A stretch of 64,000 bases of DNA from Ammoniphilus oxalaticus. Lineage in GTDB: Bacteria; Bacillota; Bacilli; Aneurinibacillales; RAOX-1. The notes beneath the pieces are model-generated. The model worked only from the letters and a program-made list of their open reading frames with translations. It did no database searches and was not told the origin of the DNA. Below are positions 1 to 64,000 of this stretch, one piece after another. The stretch's first letter is position 1; each line of letters opens with the position of its first letter. The stretch spans positions 434,001 through 498,000 of the forward strand of contig NZ_MCHY01000008.1 in assembly GCF_003609605.1 (NCBI RefSeq), written 5' to 3'. A program made the position numbers and the translations under genes.

Positions 1-1
1 G

Positions 2-763
2 CTGATGGATGATAATTTAACTATTATGGAACAAGCGGTTAAACGCGGAATCGTAGAGGAAGAACGTTCTCGTTCGGGTTTAACAGGCGGAGACGCTGTT
101 CTTTTACAACGTTATTTAAAAGAGAAAGAGCCGCTTTCTGGACGAATTTTGTTAGACGCGGTAAGTAAATCGGTGGCGACGAACGAAGTCAACGCGAAAA
201 TGGGAACCATTTGCGCCACACCGACTGCGGGATCTGCCGGTATCGTGCCAGGCACCCTATTTGCGGTCGCTCCAAAATTACAGGCGACGCGCGAGCAGAT
301 GATTCGATATTTGTTTACATCAGGAGCTATTGGGCTCGTAATCGCAAACAACGCATTTATATCCGGGGCGGCGGGTGGTTGCCAAGCTGAAGTTGGGTCA
401 GCTACGGCGATGGCGGCCGCGTCCATGGTGGAAATGGCGGGGGGTAGTCCTCAACAATCCGCTGAGGCGCTTTCAATCGCAATGAAAAATTTACTTGGTT
501 TAGTGTGTGACCCCGTAGCGGGATTAGTTGAGGCTCCTTGCGTTAAACGAAACGCGATGGGCGCAGCATTGGCGATGACCGCCGCGGACATGGCTCTGGC
601 TGGTATTAAAAGCATTATTCCCGCTGATGAGGTGATCGAGACGATGTATCAGATTGGATGCTCTATGCCGAGTAGTTTGCGAGAAACTGCATTGGGAGGG
701 TTGGCGGCGACACCGACAGGGAAAGAACATGAACGTCGGATATTTGGTTCGCTCAAAGACTAA
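2..763 (+). CDS. sdaAA: L-serine ammonia-lyase, iron-sulfur dependent, alpha subunit (5' truncated by window edge)
   Basis: Deaminates L-serine to pyruvate and ammonia; works with the beta subunit SdaAB, which should lie upstream outside the window. The reading frame is open to the left edge, and the first visible residues match the family about 45 residues in, so the true start is missing. Counting from the first visible Met, cysteines 126 (in GGCQAEVG), 168 (VCDPV) and 179 (EAPC) have the 42- and 11-residue spacings of the [4Fe-4S] ligands known in this family. The TAA stop overlaps the ATG of recG, so the two genes are probably translationally coupled; sdaAA-recG is also the Bacillus order. 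Confidence 0.95.
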   Translation: MMDDNLTIMEQAVKRGIVEEERSRSGLTGGDAVLLQRYLKEKEPLSGRILLDAVSKSVATNEVNAKMGTICATPTAGSAGIVPGTLFAVAPKLQATREQMIRYLFTSGAIGLVIANNAFISGAAGGCQAEVGSATAMAAASMVEMAGGSPQQSAEALSIAMKNLLGLVCDPVAGLVEAPCVKRNAMGAALAMTAADMALAGIKSIIPADEVIETMYQIGCSMPSSLRETALGGLAATPTGKEHERRIFGSLKD

Positions 764-2826
764 TGAATCAGATGCTGTTACCTGTTACAACGGTAACGGG
801 AATTGGAGAGGTAAAAGCGCAAGCGTTAGCGGAGTTGGGGATTGAAACGGTCCATGACTTGTTGTTCTACTTTCCGTCGCGTTATGAAGACTATTCGATT
901 CGGGAGTTAAGCGAAGTCGCGAATGGGGAACGGATTACGATTCGCGGGGAGGTGTACGCTGAACCGGCTGTCCGCTTTTTCGGAAAAAGAAGGTCGCGGA
1001 TGATGGTCCGCCTTGTCGTTGATCGAGCGGTTGTCACCGCAATTTGGTTTAATCAGCATTATTTAAAAAATCGGATCAAGATTGGTCAAGAAATCCAAGT
1101 AAGTGGAAAGTGGGAAAAAAATCGGATGCAAGTCACTGTTTCCGAAACAAAAACAACCATTCCGAAGACAACGCAACAACAATCGGAAGAAGTGAAAATT
1201 AAACCGATTTACCCCGCCTCCGCAGCGGTTACAGTAAAACAAATCCAGCGTTATCTGCAGCAAGCTTTGCAACAATACGCGTCCGACATCGAAGAGATCC
1301 TACCTGCTGAAATCCGAGAACGACGCCTTTTTATTTCGAGGCGAGAAGCGATTACAGCGATCCATTTTCCAACATCGACCGCGCTCGGAATTGAAGCGAG
1401 GAAAAGACTTGCTTATGAAGAGTTATTTTTTTACCAATTAAAGATGCAAGCGCTGCAACTTGTCCAAAAAAGGAACAACCAAGGTTTAGCGATGCCGATT
1501 CCATTGGAGCCTGTGCGAGCGTTCGTTCGGGCATTGCCTTTTCGGTTAACTAATGCTCAAAAAAGGGCATTGAAGGAGATTCTGGATGATCTGCAAGCCG
1601 ATTTTGGGATGAACCGATTGTTGCAGGGGGATGTTGGTTCGGGTAAAACGATCGTTGCGGCGGTTGCCTTGTATGCGGCCACGCAAGCGGGCTGTCAAGG
1701 GGCGCTGATGGCTCCGACGGAAATCTTAGCGGAACAACATGCAGCCACTTTAACGAAATTACTTGCTCCATACGGTCTGCAAGTCGGTTTGTTAACGGGC
1801 GGGATGTCGGCGCCGATTCGTCGTGAATTGTTAGGCGGCTTGCAAATGGGCTTGATTGACATCGTCGTAGGTACGCATGCGCTTATTCAAGATGATGTCC
1901 ATTTTAGTAAGCTAGGTCTAGTCATCACAGATGAACAACATCGGTTTGGGGTGGAACAACGGCGCGTACTGAGAGAAAAAGGACTGCAGCCAAATGTGCT
2001 TTGCATGACGGCCACACCGATCCCAAGAACATTGGCGATCTCCGTTTTTGCGGATATGGATGTGTCCACGCTCGATGAGTTGCCCGCTGGTCGAAAACCG
2101 ATTGAAACGTACTGGGTGAAAGAAAATATGTTCGAGCGCGTGCTTGCCTTTATTGCAAAAGAAGTGAATAACGGTAGACAAGCTTATGTGATCTGTCCCT
2201 TAATTGAAGAGTCTGAAAAGATAGATGTGCAAAATGCGCTCGATGTTCATGCCCAGTTGGTCCATTATTTCGGAGAGCAATCTCAAGTAGGTCTACTGCA
2301 CGGCAGAATGACTTCAAAAGAAAAGGAACAGGTCATGCGGGAGTTTAGCGCCAATCAGATCCAAGTGTTAGTTTCAACGACAGTCATTGAGGTCGGGGTT
2401 GATGTGCCCAATGCGACTGTTATGGTCGTTTATGACGCTGAACGATTCGGTTTGGCCCAATTGCATCAGTTACGCGGTCGGGTTGGCAGGGGTTCGGAGC
2501 AATCAACCTGTATTTTAATTGCGGATCCGAAAACAGAAGTTGGGCGGGAACGGATGAGAATTATGAAAGAGACGTGTGACGGGTTTGAAGTCGCCCGCAG
2601 GGATTTAGCGTTAAGGGGACCCGGCGATTTCTTTGGCACCAAACAGAGCGGTTTACCCGAATTCCGCCTGGCTGATCTTACCCAGGATTTTGAACAATTG
2701 GAGTTGGCGCGAGCGGATGCCGCAGCGATCCTTCGAACAGAAGATTTTTGGACGGATGACAATTACGCATTTTTGCGCGCCTATTTGGAACAACAAGGGA
2801 TATTGGAACAGTACATGTTAGATTAA
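763..2826 (+). CDS. recG: ATP-dependent DNA helicase RecG
   Basis: Superfamily 2 helicase that remodels stalled replication forks and Holliday junctions. At 687 aa it has the usual length. The N-terminal part (about residues 1-150) is the OB-fold wedge domain. The Walker A motif GDVGSGKT is at 289-296 and the DEQH box at 390-393. The C-terminal helicase domain carries the R-G-R-V-G-R motif VI followed by the RecG-specific TRG-type tail. Its ATG overlaps the sdaAA stop and has no strong Shine-Dalgarno site, so expression probably depends on coupling. The gene ends in a clear terminator, which makes sdaAA-recG a separate unit from the following ylb block. Confidence 0.97.
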   Translation: MNQMLLPVTTVTGIGEVKAQALAELGIETVHDLLFYFPSRYEDYSIRELSEVANGERITIRGEVYAEPAVRFFGKRRSRMMVRLVVDRAVVTAIWFNQHYLKNRIKIGQEIQVSGKWEKNRMQVTVSETKTTIPKTTQQQSEEVKIKPIYPASAAVTVKQIQRYLQQALQQYASDIEEILPAEIRERRLFISRREAITAIHFPTSTALGIEARKRLAYEELFFYQLKMQALQLVQKRNNQGLAMPIPLEPVRAFVRALPFRLTNAQKRALKEILDDLQADFGMNRLLQGDVGSGKTIVAAVALYAATQAGCQGALMAPTEILAEQHAATLTKLLAPYGLQVGLLTGGMSAPIRRELLGGLQMGLIDIVVGTHALIQDDVHFSKLGLVITDEQHRFGVEQRRVLREKGLQPNVLCMTATPIPRTLAISVFADMDVSTLDELPAGRKPIETYWVKENMFERVLAFIAKEVNNGRQAYVICPLIEESEKIDVQNALDVHAQLVHYFGEQSQVGLLHGRMTSKEKEQVMREFSANQIQVLVSTTVIEVGVDVPNATVMVVYDAERFGLAQLHQLRGRVGRGSEQSTCILIADPKTEVGRERMRIMKETCDGFEVARRDLALRGPGDFFGTKQSGLPEFRLADLTQDFEQLELARADAAAILRTEDFWTDDNYAFLRAYLEQQGILEQYMLD

Positions 2827-2831
2827 TGATG

Positions 2832-2875
2832 AAGAGACTGTAGAGAGGTTAATCCTTGCGGCAGTCTCTTTTTTT
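2832..2875 (+). terminator. Rho-independent terminator after recG
   Basis: A 9-bp stem, AAGAGACTG pairing with CAGTCTCTT, encloses a 21-nt loop and runs into a T tract. It lies just after the recG stop. Confidence 0.8.
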
Positions 2876-2900
2876 ATTATATTGCGTCAAAAAAAAAGCC

Positions 2901-2940
2901 GGATGTCATTGAATGCGCCAACGCATTTTCCTGAACATCC
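2901..2940. repeat. Nested inverted repeat (two stacked hairpins)
   Basis: The outer arms GGATGT (2901-2906) and ACATCC (2935-2940) enclose an inner perfect hairpin, AATGCG-CCAA-CGCATT (2912-2927). There is no T tract after it. It is preceded by a run of A residues, so on the minus strand it could resemble a terminator (stem followed by T residues). Function unknown. Confidence 0.5.
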
Positions 2941-2975
2941 AGCCAATGGGAGAGGAGAAACCGGAGGAAGAGCTT

Positions 2976-3074
2976 ATGGGGAAACGTAAGTCTTCTCCGC
3001 GGTTGTCAGTAACACAAATCATGTTACTAGTCATATTATGGGCACGATTAAGGAAAGATATACATATAAAGTGA
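2976..3074 (+). CDS. Possible small hydrophobic protein, 32 aa (uncertain)
   Basis: A short ORF beginning MGKRKSSPRL, with a GGAGG Shine-Dalgarno 8 nt before its ATG. It has basic ends around a hydrophobic middle (IMLLVILWA) that could span or insert into the membrane. I recognise no family. The good ribosome site is the only positive evidence, and short ORFs of this kind arise by chance, so the call is weak. Confidence 0.25.
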   Translation: MGKRKSSPRLSVTQIMLLVILWARLRKDIHIK

Positions 3075-3102
3075 ATTTAATTTGAAACAATGTAGGGATG
3101 AT

Positions 3103-3130
3103 TTACCAGACTACAATGTTGTGTTACACT
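3103..3130 (+). promoter_or_regulatory. Weak sigma-A-like promoter before rsmD
   Basis: TTACCA and TACACT separated by 16 bp, about 50 nt before the rsmD start. Some transcription start is expected here because recG ends in a terminator. Confidence 0.3.
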
Positions 3131-3178
3131 TATCAAAAAGTAGTACTCTTTAAGTGACGGTCAATCGAGGAGGGAGTC

Positions 3179-3733
3179 ATGAGAGTTATTTCCGGTTCGA
3201 AAAAAGGAAGACCGTTGCAAGCGTTACCAGGGAAAAGCACCCGCCCTACCGTTGATAAGGTGAAAGAGTCGATCTTCAGTATGATCGGACCTTATTTTGA
3301 AGGAGGGATTGGGCTTGATCTGTACGCAGGCACAGGTGGTCTTGGCATAGAGGCGTTAAGCAGAGGAATGGAAAAGATCGTCTTTGTCGACATTGATAAG
3401 AAAGCGATAGAGGTCATAAAACAAAACCTAGCTAAAACAGACTTGCTCGATCAGGCTGAAGTTTACAAGAATGAATCGCGTCGGGCTTTGAAGGCGTTAA
3501 AAAAGAGGCAACTTCCATTCGATTTAGTTTTACTTGATCCTCCCTATACGCATCGTAACATCGCTGACGAAATCGCGCTTCTCGAACAATTTGGTTTGCT
3601 TAACCTTGGCGCCATTATTGTTGCCGAAACAGACGCGCAACTAAGTTTGCCGGACTTAATCGGACCGATCCAAAAACAGAAGGAAGCGGAATATGGCAGC
3701 GCGCGGATTACTGTTTATCGCGCGCCGGACTGA
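3179..3733 (+). CDS. rsmD: 16S rRNA (guanine966-N2)-methyltransferase RsmD
   Basis: SAM-dependent methyltransferase that modifies G966 of 16S rRNA during 30S assembly. At 184 aa it has the family length. The SAM-binding loop LDLYAGTGGLG follows the N-terminal strand, and the catalytic DPPY motif of amino-methyltransferases is at 120-123. The ATG is preceded by AGGAGG. It is the first gene of the conserved ylb block (rsmD-coaD-ylbJ-ylbK-ylbL-ylbM-ylbN-rpmF), known as ylbH in B. subtilis. Confidence 0.95.
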   Translation: MRVISGSKKGRPLQALPGKSTRPTVDKVKESIFSMIGPYFEGGIGLDLYAGTGGLGIEALSRGMEKIVFVDIDKKAIEVIKQNLAKTDLLDQAEVYKNESRRALKALKKRQLPFDLVLLDPPYTHRNIADEIALLEQFGLLNLGAIIVAETDAQLSLPDLIGPIQKQKEAEYGSARITVYRAPD

Positions 3734-3741
3734 CTACATAA

Positions 3742-4278
<537 letters not shown>

Positions 4279-4329
4279 AACTGAGTGGCGCGCAAAAGGC
4301 TTCCTTTGGCTATAAAGCGTTGTCGTTTT

Positions 4330-5559
4330 CTAATTGTTGAGGCGCCGCTTTGAAATCAAATGAATCATATAAGAAATGAGCGCTAATCCTAGTAAGAAAA
4401 GGGACGCGAATAACCCGATGTGTTGAAAGTTGTTCCACGTAAGGATAAGCCCCCCTGTCGGGGTCTGTTCGGCAAAAGCGGGAAGTGTAAATTGGAATAA
4501 GGCCAAGCTTTGAAAAGGTTTCCAGAAAAGAAAGGCGAGCGCGCCTGCAATGAAAGCATGAATTCCTTTCCAAATAAAATACGGTTTGTAGCGCATGTCC
4601 GTTGAGCTAATAATACTCGCGACCTGAGCGTGCACAGAAATTCCGCCCCAAGCAACGAGCGCGGAAGCTACCGCTAACTTAATTTCCATCCCAATCGGAG
4701 TGTTTAATTCACTCATGTATTGCATGCTTTGCGTCACTTCAAAAAAACCGATTACAAACACTTGAGATAAGTCTTCCGGCAGTTGAAACAGCGATAATAC
4801 CGTGGTCAAAATACTGGCTAATACAATGGAGATAGCCCCCATCGAGATAAATTCAATGATCACGGAAAAAATAATGATAAATCCGCCGATGACGAACAAT
4901 GTTTGAAAACTGCTCATTACCGCGTCGCCCATCAGTTGTCCGAACGGTCGCCGTTCTTTCAGTCGAGCTCGATGCATTGCCTGCAACGCGCGTAACAGTA
5001 AGGGTTGGTTTTGATCTGTCGTATAAGAAGTGATCTGTCCCCTGCGATCGTGAAACCGAAGCATGATTCCGACCAATAAGGCTCCGACGTAGTTAGCGAT
5101 TGCAATCGTAATCCCAAGCGTCGCATCATGGAAGAAGCCGACAGCAACCGCGCCGAAAATAAACAAGGGATCCGTTGTGCTTGTAAAACAAACAAGTCGC
5201 TCACCTTCTGCCCGTGTCACTAACTTTTGTTGCCTCAATTGGGTGGCTAACTTAGGGCCTACAGGATAACCAGAAGAAAAACCCATCGCCATTACGAATC
5301 CGCCTGTGCCTGGCACTTTAAATAACGGCCGCATCAGAGGTTCTAATAAAACGCCAATAAAATGAACGACCCCGAAGCCCATCATGATCTCTGATAAAAT
5401 CATAAAAGGAAGTAATGCTGGGAACACAACGTCCCACCAAATTTTTAACCCGCGCAACGCGGCGTGGAAGGAATCTTGTGGGAATCGTATCATACAGAAA
5501 ACGAGTAAGACCGATAGCGCCGCAAACAAAAGAGTCTGAATATAAGGTTTATAACGCAT
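4330..5559 (-). CDS. ylbJ: Sporulation integral membrane protein YlbJ
   Basis: Polytopic membrane protein of the nucleoside-transporter gate family. In B. subtilis ylbJ is sporulation-controlled and needed for fully resistant spores; its substrate is not known to me. With the start MRYKPY it has 409 aa, very close to the 408 aa of the B. subtilis protein, and this ATG has a GGAGG site 10 nt upstream. The open frame extends further upstream but without a ribosome site. About ten hydrophobic helices are visible, including the stretch AALLPF-type near residue 65. It is transcribed against coaD and divergently from the patatin-like gene, which suggests separate sporulation-stage control. Confidence 0.9.
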   Translation of the reverse strand: MRYKPYIQTLLFAALSVLLVFCMIRFPQDSFHAALRGLKIWWDVVFPALLPFMILSEIMMGFGVVHFIGVLLEPLMRPLFKVPGTGGFVMAMGFSSGYPVGPKLATQLRQQKLVTRAEGERLVCFTSTTDPLFIFGAVAVGFFHDATLGITIAIANYVGALLVGIMLRFHDRRGQITSYTTDQNQPLLLRALQAMHRARLKERRPFGQLMGDAVMSSFQTLFVIGGFIIIFSVIIEFISMGAISIVLASILTTVLSLFQLPEDLSQVFVIGFFEVTQSMQYMSELNTPIGMEIKLAVASALVAWGGISVHAQVASIISSTDMRYKPYFIWKGIHAFIAGALAFLFWKPFQSLALFQFTLPAFAEQTPTGGLILTWNNFQHIGLFASLFLLGLALISYMIHLISKRRLNN

Positions 5560-5729
5560 GTAAAAGCTGCCTCCATGTTGTCGTTGCATAATGGACATAC
5601 CACTACACTTTACGCGAGGACAAGACCATTTAGACCAGCTCAATGTTGATCAATCTTCATGTTGGCTCATATAATAGAGAGAAAATGGAATCTATTTATG
5701 ATGTGAGAGGTTGGGGGAGGAAATCATAC

Positions 5730-6518
5730 ATGATGAGACCGAAGGTTGGATTAGCGTTAGGGTCAGGCGGAGCTCGCGGCATCGCTCATATCGGTGTGAT
5801 TCAAGTGTTAGAAGAAGCGGGAATCCCAATTGATTATATATCTGGCAGCAGTATGGGCAGTCTGATCGGCGCTTGTTACGCTGCAGGCATTACACCAGAT
5901 ATGATGGAAAAATTGGCGATTAATTTGAAACGAAAATACTGGCTTGATTTTACTGTGCCTAAAATGGGGTTTATCGCTGGCGAGAAGGTTAAGGAAATGG
6001 TTCGGCTGCTGACACAAGGGAAGGATATCGAGCAGCTACATAAACCGCTTGCGGTCGTAGCGACAGATTTAAGAAATGGGGAGCGTGTTGTTTTTACGAA
6101 AGGCCCGATTGCCCCAGCTGTTCGCGCGAGTATTTCAATCCCTGGTATCTTCATACCGGAAGAGGTTGATGGAAAGTTATTGATCGATGGCGGGGTGATC
6201 GATCGCGTGCCGATTACAGCTGCGCAGGCGATTGGAGCGGAGTGTGTCATTGGGGTTGACGTCGGGATTGTTTCAGAGGAAGTTCACCTCAGTTCTATTT
6301 TTGACGTGATCGCCCAGACGATTCAAATCATGGAAAAAGAGATTTTCCGTTATCGAATCGTAGACGCCGACGTTTTAATTCGTCCTATTGTTGGTGGGTT
6401 TAGCGCCACTAATTTTACGCAGGTAGAAGAGCTGATTGAAGCTGGAAAAGAAGCAGCGTTTAAGTCATTAGATCAGATTCGGAAAGTTATAGAAAGTAGA
6501 GGAATCCATGAGGAATAG
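5730..6518 (+). CDS. ylbK: Patatin-like phospholipase, YlbK/RssA family
   Basis: Predicted cytosolic serine hydrolase with a Ser-Asp dyad. It has 262 aa from the ATG preceded by GGGGGAGG with 9-nt spacing; the longer frame upstream lacks a ribosome site. The oxyanion-hole glycines GSGGARG are at 11-17, the nucleophile Ser41 lies in GSSMG, and the catalytic Asp153 lies in the DGG motif. The substrate is unknown for this bacterial branch. It overlaps the following PDZ protease gene by 11 nt, as expected for an operon, and keeps the ylbK-ylbL order of B. subtilis. Confidence 0.9.
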   Translation: MMRPKVGLALGSGGARGIAHIGVIQVLEEAGIPIDYISGSSMGSLIGACYAAGITPDMMEKLAINLKRKYWLDFTVPKMGFIAGEKVKEMVRLLTQGKDIEQLHKPLAVVATDLRNGERVVFTKGPIAPAVRASISIPGIFIPEEVDGKLLIDGGVIDRVPITAAQAIGAECVIGVDVGIVSEEVHLSSIFDVIAQTIQIMEKEIFRYRIVDADVLIRPIVGGFSATNFTQVEELIEAGKEAAFKSLDQIRKVIESRGIHEE

Positions 6519-7542
6519 AAGAATATGGGGGCTGTTTGCCTTCTTCTTATTTATCTTTATTGGGATGAATACGAAAGTCCCTTACTATATATATCAACCA
6601 GGTTCGGCTCTTCCGTTGGCGCCGATTATTCAAGTGGAAGACGGCTATGCGGAAGAACAAGGAACATTTCGTTTGACAACGATTCGCACCGGACCAACCA
6701 ATGTCGCGGGCGCGCTTTGGGCGTCGCTTGACGCTAACGCTGAGTTGGTGAAGGCGGAACACGTTCATAGTCCGCATGAGAGTAACGAGCAATATTTACA
6801 AAGACAGCTTGCTGTTATGAAAGCCTCGCAGGATACTGCTAAAATCGTTGCTTTTCAAAAAGCTGGATTCGATATTAAATTGAAAAATAGCGGGGCGATT
6901 ATCATGCAGATTATTCCGGGTTATCCCGCGGAGAAGGTGTTACAGGTCGGAGATGTCATCTTCCGTGTCGATGATGTTCAAATCGAAACGGCGGAGGATT
7001 TGATGGACGCCTTGAAAGGACGTCAGGTGAACGAAGAAACGCTGATACATTTTGCCCGAGACGGGAAACCACAGGCAGCTAAACTAACGCTGACATCATT
7101 ACCGGCCCTACCTGGCGAAGAGAGCAAACCAGGGATCGGGATCGCTTCCCCGATTACAAAGCGGGTGTTTGAATTGCCAAAAAACGTTGAAATTAAATCA
7201 GCGGAAATCGGTGGGCCGTCAGCCGGGTTGATGTTTACGCTAGAAATGATGAATCAATTGCTCCCAGGCGATTTGACGAAAGGGTATGATATAGCGGGCA
7301 CGGGAACGATCAATGAAGACGGTTCAATCGGCCGAATTGGGGGAATAGAATATAAGGTTGTCGCCGCCGCTCGTGAACAAACAGAGATCTTTTTCGCCCC
7401 TGCGGAAAAGGATGAGAAAGGCGTTTCTAATTATGATCAAGCAATTAAAAAGGCGAAGTCTCAAAATTTAAAGATGAAAATCATCGCTGTGCGGGAAATT
7501 GACGATGTATTGGACTATCTGAAGAAACTCCCGCCGCGTTAG
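6508..7542 (+). CDS. ylbL: Membrane-anchored PDZ and Lon-type serine protease (YlbL/SepM family)
   Basis: 344 aa. An N-terminal transmembrane anchor (about residues 5-20) is followed by a PDZ domain (about 130-210, with IIPGYPAEKVLQVGDVI) and a Lon-type proteolytic domain. The catalytic Ser238 lies in GGPSAGL and Lys283 in EYKVVAA, so the Ser-Lys dyad is intact. Relatives process secreted peptides (SepM) and, in B. subtilis, degrade checkpoint proteins. The active domain should face outside the cell. The start codon lies inside the end of the preceding gene with GAGG just upstream. Confidence 0.93.
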   Translation: MRNRRIWGLFAFFLFIFIGMNTKVPYYIYQPGSALPLAPIIQVEDGYAEEQGTFRLTTIRTGPTNVAGALWASLDANAELVKAEHVHSPHESNEQYLQRQLAVMKASQDTAKIVAFQKAGFDIKLKNSGAIIMQIIPGYPAEKVLQVGDVIFRVDDVQIETAEDLMDALKGRQVNEETLIHFARDGKPQAAKLTLTSLPALPGEESKPGIGIASPITKRVFELPKNVEIKSAEIGGPSAGLMFTLEMMNQLLPGDLTKGYDIAGTGTINEDGSIGRIGGIEYKVVAAAREQTEIFFAPAEKDEKGVSNYDQAIKKAKSQNLKMKIIAVREIDDVLDYLKKLPPR

Positions 7543-7547
7543 AATAA

Positions 7548-7562
7548 GGAGGCAACGCCTCC
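7548..7562. terminator. Small hairpin between convergent genes
   Basis: GGAGGC and GCCTCC form a 6-bp stem with a 3-nt loop between the stops of the PDZ protease and tmcAL. The T tract is poor, so termination is only possible. Confidence 0.3.
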
Positions 7563-8765
7563 CTATTTCCATTTTATCGGTGTGAAGGTGTGCTCAGGTC
7601 GAAAAGAAGCGGGCTGATAAGCGAGCTGGTAAAGGTTGGAGGCCCTCACATCTAGGTCGAGCATCGGGTGTTTTTCTTTTTGGATCCGCCCGATAACGGG
7701 TACTAGGCTTTGCTCGCCCGCCCGACGAAGCAAGGCTTGTCCACGCTGATTGAATCCGAGCGCTCGAATGTACGGAACGCCCCGTTGTAGCTGGAGATTG
7801 TTTATTTCTCGTTTTGTTACATTTAACAAAAGATAGAGTAATAAGCGCTGCAGGCGGTTCCACGTATAGCGTTTCGTCTTGATTGCTTCCATGAAACTTT
7901 GAAAATCAGTTGTTTGAAGGCTTAATCGCTTCAGGCGGTGTTCGATTCCCTCATCCATTTCATGAATAAGCGCCAATTGTTCGGTTCCCTGGGCGAGTAG
8001 TTGCTGGCGGACAAATGAAAAGAACAAATCCCAATCGATCGGGAATCGCGCCGCTTGTTGTTCTTCTCGTAAAATCTGATACGTCGACAAAGGTGTAAAA
8101 TTTTGAATCGTGTCCAGATTGCTTTCGGCAATTAATTTGCGTAATGCTGTCGCGCTGGCAATTGTCTGATCCGTAATTGCTGTTTCATTGTAACCAGCTT
8201 TTACGCGCGTAATCGTGTAAGGCTTAATTGAACTGTTCAATCTCTTTAAGGCAAGGATATAATTTAATCCGAGAATGTTGTTCGGCTTATTTAAGTCATC
8301 TATCGACACATTCGCTAGGTTTGCCGCAGCATTGGCGTATGCGCTCGGATAGGGCAAGCCCTCGCTAAGACCTTGCTTTAACTCTTGCTTAAAACTAGCG
8401 GGTTCGTTGGCAAGTTTTTGGGCTAACTCTTCAAGCCAATCGGTTGACCCGCTTTCGCTTCCAAAACAAATGGAGTCGACCACGCCGAGGGAATGCAGAG
8501 CGGAAACAGCGCCGAAGGCAAATACTTCCGCATTTTGGGTACAATAAGCGGTAGGAAGCTCAATCACGAGATCAACGCCAATCGCTAACGCCATTTTCGT
8601 CCGCGCCCATTTGGAGACGATCGCGGGTTCCCCTCTTTGCAGAAAATTTCCGCTCATAACTGCGACGCACGCGTCAGCTTGTGTTGCTTTGATCGCTTCT
8701 TGGTAGTGATAGAGATGCCCGTTGTGCAGTGGATTATACTCCACGATGAGTCCGACAACTTTCAT
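7563..8765 (-). CDS. tmcAL: tRNA(Met) cytidine acetate ligase TmcAL
   Basis: ATP-dependent enzyme that places N4-acetylcytidine at the wobble position (C34) of elongator tRNA(Met) using acetate. The 400 aa match the family. The N-terminal nucleotidyltransferase fold shows the HNGH motif (14-17) in EYNPLHNGH, followed by VMSGNFLQRGEP, both typical of YlbM/TmcAL. AGGAAG precedes the ATG. It is on the opposite strand from its neighbours, as ylbM is in B. subtilis relative to ylbN-rpmF. Confidence 0.93.
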   Translation of the reverse strand: MKVVGLIVEYNPLHNGHLYHYQEAIKATQADACVAVMSGNFLQRGEPAIVSKWARTKMALAIGVDLVIELPTAYCTQNAEVFAFGAVSALHSLGVVDSICFGSESGSTDWLEELAQKLANEPASFKQELKQGLSEGLPYPSAYANAAANLANVSIDDLNKPNNILGLNYILALKRLNSSIKPYTITRVKAGYNETAITDQTIASATALRKLIAESNLDTIQNFTPLSTYQILREEQQAARFPIDWDLFFSFVRQQLLAQGTEQLALIHEMDEGIEHRLKRLSLQTTDFQSFMEAIKTKRYTWNRLQRLLLYLLLNVTKREINNLQLQRGVPYIRALGFNQRGQALLRRAGEQSLVPVIGRIQKEKHPMLDLDVRASNLYQLAYQPASFRPEHTFTPIKWK

Positions 8766-8822
8766 TGCGCGTCTTCCTTTCTACATTTGCTTTGTTATTA
8801 TTATAATGTATCTTTAATTTTG

Positions 8823-8852
8823 TTGACAAACATTACGCAACAGCTTTATAAT
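8823..8852 (+). promoter_or_regulatory. Sigma-A promoter of the yceD-rpmF unit
   Basis: Consensus TTGACA (8823-8828) and TATAAT (8847-8852) with an 18-bp spacer. Expected transcription start is about 20 nt before the yceD ATG. Confidence 0.85.
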
Positions 8853-8880
8853 GATTTCTGTTGTCTTAGGAGTGATGTTG

Positions 8881-9399
8881 ATGAAAATATTGGTGAATGA
8901 GCTTGAAAAAGTTCAAGGGCAGAGGCAGCAATTGGAAGGTCCCGTTATTACAAAGGGAATCAAGTATCCGCATCTTCAGTTTGAGAATTTTACATTCATG
9001 GGACAAGCTCAGAAAATCGCTGAATTAGTTGATGTAGCGGGGGATTTATCGGGCGCGATCAAGACCGGGTGTTCAAGATGCGCGACTCCAACTACATATG
9101 ATTTTTCAACTTCTTTTTCGGAACAATTTTCGGATCAGATAGAGCAAGTTGATGATGATGAAGACGAAGCTGAGAGTGAGATCATTCCTTATCAAGGGGT
9201 AGAGATTGACTTAACGCCTTATTTTCGGCAAACGATCTTATTAGACATGCCGCAGATATATCTTTGCTCCGACACGTGCAAAGGATTATGTCCGACATGC
9301 GGGACAAACTGGAATGAGCAAACCTGTTCGTGCAACAATGAACGGATTGATCCGAGGTTAGCGGATTTAGCCTTATTCTTTAAAAAAGATAAGGAATAA
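8881..9399 (+). CDS. ylbN: YceD/DUF177 family protein (YlbN)
   Basis: Family found next to rpmF in most bacteria and linked to 23S rRNA or 50S subunit synthesis; its exact role is unsettled. The chosen ATG (MKILVNELEK) has AGGAG 8 nt upstream and lies directly behind a consensus promoter; the longer frame would start at about the -10 box. It has 172 aa. A first CxxC pair lies near residue 60 (TGCSRC) and a cysteine-rich C-terminal motif follows (CSDTCKGLCPTCGTN), probably a metal site. The central stretch is very acidic (DDDEDEAESE). Confidence 0.9.
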   Translation: MKILVNELEKVQGQRQQLEGPVITKGIKYPHLQFENFTFMGQAQKIAELVDVAGDLSGAIKTGCSRCATPTTYDFSTSFSEQFSDQIEQVDDDEDEAESEIIPYQGVEIDLTPYFRQTILLDMPQIYLCSDTCKGLCPTCGTNWNEQTCSCNNERIDPRLADLALFFKKDKE

Positions 9400-9417
9400 A
9401 ACTGATTATCGCTGATG

Positions 9418-9447
9418 TTGATTCCGCTTGGAAGCATCGGTTATAAT
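9418..9447 (+). promoter_or_regulatory. Sigma-A promoter of rpmF
   Basis: TTGATT (9418-9423), an 18-bp spacer and TATAAT (9442-9447) give rpmF its own promoter and a leader of about 95 nt. Confidence 0.6.
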
Positions 9448-9453
9448 ATAACT

Positions 9454-9523
9454 CTGTCAGATGACAGCGCGCTATAAATACGCATTATTTTTAAGATGGT
9501 AATAACGCTTTGTAGGGCGTTAT
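9454..9523 (+). promoter_or_regulatory. Two hairpins in the rpmF 5' leader
   Basis: CTGTC-AGAT-GACAG (9454-9467) and ATAACGC/GCGTTAT with an 8-nt loop (9502-9523) lie between the rpmF promoter and its ribosome site. Autogenous control by L32 is possible but not shown. Confidence 0.4.
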
Positions 9524-9550
9524 GAACTTCCGTTGAAGGGGGTGGAAGAA

Positions 9551-9727
9551 ATGGCAGTACCAAAAAGAAGAACTTCCAAAACTCGCAAAAGACTTCGCCG
9601 CACACACTTTAAATTAGAAGTGCCTGGCATGGTGAAATGCTTAACTTGCGGAGATTATAAATTGTCTCACCGTGTTTGCAAATCTTGCGGAACATATAAA
9701 GGTCAAGAAGTTGTAAATAAATTCTAA
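9551..9727 (+). CDS. rpmF: 50S ribosomal protein L32
   Basis: 58 aa, starting [14 protein letters not shown] as in the family, with a GGGGGTGG site 5 nt before the ATG. Two CxxC pairs (CLTC and CKSC) form the zinc ribbon, so this is the zinc-binding C+ form. It sits behind yceD as in nearly all bacteria and ahead of fapR-plsX-fabH, an arrangement also seen in proteobacteria. Confidence 0.98.
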
Positions 9728-9736
9728 GCTTTGCTA

Positions 9737-9766
9737 GGGCAAGGTACTTCGGTACCTTGCCCTTTT
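9737..9766 (+). terminator. Rho-independent terminator after rpmF
   Basis: GGGCAAGGTAC and GTACCTTGCCC form a perfect 11-bp stem capped by a TTCG tetraloop and followed by TTTT. It insulates rpmF from the fatty-acid operon. Confidence 0.92.
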
Positions 9767-9805
9767 CTTCTTTAGAAAGGGCTATTATTCGACATAATCA
9801 ACCTG

Positions 9806-9834
9806 TTGCGATTTTTTGGTTTATCCCATATACT
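9806..9834 (+). promoter_or_regulatory. Sigma-A promoter of the fapR operon
   Basis: TTGCGA (9806-9811), a 17-bp spacer and TATACT (9829-9834). The FapR-type operator begins two bases after the -10 box. Confidence 0.65.
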
Positions 9835-9835
9835 T

Positions 9836-9852
9836 TTAGTACCTGGTAATAA
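9836..9852 (+). promoter_or_regulatory. FapR operator (FapO-like)
   Basis: The 17-bp near-palindrome TTAGTACCTGGTAATAA has one mismatch between its arms and matches the TTAGTACC-centred operators known for FapR. Lying immediately after the -10 box, it would block transcription until malonyl-CoA releases FapR. This predicts autoregulation of fapR-plsX-fabH-fabD-fabG. Confidence 0.75.
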
Positions 9853-9988
9853 ATTTAACTTAAATCCAGTTATAGGCCCTGCGATGTATGCCACAGAAAA
9901 ATTCGGGCAAGCTCGGGGAACTCTGTCAGCATGCGCATACGTCGGGGGCGTAATTGAGACCCGTCTGGTGGTGAGGAAAATATATCGT

Positions 9989-10549
9989 TTGAAAAAAAGG
10001 GAAAGGCAAATCAAATTATCTGAACGTTTGCATGAGAACCCCTTCCTTACAGATGAAGAGTTAGCGGAGCGATATTCTGTAAGTGTTCAAACTATACGCC
10101 TAGACAGACTTGAGTTGGGTATTCCAGAGCTGCGGGAAAGAATAAAAAACGTAGCTGAACAAAAGTTGGAACAGGTGAAACCGCTTCAACGGTATGATAT
10201 TACCGGTGAGTTAGTAGATTTAAAGTTGGATCAAAGTGCTGTATCCATTTTAGAAATTAGTGAAGAGCATCTCGTCTCACACACTTTATTCGCGAAAGAT
10301 CACTATGTTTTTGCCCAGGCAAATTCATTAGCTGTGGCCGTTGTCAATGCGCAAGTGGCGCAGACGGGGGCTGCTCGCATACGATTCATCCGCCCGGTTA
10401 AGTTAAAGGAGAGACTGATTGCGCGCGCGATCGCGCGTAGTCAACAGAAAGATAAAACGATTGTCCGTATTGAAACCCGGGTCCAAGATGAGCTCGTTTT
10501 TAGCGGTAGTTTTCACGTGTATAAAGTAATGGATACGCATAAAGCATAG
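9989..10549 (+). CDS. fapR: Transcription factor FapR, malonyl-CoA-responsive repressor of lipid synthesis
   Basis: Represses fatty acid and phospholipid genes; malonyl-CoA is the inducer. An N-terminal DeoR-type helix-turn-helix (FLTDEELAERYSVSVQTIRLDR) is followed by a linker and a hot-dog fold ligand domain containing FAQANSLAVAV. Starting at the TTG (MKKRERQ) gives 186 aa, close to the 188 of B. subtilis FapR; TGAGG lies 12 nt upstream. A GTG at 9971 is the alternative. The frame stays open far upstream, across the promoter and operator, but that extension cannot be the natural start. First gene of the lipid operon. Confidence 0.92.
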   Translation: MKKRERQIKLSERLHENPFLTDEELAERYSVSVQTIRLDRLELGIPELRERIKNVAEQKLEQVKPLQRYDITGELVDLKLDQSAVSILEISEEHLVSHTLFAKDHYVFAQANSLAVAVVNAQVAQTGAARIRFIRPVKLKERLIARAIARSQQKDKTIVRIETRVQDELVFSGSFHVYKVMDTHKA

Positions 10550-10560
10550 GAGGGAACCGC

Positions 10561-11619
10561 TTGAGGATCGCTGTAGATGCAATGGGTGGCGATCACGCTC
10601 CCCAAGCTATCGTTGAAGGAGCAATGATAGCTGCGCGAGACTTAACCGATATACATATTGTCTTAGTTGGCGACGAAAGTAAGATTAGATCCTACATGGA
10701 CGATTCCTGTCCTCCCAATATTGAAATTGTCCATACGACCGAAGTGATTGAATCAGACGAAAAAGAGCCGGTTAAGGCTGTTCGCCGTAAGAAAAACGCA
10801 TCGATGGTTATCGCGTTGGAGATGGTCCGTGAAGGGAAAGCAGACGCCGTTATTTCCGCTGGAAATACGGGCGCGTTCATGTCTGGAGGCGTGTTTATTA
10901 CGAAACGGATCGATGGGATTGAGCGTCCCGCGTTGGCGCCCATTTTACCTTCTCTTGAACAGGGTAAGGGAACGCTTGTTTTGGATGTAGGGGCAAATAT
11001 TGACGCCAAGCCTGAGCACCTGCTGCAATATGCTATGATGGGGAATATTTATGCGCAGGGTGTGATGGGCGTGCCTACTCCAAGAGTTGGCCTACTAAAC
11101 ATAGGCGCCGAAGAGCTGAAAGGGAACGAATTAATGAGGGAAACTTTTGGCCTTCTGAACAATAGTAATCTACACTTCATCGGAAATATTGAGGCTAGGG
11201 ACGTGCCTTTTGGCGCGTGTGATGTTTTAATTTGCGACGGTTTTTCGGGAAACATTTTATTGAAATCTCTTGAAGGAATGGCTGGAGCTGTTTTTCAAGT
11301 TTTAAAAGACGAGCTTACTTCATCTATCATAAGTAAAGCGGGCGCGGCCCTTTTAAAGCCGAGCTTAAGAAGAATTAAGAAGAAAATGGACTATACCGAG
11401 TATGGCGGAGCGCCGTTAATGGGATTGCAAGGCACATGCATTAAAGCCCACGGTTCATCTAATGCAAACGCCATTAAACATGCCATTTTTCAAGCCGCTC
11501 AATTTGTGGAAAAGGATATTATCGGTCTTATCCAAAAGGAAGTTCAGCAAGAAAGAAGGGAATTGGATGCAGAAAATGAGAGCAGCGGGAATCCTGGGGA
11601 CGGGAGCCTATTTGCCTGA
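10561..11619 (+). CDS. plsX: Phosphate acyltransferase PlsX
   Basis: Makes acyl-phosphate from acyl-ACP for the PlsY step of phospholipid synthesis; a peripheral membrane enzyme. It has 352 aa and opens with [12 protein letters not shown], the family signature. The start is TTG with AGGAGGG seven nt upstream, 11 nt after fapR. Its 3' end overlaps the start of fabH by about 50 nt, so the two are probably co-translated. Confidence 0.96.
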
Positions 11620-12574
11620 GAAAATCTTAACGAATCAAGACCTGGAAGAAATGGTAGATACGAGCGATGATTGGATCGTATCTAGAACAGGGATCCGTGA
11701 AAGACGCATTAGCGCAGAAGGCGAGGCCGCTTCAGATTTAGCTTATAAAGCGGCTCAACAAGCGCTGGAAACGGCGGGGCTGGACGCGGAGCAGATTGAC
11801 CTGATTATCGTGGCAACGATCACCCCGGATACGACATTTCCATCTACAGCGAACCTAATTCAAGAACGACTAGGGGCGAAAAAAGCGGCTGCGTTTGATT
11901 TGGCGGCTGCCTGTTCCGGCTTCTTATATGGGGTAGCGACCGCAAGTCAATTTATTCAAAATGGATTGTACCGCTATGCGCTTGTGATTGGGGTTGAATG
12001 CTTGTCGCGCATCGTCGATTGGACCGATCGGAACACATGTGTCCTCTTTGGAGACGGGGCGGGGGCTGCTGTGCTTGGCCCTGTTGAAGATGGAAGCGGT
12101 TTCTTGTCGTTCGATTTAGGTTCAGATGGGGCGGGCGGAGAGTTACTAAAACTACCTGCTGGTGGTTCTAGAATGCCAGCAAGCGAAGAAACGATCGCCA
12201 ATAAACAACACTTTTTGCAAATGGCCGGGTCAGACGTATTTAAGTTTGCTGTGCGTGTGATGGGCAGTTCTGCTGAGGCGGCGATTGAGAAAGCCGGACT
12301 TACAAAAGAGGACATCAGTCTTCTTGTTCCACACCAAGCGAATATGCGAATTATTGATGCCGCTGTAAAACGATTGGGACTGCCGATAGAGAAGGTCGTC
12401 GTAAATCTTGATCGCTATGGAAATATGTCAGCCGCGTCGATTCCCGTGGCGCTGGATGAAGCCGCAAAAAATGGAAAGATTAAACAAGGGGACCACTTGG
12501 TGTTAGTAGGGTTTGGCGGCGGATTAACCTGGGGAGCATCCGTCTTAAAATGGGACACAACGGAAAAGCGCTAG
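11567..12574 (+). CDS. fabH: 3-oxoacyl-ACP synthase III (FabH)
   Basis: Condenses acyl-CoA primers with malonyl-ACP to start fatty acid synthesis; in this group it usually accepts branched primers. The catalytic triad is intact: Cys116 (AAACSGF), His256 (PHQANMRI) and Asn286 (YGNMSAAS), counted from the chosen ATG, which has AGAAGGG 6 nt upstream. A second in-frame ATG nine bases later (MRAAGILG) fits homologues better, but its ribosome site is poorer. The gene begins inside plsX. Confidence 0.95.
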
Positions 12575-12603
12575 CCAATTACTAATAGGGGGAGAAATTG
12601 AAA

Positions 12604-13533
12604 ATGAAAAACATTGCTTTTGTATTTCCTGGTCAAGCGGCGCAGTATATCGGCATGGGAAAAGAAGCTTACGAACAAAATCAAAGCGCGAAGCAAATTT
12701 TTGAACGAGCAGATGAAGCATTAGGTTTTTCTATTTCCAAGATTTGTTTTGAAGGTCCCGAAGAAAAATTACGCTTGACGAGTAACACACAACCCGCCAT
12801 TTTAACCGTAACTTGCGCTACGCTAGAATGGGTCAAGGCGGAGACTGACCTGGAACCTTTGTTTTTAGCGGGTCATAGTTTAGGAGAGTATGCCGCTCTT
12901 GTTCACGCAGGGGCGCTTAGTTTTGAAGACGCGGTGAAAATCACGCACGCCCGAGGCACGTATATGTGTGACGCGGAAGGTACAATGGCCGCAGTGATTG
13001 GGATGGATCTTGAGCCACTGGGCGCAATTTGTGAGGAAGTTACAAAGAGTGGGTACGTTGTTGACTTAGCTAACCAAAATAGCCCGGGTCAAATTGTCAT
13101 TTCAGGTTCGCATGAAGGGGTTCGGATTGCCGGGGAAAAAGCGGATGCGGCGGGCGCGAAACGAGTGATCCCACTAAATGTTAGCGGGCCGTTTCATTCT
13201 AGTTTTATGAGGCCAGCGGCTGAAAAGCTAAAGAGGAAGTTGGAATCAGACATACAAATTTCAAGCGCTTCGATTCCGATCATTGCGAATACGACAGCGA
13301 AGCCGATCACGGAACCAGCAGACATTTTTAAGGCGTTAGTCGATCAAGTCGCTTCACCTGTGCTCTGGTCCGATTCGATTCGATATATGATTGATCATGG
13401 CGTGGACACATTCATTGAAATTGGTCCAGGCACGGTGATTAGCGGGTTGATTCGAAAAATAGACCGATCAGTCAAGACGTATGCAATTGAAGATATGGAA
13501 ACATTAAATAACTTTAAAGCGGTGTTAGTGTAA
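12604..13533 (+). CDS. fabD: Malonyl-CoA:ACP transacylase FabD
   Basis: Loads malonyl groups onto ACP. It has 309 aa from the ATG preceded by GGGGGAG with 9-nt spacing; a TTG two codons earlier sits too close to that site. The active serine is Ser92 in GHSLGEYAAL and the paired His198 lies in GPFHSS. The N-terminal FVFPGQAAQ loop is typical. It is the fourth gene of the FapR-controlled operon. Confidence 0.97.
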   Translation: MKNIAFVFPGQAAQYIGMGKEAYEQNQSAKQIFERADEALGFSISKICFEGPEEKLRLTSNTQPAILTVTCATLEWVKAETDLEPLFLAGHSLGEYAALVHAGALSFEDAVKITHARGTYMCDAEGTMAAVIGMDLEPLGAICEEVTKSGYVVDLANQNSPGQIVISGSHEGVRIAGEKADAAGAKRVIPLNVSGPFHSSFMRPAAEKLKRKLESDIQISSASIPIIANTTAKPITEPADIFKALVDQVASPVLWSDSIRYMIDHGVDTFIEIGPGTVISGLIRKIDRSVKTYAIEDMETLNNFKAVLV

Positions 13534-13545
13534 AAGGGAGGATCT

Positions 13546-14289
13546 ATGTTAAAAGATAAAGTAGCGGTTGTTACAGGAGCATCACGCGGCATCGGGCGAG
13601 CGATTGCCTTATCGTTAGCAAAAGCCGGAGCAGACATTGTTGTTAATTACGCGGGAAGCGAGCAAGCGGCGCGCGAGGTTGCCGCTGAAGTGGAAAAGTT
13701 AGGTCGTCGAGCTCTCGTCATTCAGGCGGATGTAGCGGATGCGCAGCAAGTCGATCAGATGGTCCAGCAGACGTTGGACGCATTTGAAAAGATCGATATT
13801 CTCGTTAATAACGCGGGCGTAACGAGAGACAATCTGTTAATGAGAATGAAAGACGAAGAGTGGGATGAAGTGATCTCGACGAACCTAAAAGGAGTCTATC
13901 ATTGTACAAAAGCTGTGACGCGGCCGATGATGCGCAAGCGGGCGGGCAGGATTATTAATATCGCCTCGGTCGTCGCCTCGCTCGGTAATGCTGGACAAGC
14001 GAATTACGTTGCGGCTAAGGCGGGCGTAATCGGCTTAACGAAAGCGGTTGCCCGTGAAGTGGCCACAAGAGGAATCACGGTCAATGCAGTTGCCCCTGGT
14101 TTTATTGAAACCGATATGACCGCGCAACTTAGCGAAGAAATTCAAACGGGGCTGAAAACGCAGATTCCGTTGCAACGATTAGGAAAGCCAGAAGATATCG
14201 CTGCGATGGTCTGTTTTTTAGCGACAGATCAAGCATCCTACATCACTGGGCAAACGATCCATGTGGATGGCGGGATGTACATGAGTTAG
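13546..14289 (+). CDS. fabG: 3-oxoacyl-ACP reductase FabG
   Basis: NADPH-dependent reduction of beta-ketoacyl-ACP. It is a 247-aa short-chain dehydrogenase with cofactor motif TGASRGIG (10-17), NNAG (88-91) and the catalytic triad Ser141, Tyr154 and Lys158 in [16 protein letters not shown] precedes the ATG, 12 nt after fabD. Confidence 0.97.
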
Positions 14290-14307
14290 GAAATTTATAG
14301 GATGGAC

Positions 14308-14336
14308 TAGTTTTCCAAAGCAAGTTTTCGTATAAT
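14308..14336 (+). promoter_or_regulatory. Possible internal promoter before acpP
   Basis: A perfect TATAAT (14331-14336) is preceded at 17 bp by a poor -35 (TAGTTT). ACP is needed in large amounts, so an extra promoter is plausible but unproven. Confidence 0.4.
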
Positions 14337-14358
14337 ACCCTAAGAGGAGGTGAAGGTT

Positions 14359-14595
14359 ATGGCAGACGATATTCTGGAAAGAGTGAAAAAGATCGTGATT
14401 GATCGACTTGGTGTGGATGAATCAGCTATCGTAACGACAGCTTCTTTTAAAGAAGATTTAGGAGCAGATTCCTTAGATGTAGTTGAACTTGTAATGGAAC
14501 TTGAAGATGAGTTTGATATGGAAATCTCTGATGAAGACGCGGAGAAAATTGCTACAGTGGGTGATGTAGTAGAGTACATAGGATCCCACAAATAA
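14359..14595 (+). CDS. acpP: Acyl carrier protein
   Basis: 78-aa acidic protein that carries acyl chains on 4'-phosphopantetheine attached to Ser38 in the invariant GADSLD motif. The ATG follows a near-perfect GAGGAGGTG ribosome site, fitting very high expression. It is followed by a long hairpin terminator that closes the fapR operon. Confidence 0.98.
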
Positions 14596-14651
14596 AATTG
14601 ACAAGAAGGTCCCGTTTTTGACGGGACTTTCCTGTCAATTTAACTTTTTTA
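14595..14651 (+). terminator. Rho-independent terminator after acpP
   Basis: A long two-part stem: AAATTGACA pairs with TGTCAATTT, and inside it GTCCCGT pairs with ACGGGAC, with small bulges. A T tract follows. Confidence 0.8.
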
Positions 14652-14748
14652 GCAGAACCCCGCTTTTTCTAGAAGTATAGACGGGCTATTTGCAAAGGAC
14701 AAATGAGTGAACTGGATAAATATAATGGGATAGCGTTGAGGTGAAACG

Positions 14749-15990
14749 ATGAAGAATCGAGTTGTCATTACTGGAATGGGTGTTGTCTCTCCTAGTGGAA
14801 ATTCGGTTGACGAATTATGGAGCAACCTACTAGCGGGAAAGTCTGGAATTGACCATATTACTGCTTTTGATGTTTCCGAATATCCGACTAAAATAGCCGC
14901 GGAAGTAAAGAATTTTGTCCCGGAAGATTGGATGGATCGAAAAGAAGTGAGAAGGACTGATCGATTTGTTCAATTTGCGATCGCGGCCGCGAAGATGGCG
15001 AAAGAACACGCGAAGTTGAATATGGATGAATGCAATCGGGACCGTATCGGCGTTTATATCGGTTCAGGGATCGGCGGTTTGGGCACATTTGAAGAACAGC
15101 ATTCAACCCTGTTAAACAGAGGGCCGAGTCGGGTGAGTCCGTTCTTTATCCCGATGATGATTGCAAATATGGGATCTGGACAAGTATCCATTGCTCTTGG
15201 AGCGAAAGGTCCAAACAGCTCCGCGATTACTGCGTGCGCGACGGGAACGAATTCAATCGGGGACGCGTTTAAAATTATTCAACGCGGCGAAGCGGATGTC
15301 ATGTTTGCGGGCGGCGCGGAAGCAACAATTTATCCGATGGGGTTAGCTGGGTTTTGTTCTGCGAGAGCGATGTCAACGAGAAATGATGATCCTACAAAAG
15401 CAAGTCGTCCGTTCGATCTCGATCGAGATGGATTTGTAATGGGGGAAGGATCGGGTGTATTGGTGCTTGAATCGTTGGAACACGCCCAAAAAAGAGGGGC
15501 GACGATTTACGCTGAATTGGTCGGTTATGGGATGAGCGGTGACGCGCACCATTTAACGATGCCAGCCCCAGAAGGTGAAGGAGCGGCGCGCTGTATGGCG
15601 CTGGCGATCCAAGATGCCGGTGTAGCGCCTGAAGCGATTGATTATATTAATGCTCACGGCACGTCAACCGAATATAATGACAAATTTGAAACGATGGCGA
15701 TCAAAGCGGCGCTAGGGGAACATGCCTATAAGACATTGATCAGTTCCACGAAGTCGATGACCGGGCATCTACTGGGAGCGGCAGGAGCGGTAGAAGCGAT
15801 TGCCTGTGTAATGGCGATTCAAGATCAAACGGTTCCGCCTACGATTAATTACGAAACGCCAGATCCAGACTGCGATTTAGATTATGTGCCTAACGAAGCG
15901 CGCAAAGCGGAGGTCAATGTGACCTTATCCAATTCGTTAGGATTCGGCGGACACAACGCAACGATTATTATCCGTAAGTTTCAAGATTAA
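14749..15990 (+). CDS. fabF: 3-oxoacyl-ACP synthase II (FabF)
   Basis: Elongating condensing enzyme of fatty acid synthesis. It has 413 aa with the Cys-His-His active site: Cys163 (TACATGTNS), His303 (NAHGTST) and His340 (TGHLLGAAG). It lies beyond the acpP terminator. A TATAAT 23 nt before the ATG (14721-14726) suggests its own promoter, though the -35 region is poor and I see no FapR operator there. Confidence 0.97.
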
Positions 15991-16019
15991 ACTAAAGCGA
16001 TATCTTGGAGATGAGCGCA

Positions 16020-16706
16020 GTGGATTTTAAACAGTTACAGAACACAATCGGTGTCCAGTTTAGAAATGAACGACTATTAAAACAAGCTTTTACACACTCT
16101 TCTTATGTCAATGAACATCGGGGTAGACCATTCCAAGACAATGAGCGTCTCGAATTTTTAGGGGATGCGGTACTAGAGTTGACTGTTTCTCAGTTTTTAT
16201 TTACTCACTTCCCTAAGATGTCTGAAGGAGAAATGACGAAGTTGCGGGCGGCGATCGTTTGTGAGCCGTCGCTCGTTCGATTCGCGGAATCTTTGCAATT
16301 TGGCTCGCTTGTTCTACTTGGTAAAGGAGAGGAAATGACAGGCGGCAGACGTCGGCCCGCTCTATTAGCGGACGTTTTCGAAGCGTTTATTGGGGCTCTA
16401 TATTTAGATCAGGGTTTAAAAACAGTCAACACGTTTCTTGATAAATTTGTGTTTCCATCGATTGATCGCGGCGAATTTACCAAAGTAACCGACTACAAAA
16501 GTCAACTGCAAGAATTTGTGCAGCGCGTAAACTTAGGTGAGATCATCTATCAAATTGTTGAAGAAAAGGGTCCCGCCCACAATCGCGAGTTCGTTTCAGA
16601 AGTGTTGTTAAATGGCAATTCGATGGGAAGCGGAATGGGACGCTCAAAGAAGGAAGCGGAACAACACGCGGCATCTGCTGCCCTTTCAAAACTTAAAGTT
16701 CGTTAA
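16020..16706 (+). CDS. rnc: Ribonuclease III
   Basis: Double-strand-specific endonuclease that processes rRNA and, in Bacilli, scRNA and toxin mRNAs. The signature [14 protein letters not shown] holds the metal-binding acidic residues, and a double-stranded-RNA-binding domain follows at the C-terminus ([10 protein letters not shown] to [12 protein letters not shown]). I chose the GTG giving MDFKQL because GGAG lies 9 nt upstream; TTG (16005) and ATG (16011) are possible but sit on top of that site. That gives 228 aa. Confidence 0.95.
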
Positions 16707-16743
16707 ATCATTTTGTTAACAGATAGAAAGGATACCTGAGATC

Positions 16744-17802
16744 ATGATCAAGCAACGTAGAATTGCCATTTTTGTTCCCCACCAAGGTTGTCCAAAAGAC
16801 TGTGTGTTCTGTAACCAAGCGCGGATTACGGGGCAAAAGCGCGAAGAGCAATTAACCGAGGAACAAATACGGGCTATTGTTGATCAGCATCTAAGGACGA
16901 TGGATGAAAAGGTCCACGTTGAGATTGCTTTTTTTGGCGGGAGTTTCACAGGCCTGCCTCGCGGCTATCAAAAAATGATGTTGGGCGTGGCGAAAGAGTA
17001 CATTGATAACGGACAAGTTCAGGGTATTCGATTCTCAACTCGTCCCGATTATATCAATGAAGCGATCATGGAGTTTTTATTGCCGTATGGGGTAACAGCG
17101 ATTGAATTAGGCGTTCAGTCACTCGATGATCATGTGCTTGCCTTATCACAACGCGGCCATACAGCTGAACAGGTCGCAACAGCGGTTGAAATCATTCGAA
17201 ACTATCCGAGTATTCAGCTTGGCTTACAGCTTTTACCTGGCTTACCCGGCGATACAAAGGAAATCGCGATGAATACGGCCCAACAAGTTGTTAACATGCG
17301 ACCGGATTTTGTTCGGATCTACCCCGCGTTGGTCATTGCGGGGACTGAACTAGAGTGGATGTATGCGACAAAGCAGTACAAACCGTTGTCTTTAGAAGAA
17401 GCGGTAGATTGGTGCGCGCAGATATGGCTGCTATTTATGAAACATCAGATTCAAGTTATTCGGCTTGGTTTACATGCATCTGAAGATTTGCGCGCCGAAG
17501 GGTCACTAATCGCTGGTCCTTTTCATCCTTCGTTTCGTCAGTTAGTGGAAGCAAAATTATACAGACGGTTGTTAGATACAATTGTTAAGGACTATTCAAG
17601 CGAGGAAATCGATACATTTATGATTCATCCGGCAGATGAAACGGCTGTCCGCGGTCCGAGGGGCGCGAATTGGGCTTCTTTCGCTCAATCCTCTGTGGAT
17701 CTTGCTTTGAATTCAAATGTGGAACGGCACCAATGTCAACTCGCTATGAAAAGCGGAAAAATTATTTCATATCGTTTACGTGATCTGGAATCCAGTTCTT
17801 AA
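16744..17802 (+). CDS. Elp3-like radical SAM protein
   Basis: 352 aa. The radical SAM cluster motif is Cys16, Cys20 and Cys23 in GCPKDCVFC, followed by the GGSFTG glycine motif typical of Elp3/YhcC-type enzymes and a TIM-barrel core (TAIELGVQSLDD). Unlike full Elp3 proteins it has no visible C-terminal acetyltransferase domain. The chemical reaction is unknown; a tRNA or cofactor modification role would be a guess. A gene of this type often sits between rnc and smc in Clostridia and some Bacilli, so the position is conserved. Confidence 0.85.
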   Translation: MIKQRRIAIFVPHQGCPKDCVFCNQARITGQKREEQLTEEQIRAIVDQHLRTMDEKVHVEIAFFGGSFTGLPRGYQKMMLGVAKEYIDNGQVQGIRFSTRPDYINEAIMEFLLPYGVTAIELGVQSLDDHVLALSQRGHTAEQVATAVEIIRNYPSIQLGLQLLPGLPGDTKEIAMNTAQQVVNMRPDFVRIYPALVIAGTELEWMYATKQYKPLSLEEAVDWCAQIWLLFMKHQIQVIRLGLHASEDLRAEGSLIAGPFHPSFRQLVEAKLYRRLLDTIVKDYSSEEIDTFMIHPADETAVRGPRGANWASFAQSSVDLALNSNVERHQCQLAMKSGKIISYRLRDLESSS

Positions 17803-17819
17803 TCAGGGCTGGATTTTTT
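17789..17819 (+). terminator. Rho-independent terminator after the radical SAM gene
   Basis: AATCCAG pairs with CTGGATT around a loop that contains the stop codon, followed by six T residues. Confidence 0.75.
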
Positions 17820-17894
17820 CTGTTTGCGGGGATCAAATATGGTAAAATAAAGATTGTTAGAAAAGGGTCTGCGGTTGCTTTTTAGGGGGAGATC

Positions 17895-20800
17895 ATGTTT
17901 TTAAAACGACTTGAATTAGTTGGATTCAAATCATTTGCAAAGCGGACTGAATTGGCGTTTGGCTCAGGGGTAACGGCTGTAGTAGGTCCAAACGGCAGCG
18001 GCAAAAGTAATATTGCGGATGCGATTCGTTGGGTACTTGGAGAACAGAGCGCTCGCTCGCTGCGCGGAGCCAAGATGGAAGATATTATCTTTGCCGGCAG
18101 CGCGGCAAGACAAGCCGTGAATTATGGTGAAGTCTCATTGACCTTGGATAACAGCAAGCAAACGTTGAAGATCGATTACAGTGAAGTGACGATTAGCCGC
18201 CGTGTTTACCGCTCAGGCGAAAGTGAATACTTTATTAATAAGCAACCGTGTCGGCTTAGAGATATCGTTGAATTATTTATGGATACGGGTGTTGGCAGAG
18301 AGGCTTATTCGATTATCGGCCAAGGAAAGATCGAAGAAATTATAAGCGCAAGATCGGAAGACCGCCGTGGAATATTTGAAGAAGCGGCTGGCATTGTAAA
18401 ATATAAAACGAGAAAAAGAGAAGCCGAGAAAAAACTAAACGAAACAGCTGCAAATTTAACGAGAATTGAGGACATCTTATCAGAGTTATCGACGCAACTT
18501 CCTCCCCTTCAGCAGCAGGCTGAGCAGGCAGAAATTTATTTGGATTTGCAGCGTGAACTAAAGCAGCGGGATATAAGCCTTACAGCGCATCGAATTGAAT
18601 CGTTGAGCGAAACCTGGCAAACCGCAAAAGAATCGGTCGTTGGTTATCGTGACCAACTTGTTGCCCGTTCCGCGGAGCTTAATGCGATTGAAGCGCAACT
18701 TGCTGAGCGGAAGTGGGCAAATGCGGAGCAAGCTCAGCTCCAGCAACAGCAACAACGGGAGTTGTTAGGTGTCATAGAAGAGACCGAACAAACAGAAGGC
18801 CAACGTCAGGTACTGCTCGAACGGGCAAAGCACATCGCAGAAAATGAGCGGCAAATAGCTCAAACCAAATCTAGTCTCGAGCAAAAATTAACCCAGATTG
18901 CCGGGCAACGGGCTGAACAGGAACAACGGTTAGCTGATTCGTTTATAGAAGCAGAGCGGATCGAACAGCAATTAATCGAGCAACAAACGCGATTAGGTGA
19001 AACAGGGGTAGGGTTGGCGGTGGACGTTGATCAGCTTAAAGCTGATTATATTGCAGCGCTAAATGAGATCGCCGCGCTAAAAAATGACCTGCGGCATTGC
19101 GAGCAAACGGGACAATCGCTCCATCAAAAGCGGACACAATTAACAGAGCAGGCGCTTGCGACGAAAGCGCAAGCGAAGCAGGTCAATCTAGCAGATGAAA
19201 ATCTCCGTCTTGAATTAGAACAGAGAGTGACAAAGCGAGAACAGGCGCAGCTTTTACTACGCCAATTGGCAACGGAGTATGAGCAGGCGCGCCGAAAACG
19301 TGAATCGTGTTTTAAACGATTGAGAGATATGGAACAAAAAATGCAGGCGCTAAGCTCGCGACGCGACCTACTTAAAGAAATGGAGGCTTCCTTAAGCGGG
19401 TTTAGACAGGGCGTAAAAGAGGTCTTGAAGGCTAAAGGGACAGTCTTACTGGGCATACATGGCGCTGTCGCAGAATTAATGACAACGTCCGCAGCGTACG
19501 AAACAGCGTTAGAGATTGCGCTCGGCGGTTCGCTGCAACAAGTTGTCACGGAAGATGAGACGGTCGCGAGAAAAGCGATTCAGTGGTTGAAGGACCATCG
19601 CCTAGGACGCGCCACCTTTCTGCCGATGAATGTGATCCGCCCGCGCCGCATTTCGTCAAAAGATGAAGCAATGTTGCAAGGCATCGCGGGTTTTATTGGG
19701 GTTGCTTGTGATTTGATTGCATGTGATTCCCGCTATAAGGCGATTTATGAGAATCTATTAGGTTCAACGATGATCATGAAAGATTTAGCTACGGCTAATG
19801 CTGCTGCCCGTCAATTTGGTTACCGCTATCGCTGGGTCACCATCGATGGCGAGGTGATTAGCCCAGGCGGGGCGATGACAGGCGGCGCGATTCAGCAAAA
19901 GAACGCTCATTTGTTAGGCAGGACGAGGCAACTCGAGGAACTTAAGCTATCGTTAAAACAAAGAGAACAAGAACAACAAGAACAGGCTGATGAATTAGTG
20001 TTGATGGACATGAAGTTGCAACAACTAACAGCTGCCCAAGAAGATACACGGCAACTGATTGAACAACATCAAGCAAATGAACATGAAACGAAAAACAAGT
20101 TAGGCCGTCTGCAAGTTGAAAGAAACAATACGCAGCAATTGAGCCGTAGGTGGCAGACAGAGTTATCGGCGTTGCAAGAAGAGGAACGAGCCAATCAGCA
20201 GCGAGGCTTGACGCTACAAGCCGAGTTAGGAGAGCGGACTAACCAAGGGCGTCAGTTGAAACAAACGATGGATCAGCTAGACAAGCGCAGGAGCGTGTTG
20301 TTACAGGCCAAGGATGAATACAACGATCAAATAACGCAACTTAAAATTCAAGCTGCGCAACTTCAACAGCAGCAGGCTGTGTTTCAGACGGAGCTTAGTA
20401 GATTAGACGCTTTGGAAGCGGAAACGAAAACGGCATTAGCGGCTGCTGAGGATTCACAGGAAAAACAAGTCCAGACGAAACTTGAAGACGAAGCCCGCAG
20501 ACTGCAGCTCGAACAGCGCGTGATTCATTTGCAAGAAAAGAGAAGAAATCTAGACGAACAAATTCAACTGAGAGAGCGGGCGCGAAAAGACAGTGAAGAT
20601 CAAATTGACCAATTGGACAGCGACGTTCGATTGATTCGAAAGCAGAGCAGGGAACTAGAGGAGAAGCTGCATCAAGCGGAGTTAAAAGTCGAGCGATTGG
20701 ATGTAGAACTGGACAATCAATTAGATCACTTATTTGAAGAATACGGGTTGTCTTATGATCTAGCGAAAGAATCCTACCCTCCACCGCAAGACCCTGCCGA

Positions 20801-21458
20801 GATGAAACAGCAAGCGCGGGAAATCAAGCGAAGATTGGATGATTTAGGGATCGTTAATCTGGGAGCGGTCGACGAATATGCCCGTCAATTTGAGCGCTTT
20901 GAATTCCTCAATGTTCAGTTTGATGATTTAGAGCAGGCGAAGCAAACATTGTACGAAGTCATTGCGGAGATTGAGCGAGAGATGACGCGCAGGTTCACAG
21001 AAACGTTTGAGCAAATTCGCGGTGAATTCCAGAGTGTGTTTCGACACTTGTTTGGCGGGGGACAGGCCGATCTTCAATTATCGGAACCAGAGCGCCTTTT
21101 AACTTCGGGAATCGAAATTGTCGCTCAACCGCCAGGTAAGAAGTTGCAGTATATGGCGTTACTATCCGGCGGAGAAAAGGCGCTGACCGCCATCGCTCTG
21201 TTGTTTTCAATTTTACGGATTCAACCTGTTCCTTTCTGTGTGCTGGATGAAGTGGAAGCTGCGTTGGATGAAGCGAATGTGGCGCGTTTCTCGGAATATT
21301 TGCGCGAGTTTGCGGGACAGACACAATTTATTTGTATCACCCATCGCAAAGGGACGATGGAAGGCGCCGATGTGTTGTACGGAGTCACCATGGAAGAGCG
21401 AGGCGTTTCTAAACTCGTTTCCGTTAAACTCGAAGACCAATCAACTGTCACAGCATAA
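17895..21458 (+). CDS. smc: Chromosome segregation protein SMC
   Basis: ATPase of the bacterial condensin (with ScpA and ScpB), which organises and segregates the chromosome. At 1187 aa it is full length. Walker [10 protein letters not shown] is at 31-39. Two long Gln/Glu-rich coiled coils flank a hinge at about residues 515-660 that contains GGAMTGG. The C-terminal head has the signature LSGGEK at 1090-1095 and Walker B with Asp1118-Glu1119. AGGGGGAG precedes the ATG. It is followed by ftsY, the standard order. Confidence 0.98.
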
Positions 21459-21494
21459 TCTATAAAAGAGATATCGATGGAAGGAGTCTATACG

Positions 21495-22505
21495 ATGAGT
21501 TTTTTTCAAAAGTTAAAAGAGAAGATCTCACAAAAAACAGAAGCGGTTACTGGTAAGTTTAAAGATGGGCTAAGCAAAACGAGGGATGCGTTCGTTGGCA
21601 AAGTAGAAGACCTCGTAAAACGCTATAAAAAACTCGATGATGATTTCTTTGAAGAACTTGAAGAAATTTTAATTTCGGCTGATGTCGGGGTAACAACTGT
21701 GCTCGAGCTGGTCGATGAGCTGAGGGAGGAAGCGAAAGCCCAGCGAATCACGGACGCGGCTGATTTAAAACCGTTGATTTCTGAAAAGTTAGTTGGTTTG
21801 TTGCAACCGACGGAACACGATTATTCCCTCAATGTAGAAGATGGACGCCTGAATGTAATTATGTTCGTTGGCGTGAATGGGGTAGGAAAAACGACGACGA
21901 TTGGTAAAATTGCCCACATGTATAAGCAACAAGGAAAAAAAGTAGTGCTTGCGGCGGGTGATACGTTTCGGGCGGGGGCAATTGAACAATTAGAAGTGTG
22001 GGGCGAGCGTGTTGGAGCCGACGTGATCAAACATCAAGAAGGGTCCGATCCCGCCGCTGTTATTTTTGACGCAATTCACGCCGCCAAAAGCCGTAAGGCT
22101 GATATTTTACTTTGCGACACCGCGGGTCGCTTACAGAACAAGGTTAATTTGATGGATGAATTAAACAAAGTGTACCGTGTCATCCAACGTGAGATCCCTG
22201 ATGCGCCGCATGAAACCATGCTCGTCTTGGACGCGACAACAGGCCAAAATGCGATGAATCAGGCGAAGGCGTTTGGAGAAGCGACAGATGTCTCAGGGAT
22301 TGTGCTGACGAAACTCGATGGAACGGCGAAAGGCGGGATTGTGGTCGCGATTAGCAATGAACTGAAAACACCGGTCAAATATGTTGGACTAGGCGAGCAG
22401 ATGGACGATTTACAGCCATTTGACGCTGAGCAATTCGTACATGCCTTGTTTACAGGCTTTATGGAAGAACCAGCGGATGAATCTCCGCAAACGGACCAAA
22501 TATGA
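21495..22505 (+). CDS. ftsY: Signal recognition particle receptor FtsY
   Basis: SRP GTPase that docks ribosome-SRP complexes at the membrane. It has 336 aa from the ATG with AGGAG 8 nt upstream; a frame extension of six codons lacks a site. A short basic N-terminal region is followed by the helical N domain and the G domain, with GVNGVGKTTT (126-135), DTAGR (208-212) and TKLDG. The acidic A domain of E. coli FtsY is absent, as usual in Gram-positives. Confidence 0.97.
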   Translation: MSFFQKLKEKISQKTEAVTGKFKDGLSKTRDAFVGKVEDLVKRYKKLDDDFFEELEEILISADVGVTTVLELVDELREEAKAQRITDAADLKPLISEKLVGLLQPTEHDYSLNVEDGRLNVIMFVGVNGVGKTTTIGKIAHMYKQQGKKVVLAAGDTFRAGAIEQLEVWGERVGADVIKHQEGSDPAAVIFDAIHAAKSRKADILLCDTAGRLQNKVNLMDELNKVYRVIQREIPDAPHETMLVLDATTGQNAMNQAKAFGEATDVSGIVLTKLDGTAKGGIVVAISNELKTPVKYVGLGEQMDDLQPFDAEQFVHALFTGFMEEPADESPQTDQI

Positions 22506-22521
22506 CTGTAAAGAATTTTAC

Positions 22522-22553
22522 TTGACATTCCTTTTTGAAATGCGTATTATAAT
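22522..22553 (+). promoter_or_regulatory. Sigma-A promoter of ylxM-ffh
   Basis: TTGACA (22522-22527), a 17-bp spacer and TATTAT (22545-22550) overlapping a TATAAT. This starts a new unit after ftsY. Confidence 0.75.
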
Positions 22554-22611
22554 TTCCAGTAAAGGTAATGTGGTTGTTCGGTACGATTAATTCATCTTTT
22601 AGGTGGAAATG

Positions 22612-22950
22612 ATGCTAGAGAAAACAAATCGGGTTAATTTATTATTTGATTTCTATGGTCCGTTATTTAATGATCGTCAGCAGCAATTTTTTGAGATGTA
22701 CTATGAAGAGGATCTATCGCTAAGCGAAATAGCCGCGCTGGTGAAAGTCAGCAGACAGGCTGTTTTTGATCAATTGAAAAGAATGGAGCAAGTGCTCAAA
22801 ACGTATGAAGAAAAGTTGCGCCTAGTAGCCCATTACGAGGAACGGCAACAGCGACTCACTCAACTCATGCAAATGATGGAGCGAGAAGATTGGGAGCGGG
22901 ACAAGATTCGTTCACAAGTAAAGGCGCTAGCTCAGTTTGATATGGAATAA
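22612..22950 (+). CDS. ylxM: YlxM family helix-turn-helix protein
   Basis: 112 aa. A sigma-70 region-4-like helix-turn-helix (LSEIAALVKVSRQAVFDQLKR) is followed by a charged helical tail. The family is almost always directly upstream of ffh and is thought to assist or regulate the SRP pathway; in streptococci YlxM binds Ffh and scRNA. The ATG chosen (MLEKTN) has AGGTGG 5 nt upstream. It ends 14 nt before ffh. Confidence 0.92.
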   Translation: MLEKTNRVNLLFDFYGPLFNDRQQQFFEMYYEEDLSLSEIAALVKVSRQAVFDQLKRMEQVLKTYEEKLRLVAHYEERQQRLTQLMQMMEREDWERDKIRSQVKALAQFDME

Positions 22951-22964
22951 TAAGGAGGCATACT

Positions 22965-24326
22965 ATGGCCTTTGAAGGTTTAGCTAACCGTTTACAGGAC
23001 ACATTGAGTCGTTGGCGCGGTAAAGGGAAAGTGACGGAAGCCGATGTAAATGAAATGATGCGTGAAGTGCGCCTCGCGTTGCTGGAAGCGGATGTTAACT
23101 TTAAAGTGGTCAGGGAATTTGTCGCAAAGGTTAAGGAAAGAGCGATTGGCCAAGAAGTGATGAAATCTTTAAGTCCCGGTCAACAAGTCATTAAAGTTGT
23201 CAACGAAGAATTGACAGCTTTAATGGGCGGAACACAGAGCAAGATCGAACACGCGAAACAAGCCCCCACTGTCATTATGATGGTCGGATTGCAAGGAGCG
23301 GGTAAGACGACGACAACTGGAAAGTTGGCGAAGTACTTGCAAAAGCAGAATCGACGACCACTTATGGTCGCGGGAGATATTTACCGACCAGCGGCGATTA
23401 AACAGCTGCAAGTGTTAGGCGAGCAATTGAATGTTCCTGTGTTCACGCTTGGCGACCAAGTGAGTCCGATTGAAATTGCTGAACAAGCGATTGCCCATGC
23501 GAAAGAAAATCGGTTGGACTACGTCTTGATTGATACAGCGGGACGTTTGCATATCGATGAGACGTTGATGGGCGAGCTGAAAGGCATTCGCGATACGACG
23601 CAGCCGCATGAAATCTTATTGGTCGTTGACGCGATGACAGGGCAGGATGCAGTCAATGTCGCGGAAAGTTTTAATGAGCAACTTGAGCTAAGCGGCGTGG
23701 TCCTGACTAAACTGGATGGAGATACGCGCGGCGGAGCCGCGTTGTCCGTTAAAGCGGTCACCGGCAAGCCGATCAAGTTTGCGGGGATGGGTGAAAAAAT
23801 GGATGCTCTTGAGCCGTTTCACCCGGATCGGATGGCTTCGCGAATTCTTGGTATGGGGGATGTCTTGTCCCTCATTGAAAAAGCGCAAGCTGCCGTCGAT
23901 GAAGACAAAGCGAAGGAAATGGAGCGTAAATTTAGGAAAGCGGAATTCACCTTTGAAGATTTCCTCGATCAGATGGCTCAAGTTAAGAAGATGGGTCCGT
24001 TGGAAGATCTGTTAGGAATGATCCCTGGAATGGGTAAAATGAAAGGGATGCAAGATCTCAAGGTGGATGAAAAGCAAATCGACCGTGTGGAAGCGATTGT
24101 AAAATCGATGACCGTCGATGAAAAGCAAAATCCTGAAATGCTCAAAAACACAAGTCGTAAGCGACGCATTGCGAAAGGAAGCGGCGTGACGTTGCAAGAG
24201 GTCAACCGTTTCATTAAGCAATTTGAAGATATGCGGAAAATGATGAAACAATTTACGCGAATGGCCGATCAATCCAAGAAGAAAAAAGGAAAAGGCGGCT
24301 TATTCAATAAGTTTCCATTCATGTAA
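22965..24326 (+). CDS. ffh: Signal recognition particle protein Ffh
   Basis: Protein core of SRP, which binds scRNA and signal sequences. It has 453 aa. An N domain and G domain contain GLQGAGKT (108-115), DTAGR (190-194) and TKLDGD. They are followed by the methionine-rich M domain (from about residue 330, GMIPGMGKMKGM) with the RNA-binding helix-turn-helix SRKRRIAKGSG. The C-terminal tail is lysine- and glycine-rich. It is co-transcribed with ylxM. Confidence 0.98.
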   Translation: MAFEGLANRLQDTLSRWRGKGKVTEADVNEMMREVRLALLEADVNFKVVREFVAKVKERAIGQEVMKSLSPGQQVIKVVNEELTALMGGTQSKIEHAKQAPTVIMMVGLQGAGKTTTTGKLAKYLQKQNRRPLMVAGDIYRPAAIKQLQVLGEQLNVPVFTLGDQVSPIEIAEQAIAHAKENRLDYVLIDTAGRLHIDETLMGELKGIRDTTQPHEILLVVDAMTGQDAVNVAESFNEQLELSGVVLTKLDGDTRGGAALSVKAVTGKPIKFAGMGEKMDALEPFHPDRMASRILGMGDVLSLIEKAQAAVDEDKAKEMERKFRKAEFTFEDFLDQMAQVKKMGPLEDLLGMIPGMGKMKGMQDLKVDEKQIDRVEAIVKSMTVDEKQNPEMLKNTSRKRRIAKGSGVTLQEVNRFIKQFEDMRKMMKQFTRMADQSKKKKGKGGLFNKFPFM

Positions 24327-24431
24327 CAAGCAACAACCAACTAGCGGTTTTTCGATCACGTCTTCCCCTAATCTGGGCTGACGTTGAAAAATATAAAATG
24401 AATCTATGGATATATTAGGAGGAAGTTTAAA

Positions 24432-24707
24432 ATGGCAGTAAAAATTCGTTTAAAGCGCATCGGCGCAAAGAAAAATCCATTCTATCGTTTAGTAGTAGCT
24501 GATTCGCGTTCACCTCGTGATGGACGTTTTATCGAAGAAATTGGAACGTACAATCCTGTTGCGCAACCTGCTGTTGTCAACATCGATGAAGAAAAAGCAT
24601 TAGACTGGATGTTAAAAGGCGCTAAGCCGACAGATACAGTTCGCAACCTATTTAGCAAAGCGGGTCTAATGAAACAGTTACACGAAACAAAGAACGAAAA
24701 GAAATAA
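24432..24707 (+). CDS. rpsP: 30S ribosomal protein S16
   Basis: 91 aa, starting [19 protein letters not shown] as in all S16 proteins, with AGGAGGAAG before the ATG. First gene of the rpsP-khpA-ylqD-rimM-trmD-rplS neighbourhood shared across Bacilli. Confidence 0.98.
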
Positions 24708-24761
24708 GACGCGTCACCTTGGACCTGAACATGAGAGGATAACGGAAGGCGGGTCAGCAAA

Positions 24762-24989
24762 GTGAAACCAATGATTGAAATTATTGCTAAAGCGCTTGTC
24801 GATCATCCGGAACAGGTAGCAGTTCAAGAAGTGCAAAAAGAACGGCTTACAGTTTATGAACTTTCTGTTCACCCAGAAGATATGGGGAAAGTAATCGGTA
24901 AGCAAGGACGTATTGCGCGAGCGTTACGCACAGTTGTTACCGCAGCTGCTGTAAAAGAAAATAAGCGCATCGCCATCGATATTGTGTAG
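24762..24989 (+). CDS. khpA: RNA-binding KH domain protein KhpA (YlqC)
   Basis: 75-aa single KH-domain protein. The RNA-contacting loop GKQG lies in VIGKQGRIARALRTVV. In Gram-positives KhpA pairs with KhpB/Jag and affects cell elongation and RNA stability. The start is GTG with a moderate AAGGCGG site 9 nt upstream. It ends in a terminator. Confidence 0.93.
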   Translation: MKPMIEIIAKALVDHPEQVAVQEVQKERLTVYELSVHPEDMGKVIGKQGRIARALRTVVTAAAVKENKRIAIDIV

Positions 24990-24992
24990 AAG

Positions 24993-25028
24993 AAGCTGGG
25001 AGAACCTCAAGGGGATTCCCGGCTTTTT
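24993..25028 (+). terminator. Rho-independent terminator after khpA
   Basis: AAGCTGGGA pairs with TCCCGGCTT (one G-T wobble) around a 15-nt loop, followed by five T residues. Confidence 0.75.
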
Positions 25029-25100
25029 CTCTATCTTTATCCAAATGAACGGGCGGCTTTCGGTGAGAAGTTGCGTACGTTTGCTCAAGGTGGGGGAAAT

Positions 25101-25502
25101 ATGAAAATTAAGCGACCTGTCGTTGTCAAGATGATTCTAACAGATCAACTCAGAACTCGTTTAAAAGGAGAATATGAACAAACGATCAAACAAGTCCAGA
25201 TTGAACTAGAACAACTTCAATTTAGAAGTAAAAAGCTGTTGCAAGATTCAGCGAAGCAAGGGCCAGAGGCTTATCGAATTGTACAAGAAAGATTGCAAAA
25301 GGAAGAACAGGGAAGACGCGATAAGCTGAAGCGCGCCTATGACCTGCAAAACCAACTTGATTTGCTTCCGGACGGTCGTGAAATCGTTCATTCGCAAGTG
25401 GAGTCTGAAGTTGAAGTGAAAATTGGCGATGACTGGGATAAACTAATCAATCAGACGGAGATCATTATAAAAGATGGTATTGTGGTTGAGATCCGCCGTT
25501 AG
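25101..25502 (+). CDS. ylqD: YlqD family protein
   Basis: 133 aa of unknown function, conserved between khpA and rimM in Bacilli. A predicted long charged coiled coil (about residues 15-85) is followed by a short beta-rich C-terminus (VKIGDDWDKLINQTEIIIKDGIVVEI). The ATG follows GGTGGGGG. No catalytic motif is visible. Its position among ribosome-maturation genes suggests, but does not prove, an RNA or ribosome role. Confidence 0.85.
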   Translation: MKIKRPVVVKMILTDQLRTRLKGEYEQTIKQVQIELEQLQFRSKKLLQDSAKQGPEAYRIVQERLQKEEQGRRDKLKRAYDLQNQLDLLPDGREIVHSQVESEVEVKIGDDWDKLINQTEIIIKDGIVVEIRR

Positions 25503-25514
25503 AGGAGTGAGAAT

Positions 25515-26036
25515 ATGGAAAGACAAATGTATGATGTCGGTAAAATTGTAAACACGCATGGGATCCGCGGTGAACTAAGAATCTTCTCCGTAACCGATTT
25601 CCCGGAGGAGCGTTTTCAGAAGGGAAGTGAACTTTTTCTTGCCCATGACTCCTTGCAAGAACCGTTACCGATCACGATCCAATCCGTTCGAAAGCAAAAA
25701 AATCTATACATTGTAAAATTGAAAGAGTTCGATAACATTAATCAGGTGGAAAAATATAAGGGCGGCGTCTTTAGAGTTAGCGAAGAGGATCGGATTGATT
25801 TAGAGGAAGGCGAATTTTATTACGACGATATTGTCGGCTGTGAAGCTTGGTCAGATGAAGGCGTGAATCTTGGCGTCATTTCAGACATTTTGGAAACGGG
25901 GGCAAACGATGTATGGGTTGTGAAACGGGAGGGTCAGAAAGATCTGTTACTTCCTTATATTGATGACTGCATACTCGAAGTGGACGTTGCGGAAAAGAGA
26001 GTAAAAGTCCACGTGATGGAAGGATTAATGGAATGA
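25515..26036 (+). CDS. rimM: Ribosome maturation factor RimM
   Basis: Assists 30S head assembly by binding S19. It has 173 aa, with an N-terminal RimM barrel ([15 protein letters not shown]) and a C-terminal PRC-barrel ([17 protein letters not shown]). It overlaps trmD by 4 nt (ATGA), so the two are translationally coupled. Confidence 0.96.
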
Positions 26037-26779
26037 GAATCGACATCTTAACGCTATTCCCGGAAATGTTTACGGGTGTGTTATCGAGCAGTATCGTCGG
26101 TAAAGCATCGGACAAAGGTCTTGTCCAGTTCCGCGTTCGAAACTTTCGGGAATATGCCGTTAACAAACACGGCCAAGTGGATGATTATCCGTACGGCGGC
26201 GGGGCCGGGATGGTGTTACGGCCTGAGCCTATATTTGCCGCAGTAGAAAACTTGGCAGTAGATAGTGAAAAACCGCCGCGAGTGTTGTTAATGTGCCCGC
26301 AAGGCGAGCGTTACACGCAACAAAAAGCGGAGGAATTAGCGGCGGAAGAACATCTGGTCATTATTTGCGGTCATTATGAGGGCTATGATGAAAGAATCCG
26401 CGAACATTTAATCACAGATGAAATTTCGATTGGCGACTTTGTGCTAACGGGTGGAGAGCTTCCGGCGATGACTGTTATTGATAGTGTGATTCGTTTGTTG
26501 CCGGGAGCGCTAGGCAACGAGAACTCCGCTGTGAGCGATTCATTTAGCACAGGCTTGCTAGAACACCCTCATTATACGCGGCCGGCTGAGTTCAGAGGAT
26601 GGGGCGTGCCTGATGTGTTGCTGTCTGGTCATCATGCGAATATTGAAGCGTGGCGAAAGAAACAATCCGTGAAGCGGACGATGGAACGAAGGCCCGAATT
26701 GTTGAAGGGAATTGAGCGCGATCCCGCCTGGAAAAAGATTGTGGAAGCGGTTGAACGTGATGCGAGTGAAAAACCGTAA
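26033..26779 (+). CDS. trmD: tRNA (guanine37-N1)-methyltransferase TrmD
   Basis: Methylates G37 next to the anticodon and prevents frameshifting. It has 248 aa of the SPOUT class. Trefoil-knot motifs are visible: [22 protein letters not shown] and [13 protein letters not shown]. Its start lies within the end of rimM. Confidence 0.97.
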
Positions 26780-26788
26780 AGATCAATC

Positions 26789-26817
26789 TTGATCTTCATT
26801 ATGCAGTATGGTAAACT
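26789..26817 (+). promoter_or_regulatory. Sigma-A promoter and leader of rplS
   Basis: TTGATC (26789-26794), a 17-bp spacer and TAAACT (26812-26817) give a leader of about 130 nt before rplS. The -35 lies in the right arm of an 8-bp palindrome (AAGATCAA-TC-TTGATCTT, 26779-26796). L19 leaders are known regulatory RNAs in Firmicutes; whether this one folds that way was not tested. Confidence 0.6.
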
Positions 26818-26953
26818 ATTTCCTGTTGGGCGAAATGCCTCGATTACGGTGGTCCGCTTTCGTGCTGGAAGAAGTCTAGATGTTAGAATTAACCTCCTAA
26901 TCTCTAACTCGATCCGGACGATATGAACACTCGTTGGAAAGGAGGATTTATAC

Positions 26954-27301
26954 ATGAAACAAATTATTCGTGAAATTACCGAAGATCATTTAAAAAAGGA
27001 CATGCCTGAGTTCCGCGCAGGGGATACGGTTCGTATTCACCTTAAAGTCGTTGAGGGACAACGCGAACGTATTCAGGTGTTTGAAGGCGTTGTGATTAGA
27101 CGTCGCGGTTCTGGTGTAAGTGAAACATTCACTGCCCGTAAAATGTCTTACGGTGTAGGGGTGGAACGTACCCTCCCTGTACACTCTCCTAAAATCGACC
27201 GAATCGAAGTGGTTCGTCGCGGAAGAGTTCGACGCGCGAAGCTATACTATCTGCGTGATCGCGTGGGTAGAGCAGCTCGAATCAGAGAAATTCGCCGCTA
27301 A
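26954..27301 (+). CDS. rplS: 50S ribosomal protein L19
   Basis: 115 aa, with the family motifs [23 protein letters not shown] and the basic tail [30 protein letters not shown] precedes the ATG. It has its own promoter and terminator, so it can be made apart from trmD. Confidence 0.98.
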
Positions 27302-27308
27302 AGGGGAA

Positions 27309-27338
27309 AAGGAGCTTGCTAGTCAAGCTCCTTTTTTT
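27309..27338 (+). terminator. Rho-independent terminator after rplS
   Basis: A perfect 10-bp stem, AAGGAGCTTG with CAAGCTCCTT, a 5-nt loop and seven T residues. Confidence 0.92.
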
Positions 27339-27407
27339 CTACTTATAACGAGGAAAAAAAAGGATACATTCATAAGCAACTTGTTTTTCTAGGAAGGAGC
27401 TAAAGAA

Positions 27408-27992
27408 ATGGAAAACCATGAATCCAGCCATGGTATGAAGGAAATAGAGGGAGCAACCAAAGCGAAGAATGAATGGTGGGAATGGATCAAGGCGTTGGCG
27501 ATTGCAATCTTACTTGCGTTTGTAATCCGCTCTTTGCTATTCGCCCCGTTCGTCGTCGACGGCGCTTCGATGATGCCGACTTTGCATGATCGCGAACGAG
27601 TCATCGTCACAAAATTGATCTACTTTGTAAAGGAACCTTCTCCTGGGGATATCATTGTTTTCCATGCGACGGCTGACCGGGATTACATTAAGCGCGTAAT
27701 TGGTGTCGGAGGGGACATAGTAGAAGTGAGAGGCGATCAGCTCTATATCAATCAGGAGCCAGTCGATGAACCTTACCTCCATGAATATAAGCAGCAGGCG
27801 GAACAAGAAGGCTACTTCCTGACTGGGGATTTCGGACCGATTGAAATTCCAGAAGGTGAACTGTTCGTGATGGGCGATAACCGATTGAATAGCAAAGACA
27901 GTCGGATGATCGGAACCGTCTCGTTAAAAAGTGTCGTCGGACGGGCTGATGTAATTTTCTGGCCGCTTAATCAATTTCGTTTTCCAAAATAA
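27408..27992 (+). CDS. lepB: Type I signal peptidase
   Basis: Membrane-bound protease that removes signal peptides. It has 194 aa: a basic cytosolic N-terminus, one transmembrane helix (about 27-47), then the extracytoplasmic domain with the nucleophile Ser54 (DGASMMPT) and general base Lys95 (DYIKRVIG). The later GDNRLNSKDSR motif (box E) is intact. AGGAAGGAG lies 8 nt before the ATG. Its location between rplS and rbgA is seen in several Bacillales lineages. Confidence 0.96.
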   Translation: MENHESSHGMKEIEGATKAKNEWWEWIKALAIAILLAFVIRSLLFAPFVVDGASMMPTLHDRERVIVTKLIYFVKEPSPGDIIVFHATADRDYIKRVIGVGGDIVEVRGDQLYINQEPVDEPYLHEYKQQAEQEGYFLTGDFGPIEIPEGELFVMGDNRLNSKDSRMIGTVSLKSVVGRADVIFWPLNQFRFPK

Positions 27993-28020
27993 TAGATTTA
28001 AGTAAGGAAAGGTGACTTAG

Positions 28021-28911
28021 ATGACGACCATTCAGTGGTTTCCAGGGCATATGGCAAAGGCGCGCCGACAAGTCAGTGAGCGATTAAAATTAATTGACGT
28101 CGTAATTGAATTGCTTGATGCGCGTCTGCCGCTGTCCAGTCGAAATCCGATGATCGATGAGATTATCCAGGATAAACCGAGATTGATCTTATTAAACAAG
28201 ACAGATCTAGCTGATCAAGCGATAACTGACCAATGGATAGATTATTTCCGTCAACACGATTTACTGGCGCTACCGATTGATGCCCAATCTGGCAAAGGAG
28301 TTCGTCGGGTTCCTGAGCTGTGTCGCGAATTGGTCGAACCAGTTATGGAAAAAAGACGAGCGAAAGGGATGAACGATCGATCCGTTCGCGTAATGATCCT
28401 CGGCATTCCGAATGTCGGCAAATCTTCATTGATCAACCGCCTAGCTGGTAGAAGAGTTGCTTCAACAGGGGATCGTCCAGCCGTTACAAAAGCCCAACAA
28501 TGGGTGAAAATGAGCGAGGGGCTAGATTTATTAGATACACCCGGCATTTTGTGGCCGAAATTCGAGGATCAACTCGTCGGCTTTCGTTTGGCAGCGAGCG
28601 GCGCGATTCGTGACGAAGTGTTGGATCTTGGAGAAATTGCGCTATTCGTGTTAGCTTACTTATCCTTGTATTACCCGGAACGGTTGCAAGAACGGTTCAA
28701 GCTCGATCAACTTCCGCAGGATTGGATTGAATTGATGGAGGAAATTGGACGAAAACGCGGCTGCATCGCAGGAAGAGGCTTAATCGATTATGATAAGACC
28801 GCTGATATTTTGCTGCGAGAACTGCGCTCCGGAAAATTAGGAACCGTTTCGTTAGAACGACCAGACGATCAATTTTCGATAGAGATGATGCAAATTCAGC
28901 ATATGGAATGA
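28021..28911 (+). CDS. rbgA: Ribosome biogenesis GTPase RbgA (YlqF)
   Basis: Circularly permuted GTPase essential for late 50S assembly in Bacilli. The motif order confirms the permutation: G4 NKTD at 59-62 comes before G1 GIPNVGKSS at 128-136 and G3 DTPG at 172-175. The N-terminal FPGHMAKA motif and C-terminal ANTAR-like RNA-binding region are present. It has 296 aa. Confidence 0.96.
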   Translation: MTTIQWFPGHMAKARRQVSERLKLIDVVIELLDARLPLSSRNPMIDEIIQDKPRLILLNKTDLADQAITDQWIDYFRQHDLLALPIDAQSGKGVRRVPELCRELVEPVMEKRRAKGMNDRSVRVMILGIPNVGKSSLINRLAGRRVASTGDRPAVTKAQQWVKMSEGLDLLDTPGILWPKFEDQLVGFRLAASGAIRDEVLDLGEIALFVLAYLSLYYPERLQERFKLDQLPQDWIELMEEIGRKRGCIAGRGLIDYDKTADILLRELRSGKLGTVSLERPDDQFSIEMMQIQHME

Positions 28912-28917
28912 TACAAT

Positions 28918-28956
28918 AAAACGTACAGGAGCCAATCCCCTGCGCGTTTTTTGTTT
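28918..28956 (+). terminator. Rho-independent terminator after rbgA
   Basis: AAAACGTACAGG pairs with CCTGCGCGTTTT (central TAC/GCG mismatch) and is followed by a T-rich stretch. Confidence 0.65.
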
Positions 28957-29038
28957 TTGCCGGGATCATCTCTATGTTCGGCGCCACACCTCTGTCAAAT
29001 ACATAGATTGAGCGCCCTATAGGAAGGAACGAGAACGA

Positions 29039-29815
29039 ATGAACTCGATACATACGATGACGATCAAGGAAATAAAAGAATTTATCGATAATCAGCAGCT
29101 CGAGCAGCAAACAGAACAAGCATTGGCTACCGATTCGCGCGTTGGTGTTCGACGTTTATTAGAACAATATCAGAGACGCAGGCGGCGGGAGCGGCAACTC
29201 CAGGAACAATGGGAGCAAATGCGCATTCATGAATTGGAGCTTAAGCAACGAGGATACGCATATATCGCGGGGATGGATGAGGTCGGTCGTGGGCCATTGG
29301 CGGGCCCCGTTGTCGCCGCGGCGGTGATCCTACCCGATAATTTTTATTTGATAGGATTGAATGACTCGAAGCAGCTTGCTCCGCAAGTAAGAGAAAATTT
29401 TTATGATGTGATTGTGGAACAGGCGATTGCCTATACGGTTTGCTTCGCTGATGCCCAGACGATCGATCAAATGAATATTCATCAAGCCACGCAACAAACG
29501 ATGAGAGACTGTATCGCGCAATTAGAACCTCGTCCAGAGATCTGTCTTGTTGATGGTCGTCCTGTCAGCCAGCTTGGCGTTGAACAGCGACCGATTGTTG
29601 GTGGAGATAGCAAAAGTATTTCCATTTCCGCCGCTTCAATCATTGCCAAGGTGACGAGAGACCGCTGGATGATCCAAGCGCACGAAACATATCCCGTATA
29701 TGGATTTGCTCAAAACATGGGTTATGGTACTGCAGAGCATCTGAATGCCTTAGAAAAGTACGGCCCATGTCCGTTGCACCGTAAAACGTTCGGCGTTGTG
29801 AAGGAGTATGCGTAA
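29039..29815 (+). CDS. rnhB: Ribonuclease HII
   Basis: Removes ribonucleotides from DNA and RNA-DNA hybrids. It has 258 aa; a helical N-terminal extension of about 70 residues typical of Bacilli precedes the catalytic core. The active-site motif GMDEVGRGPLAGP carries Asp80 and Glu81 and the G-R-G loop. Its TAA overlaps the ATG of yraN. Confidence 0.96.
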   Translation: MNSIHTMTIKEIKEFIDNQQLEQQTEQALATDSRVGVRRLLEQYQRRRRRERQLQEQWEQMRIHELELKQRGYAYIAGMDEVGRGPLAGPVVAAAVILPDNFYLIGLNDSKQLAPQVRENFYDVIVEQAIAYTVCFADAQTIDQMNIHQATQQTMRDCIAQLEPRPEICLVDGRPVSQLGVEQRPIVGGDSKSISISAASIIAKVTRDRWMIQAHETYPVYGFAQNMGYGTAEHLNALEKYGPCPLHRKTFGVVKEYA

Positions 29816-30177
29816 TGGAAAGTTTGTCGAGCTATGAATTAGGGCAGTGGGGTGAAGAAGTCGCTACCCGATTTTTAGAACAAAGAGGTTATGAAATTAT
29901 ACAACGGAATGCCCGCTTACTGCGTCGCGAGGTCGATATTATTGCGAAACAATCGGGGACGATCGTATTTGTGGAAGTGAAGACGCGCGCAAGCCTACGT
30001 TACGGTAGTGGTTTAGAAGCGGTTGATCGACGTAAACAAAATCGATTGATCCAAGCGGCTAAAGCTTATCTTGGGCAAGGAGATACAATTCGCTTTGATG
30101 TAATTTCCATTTTGATGGATCCTGCGAGTAAACAGGCTCGTCAGATTCGCCATATTCGAAACGCTTTTACTTGTTAA
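29815..30177 (+). CDS. yraN: YraN/UPF0102 family nuclease-fold protein
   Basis: 120 aa with a PD-(D/E)XK-like core: Glu15, Asp41 (REVDIIA) and the E-V-K motif at 54-56 (FVEVKTR). The biochemical role is not established; the fold suggests nucleic-acid cleavage. It overlaps rnhB by one base (TAATG). The pair rnhB-yraN is widely conserved. Confidence 0.9.
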   Translation: MESLSSYELGQWGEEVATRFLEQRGYEIIQRNARLLRREVDIIAKQSGTIVFVEVKTRASLRYGSGLEAVDRRKQNRLIQAAKAYLGQGDTIRFDVISILMDPASKQARQIRHIRNAFTC

Positions 30178-30308
30178 ATGAGAAGAAAGTTTAGATTTCA
30201 ATGATATGACGTTAAATTAGGCGGAAAAATGGGGATTTGCCTTACTTCATTCGGCAATCTTGCCGCGTATATTAATAGTGTACTCGACGCGAAAGACTCC
30301 TCCATCTG

Positions 30309-30339
30309 GCCCTCATCATTACGATGAGGGCTTTTTTTT
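30309..30339 (+). terminator. Strong Rho-independent terminator
   Basis: GCCCTCATC and GATGAGGGC form a perfect 9-bp stem with a 5-nt loop, followed by eight T residues. It lies about 130 nt after yraN. The stretch between holds only a short inverted repeat (CGGCAA-TC-TTGCCG, 30252-30265) and no gene. Confidence 0.9.
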
Positions 30340-30356
30340 ATGAATATATATTCGAT

Positions 30357-30386
30357 GTAAAAATAAAACCCACCCTTACGGATGGG
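30357..30386 (-). terminator. Rho-independent terminator of sda
   Basis: On the minus strand CCCATCC pairs with GGGTGGG (one wobble) around a GTAA loop that contains the sda stop, followed by a T-rich tract. Confidence 0.75.
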
Positions 30387-30513
30387 CTAATTGCAAATCG
30401 AGTTCGCGATGCTTGATTTCACTTAACAGGAGGTCGATAAAATCTTTATCTAAACCGAGGTTGACTGACTTACGATAAGCATCGATTAAGGCATCATCAC
30501 TTAATAGTTTCAT
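30376..30513 (-). CDS. sda: Sporulation checkpoint inhibitor Sda
   Basis: 45-aa helical hairpin protein that blocks sporulation kinases (KinA/KinB) when replication is disturbed. The sequence closely follows B. subtilis Sda: MKLLSDDALIDAYRKSV at the start and a second helix with DKDFIDLLLSEIKHREL. GAGGGG lies 7 nt before the ATG; longer upstream frames have no site. A sigma-A promoter and a cluster of DnaA boxes stand directly upstream, the arrangement known from B. subtilis where DnaA activates sda. Confidence 0.92.
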   Translation of the reverse strand: MKLLSDDALIDAYRKSVNLGLDKDFIDLLLSEIKHRELDLQLAHP

Positions 30514-30544
30514 AGTATTACCCCTCGTTTTGATAGTTTCCCAT

Positions 30545-30573
30545 ATTATAGCATCGAATAAAAAACAGAACAA
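30545..30573 (-). promoter_or_regulatory. Sigma-A promoter of sda
   Basis: On the minus strand TTGTTC, a 17-bp spacer and TATAAT with an extended TGC just before the -10. The nearest DnaA box begins nine bases upstream of the -35. Confidence 0.75.
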
Positions 30574-30581
30574 CCGTTCGA

Positions 30582-30681
30582 TTATCCACAAATAGCTGTG
30601 CATAAACTGGGGATAGTCTGTGGGAACATGTGGAAACGTGTCGATTTCATTAAGGGGACCGTGTGGTTAACGTTATCCACA
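30582..30681. promoter_or_regulatory. DnaA-box cluster upstream of sda
   Basis: Three exact DnaA boxes (TTATNCACA) lie within 100 bp: TTATCCACA at 30582-30590 and 30673-30681, and TTATGCACA on the minus strand at 30597-30605. A box with one mismatch (minus strand, 30662-30670) and two weaker ones (30619-30627, 30629-30637) fill the gap. No dnaA or dnaN gene is near, so this reads as regulation of sda, not as an origin. Confidence 0.85.
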
Positions 30682-30694
30682 GGCGTTAAAAACG

Positions 30695-32206
30695 TCAAGA
30701 AAATTTTTTTTCTAATGTTTTAAATTGGACTGCTTCGGCGATATCCGCGGCTGAAATCTGTTCACGGGCCGCTAAATCTGCGATTGTGCGCGCTAGTTTT
30801 AAAATACGGTGATGGGAACGATGACTTAGGTGAAATTGTTGATAGACCGCATGGAGTAATTTTTGGGCATCGGGAGTAAGCGGGCAAAATTGTTTCAGTT
30901 CAAGCGGAGACATATCGGCGTTTCTTCGAATCGGTAAATCTTTGAAGCGCGCTTCTTGCCGTTGCGCAGCCTCCACTACGCGTTGCTGAATCGTTTGTGA
31001 GCTTTCTGTTATTTGAGGCGTGGTGTCGAGGAACTCTTTTGGTTCTAAGCGGGCGACTTCAAGTTGAATATCGAATCGATCGAGTAACGGTCCTGAAATT
31101 TTGCGTTGATAACGGGCGACCATCGCAGGTGTACAATGGCACGGGTGCAGTTCGTCTTCAAATCCAAAGTAGCCGCAAGGACAGGGGTTCATGCTCGCAA
31201 TTAAGATGAACGAGGCGGGTAGTGTGATGTTAGAACGATGGCGATGCAGTTCGATACGTCGTTCTTCGAGAGGTTGGCGCAGCAGATCAAGGGTACGTCT
31301 TGAAAACTCACAAAATTCATCTAAAAATAAGACACCATGATGCGCTAACGTCAATTCGCCTGGACGAATATATTGCCCTCCGCCAATCATTCCAGCGGGT
31401 GTAATAAAGTGATGGGGCGCGCGGAAAGGACGAGCTGGCGTATCGTAATTGATTTCTTTTCCCGCTGCACTGTAAATTTTGATGACATTGATCCATTCAT
31501 CGTCGCTTAACGGCGGCAATATGGAGGGCAAAGCGGTGGCCAGCATTGTTTTACCCGTGCCAGGTGGCCCAATCAATAGGGCGTTGTGGGCTCCGGCCGC
31601 GGCGACTTCAAGACTTCTTTTAGCCTGATAATGACCAGTAATATGTTCAAAAAGATAGGGATAATCAATGGGTTGAAAGGAATGAGAAGTTTGAAAAGAT
31701 TTGTGGCGGAAAACGAGCGGGAATTTTTTCAGATGGGAAAGAGGGTAAACGGCGAGACCGCTCAACGAGGCTTCAAATGCATTTTCGGGAGGAACGACGA
31801 CTCGTTTAAAGCCTTGTTCTTTAGCTGAAAGGGCCATCGGTAGAACCCCTTGGGTCGGTTTGAGCTGACCATCCAGCGACAGCTCTCCAATTAGCATTGT
31901 TTTTTTCAATAACGTATTGGGCCATTGGCCAGATACGATCAAAATACTGACAGCGACGGCGAGATCGAATGAGGGACCTTGTTTGCGAAGATTAGCGGGG
32001 GCGAGGTTAATTGTGATGCGGCCTAAAGGAAACGAAAAACCACTATTTTTAATCGCTGCTCGGACACGCTCTTTAGATTCTCGCACGGCGGAATCAGGCA
32101 GGCCAACAAGCGAATATTGGGGTAAACCTTTCGACAAATCGGCCTGAACTTCGACCATAAATCCTTCAATTCCAGAAACACCAGCGCTATACGTTTGAAA
32201 GAACAC
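30695..32206 (-). CDS. yifB: YifB family Mg-chelatase-like AAA+ ATPase
   Basis: 503 aa from a GTG with GGAGGTGG seven nt upstream; homologues begin at this point (FFQTYSAGVSGIEG). An N-terminal Lon-protease-like fold (about 1-170) is followed by an AAA+ module with Walker A GPPGTGKT (213-220) and a cysteine-rich insert (NPCPCGYFG). Often annotated ComM; in transformable Gram-negatives ComM is a branch-migration helicase, but the role in Bacilli is unclear. It lies on the minus strand with sda, interrupting the otherwise plus-strand run. Confidence 0.92.
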   Translation of the reverse strand: MFFQTYSAGVSGIEGFMVEVQADLSKGLPQYSLVGLPDSAVRESKERVRAAIKNSGFSFPLGRITINLAPANLRKQGPSFDLAVAVSILIVSGQWPNTLLKKTMLIGELSLDGQLKPTQGVLPMALSAKEQGFKRVVVPPENAFEASLSGLAVYPLSHLKKFPLVFRHKSFQTSHSFQPIDYPYLFEHITGHYQAKRSLEVAAAGAHNALLIGPPGTGKTMLATALPSILPPLSDDEWINVIKIYSAAGKEINYDTPARPFRAPHHFITPAGMIGGGQYIRPGELTLAHHGVLFLDEFCEFSRRTLDLLRQPLEERRIELHRHRSNITLPASFILIASMNPCPCGYFGFEDELHPCHCTPAMVARYQRKISGPLLDRFDIQLEVARLEPKEFLDTTPQITESSQTIQQRVVEAAQRQEARFKDLPIRRNADMSPLELKQFCPLTPDAQKLLHAVYQQFHLSHRSHHRILKLARTIADLAAREQISAADIAEAVQFKTLEKKFS

Positions 32207-32339
32207 GGAAGAACCACCTCCAAATAGATTAAACGCGCTTATATATAGAAGATTTCGGCAAAAACAAGCTATTTCCTGCATAGACTTTTAACTAAATTAA
32301 GAATTTATCTTTTTTATAAGTGAAGGGGGAGGATGGACT

Positions 32340-33500
32340 ATGAATATCCATGAATATCAAGCAAAAGCGCTGCTTCATGAATATGGTGTGGCGACGCCGC
32401 GGGGAAAAGCGGCTTTTACGGTTGAAGAGGCAGTGGAAGTGGCCCGAATGTTGGACGTTGAAAAATATGTCGTAAAAGCTCAAATACATGCGGGGGGGCG
32501 TGGGAAGGGAGGCGGCATCAAAATCGCTGACAATCTAGATCAGGTTCGGGAATACGCCGCGCAATTGTTAGGAAAAAAGTTGATAACCCCCCAAACGGAT
32601 CCGCAAGGGAAGCAAGTGAATCGGCTGCTTATTGAAGAGGGCTGTCAGATTCAAAAGGAATACTACCTCGGATTAGTGATTGACCGCGGCTCAGGCCGAG
32701 TGACGATGATGGCCTCTGAGGAAGGCGGGATGGACATAGAAGAAGTAGCGGCTCGGGCGCCAGAAAAAATTTTAAAAGAAATAATTGACCCAACCGTCGG
32801 GTTACTGCCATTTCAAGCGCGTAGACTTGCCTACAAGTTAAACATTCCGTTGCCGTCGATTCAACAAGCGGCCGCTGCGATGACTCGTTTATATGAGCTC
32901 TTTATCGATAAAGATTGTTTAATCGCGGAAATTAATCCGCTCGTTCTTACGCGGCAGGGAGACATCATTGCCTTGGATGTCAAACTGAATATAGACGATA
33001 ACGCCCTTTTTCGACAACGGGAGATCGTCGCATTGCGTGATTTAGATGAAGAAGATCCGAAAGAGATTGAAGCGTCGCAATTTGATTTGAATTATATTGC
33101 TTTGGACGGAAATATCGGCTGTATGGTCAACGGAGCGGGCTTGGCGATGGCAACAATGGATATCATTCAATTTTATGGCGGACAACCGGCTAACTTTCTT
33201 GATGTTGGCGGCGGGGCGAGCGCGGAGCGGGTGACAGAGGCGTTTAAATTGATACTGTCGGACCCAAAGGTCAAGGGGATTTTTGTCAATATTTTTGGAG
33301 GAATTATGCAGTGCGATGTGATCGCGACAGGAATCGTTAATGCTGTCGAACAAACCAAACTCAACCGACCGCTGGTCGTTCGTTTAGAAGGAACAAATGT
33401 CGAACTCGGTAAGCGGATTTTAGGAGAATCAGGTTTAAACATTGTCGCGGCGGATTCGATGGCGGACGGAGCGAAGCAAATCGTATCGTTAGTAAACTGA
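32340..33500 (+). CDS. sucC: Succinate-CoA ligase, beta subunit
   Basis: TCA-cycle enzyme forming succinate and ATP from succinyl-CoA. It has 386 aa, an ATP-grasp N-terminal half ([27 protein letters not shown]) and a CoA-ligase C-terminal half ([11 protein letters not shown]). GGGAGG precedes the ATG. It forms a two-gene unit with sucD, as in B. subtilis. Confidence 0.98.
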
Positions 33501-33517
33501 AGGGATGGATGGGATAT

Positions 33518-34423
33518 ATGGCGATTTTAATTGATCGAGATACAAAAATTATAACGCAAGGGATTACGGGCGCGACAGGGCTGTTTCATGCAAAAGGTTG
33601 TTTAGAATATGGGGCGAAAATGGTCGGAGGCACGAGTCCGCGCAAAGGCGGTACAATCATCGATGGTTTTCCTGTTTGGAATACGGTTGGGGAAGCGGTC
33701 GTTGCGACAGGGGCCACTGCTTCCGTTGTATATGTCGCTCCTCCGTTTGCCGCAGATGCGATCATGGAAGCAGTGGACGCGGAACTGGAGCTGGTTGTCT
33801 GCATCACCGAAGGGATTCCTGCCCACGATATGGTCAAAGTAAAGAAATATATGGAAGGGAAGCGTACGCGGTTGATTGGGCCGAATTGCCCAGGCGTGAT
33901 TACGCCTGGGCAATCGAAAATTGGAATCATGCCCGGGTACATTCACGCCCCAGGCAAAGTTGGCATCGTTTCACGCAGTGGAACATTGACCTATGAAGCG
34001 GTGCACCAGCTGACGACACGCGGGATCGGTCAATCTACAGCGGTTGGGATCGGCGGCGACCCTGTGCATGGCATGAATTTTATCGATGTGTTGCGTCTTT
34101 TTAATGATGATCCGGATACAAAAGCGGTGATCATGATTGGGGAAATTGGCGGTATGGCAGAGGAAGAAGCGGCAGAATGGGTCAAGGAAAATATGACCAA
34201 GCCCGTTGTTGGCTTTATCGGCGGCCAGACGGCGCCGCCTGGCAAACGGATGGGTCACGCGGGAGCGATTATTTCAGGCGGAAAAGGAACAGCAGGGGAA
34301 AAAATGCGGGCGCTGGAAGCGAACGGGATTCCAGTCGCAAAAAATCCGGCTGTCATTGGGCAAACGTTAATTGATATGTTGCGGGAAAAAGGATTGCTTG
34401 ATATTTGTCGAACAATTGAGTAG
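33518..34423 (+). CDS. sucD: Succinate-CoA ligase, alpha subunit
   Basis: 301 aa. CoA-binding Rossmann domain ([13 protein letters not shown]), then the phospho-histidine loop with His247 in [15 protein letters not shown]. The ATG giving MAILIDRDT fits homologues; another ATG nine bases earlier has a comparable weak site. It follows sucC by 17 nt. Confidence 0.97.
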
Positions 34424-34432
34424 TCTAATGGG

Positions 34433-34462
34433 GAAGGGGACTTGTTTCATTTCCCCTTCTTT
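34433..34462 (+). terminator. Weak terminator after sucD
   Basis: GAAGGGGA and TCCCCTTC form an 8-bp stem with an 11-nt loop; the tail is T-rich but interrupted by C residues. Confidence 0.5.
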
Positions 34463-34493
34463 CCTCAAATAAACTATAAGGAAGTGATCCTTC

Positions 34494-35588
34494 TTGCAAC
34501 CTCTGCGTCCGAAAGATTGGTTTGTCGCCCTTCGACAAATGCCAGGCATCGGCTATCAAACACTACTCTATTTATTGCCTCACATCCTTGAGTTGCCCCC
34601 AGATGTTGTCTCTCTTCGCTCTGTTTTACCCGCGATTCCAACGATCTCTCCCCATAGAATGCGGACAATCCTCACACTAGAAGCGCCTCAAGTCTATCAA
34701 GTGAAACAATCGCTCTCCGAACGACAAATCGACACGATCACGATTTTTGACGAAGATTATCCGCCATTGTTGCGCGAGATCGATGATCCTCCGCTCATTT
34801 TGTACGCGAAAGGCTCGCGCCAAGCACTTAGCGGACCGACGCTAGCTATTGTTGGAGCCCGCAGACCGAGTAATTACGGAAGACAAGTCGCTTTTCACCT
34901 CGGCTCTGATTTGGCGAACATCGGGTTTACGATCGTCTCTGGCTTGGCCAGAGGAATCGATGCGGAAGCTCATAAAGGCGCGTTGCATCGCGGCGGGAAA
35001 ACAATCGCGGTGCTCGGTTGCGGAGTTGATGTCATCTATCCTTCACAAAATAAAGCATTGTATCATGCTATAACTAAGAATGGTTTAATCCTCTCCGAGT
35101 ATCTTCCAGATCGTCAACCTCATCCTAGATTATTTCCATTGCGCAATCGAATGATCAGCGGGCTTTCGCTCGGAATCACCGTTGTCGAAGCGGCGCTAAG
35201 CAGCGGTTCATTAAACACGGCTAAACACGCCTCTGAACAAAACAGAGATGTGTTTGCGGTGCCAGGACCGATTTCATCACCAGTTAGCCAAGGAGCCAAT
35301 AACCTGATAAGAGATGGGGCCATTCCATTAACAAAAGTAGACGATGTGTTACTGCAATACGAACACCTTGCTTTGCCGCTAGGCGCGCAAGAAATCTCCG
35401 TTGACGAACAACTGACTCGCAATGAAAAGAAGATTTTGGAGATGATAGAGAATACACAGGCAACCGTTGATCAAATCGTCCGCTGCACCTCATTAGGCGT
35501 TCAAGAAGTTACGCAAAGCTTGTTGAATCTGCAGTTGCAAGGAAAGATCCGTCAACTGCCAGGTTGTATGTATGGGAAGGTCCGATAG
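34494..35588 (+). CDS. dprA: DNA processing protein DprA (Smf)
   Basis: Loads RecA on incoming single-stranded DNA during transformation. It has 364 aa. A SAM-like N-terminal region is followed by the Rossmann core with GARRPSNYGR and SGLARGIDAEAHKGAL (DNA-binding groove), and a C-terminal winged helix (TVDQIVRCTSLGVQEV). The start is TTG with AAGGAAG about 9 nt upstream. The sucD-dprA-topA order is the Bacillus order. Confidence 0.95.
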   Translation: MQPLRPKDWFVALRQMPGIGYQTLLYLLPHILELPPDVVSLRSVLPAIPTISPHRMRTILTLEAPQVYQVKQSLSERQIDTITIFDEDYPPLLREIDDPPLILYAKGSRQALSGPTLAIVGARRPSNYGRQVAFHLGSDLANIGFTIVSGLARGIDAEAHKGALHRGGKTIAVLGCGVDVIYPSQNKALYHAITKNGLILSEYLPDRQPHPRLFPLRNRMISGLSLGITVVEAALSSGSLNTAKHASEQNRDVFAVPGPISSPVSQGANNLIRDGAIPLTKVDDVLLQYEHLALPLGAQEISVDEQLTRNEKKILEMIENTQATVDQIVRCTSLGVQEVTQSLLNLQLQGKIRQLPGCMYGKVR

Positions 35589-35652
35589 CTGTTTGCGGAG
35601 CTTCGATTCTCGTAAGTTCTGGCAGCATCTCGGTAACGTCCAAGTGATAGAA

Positions 35653-35682
35653 TTGACAAATGGAGTCCGCATATTCAATAAT
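35653..35682 (+). promoter_or_regulatory. Sigma-A promoter of topA
   Basis: A perfect TTGACA (35653-35658) followed at 17-18 bp by CAATAA/AATAAT. It lies about 65 nt before the topA start. Confidence 0.5.
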
Positions 35683-35745
35683 AGGGAAGAATTAGCCACA
35701 ACATACACAAGGTGTGGTTAAAAGTTGGGAAAGGGGGAGGACATG

Positions 35746-37827
35746 ATGGCAGAAGCCCTAGTAATTGTAGAGTCTCCCGCAAAAGCAAAGACAATTGGGA
35801 AATATTTAGGAAAAAAATATATTGTGAAAGCGTCGATGGGACACGTGCGCGATTTGCCAAAGAGTCAAATGGGTGTTCAGGTGGAAGAAGGTTTTGAGCC
35901 TAAATACATTACGATTCGAGGTAAAGGGGATGTGCTGAAGGAACTGCGCAGCGCCGCAAAAAAAGTGAAAAAGATCTATCTCGCGGCTGACCCCGATCGC
36001 GAAGGGGAAGCAATTGCCTGGCATTTATCACACAGCTTAAAAATGGATCAAGATGAAGCCTGTCGAGTTGTGTTTAATGAAATTACGAAGCAGGCCGTTA
36101 AAGACGCCTTTAAAAATCCGCGCAAAATCAATATGGATTTAGTGAATGCTCAGCAAGCTCGTAGAATACTCGATCGGCTTGTTGGTTACAATATTAGCCC
36201 GTTATTATGGAAAAAGGTTAAAAAAGGGTTAAGCGCGGGACGTGTGCAATCTGTTGCAGTCAAAATGATTATCGATCGGGAGAATGAGATCAAAAGTTTC
36301 ATCCCTGAAGAATACTGGTCGTTAACCGCCTTTTTAAAAGCGAGCACTGGTGAGGTTTTTGAATCGAGGTTTTACGGCATTGAGGGAACGAAGACAGACA
36401 TTCACTCTGAAGATGAAGTCAAGGCGATACTCGAACAGATTGGCGACGCGCCATTTGTGATCAAAGACATCAAAAAGAGAGAGCGAAGAAGAAATCCAGC
36501 TCCTCCATTTACAACGAGCTCGTTGCAACAGGAAGCGGCTCGAAAACTGAATTTCCGCGCATCGAAGACGATGATGGTCGCCCAACAGTTGTATGAAGGG
36601 ATTGATCTTGGCGGCAGACAGGGCACGGTTGGCTTAATCACATACATGAGAACGGACTCCACGCGCGTTAGTCAAACCGCGGTGGATGAAGCGAAAGCGT
36701 ATATTACCGAAACGTATGGCCAGGAATTTGCCTTGGCCCAAGGTAGAACACATGCCAAACGGGGGAACACGCAAGATGCCCACGAGGCTGTGCGTCCGAC
36801 ATCTATCTTGCATTCGCCGGATTCGTTGAAAAGTGTATTAAGCCGTGATCAGTTGCGTCTGTATCGATTAATTTGGGAGCGGTTTGTCGCTAGTCAAATG
36901 GCCTCGGCGATCATGGATACGATGCGTGTGACGATTCAAGCCGGGGAGGCGACATTTAGAGCAAATGGCTCAAAAGTGAAATTTTTAGGATTTATGAAAG
37001 TGTACGTTGAAGGCAGCGATGACGGCGCCTCTGAAGAGAGGGACAACATTTTGCCGACGCTCAATGAGGGTGAAACAGTGGCTGTGGACAATCTGGATCC
37101 GAAACAGCACTTCACGCAACCGCCGCCGCGCTATTCTGAAGCCAGATTGGTTCGGACGCTTGAGGAACTGGGCATTGGTCGACCGAGCACATTCGCTCCG
37201 ACACTGGAAACGATCCAGCGTAGAGGGTATGTGGCTTTGGATGAACGTCGTTTTATCCCGACGGAACTGGGTGAAATCGTGATCGAACTCATGTCCGAGT
37301 TTTTCCCTGAAATATTGGATCCGACATTTACCGCGAAAATGGAAGATGAGTTGGATTTTATTGAAGAAGGAAAAGCAGATTGGGTGAACGTGCTTGATGA
37401 CTTTTACAAAGGCTTTGAAACACGTCTTGAAGTCGCCGAAAAGCATATGAAAGAAGTCGAGATTGAGGACGAAATTGCCGATGAAAACTGTGAAAAGTGC
37501 GGCAAGCATATGGTTTATAAACTGGGTCGCTTTGGGAAGTTTCTCGCTTGCTCAGGATTTCCGGATTGTAGAAATACAAAGGCGATTTTAAAAGAAACAG
37601 GGGTTGCTTGTCCAAAGTGCGAAGGCATGATCGTTGAGCGAAAGACGAAGAAACGACGCACTTTCTACGGATGCAATCAATATCCGGGATGTGAATTTGT
37701 CTCTTGGGATAAACCAATCGAGCGAAAATGCCCGAAATGCGCGTCAATGCTCGTTGAGAAGAAAGGTAAGAAAAAGTCGGTCAACGTAAAGTGTTCGGCT
37801 TGTGACTATGAGGAAGAAGCGAATTAA
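35746..37827 (+). CDS. topA: DNA topoisomerase I
   Basis: Relaxes negative supercoils. It has 693 aa, almost the B. subtilis length, from the second of two adjacent ATGs, which has GGGGGAGG 5 nt upstream. The TOPRIM domain has Glu9 (VESPAKAK) and DPDREGE (82-88). The catalytic tyrosine is Tyr300 in ITYMRTDST. The C-terminus has three CxxC zinc ribbons of the topoisomerase type (CEKC...CSGFPDC, CPKC...CNQYPGC, CPKC...CSAC). Confidence 0.98.
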
Positions 37828-37844
37828 ATTATAAAAAATTGATT

Positions 37845-37887
37845 AACAGCGGTTGAACCCGAATAAATGGGGACAACCGTTGTTTGA
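37845..37887 (+). terminator. Hairpin terminator after topA
   Basis: AACAGCGGTTG pairs with CAACCGTTGTT over 11 bp, with an inner CCC/GGG extension; only three T residues follow. Confidence 0.5.
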
Positions 37888-37963
37888 TGAAGGCCTAAAG
37901 GACAACTGTCGCATCAAGTTTCGGGCAGTATAATTGACACGTAGTGAATGAAGGAGTAATGCA

Positions 37964-39271
37964 ATGGAAAAGGTTACAGTTGTCGGCGCTGGCTTGGCCG
38001 GTAGTGAGGCCGCATGGCAGATTGCTAATAGCGGAGTGGAAGTTACATTATATGAAATGAGACCGATTAAGCAGACACCCGCGCACCATACCGATCAATT
38101 TGCCGAATTAGTTTGCAGTAATTCGTTGCGGGCCGATTCATTGGCGAATGCGGTAGGTATTTTGAAGGAAGAGATGCGCCATTTGGATTCAGTTATTATT
38201 CGTTCAGCAGACTCTTGTTCTGTGCCAGCGGGCGGGGCGCTAGCTGTGGACCGTCACGAATTTGCGGCCGCGGTTACAACGGCTGTTCGCAATCACCCGC
38301 TAATCACGGTGATCAACGAGGAAATAGACGAAATTCCCGATGGGATTTGTATTATCGCGACGGGACCGCTCACCTCGCCGACTCTCTCCCAGAAATTAAA
38401 GGAGATGACAGGGGAAGAGTACTTTTATTTTTATGACGCTGCGGCCCCCATCATTGAGAAAGAAACGATTGATATGGACAAGGTGTTTAGGGCGTCACGC
38501 TATGATAAAGGTGAAGCCGCTTATTTAAACTGTCCAATGACAAAGGAAGAATTCGACGCTTTTTATGACGCGTTGATTACGGCAGAGGTTGTCCCTTTGA
38601 AAGAGTTTGAGAAGGAACTGTACTTCGAGGGGTGTATGCCAGTTGAAGAAATCGCCCGCCGCGGCCCGCAAACGTTAACATTTGGACCGATGAAACCTGT
38701 TGGACTAACGGACCCGCGAACTGGTAAACAACCTTATGCTGTCGTACAATTGCGACAAGATAATAGCGCGGGAACACTGTTTAATATCGTTGGTTTTCAA
38801 ACACACCTAAAGTGGGGCGACCAGAAAAGGGTGATTCAAATGATTCCAGGTTTAGAACAAGCGGAAATTATTCGCTACGGAGTCATGCATCGGAACACTT
38901 TTATCAATAGTCCGCGCTTGTTAGAGCCTACTTACCAATACCGTCGCAAACAGACGCTCCTTTTTGCGGGGCAAATGACGGGCGTCGAAGGTTACGTGGA
39001 GTCAGCGGCCTCAGGGCTTGTCGCTGGATTGAACGCCGCGCGTCTGGCGCAAGGTCAGGAACCGCTTATCTTTCCGAATGAAACAGCTTTAGGAAGTCTT
39101 GCTAACTATATTACAACAGCTAATCCAGATAACTTTCAACCGATGAATGTAAACTTTGGTTTATTCCCCCCGTTAGAAAAACGAATCCGAAATAAGCAAG
39201 CGAGATATGAACAAATCGCGAACAGAGCGCTTGAAACAATTCAGAATTTTGTCGTAAAGGAAGACAACTAA
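37964..39271 (+). CDS. trmFO: Methylenetetrahydrofolate-tRNA-(uracil54-C5)-methyltransferase TrmFO
   Basis: Folate- and FAD-dependent enzyme that makes ribothymidine 54 in the T loop. It has 435 aa with FAD motif [13 protein letters not shown] at the N-terminus and the GID-family stretch [22 protein letters not shown] (37929-37934) lies about 30 nt upstream, but the -35 is poor. In B. subtilis codV (xerC) follows trmFO; here it does not. Confidence 0.97.
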
Positions 39272-39272
39272 G

Positions 39273-39302
39273 TTGCCAATGTAGCCCGAAATATGATAAA
39301 AT
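39273..39302 (+). promoter_or_regulatory. Possible promoter before hslV
   Basis: TTGCCA (39273-39278), an 18-bp spacer and TAAAAT (39297-39302), starting just after the trmFO stop. It would give hslV-hslU-codY a leader of about 175 nt. Confidence 0.45.
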
Positions 39303-39318
39303 TTATTACGTTAAGAGA

Positions 39319-39374
39319 GGGAGCTGTAACACACAGCTCCCATTTGTTGGGTTGTCCGTCTTTTTTCTAGCTGT
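39319..39374 (+). promoter_or_regulatory. Attenuator-like structure in the hslV leader
   Basis: A perfect 9-bp hairpin, GGGAGCTGT-AACAC-ACAGCTCCC (39319-39341), lacks an immediate T tract; six T residues come 20 nt later (39361-39366). A second copy of AGCTGT (39369-39374) could compete for ACAGCT. It may be a terminator for trmFO or a regulated leader; the sequence alone does not decide. Confidence 0.45.
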
Positions 39375-39484
39375 AGATCGATATCTCGAGGTTTTTTTAT
39401 TGATTTAGGTCACTGCAGTCATTTGGAAATGAAAGACACAACAAACGTCAAATACCCGAAATGCAAAGAGAGGAGCATTCTATT

Positions 39485-40033
39485 TTGGAAATGACTTTTC
39501 GCGCAACTACCATTTTTGCGATTCAGCACAACGGTCGAGCGGCAATGGCTGGGGACGGTCAAGTTACGTTTGGCGAGAGTGTCGTTATGAAGCAAAAAGC
39601 TAAAAAGGTAAGAAGATTATATCGAGGGGAAGTAGTTGCGGGCTTTGCCGGATCTGTTGCAGATGCCGTGACGTTGTTTGAGAAGTTTGAAGCAAAGTTA
39701 GAAGAGTTTCATGGCAACCTTCCGCGCGCGGCCGTTGAATTGGCGAAGGAATGGCGATCTGATCGCGTTTTGCGCAGGTTGGAAGCGTTAATGATCGTAA
39801 TGAATAAACAGGACCTCCTTTTAATTTCAGGAAACGGTGAAATTATTGAACCTGACGACGGGATTTTGGCGATCGGTTCAGGAGGGAATTTTGCTTTAGC
39901 GGCAGGTCGAGCCTTAAAACAACATGTTGGAGATCAAATGACTGCCAAGCAAATTGCGGAAGCGGCTCTTAACGTCGCCGCTGATATTTGTGTGTATACG
40001 AATCATAACCTCGTTCTTGAAGAACTTGAATAG
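39485..40033 (+). CDS. hslV: ATP-dependent protease proteolytic subunit HslV (ClpQ/CodW)
   Basis: Peptidase of the HslVU complex. It has 182 aa from a TTG with AGAGGAG 9 nt upstream; this gives MEMTFRATT at the N-terminus. An ATG two codons later (39491) would give MTFRATT and expose Thr after Met removal, but its spacing to the ribosome site is 15 nt. HslV proteins need a free N-terminal Thr or, in B. subtilis CodW, Ser, so the true N-terminus matters. The core ([33 protein letters not shown]) is intact. Confidence 0.93.
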
Positions 40034-40047
40034 TGGGGTGCAGAGAA

Positions 40048-41451
40048 ATGTATAAAACAGAAAGCCATACTCCCAAGCAAGTTGTAGAGTTATTGGATAA
40101 ATATATTGTCGGTCAGACAGAAGCAAAGAGATCAGTGGCGATTGCCCTTCGAAATCGATATCGTCGCAGTCTTTTAACAGAAGAAATAAGGGATGAAATC
40201 GCCCCGAAAAACATCTTGATGATTGGTCCGACAGGGGTTGGTAAGACTGAAATTGCAAGAAGATTGGCTAAACTCGTCGGCGCCCCTTTTATTAAAGTAG
40301 AGGCTACCAAGTTTACAGAGGTCGGCTACGTTGGTCGCGATGTGGAATCGATGGTTCGCGACCTCGTTGAAACATCGATTCGGATCGTGAAGGCGGCTAA
40401 GATGGAAGCTGTCAAAGATCGCGCTGAGAAACAGGCGGAAGATAGATTGGCCCATCTGTTAGTTCCTTCTCCGAAAGACAATCGCTCATTTAAAAACCCG
40501 TTGGAAATGCTATTTTCTGGACAGGGACAGCAGCAAAATCAAACATCGACCGAACAGGAAGACGCTGAGCTTGCTCAAAAAAGAAGACAAATAGCTCATC
40601 AACTGGCAATGGGTGAATTGGAAGATCGGATGGTTGAGATCGAGGTGGAAGATACGACGCCTGGCATGTTTGATATGTTCGCTGGAAGTGGAATGGACCA
40701 GATGGGGATGAACATGCAGGAGATGATCGGTAATATTTTGCCTAAAAAGATGCGTAAGCGTCGCCTTACAGTGAAAGAAGCGCGCAAAATATTGACCCAA
40801 GAGGAAGCCCAGAAGCTGATCGATATGGATGAAGTATACCAAGAATCGATTGAGCGGGCTGAACAGAGCGGGATCATCTTCATCGATGAGATTGATAAGA
40901 TTGCGGGTCGCGGCAGCGAAGGATCACCTGATGTTTCGCGCGAGGGTGTGCAACGCGACATTTTGCCGATCGTGGAAGGCTCGACGGTCACGACTAAATA
41001 CGGCATCGTCAAGACCGATTATATTTTATTTATTGCGGCGGGCGCGTTTCATATATCCAAACCGTCTGATCTTATCCCTGAGTTGCAAGGGAGATTTCCG
41101 ATCCGTGTAGAATTAACAAGTTTGAGCGCGGAAGACTTTATCCGTATTTTAACCGAACCGAAAAACGCGCTCTTAAAGCAATATACGGCGCTATTGGAAA
41201 CAGAAGGTATTAAAATTGAATTTTCTGACGAAGCTATTAAAGAGATCGCTACGATGGCAAGAGATGTTAATGATACAACAGACAACATCGGGGCAAGACG
41301 CCTGCATACCATCTTAGAGAAGCTTCTCGAAGATCTCTCTTTTAATGCGCCTGATATCACAATGGAAAAAATCGTAATCACGCCCGAATACGTAGAGGAG
41401 CGCTTAACGGGAATCGTAAAGGACAAAGATCTCTCGCAATACATTTTGTAA
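40048..41451 (+). CDS. hslU: ATP-dependent protease ATPase subunit HslU (ClpY)
   Basis: AAA+ unfoldase feeding HslV. It has 467 aa. Walker A GPTGVGKT is at 60-67, an intermediate domain at about 110-240 contains the Gln/Met-rich stretch, Walker B is IIFIDEIDK, and the C-terminal tail DLSQYIL docks into HslV. GGGG lies 9 nt before the ATG, 14 nt after hslV. Confidence 0.97.
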
Positions 41452-41489
41452 TAGATAAAAAACATATACAATCGTAGGAGGAAGAGAAA

Positions 41490-42269
41490 TTGGATCTACT
41501 ATCAAAGATTAGAAGAATTAATCGCCTGCTGCAAAAAACGGCAGGCCATCCTGTAAACTTCTTAGAGATGGCTCAAGTATTAAGCGCGGTAATCGGAGCA
41601 AACACGTTTATTTTAAGTCGTAGAGGCAAGATCCTCGGTCATGCGATGGCGCAACGAGTGAATAGTGATCGAATCGACACGATGCTTCAAGAGAAAAGGT
41701 TTCCAGGTGATTACAGCAATCAATTGTTAAATGTTGAACAAACGACAGCGAACATTGATATTAAAAGTCCTTACACCGCTTTTCCCGTAGAGATGGAAGA
41801 GATTTTCGAAGATTCATTGACGACGATCGTTCCTATCATTGGAGGTGGGGATCGTCTAGGGACCCTTATTCTTGCTAGAGTAACCGAGGAGTTCATTGAT
41901 GACGATCTGATCTTGGCGGAAGTGGGAGCGACCGTGGTCGGAATGGAGATCTTACGAGAACGGGCGGAAGAGATTGAACAAGAGGCAAGAAGCAAAGCTG
42001 TCGTGCAAATGGCGGTTGGTTCCTTGTCCTATAGCGAACTGGAAGCGGTTGATCATATTTTCCAAGAGTTGGATGCTAAAGAAGGTTTGCTTGTCGCCAG
42101 CAAGATCGCCGATCGTGTCGGCATTACCCGTTCCGTCATTGTCAACGCATTACGGAAATTAGAGAGCGCGGGTGTAATCGAATCACGTTCACTTGGCATG
42201 AAAGGGACCTTTATTAAAGTATTAAATGATAAATTGCTTCCGGAACTTGAAAAATTAAAAACATCTTAA
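41490..42269 (+). CDS. codY: GTP-sensing transcriptional pleiotropic repressor CodY
   Basis: Global regulator that senses GTP and branched-chain amino acids. It has 259 aa, an N-terminal GAF domain (ligand pocket) and a C-terminal winged helix-turn-helix ([22 protein letters not shown]) near residues 200-225. It starts with TTG behind TAGGAGGAAG. It sits at the end of the hslVU unit and directly before the flagellar operon, as in B. subtilis, where CodY represses that operon. Confidence 0.97.
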
Positions 42270-42287
42270 ACAATATGATTATATGTA

Positions 42288-42318
42288 AAAAGCCCTATCG
42301 CAATGAGATGGGGCTTTT
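42288..42318 (+). terminator. Rho-independent terminator after codY
   Basis: AAAAGCCCTATC pairs with GATGGGGCTTTT (one wobble) around a 7-nt loop. It separates codY from the riboswitch transcript. Confidence 0.8.
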
Positions 42319-42483
42319 CCTATTTATTTTATAGTATAATCATCCCGATTTCAATATGAATCTTTAAAAATAAATCTAGTAGGTCTTTTTTCACAGTGGT
42401 TGTAAAGTGTTTAATAAATATGACATAAAAGATCAATAATTTCAAAAGAATTTGCGGTTTCATGTCGAAAAAAAATTAATTCA

Positions 42484-42492
42484 TGCTATAAT
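42484..42492 (+). promoter_or_regulatory. Extended -10 promoter of the flagellar operon
   Basis: TGCTATAAT is an extended -10 with a perfect hexamer; the -35 region is poor. Transcription would start near 42499, just ahead of the riboswitch. Confidence 0.6.
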
Positions 42493-42518
42493 CCTTATAT
42501 AACTTAATACGATAATAA

Positions 42519-42604
42519 ACCTTCTAGGGCAAACTCGAACGAAAGGCGAGGGCGCAAAGTCACAGATCTACGTTGTTAATAGGATGGCTGGGCTACGGGG
42601 AGGT
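42519..42604 (+). promoter_or_regulatory. Cyclic di-GMP-I (GEMM) riboswitch aptamer
   Basis: Conserved parts appear in order: AGGGCAAA (42526-42533), a hairpin with GAAA tetraloop (42541-42544), GGCGCAAAG (42551-42559), then the second arm ending GGCTGGGCTAC. P1 is formed by ACCTTC (42519-42524) and GGAGGT (42599-42604). The residue matching the key G of the ligand pocket is G (42528), which fits c-di-GMP and not the A seen in cGAMP variants. It lies in the leader of the flgB operon. Confidence 0.92.
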
Positions 42605-42617
42605 GTATTGATCATGC

Positions 42618-42644
42618 GAATCCCACCTTTCTAGGGATTTTTTT
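42618..42644 (+). terminator. Riboswitch-controlled terminator
   Basis: AATCCC (42619-42624) pairs with GGGATT (42634-42639), followed by seven T residues. Its left arm overlaps an alternative helix: GGGAGGTG (42598-42605) with CACCTTTC (42624-42631). That antiterminator shares bases with riboswitch P1, so P1 formation favours the terminator. Confidence 0.75.
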
Positions 42645-42703
42645 ATATTTATTTTTTAATTATTCAGATAAGTTGATTTAGTAAAATGGAGGTGCGGAGA
42701 GTT

Positions 42704-43105
42704 ATGAGTTTAACTGTATTAAACTTACTTGGGCGGGGGCTTGATGCTTCGGCGCTTCGGCAACAGACGATTTCAAACAACATTGCCAATGCGGAAACCC
42801 CCCATTACCAATCGCAGCGTGTTGTCTTTGAAGAGACACTGCAAGCTGCGTTGAACAGTAGCGGTGTGGGTTCATTTCAAGGTAAACGGACCGATCCGCG
42901 GCATATCGAAATAGGTATGACTACCCAGTTACCGACGCCAACGATACGAGAGGTAAAAACGATCCAAAACAACAATGAAAATGGCGTAGATTTAGATTAC
43001 GAGATGACCTCATTAGCGCGCAATTCGGTCTGGTACAATGCGATAGCGCAGCAAATGAATCATGAATTTAATCAATTAAAAACAGTGATCAAAGGGAGGG
43101 GTTAA
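42704..43105 (+). CDS. flgB: Flagellar basal-body rod protein FlgB
   Basis: Proximal rod subunit exported by the flagellar type III apparatus. It has 133 aa with the N-terminal rod motif QQTISNNIANAETPHYQ and a coiled C-terminus. The ATG is preceded by GGAG 4 nt away and by a second GGAGGTG further up; the six-codon extension upstream is not needed. First gene behind the riboswitch. Confidence 0.96.
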   Translation: MSLTVLNLLGRGLDASALRQQTISNNIANAETPHYQSQRVVFEETLQAALNSSGVGSFQGKRTDPRHIEIGMTTQLPTPTIREVKTIQNNNENGVDLDYEMTSLARNSVWYNAIAQQMNHEFNQLKTVIKGRG

Positions 43106-43108
43106 TAG

Positions 43109-43567
43109 GTGGCTTTATTTGGGCAGTTTGGAATTAGCGGTTCAGCTTTGACCGCGCAACGATTGCGAATGGATATTATTTCCGCAAATATAGCGAATGC
43201 GACAACAACAAGAGGACGATTAGTAGATGGACAATGGACGCCATATCAAAGAAAAATGGCGGTTGTCGCCCCGCGAGGCGGTCCATCATTTGACACTTTT
43301 TTAAATGCTGCGACACAAGGTAAGCAATCGACGGTCACACAGGGGGTGCGCGTCACGGAGATCATCGAAGATCAAACGCCATTCAAATTGGTGTATGACC
43401 CTGCTCATCCCGATGCCAATACCGAAGGATATGTGCAGTTGCCAAACGTTGATTTGGCTAAAGAGATGGTTGACATGTTGAGCGCCACAAGGGCGTACGA
43501 GGCAAATGTGACGGCGTTTAACGCAGGTAAAAATATGGAGATGAAAGCGCTAGAAATTGGTAGATAA
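43109..43567 (+). CDS. flgC: Flagellar basal-body rod protein FlgC
   Basis: 152-aa rod subunit. Rod motif RMDIISANIANATTTRG near the N-terminus and C-terminal VDMLSATRAYEANVTAFNAGK. It starts with GTG behind GGGAGGGG, three nt after flgB. Confidence 0.97.
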   Translation: MALFGQFGISGSALTAQRLRMDIISANIANATTTRGRLVDGQWTPYQRKMAVVAPRGGPSFDTFLNAATQGKQSTVTQGVRVTEIIEDQTPFKLVYDPAHPDANTEGYVQLPNVDLAKEMVDMLSATRAYEANVTAFNAGKNMEMKALEIGR

Positions 43568-43581
43568 AAGGGGCGGTAAAA

Positions 43582-43884
43582 ATGGATATCAGTAAGGTCA
43601 CAAGTGAGTCTGTTGGGCCAAAATGGCAAAAACAAAACGGGGTTGGCAATGAGCAACAAGGACAACGTTCCTTTTCGCAAGTCTTTTCTACCTATTTAAA
43701 TGATGTCAATCATCAGGTGCTCGAATCTGAAAAATTAAATGCGCAGCTCGTCACAGGGCAAGTCAACCATTTACATGAAGTGACGATTGCTTCGGAAAAA
43801 GCGATGATTGCGCTGCAGTTAACAACGCAAGTGAGGGATAAAGCGGTCGAAGCTTATCAGGAAATGATGAGAATGCAATTATAG
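43582..43884 (+). CDS. fliE: Flagellar hook-basal body protein FliE
   Basis: 100-aa small rod adaptor joining the MS ring to the rod. The conserved C-terminal half (HEVTIASEKAMIALQLTTQVRDKAVEAYQ region) is present. It is followed by about 170 nt without a conserved gene before fliF, except a possible 11-codon leader ORF. Confidence 0.95.
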   Translation: MDISKVTSESVGPKWQKQNGVGNEQQGQRSFSQVFSTYLNDVNHQVLESEKLNAQLVTGQVNHLHEVTIASEKAMIALQLTTQVRDKAVEAYQEMMRMQL

Positions 43885-44021
43885 TAAAAGTACATAGTAC
43901 AGATTAAACTTTTCTACCAGAGTAGAGGGTGGAATATAAAATTACCCTAGAGATAGAGAGGACTTCAACCGCGGCGATCGGGATAGTTTTTAAGGGATTG
44001 CGATGGGGAGGTTGGAGATTG

Positions 44022-44057
44022 ATGAGTAAAGGGCGGAAGCAGCGTGGTGGAGTATGA
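44022..44057 (+). CDS. Possible 11-codon leader ORF coupled to fliF (uncertain)
   Basis: Encodes MSKGRKQRGGV. It has its own GGGGAGG site 10 nt before the ATG, and its TGA overlaps the fliF ATG as ATGA. The fliF start itself has only a site spaced 3 nt away, so ribosomes finishing this peptide could restart on fliF. It may equally be chance. Confidence 0.35.
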   Translation: MSKGRKQRGGV

Positions 44058-45664
44058 ATCAAGCATGGTTAATTAATATTAAAAATTCAAAAGATCGGTT
44101 TGTAGAGTATTGGAAAAGTTTAAGTGCGCAAAAGAAAATCTTCATTGTTAGCGCGATCTTATTGCTCAATGTCGCCTTATCGGTCGTCACTTATGTTTCG
44201 ACTCGGACGGAATATGTGCCGCTCTATGCAAATGAGTTAAGTCAAAGAGAAATTGGGGACATTAAAGCGGCGCTCGATAGTAGAGGGTTTAGTCAGTATC
44301 AATTATCGGAAACGGGGACGTCGATTCTCGTGCCGAAAAAAGACGCGCCTGATTTGATTGTGCAATTAGCTTCTGAAGGGTTGCCGAATAACGGTCGAAT
44401 TAGTTATGAACTGTTCAGTCAAAACATGACGTTTGGAGCGACTGATCGTCAATTGGATGTGGTTGAACAGGCCGCAATGCAGACGGAATTGGCAGAAATG
44501 ATTAAACGTATTTCTGGTATCAAGCACGCCGAAGTGACAATTAGTTTACCAAAAGATAGTGTCTTTATCCGTGCAGACGAAGCTGAACAGGCAACAGCAT
44601 CCGTGATGGTCGAGGTCGAACCGGGACAACGCCTGAGTCAATCACAGATCAAAGCTCTCTATTATTTGATCTCGCGCAGTGTGCCTAATTTACCGCTTGA
44701 AAACATTGTCATTATAGATCAATACAGTGAAATGCTCGTCTTGCGAGAGCAACAGGAGGATGAGTTTCAACTTGAAGTCTATGAACGGCAAAGGAAAATT
44801 AAACGGGAAATCGAACAAGATATTCAAACAGATCTACAACAAATGCTCGGAACGATAATGGGTCATGACAAAGTGCTTGTACATACATTAGTCACTTTAA
44901 ATTTCGACCAAGTGAAAACACAGGAAAATAGAGTCGAGGCAGCGGACGAAGAAGACAACGAGGGGATTGCGGTTAGCGCGGAAAGGTTGTCGCGAACATT
45001 CAGAGGCGAAGGAGCGGTTCCAAATCCGATTGGCGTAGGTGAAACAGATGTGCCTGGCTACACAAACATCCAGGCCAACGGCGAGAGCGAATACGAAGAA
45101 TTACAAGATCGAGTCAATTACGAAGTGAACCGAATTTCTACGGAAATTACCCAGAGTCCTTATAAAATTGAAAAAATTACGGTAAACGTCGGTGTAGAAC
45201 CTCCAGATCCAGATAATCCTGCTTCGTTGACTTTCGAGACACAACAAAACATTACGAATATTTTAGAAAATGTCGTGCGCACAGCGCTGGGGGACCGTCA
45301 AGGAATCACGGATGAAGACATTAGAAATAGCATTTCTGTTTTCCCGAGAGTGTTTGCCGGAAAAGAACAGACTGTGGGCGAACCGACGCAAAACGAAATG
45401 CCATGGTTGACTTATGTCGCTATCGCAGCAGGTGTGATTATCGCGCTACTTGGCGGGATGGTTTGGTTGCGTCGCCGCAGGGAGAAGCAAGCCGACGAAG
45501 AGCCTTTACTCGACGAGTTCATATTTGAACAAGGCATCGCGCCAGAGCAAATGGCTACGGACGAGGAAACGATCCAAAAACAATTGGATGAGATGGCGAA
45601 TCGACATCCAGATGAGTTTGTGCAAATGTTAAGAACGTGGATTTCGGAGGAACGAAAGGGATGA
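44054..45664 (+). CDS. fliF: Flagellar MS-ring protein FliF
   Basis: Forms the membrane ring on which the rotor and export gate are built. It has 536 aa, transmembrane helices at about 29-48 and 452-472, and periplasmic ring-building motifs between them (LVPKKDAPDLIVQLASEGLP, GIKHAEVTISLP). The cytoplasmic C-terminus (EFVQMLRTWISEE) binds FliG. The ribosome site (GGTGG) is unusually close to the ATG. Confidence 0.97.
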   Translation: MNQAWLINIKNSKDRFVEYWKSLSAQKKIFIVSAILLLNVALSVVTYVSTRTEYVPLYANELSQREIGDIKAALDSRGFSQYQLSETGTSILVPKKDAPDLIVQLASEGLPNNGRISYELFSQNMTFGATDRQLDVVEQAAMQTELAEMIKRISGIKHAEVTISLPKDSVFIRADEAEQATASVMVEVEPGQRLSQSQIKALYYLISRSVPNLPLENIVIIDQYSEMLVLREQQEDEFQLEVYERQRKIKREIEQDIQTDLQQMLGTIMGHDKVLVHTLVTLNFDQVKTQENRVEAADEEDNEGIAVSAERLSRTFRGEGAVPNPIGVGETDVPGYTNIQANGESEYEELQDRVNYEVNRISTEITQSPYKIEKITVNVGVEPPDPDNPASLTFETQQNITNILENVVRTALGDRQGITDEDIRNSISVFPRVFAGKEQTVGEPTQNEMPWLTYVAIAAGVIIALLGGMVWLRRRREKQADEEPLLDEFIFEQGIAPEQMATDEETIQKQLDEMANRHPDEFVQMLRTWISEERKG

Positions 45665-45668
45665 GGAA

Positions 45669-46667
45669 ATGAGATTGAGCGGAAGACAAAAAGCGGCAAT
45701 TTTATTGATTGCGCTCGGTCCTGAAGTTTCTGCGCAAATTTTTAAAAAATTGCGTGAGGACGAAGTTGAACAATTAACGTTGGAAATCGCTCGGCTGCGT
45801 CAAGTAGATCCAGAATCAAAAGATGTTGTGTTAGAAGAGTTTTATCAGATGATGATGGCCAATGAATATATTTCGCAAGGCGGGATTCATTACGCGCGCG
45901 AAATTTTAGAGAAAGCGTTAGGTCCGCAAAAGGCAGTGGATGTAATCAATCGCTTAACCTCTACTTTACATTTGCGACCATTTGATTTTGCTCGTAAAGC
46001 GGACCCAAGTCAAATTTTGAGTTTCATTCAGAATGAAAACCCGCAGATGATTGCGCTCGTTCTTTCTTACCTAGAATCTGAAAAAGCCGCTTTTATCTTG
46101 TCCGCATTACCCGAAGCGAAGCAGATTGATGTGGCGAAAAGAATTGCCCAGATGGATCGCACTTCGCCAGAAGTAATCAGTCAAGTGGAACAAGTGTTAG
46201 AACAAAAGTTAACAACGACGGCAAACCATGACTATAGCGCGACCGGCGGTGTAGATAGTATTGTCGCCATTTTAAATGGGGTTGACCGCGGCACGGAAAA
46301 AACAATCCTCGATTCACTCGCCATTGCGGATGGAAAGCTGGCCGAAGAAATTAAGCAAAAAATGTTTATTTTTGAAGACATTGTTAATCTCGATAATCGC
46401 ACGATTCAACGTGTGATTCGCGATGTTGAAAACAATGATTTGCAATTGGCTTTGAAGGCATCTAGCGATTCGGTCAAAGAAGTTATTTATCGGAATATGT
46501 CCTCTCGCATGGCGGAAACATTCCGCGAAGAAATTGAGTACATGGGTCCTGTTCGGTTACGCGATGTTGAGGAGGCCCAGGGGCGGATTGTTGGGATTAT
46601 CCGTAGATTAGAAGAAATGGGAGAGATCATTATTTCCCGCGCTGGAGGAGATGAGCTCGTTGTCTAG
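45669..46667 (+). CDS. fliG: Flagellar motor switch protein FliG
   Basis: Rotor torque protein contacting MotA. It has 332 aa with N, middle and C armadillo-like domains; the middle domain has ENPQMIALVLSYLE, and the C-terminal helix with charged torque residues is DVEEAQGRIVGIIRRLEE. It begins five nt after fliF, and its 3' end overlaps fliH. Confidence 0.97.
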   Translation: MRLSGRQKAAILLIALGPEVSAQIFKKLREDEVEQLTLEIARLRQVDPESKDVVLEEFYQMMMANEYISQGGIHYAREILEKALGPQKAVDVINRLTSTLHLRPFDFARKADPSQILSFIQNENPQMIALVLSYLESEKAAFILSALPEAKQIDVAKRIAQMDRTSPEVISQVEQVLEQKLTTTANHDYSATGGVDSIVAILNGVDRGTEKTILDSLAIADGKLAEEIKQKMFIFEDIVNLDNRTIQRVIRDVENNDLQLALKASSDSVKEVIYRNMSSRMAETFREEIEYMGPVRLRDVEEAQGRIVGIIRRLEEMGEIIISRAGGDELVV

Positions 46668-47478
46668 TGTATACAAGCAGGTCTTGTTAGAACGTAGTCG
46701 ACTTGAAGTAAAGGTGTTGCAAATCCCAACCTATCTTGATACTTCTCCATGTTTGGACAACGATCGGCTAGCCACTAGTGAAAGTTATCAGCTTCAGAAA
46801 GCGGAAGAGGCGGCGCAAAAGATAATTTCGGATGCGGAAGAAATGGCTGAGCAGTTAATTGAGCAAACGAAACAAGAAATAGCCACGCTGCAAGAACAGG
46901 CGGAACAACAACAATTTGAGCGCTGGCAGCAACTTGAATCGGACTCCGAGCAAGCGCTTGAGCAAGCCCGAACCGAAGGTTATCAAGCAGGGTTTGAGAG
47001 TGGGCAGCTGGAAGGGGAACAGACGGCTATGCGGGAGTATGAAACGTTGCTCCAAGAAGCTCAAGAAGTGTTAATGGAAGCGGGTCAGGAGAAGCAACGA
47101 ACGTTAGGCGAAGCGGAAACTTTTCTTGTTCGTCTCAGTACGGAAATCGCTCATAAAATCGTGATGGAAACGATCGAGATTCAACCTGATTTAGTGTTAG
47201 GACTTGTTAAAGAAACGCTGCGGCGAGTAAAGGAACGAGAATCTGTTTCGATTCATGTCCATCCTAGCGATTATTCGTTGTTGCAAGCGGAACGCAAACA
47301 AATCTTGTCTTGGGTCGATGAGCAGGTTGAGGTCAAAGTGTGTCCAGACAAAAGCGTCGGACGCGGCGGTTGTATCATCCGTACATCGGAAGGCAGTGTT
47401 GACGCAACGATCGATACCCAATTAAATGAAATTAAAAACTGCCTGATGAGTCTCGTCAAGGAACAGCAAGATGAATAG
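46651..47478 (+). CDS. fliH: Flagellar assembly protein FliH
   Basis: Regulator and peripheral stalk of the FliI export ATPase. It has 275 aa, with a long Gln/Glu-rich coiled coil (about 45-150) and a C-terminal globular domain (VHPSDYSLLQ, GRGGCIIRTSEGSVDATIDTQL) that binds FliI. GGAGGAG abuts the chosen ATG; a TTG three codons later has better spacing (9 nt) and could be the real start. Confidence 0.93.
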   Translation: MSSLSSVYKQVLLERSRLEVKVLQIPTYLDTSPCLDNDRLATSESYQLQKAEEAAQKIISDAEEMAEQLIEQTKQEIATLQEQAEQQQFERWQQLESDSEQALEQARTEGYQAGFESGQLEGEQTAMREYETLLQEAQEVLMEAGQEKQRTLGEAETFLVRLSTEIAHKIVMETIEIQPDLVLGLVKETLRRVKERESVSIHVHPSDYSLLQAERKQILSWVDEQVEVKVCPDKSVGRGGCIIRTSEGSVDATIDTQLNEIKNCLMSLVKEQQDE

Positions 47479-48796
47479 CGAGTCGCTTGATCGATATTTA
47501 CGTCATTTGGCAATGCTTGATCCACTCAAATATAACGGCAAAGTCACACAGGTGATAGGACTGACGATTGAATCGCGCGGTCCGGAAGTGAAGATCGGTG
47601 ATCTTTGTAAACTAGCGCCGGGTGGCTCAGAGCATACAATCCATGCGGAAGTGGTCGGGTTTCGCGGTAATAATGTGTTGCTGATGCCATTGGGTGAAGT
47701 GGGAGCGATCGGACCTGGCTGCGATGTTATTTCAACAGGGCGACCGTTGACCGTAAAAGCGGGGATGGGATTGTTAGGGAAAGTGTTGGATGGTCTTGGA
47801 AATCCGCTTGATGGCTCGGAGTTACCGCCCGGTTTAAGCGATACGCCAGCTAATAATTCCCCTCCAAATCCGTTAACGCGGCCGAGAATTAAAGATCCAA
47901 TGGGAGTTGGCGTGCGAGCAATCGATTCTTTGTTAACAATTGGCAAGGGACAGCGCGTCGGCATCTTTGCGGGAAGCGGTGTCGGTAAGAGTACATTACT
48001 TGGCATGATCGCTCGCAACGCGGAGGCGGATGTAAATGTGATTGCGCTGATTGGGGAGCGGGGACGAGAAGTCGTTGATTTTATTGAACGCGACTTGGGA
48101 GATGAAGGATTAGCGAAATCGGTGGTCATCGCGGCGACCTCTGATCAACCTGCTTTGATTCGAATTAAAGGAGCGATGGTAGCGACGGCAATTGCTGAAT
48201 ATTTTCGCGACCAAGGACTACATGTCAATTTAATGATGGATTCTGTCACTCGTTTTGCGATGGCCCAGCGAGAAGTCGGACTGGCGATTGGCGAACCGCC
48301 AACAACACGCGGTTACACACCTTCTGTCTTTGCGATGTTACCGCGACTGCTTGAAAGATCAGGGATGGGTCCACGCGGCTCGATTACCGCTTTTTATACA
48401 GTGCTTGTCGATGGGGATGACATGAATGAACCGATTGCGGACGCCGCGCGCGGAATATTGGACGGGCACATTGTGTTGGACCGAAAAATTGCCACACAGG
48501 GCATGTTTCCCGCGATCAATATTTTGAGCAGTGTCAGTAGGTTGATGAAGGATATTACACCGGAATCGCACCAGCTTGCCGCTGAAAATCTTAAAAGACT
48601 ACTTGCTGTCTATGAAGAAGCGGAAGACTTGATTCATATCGGCGCATATAAAAGAGGGGCCAATCGTGAGATTGACCGCTCGATTCAATTTAAACCGTTA
48701 ATCGATCAGTTTAGAAAACAGGGGATTAGCGAACCCGCGGCATATGAACAAACGATCCATTCTTTAATTGAACAATTTGGGGTGAATCTAGCATGA
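47471..48796 (+). CDS. fliI: Flagellum-specific ATPase FliI
   Basis: F1-like ATPase of the flagellar export apparatus. It has 441 aa. Walker A GSGVGKST is at 168-175, followed by LIGERGREV and the Walker B region LMMDSVTRFAMA. It overlaps fliH by 8 nt and fliJ by 4 nt, indicating tight coupling. Confidence 0.97.
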   Translation: MNSESLDRYLRHLAMLDPLKYNGKVTQVIGLTIESRGPEVKIGDLCKLAPGGSEHTIHAEVVGFRGNNVLLMPLGEVGAIGPGCDVISTGRPLTVKAGMGLLGKVLDGLGNPLDGSELPPGLSDTPANNSPPNPLTRPRIKDPMGVGVRAIDSLLTIGKGQRVGIFAGSGVGKSTLLGMIARNAEADVNVIALIGERGREVVDFIERDLGDEGLAKSVVIAATSDQPALIRIKGAMVATAIAEYFRDQGLHVNLMMDSVTRFAMAQREVGLAIGEPPTTRGYTPSVFAMLPRLLERSGMGPRGSITAFYTVLVDGDDMNEPIADAARGILDGHIVLDRKIATQGMFPAINILSSVSRLMKDITPESHQLAAENLKRLLAVYEEAEDLIHIGAYKRGANREIDRSIQFKPLIDQFRKQGISEPAAYEQTIHSLIEQFGVNLA

Positions 48797-49239
48797 CGTT
48801 TATTTTTCCATTGCAAAAAGTGTTGGATGTAAAGGAAAAGGAAAAGCAACAAGCGCAGCAAGAACTCGGTTTTTCTTTAAAGAAACAATTGGATATCGAG
48901 GAGAACATGAACGCGCTGGCGCAACGACGCGCTTCCCTTGAATCTCGTATGTTGCAAGTGAATCAGGGCTTCCGAGCTTGCGAATTACTAGACCAGCAAC
49001 GTTATCTCACTTTTTTAGACGAAAAAATGGATCGGTTGCAAAACAATTTGCGGCAAACCGTGAAAGAAGTAGAGATAAAACAAACGGTATTAAGCGAAAA
49101 ATCCGTGGACGAGAAGGTTTGGCAAAATTGGAAACAGGAGTTGCGCGAACGTCATCAACAAGCTGTTCGCAAACAAGAGCAGGATGAACTCGATGAAATT
49201 GCGACGATCCGCTTTTTTAGAGAGCAGCGGGTCTGGTGA
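48793..49239 (+). CDS. fliJ: Flagellar export chaperone FliJ
   Basis: 148-aa, almost wholly coiled-coil protein (FIFPLQKVLDVKEKEKQQAQ at the start), the central stalk of the FliI ring. It starts at ATGA overlapping the fliI stop. Confidence 0.92.
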   Translation: MTFIFPLQKVLDVKEKEKQQAQQELGFSLKKQLDIEENMNALAQRRASLESRMLQVNQGFRACELLDQQRYLTFLDEKMDRLQNNLRQTVKEVEIKQTVLSEKSVDEKVWQNWKQELRERHQQAVRKQEQDELDEIATIRFFREQRVW

Positions 49240-49258
49240 TTGAGGAAGGTGAAAAAGG

Positions 49259-49834
49259 ATGGAACATAGGGCGGAACGGAGTAGAAGAAGGCGGGAATGG
49301 TTTCTCTATATGATCTTTTTACCGCTCTTGTTTACGGTTATTTTAACGGTCATTCTATTGCAAGTATTGGGCTACAACGTCGCTGGTCAGTTAATGAAAT
49401 GGGGACAGGCTGTTCCGTTTACGGAAAAGTTGTCTAGTTCCAACCAAACGGCAAAAGATTTGAACGAGCAAACAGAGCGACTGCTCACGGAACAACTTGA
49501 AAGATTACGAGCGGACCAAGCTGTCGAACTGCGAACTTACGAAGCGGATCTGACGGAAAAGACAGAGCAACTAGAGTCATTACTAGCAGAGAATGAGCAA
49601 TTAAGAGAGCAGTTACAAGCCGCGCAAGCAATACACCTTAAGCAGCAAGAGGTCGCTCAACTGTATGCGTCGATGTCAGCGAGTAAAGCCGCGCCGATTA
49701 TGGAAAAGTTACCAATCGAGCAAACGGTAAAAATATTAAGTTTGTTGAAAAAGGAAGAACGAAGCTCGATTTTGGCTCGGTTGAACCCTGAACTGGCCGC
49801 AAATTTAACGACAAAACTTTTGGAAGGCGAGTAA
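49259..49834 (+). CDS. MotE-like (YlxF) membrane protein with MgtE N-terminal-type domain
   Basis: 191 aa. Basic N-terminus, one transmembrane helix (about 15-38), a coiled coil (about 70-130) and a C-terminal helical domain (MEKLPIEQTVKILSLLKKEERSS) of the MgtE-N type. The same architecture occurs in B. subtilis YlxF at this position and in rhizobial MotE. Precise function in Bacilli is unknown; a chaperone or hook-related role has been proposed for relatives. In B. subtilis fliK-flgD-flgE follow; here flbD does. Confidence 0.85.
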   Translation: MEHRAERSRRRREWFLYMIFLPLLFTVILTVILLQVLGYNVAGQLMKWGQAVPFTEKLSSSNQTAKDLNEQTERLLTEQLERLRADQAVELRTYEADLTEKTEQLESLLAENEQLREQLQAAQAIHLKQQEVAQLYASMSASKAAPIMEKLPIEQTVKILSLLKKEERSSILARLNPELAANLTTKLLEGE

Positions 49835-49843
49835 CGGATACGT

Positions 49844-50035
49844 ATGATCGAACTGACAAAATGGAGCGGGGCTAAGTTTATGTTAAATGTGTGGCACATT
49901 GAGCAAATCGAGGAATCACCTGATACGCTAATCGTGCTCATCAATGGGAAAAGGTTGATTGTGAAAGAATCGGCGGAAGAGGTCACGGCTCGGGCGAATC
50001 AGTTTTTCAAAGAGATCCAAAGCCGTCCAAGATAG
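49844..50035 (+). CDS. swrD: FlbD/SwrD family flagellar protein
   Basis: 63 aa. Typical pattern: MIELT at the start, a central VWHIEQIEESPDTLIVLINGK and a helical tail with KESAEEV. In B. subtilis SwrD raises motor power for swarming. It normally follows flgE; here the preceding hook genes are missing, so this gene marks the place where they would stand. Confidence 0.88.
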   Translation: MIELTKWSGAKFMLNVWHIEQIEESPDTLIVLINGKRLIVKESAEEVTARANQFFKEIQSRPR

Positions 50036-50054
50036 AAAGGAGCGGGAGTAGCGA

Positions 50055-50390
50055 ATGAGTAACGTAGAGAAGAATGTGAGACTAGTTCAATTTTCACCGT
50101 TTTCAGAAGATGAGGAGTTAGCCGCGGGAACGCGTCCATTAAGTATGCTGCTAGATATTCCGCTGGAGGTTGCGGTGGAGTTGGGACGCGCGAGTCTACC
50201 GGTCAAAGAAATTTTGGAATGGGAACCAGGCTCTATTTTTGCGTTGAATAAATTGGCTGGCGAAGCGGTTGACTTAAAGGTAAATAACCAGCAAATCGCG
50301 AAAGGGGAAGTCCTCGTGCTCGATGATAACTTCGGGGTTCGGATTACGGAAGTTGTTAGTGAACGGGAAAGACTGAACCGATTAAAATGA
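50055..50390 (+). CDS. fliN: Flagellar motor switch protein FliN (short form)
   Basis: 111 aa with a single SpoA (FliN/FliM C-terminal) domain: MLLDIPLEVAVELGRASLPVKEIL, GSIFALNKLAGEAVDL and VLVLDDNFGVRITEV. It lacks the long N-terminal CheC-like phosphatase part of B. subtilis FliY. FliM, which should contact FliG and bind FliN, is not next to it. GAAAGGAGCGGG lies about 8 nt before the ATG. Confidence 0.9.
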   Translation: MSNVEKNVRLVQFSPFSEDEELAAGTRPLSMLLDIPLEVAVELGRASLPVKEILEWEPGSIFALNKLAGEAVDLKVNNQQIAKGEVLVLDDNFGVRITEVVSERERLNRLK

Positions 50391-50406
50391 AAGACAGGAC
50401 ACCGAA

Positions 50407-51051
50407 ATGAAACAAAACAAATGGATCGCACTGCTAGCCATTTTTTTATTAATCCAATTCGGATCAACAGCAGCGAGCGCTGGACAACCGAATTCCGTAT
50501 ACGATGCCATTGAAAATCAAAATGGAGAGGCCAATCCACAAATGAACGAGGAACAACCGCTCGTTTCCGCGGAAGCAAATGTCTCTTTTTATCCATTCTT
50601 GGTCAAATTAATCGTTTCGCTTATTTTCATTGTTTTATTGATCTATCTTGTCCTTAAATTTTGGGCGGATCGGATGCGCGGGATGCAAGCGAAGGGACCG
50701 TTTCTCGTGTTAGGCGGTTGCGCTCTTGGAGCGAATCGTTCACTGCAAGCCGTGATGATCGGGAAAACGATTTATTTGTTAGGTGTCGGGGAAAATGTGC
50801 AACTTATTCGGCAAATATCCGAGGGGGACGAATATGAGCTGATTATGAGTAGCTTTGAGAGCAGTCAGATGCAGAGCGGGAGTTTGTGGGATGCAAACAA
50901 TTGGCTCAAAAAAAGAACGAACCCGTCGGAAAACAACAATCATTGGGAAGATCAATTACAAGCCCAATTAAACGCGATGGAAGAAGATCAGTCAGCGGAG
51001 GCCAACGCGTGGATGGCTCAGTTGCAAAAAGGGGAGCGTCGCCAATCGTGA
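50407..51051 (+). CDS. fliO: Flagellar biosynthetic protein FliO (FliZ)
   Basis: 214 aa. A signal peptide (about 1-25, ending ASAG), a short extracellular linker, one transmembrane helix (about 64-84), then a cytoplasmic FliO domain with LVLGGCALGANRSLQAVMIG. It helps assemble the FliP ring. It overlaps fliP by 4 nt (GTGA). Confidence 0.92.
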   Translation: MKQNKWIALLAIFLLIQFGSTAASAGQPNSVYDAIENQNGEANPQMNEEQPLVSAEANVSFYPFLVKLIVSLIFIVLLIYLVLKFWADRMRGMQAKGPFLVLGGCALGANRSLQAVMIGKTIYLLGVGENVQLIRQISEGDEYELIMSSFESSQMQSGSLWDANNWLKKRTNPSENNNHWEDQLQAQLNAMEEDQSAEANAWMAQLQKGERRQS

Positions 51052-51785
51052 AAAAACAGTGGTTGTTATTCCCGTTGTTGGTGGTGATTGGGACCAATGT
51101 CGCCCATGCTCAGCCATTGCCCGGATTGAATGTGAATATGGGAGCAACCGACGACCCGCAGGGTGTCGCCTTAACATTGCGGATCTTGTTGTTACTCACA
51201 GTGTTGTCGATCGCGCCCGCGATCATGGTGCTGATGACGAGTTTTACGCGGATCGTGATCGTGCTTTCATTTACACGGAATGCGCTTGGGGTTCAGCAAA
51301 TGCCGCCAAATCAGGTGATGGTCGGGCTCGCTTTTTTCCTTACCTTTTTTATTATGGCGCCGACTTTTACACAGATCAATGAAACAGCTCTGCAACCTTA
51401 TATAAGTGGAACGTTAACTCAAGAAGAAGCTTTTGATCAGGCTTCAGCTCCTTTGAAAGAATTTATGGCGAAACATACGCGGACGAAAGATCTTGCTTTA
51501 TTCTCCGAGTACAATCAGACAGGGCCGTACGCGAGTATCGAAGAAATTCCGTTGACAACACTCGTGCCAGCTTTTGCGATTAGTGAGCTGAAAACCGCTT
51601 TTCAAATGGGTTTTATCATCTTCGTCCCTTTTTTAGTGATCGATATGGTCGTCGCCAGTATTTTGATGGCGATGGGGATGATGATGTTGCCGCCGGTCAT
51701 GATCTCGCTACCGTTTAAAGTATTACTGTTTGTGCTAGTCGATGGCTGGTACTTAGTCGTGCGTTCATTGTTGATCAGTTTCTAG
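51048..51785 (+). CDS. fliP: Flagellar type III export gate protein FliP
   Basis: 245 aa from a GTG overlapping the fliO stop, with GGGGAG 12 nt upstream. The cleavable signal peptide (MKKQWLLFPLLVVIGTNVAHA) ends near residue 21, as usual for FliP, and is followed by four membrane segments and the conserved MTSFTRIVIVLSFTRNALG. The frame runs further upstream inside fliO, but that part has no FliP similarity. Confidence 0.96.
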   Translation: MKKQWLLFPLLVVIGTNVAHAQPLPGLNVNMGATDDPQGVALTLRILLLLTVLSIAPAIMVLMTSFTRIVIVLSFTRNALGVQQMPPNQVMVGLAFFLTFFIMAPTFTQINETALQPYISGTLTQEEAFDQASAPLKEFMAKHTRTKDLALFSEYNQTGPYASIEEIPLTTLVPAFAISELKTAFQMGFIIFVPFLVIDMVVASILMAMGMMMLPPVMISLPFKVLLFVLVDGWYLVVRSLLISF

Positions 51786-51801
51786 GAGGGGGGGCCCCGG
51801 G

Positions 51802-52071
51802 ATGGGTTCGGATGTCGTGCTTCGTATTGCGGAAAATACGGTTCAGCTTATTTTAATGCTTGTGTTGCCGATCTGTGGAATCGCGTTAGCGGTCGGCTTG
51901 TTGGTCAGCATTTTTCAAGCGACAACGCAAATTCAAGAGCAAACGTTAGCATTCGTGCCAAAAATTATCGCTGTATTTTTAGCCATCTTATTTTTCGGCT
52001 CCTGGATGTTAAGACAGCTCGTTGATTTTTCAGCCGGGCTGTTGAGTGAATTGTACCGGTATATCGGGTGA
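51802..52071 (+). CDS. fliQ: Flagellar export gate protein FliQ
   Basis: 89 aa, two transmembrane helices joined by the conserved loop SIFQATTQIQEQTLAFVPKI. It follows fliP by 16 nt with a very G-rich ribosome site. Confidence 0.96.
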   Translation: MGSDVVLRIAENTVQLILMLVLPICGIALAVGLLVSIFQATTQIQEQTLAFVPKIIAVFLAILFFGSWMLRQLVDFSAGLLSELYRYIG

Positions 52072-52076
52072 TTACG

Positions 52077-52850
52077 ATGGATTGGTTAAATCTACTTCCG
52101 TTTTTCTTGCTCGTGTTCGTCCGCATCACCGCTTTTTTTGTAGCGGCTCCGATTTTAATGATGCGCGATATACCCGTTCCATTTAAAGTCGGTCTTGCCT
52201 TTTTTCTTGCCTTGATCACGTTGTCGATTCATAGTGGGCAAGAGGTGTTACCGTTGGAACCGCTTTTTTGGTTGTTGCTTTTAAAGGAAGTGATCGTCGG
52301 GCTCTGTCTCGGCTTTACAGCATCTTTAATTTTGTATGCAGTCCAAGTGGCAGGAATTTTCATCGATATGCAAATCGGCTTCACGATCGCCAATGTGATG
52401 GATCCGCAAACAGGGGTGCAGACTCCAATCACTGGACGTCTGAAATACGTGTTCGCGATTTTGTTGTTACTCTCCTTAAACGGTCATCATTTGTTGATCA
52501 GAGGCATTTTCACGAGTTTCGAATGGATTGCAGTTGATGCTTGGATTCCAGCGTTAGGCAACGGACACGTATCTGCCTTGTTGGCGGAAGCGCTTAGTCA
52601 CATGTTTCAAGCTGCCTTTTTAATCTCAATTCCGATTGCGGGAACCTTGTTTCTCGTCGACGTTGCTCTTGGAATTGTCGCTAAAACGGTGCCGCAAATG
52701 AACGTGTTTGTAGTCGGCTTACCTTTGAAAATGTTAGTTAACTTTATGCTGCTGTTATTCGCATTGCCCGCATTGTTTTTTGCGTTTCGAAAATTGTTCG
52801 CCGATCTATTCGAGTCGATGCTTGCAATGATCAGGATCATGGGGGGGTAG
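52077..52850 (+). CDS. fliR: Flagellar export gate protein FliR
   Basis: 257 aa with six membrane segments, starting MDWLNLLPFFLLVFVRI, which aligns with other FliR starts. GGGTGA lies 5 nt before this ATG; a GTG three codons earlier overlaps the fliQ stop and is the alternative. Conserved GFTIANVMDPQ in the middle. Confidence 0.95.
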   Translation: MDWLNLLPFFLLVFVRITAFFVAAPILMMRDIPVPFKVGLAFFLALITLSIHSGQEVLPLEPLFWLLLLKEVIVGLCLGFTASLILYAVQVAGIFIDMQIGFTIANVMDPQTGVQTPITGRLKYVFAILLLLSLNGHHLLIRGIFTSFEWIAVDAWIPALGNGHVSALLAEALSHMFQAAFLISIPIAGTLFLVDVALGIVAKTVPQMNVFVVGLPLKMLVNFMLLLFALPALFFAFRKLFADLFESMLAMIRIMGG

Positions 52851-52857
52851 CGGTTAG

Positions 52858-53946
52858 ATGAAAGCCATACGGTATCCGCTGAATCTCCAATTTTTTGCCC
52901 AAGAGAAAACAGAACAGGCAACACCGCGTAAGTTACAGGATGCGCGTGAAAAGGGACAGGTAGCGAGGAGTCAAGAGCTGCCATCCTCGATCATTTTGTT
53001 GTTTGTTGTGCTTGCTTTGTGGCTGTTTGGCGGTTTTTTTACGCGCCACTTGTCTGAGATGATTCAGCGCAGCTTTTCGGAATATGCGCTATGGCAACTC
53101 ACAATTCAAACGACCGATATGCTGTTTAAACAATTGGTCTGGGAAGCGTTTAAGCTGCTGCTGCCGATTTTCCTAATCACAGTCATTGCGGGACTTGCCT
53201 CGAACTTAGCTCAGATCGGTTTTTTATTTACAACGGAACCATTGCAATTAAAAATCGAGAAATTAAACCCGATCGAAGGGGCTAAGCGTATTTTATCTTT
53301 GCGTTCCATCGTGGAACTTTTTAAGTCCATTTTTAAGATCTTAATAACATCTTCGGTGGCAATCTATATTTTGTGGGGGGCCCGCGATCAATTTCTCGCC
53401 TTACCGCAAAAAGGAGTCGGTCACTCAGCTCAATTCCTCGGTATGACGATTATTAAGTTGGGCGTCACGATTGCGCTGTTGCTGTTTGTGTTAGCGATTT
53501 TAGATTTCATGTATCAGCGTTATGACCATGCGAAACGATTGCGGATGTCGAAGCAAGAAATTAAGGATGAGTATAAAAAGGCGGAAGGCGATCCGCTGAT
53601 CAAGTCAAAGATTAAAGAAAAACAGCGCCAGATGTCGATGAGTCGGATGATGAATGAAGTGTTAAAGGCGGATGTTGTGATTACGAATCCAACCCATTAT
53701 GCGGTGGCGATTGCGTACAAGGCGGATGAAATGAGCGCCCCGACGATTGTCGCCAAAGGAAAAGGATTCGTCGCCTTGAAATTAAAGGAAACAGCCCGTG
53801 AAAATGGGATTATAACGATGGAAAACAAACCGCTAGCCCGAGCGTTGTATGCCCACGCGGAAATTGGGGATCAAGTGCCAGAAGATTTATATAAGGCAGT
53901 GGCGGAAGTGCTCGCTTATGTTTACCGTCTACAAGGTAAAGTGTAG
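52858..53946 (+). CDS. flhB: Flagellar export switch protein FlhB
   Basis: 362 aa. Four transmembrane helices, then a cytoplasmic domain with the autocleavage motif NPTH at 277-280 (VVITNPTHYAVA). Cleavage there switches export from hook to filament subunits; that switch needs FliK, which is not encoded in this window. It begins seven nt after fliR. Confidence 0.97.
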   Translation: MKAIRYPLNLQFFAQEKTEQATPRKLQDAREKGQVARSQELPSSIILLFVVLALWLFGGFFTRHLSEMIQRSFSEYALWQLTIQTTDMLFKQLVWEAFKLLLPIFLITVIAGLASNLAQIGFLFTTEPLQLKIEKLNPIEGAKRILSLRSIVELFKSIFKILITSSVAIYILWGARDQFLALPQKGVGHSAQFLGMTIIKLGVTIALLLFVLAILDFMYQRYDHAKRLRMSKQEIKDEYKKAEGDPLIKSKIKEKQRQMSMSRMMNEVLKADVVITNPTHYAVAIAYKADEMSAPTIVAKGKGFVALKLKETARENGIITMENKPLARALYAHAEIGDQVPEDLYKAVAEVLAYVYRLQGKV

Positions 53947-53973
53947 TGAAACAGGGGAGAAGGTGAGGAGTGT

Positions 53974-56007
53974 ATGAAAGCAAAAGATTTATCGATATTG
54001 GCCGTCGTTATAATGATCGTCGTGATGATGGTCATCCCGCTGCCAACCTTTCTCTTGGACTTTTTGTTAATTATTAACATTTCCGTCTCGTTAACGATTT
54101 TACTCGTCGGGATGAATACGAGAGAGCCTTTGGAGTTCTCCGTCTTTCCTTCGATGTTGTTGTTGACCACTTTGTTCCGTTTAGCGTTAAACGTTTCGAC
54201 AACGCGTTCGATCCTAAAAAACGCGGATGGCGGACGGGTAATTGAAACGTTCGGCTCCTTTGTTGTCGGAGGGAATTACGTTGTTGGTTTCGTTATCTTT
54301 TTGATCCTGATCATTATTCAATTTATCGTTATTACAAAAGGATCGGAACGGGTAGCGGAAGTAGCGGCTCGGTTTACGCTTGACGCAATGCCAGGTAAAC
54401 AAATGAGTATCGATGCGGACCTGAATACTGGGATCATCAATGAACACGAAGCGCGCAATAGAAGACGGACGGTTGAACGTGAAGCCGATTTTTATGGCGC
54501 GATGGATGGAGCGAGCAAATTCGTCAAAGGGGACGCGATTGCTGGTATTATCATTTTCATTATTAACGTCCTTGGCGGATTTGTGATTGGCATGACCATC
54601 CATGACATGGGCTTTGCAGAAGCCGCAAGCACATTTACTTTGCTTTCAATCGGGGATGGATTAGTCAGTCAGATTCCGGCGCTCTTGATTTCAACCGCGA
54701 CAGGGATCGTCGTAACACGGGCCGCTTCAGAAGGAAATTTAGGGGAAGACATTACGGAGCAAATTTTTGCTTTTCCAAAATTGCTTTATGTTGTTGCCGC
54801 GGCGTTGTGCTTACTCGGCATTTTCACGCCAATTGGAAAAGTGACGACGTGGTCAATTGCAGGCCTGATCGCTTTTCTTGCTTTCCAAATGACGCGAACG
54901 AAACAAAAAATGGATGAAGAAGCGGTTGTTGAACAGGAGGAAGGGGAAATCGACGATGTGCGTCGACCCGAAAACGTCGTCAACTTGCTGCAGGTCGATC
55001 CGCTTGAATTTGAGTTTGGCTACGGATTGATTCCGCTCGCGGACGCGAATCAAGGGGGAGACTTACTTGATCGAATCGTCATGATCAGACGGCAATTTGC
55101 GTTAGACCTCGGGTTCGTTGTTCCCGTGATTCGGATTCGGGATAACATTCAACTGCAGCCGAATCAATATGTGATTAAGTTAAAAGGAAATGAAATTGCT
55201 GCAGGAGAAATTATGCTCGATCACTATTTAGCGATGAGTCACGGACTCGAAGACGATGAAATAGTCGGGATCGATACCGTTGAACCTGCTTTTGGGATGC
55301 CTGCCTTGTGGGTCAATGAAGAAATGAAGGAGCGGGCGGAAATGCTCGGGTATACGATTGTTGACCCGCCGTCGGTTGTTGCCACACATCTAACGGAAGT
55401 GATCAAAAAGCACGCTCATGAGATTTTGACTCGTCAAGCGACGAAGCAGTTACTCGACCATTTACAAGAAACGCATGCCTCACTCGTGGAAGAGTTGGTG
55501 CCGAATCAAATGTCAGTAGGGGAAGTGCAGAAAGTGTTGCAAAACTTGCTGCGTGAAAAAGTATCGATTCGTGACCTGACAACGATTGTCGAAACACTGG
55601 CCGATTATGCCCAGTATACGAAAAACCCGCAAGTGCTCACTGAATATGCCCGCCAGGCATTAGCAAGACAAATTACGCAGCAGTTTTCTCGGGCGGGAGA
55701 GCCGTTGCAAGTGTTGACGGCGGGAGCCGATTTAGAGAAAAAGATTGCGGATAGTATCCAACAGACGGAGCAAGGACAGTACTTGGCGATGGATCCGGAA
55801 ACGACCCAGCGCTGCTACGAAGTGTTGGAAGAACAGATTCAGCGTTCGTTGAACATGGGCAATCAGCCGATTTTAGTGACTGGACCGACAACGCGGATGT
55901 ATATCCGTCAACTGGTCGAACGAATTATGCCTGACGTGCCTGTGCTTTCTTATAACGAGTTGTTGCCGGATATCGAAGTACAAAATATTGGGGTGGTCAA
56001 TCTATGA
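53974..56007 (+). CDS. flhA: Flagellar export apparatus protein FlhA
   Basis: 677 aa. An N-terminal half with about eight membrane segments and the conserved FHIPEP-family cytoplasmic loop (RFTLDAMPGKQMSIDADLN), then a C-terminal cytoplasmic domain that docks chaperones. It overlaps flhF by 4 nt (ATGA). Confidence 0.98.
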   Translation: MKAKDLSILAVVIMIVVMMVIPLPTFLLDFLLIINISVSLTILLVGMNTREPLEFSVFPSMLLLTTLFRLALNVSTTRSILKNADGGRVIETFGSFVVGGNYVVGFVIFLILIIIQFIVITKGSERVAEVAARFTLDAMPGKQMSIDADLNTGIINEHEARNRRRTVEREADFYGAMDGASKFVKGDAIAGIIIFIINVLGGFVIGMTIHDMGFAEAASTFTLLSIGDGLVSQIPALLISTATGIVVTRAASEGNLGEDITEQIFAFPKLLYVVAAALCLLGIFTPIGKVTTWSIAGLIAFLAFQMTRTKQKMDEEAVVEQEEGEIDDVRRPENVVNLLQVDPLEFEFGYGLIPLADANQGGDLLDRIVMIRRQFALDLGFVVPVIRIRDNIQLQPNQYVIKLKGNEIAAGEIMLDHYLAMSHGLEDDEIVGIDTVEPAFGMPALWVNEEMKERAEMLGYTIVDPPSVVATHLTEVIKKHAHEILTRQATKQLLDHLQETHASLVEELVPNQMSVGEVQKVLQNLLREKVSIRDLTTIVETLADYAQYTKNPQVLTEYARQALARQITQQFSRAGEPLQVLTAGADLEKKIADSIQQTEQGQYLAMDPETTQRCYEVLEEQIQRSLNMGNQPILVTGPTTRMYIRQLVERIMPDVPVLSYNELLPDIEVQNIGVVNL

Positions 56008-57176
56008 AGGTAAAAAAATATGTCGTTGATTCGATGCCTGCTGCCCTGCAAAAGATTCGAGTGGAATTAGGCGATCAAGCTGTTATTTTAAACACGAAAG
56101 AAATACGTACGGGGGGCCTTTTCGGTTTGTTTGCGAAGCGTCAGTTAGAAGTGGTCGCTGCCGTCCGCAAATCAACCGAAAAACCATCCGCTACCGTCGC
56201 AACGATGCCACCACCAGCAAAGCAACGGGGGGAGGGGGCGCCTCTCTCCAACACCGTCGGCAAGCCCGCGTCGCAACAGGCAGACTCTCAAGTGATGCGT
56301 GAGTTAAAAGGGATGAAAGAAATGTTGGCTGGAGTTCTTTCCGCTAATCAGACTGGAACGAAGGCGCCGCTACCGCTGCAACCGTGGATCCAGAGACTTA
56401 AAGAACAAGAAGTCGACGGGCAAGTCATCCAATTTTTCGTAGAGCAAATTACGCGCCAAAGCCCCTCACTTGTTGAGGCGGAAGTAAAGCAAACGCTGTT
56501 CACTCAACTGCAGAAACTCATCGCGGAAGGCAGTTTGGAGCAACCGAGGCTTGATCCTTCCGTTAATTTGGTTAGCTTTGTGGGGCCAACTGGCGTCGGT
56601 AAAACGACGACGATTGCTAAAGTCGCATCGGAACAAGTGCTAAACCATAACCGGCGTGTCGGGCTCGTTACGACGGATACATACCGAATTGCGGCAGTTG
56701 AACAGTTGAAAACGTACGCCAATATTTTAAACATTCCAATCGAAACCGTGTTCTCTCCAGAAGGTTTAAAGAAGGCAATCAAAAATTTGCAAGACTGTGA
56801 CTTGATCTTGATGGATACCGCGGGGAGAAACTATCAAGATCAACAGTATATTGATGAAATTAGCAATTATTTGCAAGGCGCGATCACGCAAGAAAACTAT
56901 TTGGTGTTAAGTTTGACCGCAAAATATGGTGATCTGAAGCAGATTGTCGATAATTTTCAAACCGTGCCCATCGATAAGCTGATCTTAACTAAATTTGATG
57001 AGACAACAACATATGGGGCCCTTGTCAACTTGATGTATCACTATCCTTATCCAGTTGCCTACGTAACAACGGGACAGAGCGTGCCTGAAGACATCAGCCG
57101 AATAGCGCCTGCGAAAATCGCGAAATTGATGCTAGGAGTTGAACAGCATGATCTCGGACCAAGCCCAGCATCTTAG
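56004..57176 (+). CDS. flhF: Flagellar biosynthesis GTPase FlhF
   Basis: SRP-type GTPase that sets flagellar position and number. It has 390 aa: a basic/proline-rich B domain, an N domain, then the G domain with [10 protein letters not shown] (194-203), DTAGR and TKFDE. Its 3' end overlaps flhG by about 29 nt. Confidence 0.96.
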   Translation: MKVKKYVVDSMPAALQKIRVELGDQAVILNTKEIRTGGLFGLFAKRQLEVVAAVRKSTEKPSATVATMPPPAKQRGEGAPLSNTVGKPASQQADSQVMRELKGMKEMLAGVLSANQTGTKAPLPLQPWIQRLKEQEVDGQVIQFFVEQITRQSPSLVEAEVKQTLFTQLQKLIAEGSLEQPRLDPSVNLVSFVGPTGVGKTTTIAKVASEQVLNHNRRVGLVTTDTYRIAAVEQLKTYANILNIPIETVFSPEGLKKAIKNLQDCDLILMDTAGRNYQDQQYIDEISNYLQGAITQENYLVLSLTAKYGDLKQIVDNFQTVPIDKLILTKFDETTTYGALVNLMYHYPYPVAYVTTGQSVPEDISRIAPAKIAKLMLGVEQHDLGPSPAS

Positions 57177-58026
57177 AGAGTTTATGAAACGAAGACAAAA
57201 CGATCAACAACGGAAACCGACGCGCGTGTTGGCTGTAACGAGCGGCAAGGGTGGCGTTGGAAAATCTAATTTTACAATTAACTTTGGTCTCTCGTTGGTC
57301 GAGCTTGGACAAAAAGTAGTGATCATCGATTTAGATCTTGGCATGGCAAACATTAATATTTTACTCGGGTTAACGCCGCGTTACTCGATGATGGATCTAA
57401 TAGATCGAGACTTAACCATTTGGGAAATCATGGAGCAGGGTCCACGGGGGATTGAATTCATTTCAGGCGGTTCAGGATTTCATGATGTATTGCGCTTGGA
57501 CGAGCAGAAGTTGAATACGCTTTTAGCGGAAATGGAGAAGCTACACGGCTATGCGGACGTCATTTTGCTCGATTTAGGAGCGGGCATTTCGGGCGAATCG
57601 CTGCGCTTTATTCTCGCCGCCGATGAAGTTATCTTAATTAGCACACCTGAGCCAACTGCGATTACAGATGCTTACTCCCTATTAAAAATTGCCCATGGGC
57701 ATCATGCCGCAGTTGTGACGAAGCTGATCGTGAATCGTGTTCAATCGTACCGTGAAGGCGAACAAGTAGCGAAAAAAATTGAAATGGTCGCCAATCAATT
57801 TTTAAATTATCAGTTAGAAACTTTAGGTTATATAGAAGAAGATCGTCATGTGTTGCAGGCAGTGAAAAAACAACGTCCATTTTGTTTGGAATATCCGAAT
57901 AGCAAAGTGAGCAAAGGCTTGCGAGAGATGGCAAAAGGCTTTATGAGCGGACATAGTCCTCAATTGCAAGCAGCGGGGGGCATGAAAGCATTTATTCACA
58001 GATTGACTCAATTTGGAAGACGGTAG
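57148..58026 (+). CDS. flhG: MinD-like ATPase FlhG (YlxH)
   Basis: 292 aa. Deviant Walker A GKGGVGKS (33-40) and the MinD-like VVIIDLDLGMAN. It stimulates FlhF and, in Bacillus, helps load FliM/FliY and pattern flagella. The ATG chosen has AGGAG 9 nt upstream. The N-terminal stretch SDQAQHLREFMKRRQ matches the DQAxxLR motif that activates FlhF. Confidence 0.95.
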   Translation: MISDQAQHLREFMKRRQNDQQRKPTRVLAVTSGKGGVGKSNFTINFGLSLVELGQKVVIIDLDLGMANINILLGLTPRYSMMDLIDRDLTIWEIMEQGPRGIEFISGGSGFHDVLRLDEQKLNTLLAEMEKLHGYADVILLDLGAGISGESLRFILAADEVILISTPEPTAITDAYSLLKIAHGHHAAVVTKLIVNRVQSYREGEQVAKKIEMVANQFLNYQLETLGYIEEDRHVLQAVKKQRPFCLEYPNSKVSKGLREMAKGFMSGHSPQLQAAGGMKAFIHRLTQFGRR

Positions 58027-58047
58027 CTTGAAAGGGGGGAGGTTGGG

Positions 58048-58827
58048 ATGGCGATGAATCTAAACAGACAAAAGGAGCTCGCGGCAGATGAGCGGTGGTG
58101 GGAGGCTTGGACGGAAAAGCGCGATCTAACAGCAAGAGAACATTTGACGCATCGGTACATGCCTGTCGTGCATCGCATCGCGACGCGAATCAAGCTGACA
58201 CTGCCGCAAATGGTCGATAAAGATGATTTAATCAGTTGGGGGTATCTTGGTCTGCTCGACGCTTTGCAAAAGTTTGATTATCAGCTGGGCTGGACGTTTG
58301 AAACGTACGCGGTGCCGCGCATTCGTGGGGCGATTATCGATGGACTACGCGGAACAGATTGGGTGCCTCGTTCGATTCGCAGCAAAGCTAGAAAGCTAGA
58401 GGAGGCGCAACGATCGTTGGAACAGGCCTATTTTCGAGCCCCAACCGAAGCGGAGCTGTGTGAACATTTAGAAATGAGCAAGACGGAACTGCAAAAGGTT
58501 TCCAGGCAAGTTTCCAATAGCCATGTCGTCTCCTTGGACGAACCGCGCCAACATGGAGATGAGGATACGACTTTGATGCAACAGCTTGTTGATGAGTGGG
58601 AGCCGACTCAGGTCGATCAAGTCGAGCAACAGGAAACGCGGCAACTATTGGGGCAATTAATTGAGAAATTGCCAGAACGCGAACAGCTTGTGCTTTCTTT
58701 GATCTATGTAGAAGAGCTTACCTTTTCACATACAGCGGAAGTGCTTGGCGTGACGACGGGACGGATCTCGCAAATTCATTCGAAAGTGATCGCTCGCCTA
58801 CGCGAACAATTTAAGAGATTTGAATAA
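58048..58827 (+). CDS. sigD: Flagellar sigma factor SigD (FliA/WhiG family)
   Basis: 259 aa. Sigma-70 region 2 (DDLISWGYLGLLDALQKFD), region 3 and region 4 helix-turn-helix (FSHTAEVLGVTTGRISQIHSK). It directs late flagellar genes; a matching consensus promoter stands before motA in this window. GGGGGGAGG precedes the ATG. In B. subtilis the cheBAWCD genes lie between flhG and sigD; here the gap is 21 nt. Confidence 0.97.
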   Translation: MAMNLNRQKELAADERWWEAWTEKRDLTAREHLTHRYMPVVHRIATRIKLTLPQMVDKDDLISWGYLGLLDALQKFDYQLGWTFETYAVPRIRGAIIDGLRGTDWVPRSIRSKARKLEEAQRSLEQAYFRAPTEAELCEHLEMSKTELQKVSRQVSNSHVVSLDEPRQHGDEDTTLMQQLVDEWEPTQVDQVEQQETRQLLGQLIEKLPEREQLVLSLIYVEELTFSHTAEVLGVTTGRISQIHSKVIARLREQFKRFE

Positions 58828-58850
58828 CAAGATAGATGTTATTAAAGCAG

Positions 58851-58886
58851 GAGGAGGTCTCTAGCGAAGAGAACCTCCTCTTTGTT
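58851..58886. terminator. Terminator between sigD and motB
   Basis: GAGGAGGT pairs with ACCTCCTC, with an inner CTCT/AGAG helix and a T-rich tail on the plus strand. It ends the flgB-sigD operon and lies just past the stop of the convergent motB. Confidence 0.75.
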
Positions 58887-58896
58887 ATTAACTAGC

Positions 58897-59613
58897 CTAG
58901 TAGATAGACATCTCGACTCTTCTGTTTTTACTTCTTCCCTCGATGGTAGTGTTATCGCCAATCGAATTATATTCCCCATAACCAACGGCTCGAAAGTGAC
59001 TCGGATTCAAACCCTCTTCATCTAAGACAAGTTTCATAAAATTAACAGCTCGCTGCGCGCTTAATTCCCAATTATCAGCGAATTCGTGATTATAAATCGG
59101 AACGTTATCCGTATGCCCCGATACTTCTACCCGATACTGCGGATACTCGGCTAACATGAGAGAGATTTCGCGGGCCAAGCCGATTGAACTTTCCTTTACG
59201 GCGGCGCTTCCTGAATCAAATAAGGCATGGTCACGAATCGTAATTTTTAGTTCTTCTTCATCCAACCCCGTGTAAACTTTGGCCTGTAAACCGTTCTGTT
59301 CAATATATCTATCAATTGAAGTTTTTAAACTATGTAGATCGTTCCTTTTCACGGTTTCAAAGTCGACTGGAAAATCATCAGCTAAAGGCTCGGTTTGAAC
59401 TTCCGCAGGCACAGGCTCGATACTTCCATCTAGAATTCCATCAGAACCTTGAAATTGCGTAAGAAATGCATTTTTCATTAAATCAAATTTCACAGCATCG
59501 ATCGTTGAAATGGAGAGCATAGCAATAAACGTGGCGAGAAGTAAGGTCAAAAGGTCAGCGTATGGTAACAGCCAACTATCGTCAACTTTTTCTTCGTCGA
59601 GCTCGTTAAGCAT
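58897..59613 (-). CDS. motB: Flagellar stator protein MotB
   Basis: 238 aa. Single transmembrane helix with the ion-binding Asp20 (LPYADLLTLLLATF), a plug region, and a C-terminal OmpA-like peptidoglycan-binding domain (VSGHTDNVPI). The PYADLLTLLL pattern is closer to proton-type MotB than to sodium-type MotS, so a proton motor is the better guess. AAGGAG precedes the chosen ATG, which overlaps the end of motA by 8 nt. Confidence 0.95.
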   Translation of the reverse strand: MLNELDEEKVDDSWLLPYADLLTLLLATFIAMLSISTIDAVKFDLMKNAFLTQFQGSDGILDGSIEPVPAEVQTEPLADDFPVDFETVKRNDLHSLKTSIDRYIEQNGLQAKVYTGLDEEELKITIRDHALFDSGSAAVKESSIGLAREISLMLAEYPQYRVEVSGHTDNVPIYNHEFADNWELSAQRAVNFMKLVLDEEGLNPSHFRAVGYGEYNSIGDNTTIEGRSKNRRVEMSIY

Positions 59614-60418
59614 TGATCTCCTTCTCATTCATGACACTCCTTTCCTGAGTCGAACTATTGTTATACTTCTCTCTCTCTTCCATTGAAAGAAATATAAGAA
59701 GTTTCGCTTCTAAGATCCTCGGATTTTGAACTTCCGCTAAGCCAAGTATTCCCTCAGTCATCATTACTTTTAGTTCCGCTTCTTGTTGTGAAAGCCTTTT
59801 AAGTTTGTTGGCAATCGGGTGCCAGAGTACGTAACCAGAGAAAATTCCGAATAACGTAGCCATAAAAGCGGCAGAGATCGAAGCGCCAAGCACGTCCATA
59901 TCCGTCATATTGCCCATTGCGGAGATCAACCCGACGACCGCGCCCAGCACACCGAGCGTAGGGGCATAAGTGCCCGCTTGTGAGAAGAGCGCCGCGTTGG
60001 CCCGATGTCTTAGCTGCATCGCCTCTATTTCTTGGGCCAGGATATCCCTTGTCAGTTCCTGGTCGCTTCCATCTAAGATCAAGCCAAGTCCAAGTTTTAG
60101 AAAAGGATGATCCGCTTTCTCTATTTCAGGTTCGAGGGCCAACAGCCCTTCTCTTCTAACTAACACAGACACATCCGCAAAAAATCGGACGATTTCCTCT
60201 TTAGAGATTCTCTTTTTCGGTGTAAGCACCATTTTCAATAAAATGGGGAATCTTTTTAACTCGTTTCCGGGAAAAGCGACGGCCAAGGATGCGCCTGTTC
60301 CTACAAAGATAATTAAGATTGCGGCTGGATTGAATAACGCCCCTAAACTCGCACCTTTCATGACCATTCCCAAGCCTACTGCAATGACTCCCAACAAGAT
60401 ACCGATGATTGTCGACAT
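59606..60418 (-). CDS. motA: Flagellar stator protein MotA
   Basis: 270 aa, four transmembrane helices; helices 3 and 4 (LGVLGAVVGLISAMGNM and SISAAFMATLFGIFSGY) line the ion channel, and the large cytoplasmic loop touches FliG. AGGAGG lies 10 nt before the ATG. It is transcribed against the main operon with motB, from a sigma-D promoter about 185 nt upstream. Confidence 0.96.
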   Translation of the reverse strand: MSTIIGILLGVIAVGLGMVMKGASLGALFNPAAILIIFVGTGASLAVAFPGNELKRFPILLKMVLTPKKRISKEEIVRFFADVSVLVRREGLLALEPEIEKADHPFLKLGLGLILDGSDQELTRDILAQEIEAMQLRHRANAALFSQAGTYAPTLGVLGAVVGLISAMGNMTDMDVLGASISAAFMATLFGIFSGYVLWHPIANKLKRLSQQEAELKVMMTEGILGLAEVQNPRILEAKLLIFLSMEEREKYNNSSTQERSVMNEKEINA

Positions 60419-60804
60419 GCTCTGGGTTCCTCCTCTATTTCTATTTATGATGTATAAAGCTTCTTGCGCTAAGCGGTCATCCTATCTGTGATTCTCTCAA
60501 TCAATTGGATATGGACTAATATGTATAAATGGATTGTTGGCGCTATTTCGTAGTGATAGACTCGCTTGGATCGACTCGTTCTATTTAAGTTTATACTTGC
60601 TTTATAATATATATCGGCAACAAGCGCCATGTGTTTAGACTAATCAAGAAGAGCGCTGGCAAATTGTGTCGAATGGATTTAGAATAAAGCTATCAGGACG
60701 ACTATACATGTATCCTTTATATATAAAAGTTGAGGACTATTGCTGAATTCGGTTAAACAAAACAGCGCAATGTGTCGATTCTATTAAAAGAGGTGAAAAT
60801 GGCG
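60419..60804. other. Intergenic region between divergent motA and yaaR
   Basis: About 385 bases with no gene. It contains the motA sigma-D promoter and two weak sigma-D-like sequences toward yaaR: TAAA (60724-60727) with GCTGAATT at 14 bp, and TAAA (60754-60757) with GTCGATTC at 16 bp. The 185-nt motA leader between 60419 and about 60605 shows no obvious hairpin to me. Confidence 0.6.
60611..60637 (-). promoter_or_regulatory. Consensus sigma-D promoter of motAB
   Basis: On the minus strand TAAA, a 15-bp spacer and GCCGATAT match the SigD/FliA consensus at every position. It links motAB to the sigD gene in the same window. Confidence 0.93.
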
Positions 60805-61245
60805 ATGAAAGTCAGCGAAGGTTTAAGATTAAATAGTGAAGCGCGTCTTCAACCGAACGAACGAGCGGCAACTCAATCGGCTTCATTTCGGAAACTGATG
60901 GTCGAACAGCAGCATCAATTGAGCAGCGAAAGATTGCAACAATTGCTCCAAGAGGTGGAACAACGCGGCGAACAATTGAGGCAGCGACAGACGATCGAAC
61001 AACTGCGCGCCTATCAAGCGTCTGTTCGTAAATTTGTGAAAGAAGCGGTGGACCATGGGGTTGGTTTGAAAGAAACGCGCGGTTTTTCCTTTCGCGGCGA
61101 TGAACGTCGTTTGAAAATAGTGCAACAATTGGATGAAAAGTTACTTGCTTTGACGGATCAATTATTAGAAGAGCAAGAAACAACGATCGATCTGTTGGAT
61201 CGAATCGGAGAAATTAAAGGATTGTTACTAAATTTGATCACCTAG
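60805..61245 (+). CDS. yaaR: YaaR/DUF327 family protein
   Basis: 146 aa, mostly helical. It follows B. subtilis YaaR along its length: SFRKLMVEQQHQLS, a QEVEQRGEQLRQRQT helix, FVKEAVDHGVGLKETRGF and the C-terminal DRIGEIKGLLLNLIT. Function unknown. I chose the ATG of MKVSEG, 9 nt after GAGGTG; another ATG lies two codons upstream. In B. subtilis yaaR is far from flagellar genes; here it opens a motility cluster with fliL and flhO. Confidence 0.85.
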   Translation: MKVSEGLRLNSEARLQPNERAATQSASFRKLMVEQQHQLSSERLQQLLQEVEQRGEQLRQRQTIEQLRAYQASVRKFVKEAVDHGVGLKETRGFSFRGDERRLKIVQQLDEKLLALTDQLLEEQETTIDLLDRIGEIKGLLLNLIT

Positions 61246-61284
61246 CTAGTCAGAGGAACCTGCGTAAAGGGGGCTACAAAAAGC

Positions 61285-61713
61285 ATGAATCTTTTTAGAA
61301 GATCCATCCTGATTATGGTTGCGATCGCGGCGATTGCCGTTATTTCATTGAGCGCTTGGAACTATTTAAAAAACACCGGAAGTCGAAACGAAGTCAAAGC
61401 GCAAACCGCAGAAAATTGGGTGGAGCGAACAGTTGAGACGGAACCGATTACAACCAACCTGTTAGAAGGGGGTTGGATTAAAGTCCAATTTGCGATTGAA
61501 ACGGATTCACCGAAAATAAAACAAACATTAGAGAACACTTCCTTTCAAACCCAAAGCATCATCTTAAAAATCGTTGCTCAGTTGAAGAGAGAACAATTGG
61601 GTGGTCAAGCGGGATTACAGCTCGTTGAAGAGGCAGTCCGAGATAAATTAAATGAAACGTTAGGCGGGCAACGGGTCCTGCGGGTCTATACGACGGATCG
61701 CTTGATTCAATAG
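61285..61713 (+). CDS. fliL: Flagellar basal body-associated protein FliL
   Basis: 142 aa. One transmembrane helix (about 7-27), then a FliL-type periplasmic domain: TNLLEGGWIKVQFAIETD and a C-terminal RDKLNETLGGQRVLRVY with the final TDRLIQ. It supports the stator. It has moved from its usual place beside fliM to this second cluster. AAGGGGG precedes the ATG. Confidence 0.85.
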   Translation: MNLFRRSILIMVAIAAIAVISLSAWNYLKNTGSRNEVKAQTAENWVERTVETEPITTNLLEGGWIKVQFAIETDSPKIKQTLENTSFQTQSIILKIVAQLKREQLGGQAGLQLVEEAVRDKLNETLGGQRVLRVYTTDRLIQ

Positions 61714-61758
61714 AGCGCTTTTCGTTATTTCTACATAAGTAAAGTAGGTGGTACGGAG

Positions 61759-62217
61759 ATGCAAGGTGGTGAAGTGTACTTTTATGTGATGATGCTTGGC
61801 TTAATCTTTGTCGGGTTGGCGATGATCTACAAGCCAAAACAAAAAGCGGTAGAGGAAGAGCAGGATAACGCCAACACATTGCGGCTGGTTTCCGAGACGA
61901 ATTTAAAAATGGAGCAGCAGTTTCGCGCGTTGTCCGCTCAGATCGTGGAGTTGCAAGTGGAACTGGAGCAACTTCGTTCACAAGCGGTAAACACCGACAA
62001 TGAAGACGAGACAACGAACGGTCAACAATTGGGGTTAGAGCGACGCTATGCGGACGTATTTCAGCTAGCGAAGCAGGGTTTGCCAAAAGAAGAGATCGCC
62101 AAACAGTTAGAAATGGGTACAGGTGAAGTCGAATTAATCATGCAATTGAATCAATTGACCGATTCTGCGCAGTCAACTGAGAAAGTGGTTCGTGGGGAAC
62201 GGAGGCGGAGAGGATGA
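61759..62217 (+). CDS. SwrB-like membrane protein (DUF6115 type)
   Basis: 152 aa. N-terminal transmembrane helix (about 7-24), a coiled coil (about 35-76), and a C-terminal helix-turn-helix-like segment, VFQLAKQGLPKEEIAKQL then GEVELIMQL (about 100-130). This is the layout of B. subtilis SwrB, which promotes swarming and sits right after sigD there. Sequence similarity is modest, so the name is by architecture and position. It overlaps the next gene by 4 nt. Confidence 0.7.
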   Translation: MQGGEVYFYVMMLGLIFVGLAMIYKPKQKAVEEEQDNANTLRLVSETNLKMEQQFRALSAQIVELQVELEQLRSQAVNTDNEDETTNGQQLGLERRYADVFQLAKQGLPKEEIAKQLEMGTGEVELIMQLNQLTDSAQSTEKVVRGERRRRG

Positions 62218-62678
62218 ACAGACGAGCCGTGTTACTTGGAATCGGAATCGGGATCATCATCGGCGCTTCAATGATGAAACTAGGCACCTCATCACCCGCT
62301 CAGTCCCAGCCTGCGGCAGCATCGCCAGTCGTTGCGGATGAACCAGCCCTGCTTGAACAACCGCAAGTGGAACAATGGTTGCAAGAAAACGGGTATGCCT
62401 TTGTTAAGCAAAGTGACTGGGAAGCGCAAACGAAACGCGTAGCAGAACTGGAAAATGGCGCTCCTGCTCCGATACGGACGACGATCTATATTAACCCCGG
62501 ATTAAGTGTGTCGGGAATTGAACACATGTTGGTCACGATGGAGGTACTGCCTGAACAAAACCAGTTTCGTAGTTTAATCGCCGAACAAGGCTTAACGAAA
62601 AAAGTGCGGACCGGTTTTTTTACATTTGAAGGACCACAAACCGAACAATCGATTATTCAGCAAATTACAAAGCAATAG
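62214..62678 (+). CDS. Membrane-anchored protein with MltG/YceG LysM-like subdomain
   Basis: 154 aa. An N-terminal transmembrane anchor (about 5-23), an alanine/proline-rich linker, and a C-terminal segment (about 88-152: IYINPGLSVSGIEHML, FRSLIAEQGL, GFFTFEGPQTEQSIIQQI) resembling the LysM-like part of the lytic transglycosylase MltG. The catalytic domain of MltG is absent, so no enzyme activity is expected. Short proteins like this occur in related Bacillales, often annotated as MltG. It starts at ATGA within the swrB-like gene. Confidence 0.65.
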   Translation: MNRRAVLLGIGIGIIIGASMMKLGTSSPAQSQPAAASPVVADEPALLEQPQVEQWLQENGYAFVKQSDWEAQTKRVAELENGAPAPIRTTIYINPGLSVSGIEHMLVTMEVLPEQNQFRSLIAEQGLTKKVRTGFFTFEGPQTEQSIIQQITKQ

Positions 62679-62699
62679 AGAAGGAAGGAGGAATGTAGC

Positions 62700-63500
62700 A
62701 TGTTTAAAGGTTTAAATACAGCCACATCAGGGATGATCGCCCAACAACGACGCCAAGATGCGCTATCGCATAATTTAGCGAATATGAACACGCCAGGATT
62801 TAAAAAGGACCAAGCAATGCTGCGTTCTTTTCCAGAGATGCTTACACATCGGATTGAAAACGGGCAACAAGGGTTACCCGGAGCGCCAAGGCAAGCTTCA
62901 CAAATCGGTAGCTTGGCGACAGGTGTTTATGCGCAAGAACATATCCCGCTATTTGACACGGGAGACATCATTGAAACGGAAAAACCACACGATTTTGCAA
63001 TTGCAGACTATGCGTTAGCGCCGAACCAAATTGACGGTCGCGCGGTGAAACCCGCCATCTTTTTCGCCGTGCAAACGAGGGCAGGGGAGCTTGAATATAC
63101 GCGTAATGGAAACTTTACCGTTGATGCCCTCGGACAATTGGTTACATCAGACGGTTCCCGCGTGTTAGACACACAAGGAAACCCGTTGTTTATTGGCGAG
63201 GACGGGCGTGTCCAAGCGACTGAACTCGGGCTGGTACGCATTGAAAATCCTCACGACTTAATCCGCAGCGGCAGCGATCGGTATCGATATGAAGGTGACA
63301 ATCCACCTGGTTTATTACCGCCTGGCGTCGCGGACGGCTTTTCGGTTCGGAATGGGTTCATTGAGCGGGCGAATGTCGACCCAGGTCAAACGATCACGGA
63401 TATGATGGTCACGATGCGGGCTTATGAATCGAATCAAAAAGTAATCCAGTCGTATGATCGAACGATGGAATTGTTAAATTCGATCGGACGTTTAGGCTAG
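62700..63500 (+). CDS. flhO: Flagellar hook-basal body protein, FlhO (FlgF/FlgG family)
   Basis: 266-aa distal-rod type protein. N-terminal rod motif GLNTATSGMIAQQRRQDALSH and NTPGF, a D1-type middle (EYTRNGNFTVDALGQLVTSDG) and the C-terminal VTMRAYESNQKVIQSYDRTMEL. The N-terminus is close to B. subtilis FlhO. GGAAGGAGGAATGTAGC precedes the ATG. Confidence 0.9.
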   Translation: MFKGLNTATSGMIAQQRRQDALSHNLANMNTPGFKKDQAMLRSFPEMLTHRIENGQQGLPGAPRQASQIGSLATGVYAQEHIPLFDTGDIIETEKPHDFAIADYALAPNQIDGRAVKPAIFFAVQTRAGELEYTRNGNFTVDALGQLVTSDGSRVLDTQGNPLFIGEDGRVQATELGLVRIENPHDLIRSGSDRYRYEGDNPPGLLPPGVADGFSVRNGFIERANVDPGQTITDMMVTMRAYESNQKVIQSYDRTMELLNSIGRLG

Positions 63501-63510
63501 GAGGAAAAAG

Positions 63511-64000
63511 ATGAATACATCGTTATATATATCAAATGGGGCGTTACAAGCGTATCAACAGCGCTTGGATACCGTTTCGTATAATATCGCTAATGTGAAT
63601 ACAGTCGGGTATAAACAACGCGAAGCGAGCTTTGCGGAAAATTTAGCGACCGAAGTGGACAATCAGCCGAACCGCGACGAAGAAATCGGTCGGCGGTCAC
63701 CGCATGAAATCCGTGTCGGTTATGGAGCAAGACTTGGACAAACCTCGATCAATATGAAACAAGGCGGGGCCAAAGAAACAGGGCAACCGTTTGACATCAT
63801 GGTCGAGGGTGATGGTTTGTTTGTCGTCAGCGACGAAACCGGCGCCTTACGTTACACACGCGACGGAGCCTTTAAACAAAGCCCAGCAGAGGAAGAAGAC
63901 TTTTATTATTTGGTCACCGCTCAGGGCGACTATCTGCTTGATGATTTCGGAGAACCGCTTGAAATTGACACGGGTTACGATGTAAAGCTGTTGGAAAACG
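63511..64000 (+). CDS. flhP: Flagellar hook-basal body protein, FlhP (FlgF/FlgG family), 3' truncated by window edge
   Basis: 163 codons are visible and the frame is open at the right edge. It starts MNTSLYISNGALQAYQQRLD with the rod motif VSYNIANVNTVGYKQ and FDIMVEGDGLFVV of the D1 domain, so it is a second FlgG-family rod protein, as in the flhO-flhP pair of B. subtilis. AGGAGG lies 6 nt before the ATG, 10 nt after flhO. Confidence 0.9.
   Translation, partial: MNTSLYISNGALQAYQQRLDTVSYNIANVNTVGYKQREASFAENLATEVDNQPNRDEEIGRRSPHEIRVGYGARLGQTSINMKQGGAKETGQPFDIMVEGDGLFVVSDETGALRYTRDGAFKQSPAEEEDFYYLVTAQGDYLLDDFGEPLEIDTGYDVKLLEN

Follow-up and report, generated by a model that had tools for sequence, protein, structure and literature searches.

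A c-di-GMP-I riboswitch ahead of the flgB-to-sigD operon of Ammoniphilus oxalaticus and its probable action as an OFF switch

The flagellar gene flgB is preceded by what its sequence identifies as a real riboswitch aptamer of class c-di-GMP-I, and it is very probable that the element is a transcriptional OFF switch for the operon from flgB to sigD. It lies in a 3.3-Mb genome of the class Bacilli and was analyzed within a window of 64,000 nucleotides, i.e. the whole stretch of DNA under study, whose numbering is used here. Leader RNA would be made from a sigma-A promoter at about 42465-42492. With c-di-GMP bound, P1 (42519-42525/42598-42604) would be locked and the GGGAGGUG strand could not reach the CACCUUUC strand; the hairpin 42618-42640 would form, and transcription would end before flgB. 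Without ligand, GGGAGGUG would pair with CACCUUUC, and read-through would yield the flagellar and sigD messages. What the sequence shows is the aptamer match, conservation of the ligand residues, mutually exclusive pairings, a terminator above chance, operon continuity, and recurrence in relatives of the order P1, antiterminator, terminator. Ligand binding, the start site, and the direction and size of the response in the flgB leader are what we infer. The features are collected in Table 1.

Table 1. Features of the flgB leader and of the operon that it precedes, in window coordinates
Feature	Position	Strand	Basis or remark
Spo0A-box-like TGTCGAA overlapping the -35 element	42463-42469	+	heptamer match
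Predicted sigma-A promoter TCGAAA-16-TATAAT, extended -10 (TGC TATAAT 42484-42492)	42465-42492	+	consensus match, 10/12 bases
c-di-GMP-I (GEMM-I) aptamer	42518-42600	+	RF01051, 49.3 bits
P1 5' strand	42519-42525	+	pairs with 42598-42604
G20 equivalent, ligand contact	42528 (G)	+	alignment
Possible second antiterminator AT2, 5' strand, aptamer core	42541-42555	+	pairs with 42616-42631
C44 equivalent C42553, A47 equivalent A42556	42553-42556	+	alignment
G83 equivalent G42587, C92 equivalent C42596	42587-42596	+	alignment
P1 3' strand	42598-42604	+	common to P1 and antiterminator
Antiterminator AT1 5' strand	42598-42605	+	pairs with 42624-42631
Antiterminator AT1 3' strand	42624-42631	+	pairs with 42598-42605
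Intrinsic terminator hairpin and U tract	42618-42644	+	stem 42618-42624/42634-42640; U 42638-42644
flgB, first gene of the operon	42704-43105	+	listed ORF 42686-43105
sigD (FliA/WhiG family), final + strand gene of the run	58048-58827	+	

A scan with the GEMM-I covariance model, set beforehand as a refutation test of the preliminary description, returned a match at 49.3 bits against the Rfam gathering cut-off of 35 bits for RF01051 (E = 1.3e-6 in the 64-kb window). Residues were mapped with the Vc2 and Vc1 numbering of PMC4744006, where G20, A47, and C92 of Vc2 contact c-di-GMP and C44-G83 form an interhelical pair. All of these residues are kept in the flgB aptamer, and c-di-GMP is therefore its predicted ligand. 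A G at position 20 predicts c-di-GMP over cGAMP, whereas an A is typical of the cGAMP-selective GEMM-Ib. Specificity for cGAMP was rejected because G42528, not A, occupies this position. At least eight strong GGDEF domains and four full EAL domains are encoded in the genome, and c-di-GMP turnover is therefore likely.

Several traits of the aptamer are irregular. The C93 position, next after C92, holds G42597 instead of a near-invariant C, a replacement unique to the flgB aptamer among 33 aligned aptamers of the order, although another flgB riboswitch (L159) carries an A there, and the position is therefore perhaps freer in the flgB setting. The tip of P2 has a bulge, A42538, and an A-G mismatch; the GAAA tetraloop is present at 42541-42544, and the P3 receptor has changed from CUAA to CUAC. 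The score is the lowest of the five c-di-GMP-I copies in the genome. These traits would suit a degenerate or desensitized riboswitch, in which the folded aptamer has too low an affinity for c-di-GMP to matter and the terminator attenuates the flagellar operon constitutively; so would an energy model with the terminator as default. A precedent is Bc1 of Bacillus thuringiensis, a related element in the mcpE leader, in which a c-di-GMP-I aptamer is likewise followed by intrinsic terminators, but which differs from the present leader in its gene, its dual terminator, and its unresponsiveness to c-di-GMP in the host (PMC11218506). We nevertheless hold desensitization to be unlikely, with all ligand-contact residues retained and the mimicry between the P1 and antiterminator strands intact and better than chance.

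P1, proposed earlier, was read directly at its place as 6 bp (42519-42524/42599-42604; AU, CG, CG, UA, UG, CG), or 7 bp with U42525-G42598, and upon folding it was extended by an outer helix, 42511-42517/42606-42613. The pairing of the proposed 8-bp antiterminator, AT1, was verified as well, two of its pairs being G-U; P1 and AT1 share the strand 42598-42604 and are mutually exclusive. The terminator is located as claimed between the aptamer and flgB, with a stem 42619-42624/42634-42639 that reaches 7 bp with G42618-U42640 (-7.5 kcal/mol) and was equalled by 3 of 500 shuffles. The antiterminator had also been said to cover part of the left arm of the terminator. This holds for one base, C42624, the first of CACCUUUC, and the remainder of that strand lies in the terminator loop, of which it takes up nearly all. 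With at most 1-2 linker bases on the 3' side, AT1 and the terminator would, for steric reasons, hardly form together. As evidence, the AT1 duplex is weak on its own, because 44 of 1000 shuffles reached it. The near-repeat of ACCUU-CUAGGG, on the 5' side of P1, and ACCUUUCUAGGG, in the terminator loop and right arm, was seen in 0 of 1000. A 19-nt T-rich stretch after the terminator (42640-42658) is 84% alike to one after the codY terminator (42315-42333); this likeness could be low complexity.

Because the terminator (42618-42640) and the aptamer (42518-42604) do not overlap, the terminator can form on ligand-bound RNA. Elsewhere, c-di-GMP-I switches of the ON type are known, but here this lack of overlap argues against c-di-GMP promoting read-through, as does the lack of any ligand-stabilized strand competing with the terminator arms. 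An ON switch was rejected as extremely improbable, since no pairing in the flgB leader supports it. OFF logic by termination, as first suggested, is the best reading, P1 and antiterminator pairing being exclusive and the terminator compatible with the bound aptamer.

In nearest-neighbor calculations, the P1 and AT1 folds were nearly equal at RNA end 42632 (-24.5 versus -23.6 kcal/mol), and the AT2 fold was lower than both (-28.9 kcal/mol). For the complete leader, the terminator with P1 was best (-31.6 kcal/mol; terminator P = 0.95). In the thermodynamic model, AT1 stayed at a probability of 0.004 or less, and the completed terminator prevailed; a leader that is always OFF would therefore be compatible too. 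Because simple energy models do not favor AT1 over P1, read-through of the ligand-free leader is likewise what we infer. The modeled energies look like those of a kinetically decided terminator switch, and a leader that mostly terminates would fit too.

The OFF switch might instead work through AT2, whose 5' strand in the aptamer core (42541-42555) would pair with 42616-42631 without ligand, dismantling P2 and sequestering the left arm of the terminator. AT2 made up about 0.9-0.99 of the ensemble at RNA ends 42632-42636, and 25 of 1000 shuffles matched its duplex, although its GAAAG/CCUUU match is partly forced by conserved aptamer sequence. The predicted barrier on leaving P1 is higher for AT2 than for AT1 (saddles at -7.9 versus -13.1 kcal/mol). 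Equivalent pairing was rare in 24 relatives, at most 0.23, and AT2 was rejected as a conserved antiterminator because it is not kept there. We judge an OFF switch acting through AT2 improbable.

AT1 pairing recurs in flgB leaders of another family of the class, f4, and AT1 is therefore better supported than AT2. When the target was aligned with 24 f4 leaders, the 3' strand of P1 fell into the same columns throughout, as did the left arm of the terminator. Most of these leaders can form the antiterminator pairs, and the target forms 6 of the 7. Across this set, 78.9% of the cells were paired, versus 16-75% in slid controls, and the antiterminator segment had a mean z of -1.9. AT1-type pairing dominated the predicted intermediate in about half of the f4 relatives, and a shifted register of it did so in several others. 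AT1 covariation was not above that of shuffles (142/500), a test that was uninformative because the strands hardly vary. The f4 leaders resemble the target in running from aptamer to terminator to flgB, with the 3' strand of P1 pairing to the left arm of the terminator. They differ in that codY is absent from the 1.5 kb examined and in that most of their terminators are longer, the antiterminator strand being part of the stem.

The flgB riboswitch is patchily distributed. No c-di-GMP-I match was found at the flgB leader in any of 13 codY-flgB loci of the same order, and the codY-flgB gap was 170-224 bases in the ten measured, versus 420 in the target. Among 38 named codY loci, flgB lies downstream in 37, and none of these 37 carried a riboswitch at the Rfam cut-off. 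From these absences, a lineage-specific gain is therefore probable. A survey of FlgB loci covered another 88 genomes of the class, each selected because it has at least one c-di-GMP-I match, and located the aptamer upstream of flgB in five loci, L195, L198, and L200 of family f4 and L159 and L219 of family f7. In a leader-model search of f4, 25 of the 30 best loci (L222-L251) were directly before flgB. The order aptamer, terminator, flgB thus occurs in two further families, f4 and f7. The f7 pair has codY as a neighbor; its leaders, unlike the target, have long terminators and no obvious AT1. Because model R1 included the target among its rows, its target score does not count as independent evidence. 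Orthology cannot be told with model R2, in which the target scored 58.7 bits, like unrelated c-di-GMP-I leaders.

Other c-di-GMP-I riboswitches of the same genome precede different genes. Three (L001 1501-1586; L003 1501-1584, - strand; L004 1501-1584) lie 23-26 nt before 44-codon ORFs. Two of these ORFs were tested and matched Pfam SinI above the cut-off, and the third is nearly the same as one of the two. For Bacillus methanolicus, a c-di-GMP riboswitch ahead of sinI has been reported (PMC4342826). Another (L002 1501-1592, - strand) is followed by a long ORF with a likeness to methyl-accepting chemotaxis proteins. In related genomes, L086, L101, L102, L104, L110, and L113 stand before ORFs (about 50-57 codons) resembling transposase-type helix-turn-helix domains that stand alone. 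Of the 33 aptamers of the order, the sinI-leader copy L003 is most similar to the target (70%; L001, 67%; L004, 65%), and a GUCAC segment is common only to the target, L003, and L004. These likenesses hint at copying within the genome, which 85 bases cannot prove. A leader gained by copying a same-genome riboswitch, with its own aptamer core as the antiterminator, seems decidedly doubtful; if true, ligand binding and terminator release would compete for the same bases twice.

The predicted promoter is overlapped by the heptamer TGTCGAA, which we take to be a Spo0A-type box. Downstream of codY, TGTCGAA or TGACGAA was present in 42 of the 49 regions compared, versus 3.7 expected from shuffling, and this type of box is widespread there in Bacilli, riboswitch present or absent. 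A spo0A mutant of C. difficile is hyperflagellate (PMC4028888). The suggestion that the CodY-flanked context adds nutrient control found no support: the best CodY-box match near the flgB promoter had 4 mismatches, no better than chance (144 of 300 shuffles), and codY adjoins flgB in most Bacilli examined. The closest named CodY proteins are those of Brevibacillus (76-81% identity; same-order members, 80-86%). A ylbH leader RNA (RF00516, 68.5 bits) was detected at 2889-3002.

As had been proposed, the whole flagellar operon lies downstream of the riboswitch: flgB to sigD is an unbroken gene run fed by the leader, and terminators within it were not above chance (19 found, 20.1 expected in shuffled sequence). 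The start of flgB is likelier at 42704 than at 42686, with the ribosome-binding site GGAGGTG at 42688-42694. This site repeats the P1 3' strand 42599-42605, and the CACCUUU strand could therefore also pair with it, possibly as a second, translational effect. A stand-alone FliN domain (111 amino acids) at 50055-50390 matches the C-terminal part of FliY only.

OFF control before flgB is not new. Class I switches of C. difficile work as OFF switches, and the one at flgB terminates transcription (PMC6200980). The parallel drawn in the preliminary description is supported, in that the target resembles Cdi-1-3 in having a flgB leader with a class I aptamer, an operon with sigD, and, as predicted, termination with c-di-GMP (PMC6200980, PMC11477304). 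It differs in belonging to the class Bacilli, adjoining codY, and having a weaker aptamer and a Spo0A-type box in the promoter. No flgB riboswitch in Bacilli was found in the literature searched, which covered few subscription papers. The flgB riboswitch is genuine, ordinary but legible, and its patchy distribution was not found in that literature either. Riboswitch control of flagellar operons by c-di-GMP would extend beyond C. difficile to several Bacilli families. Families f1, f4, and f7 have the riboswitch and most relatives lack it at this promoter, a pattern that could be used to test how frequently such an element has been placed at the head of the flagellar cascade, from which position it would control sigma-D too.
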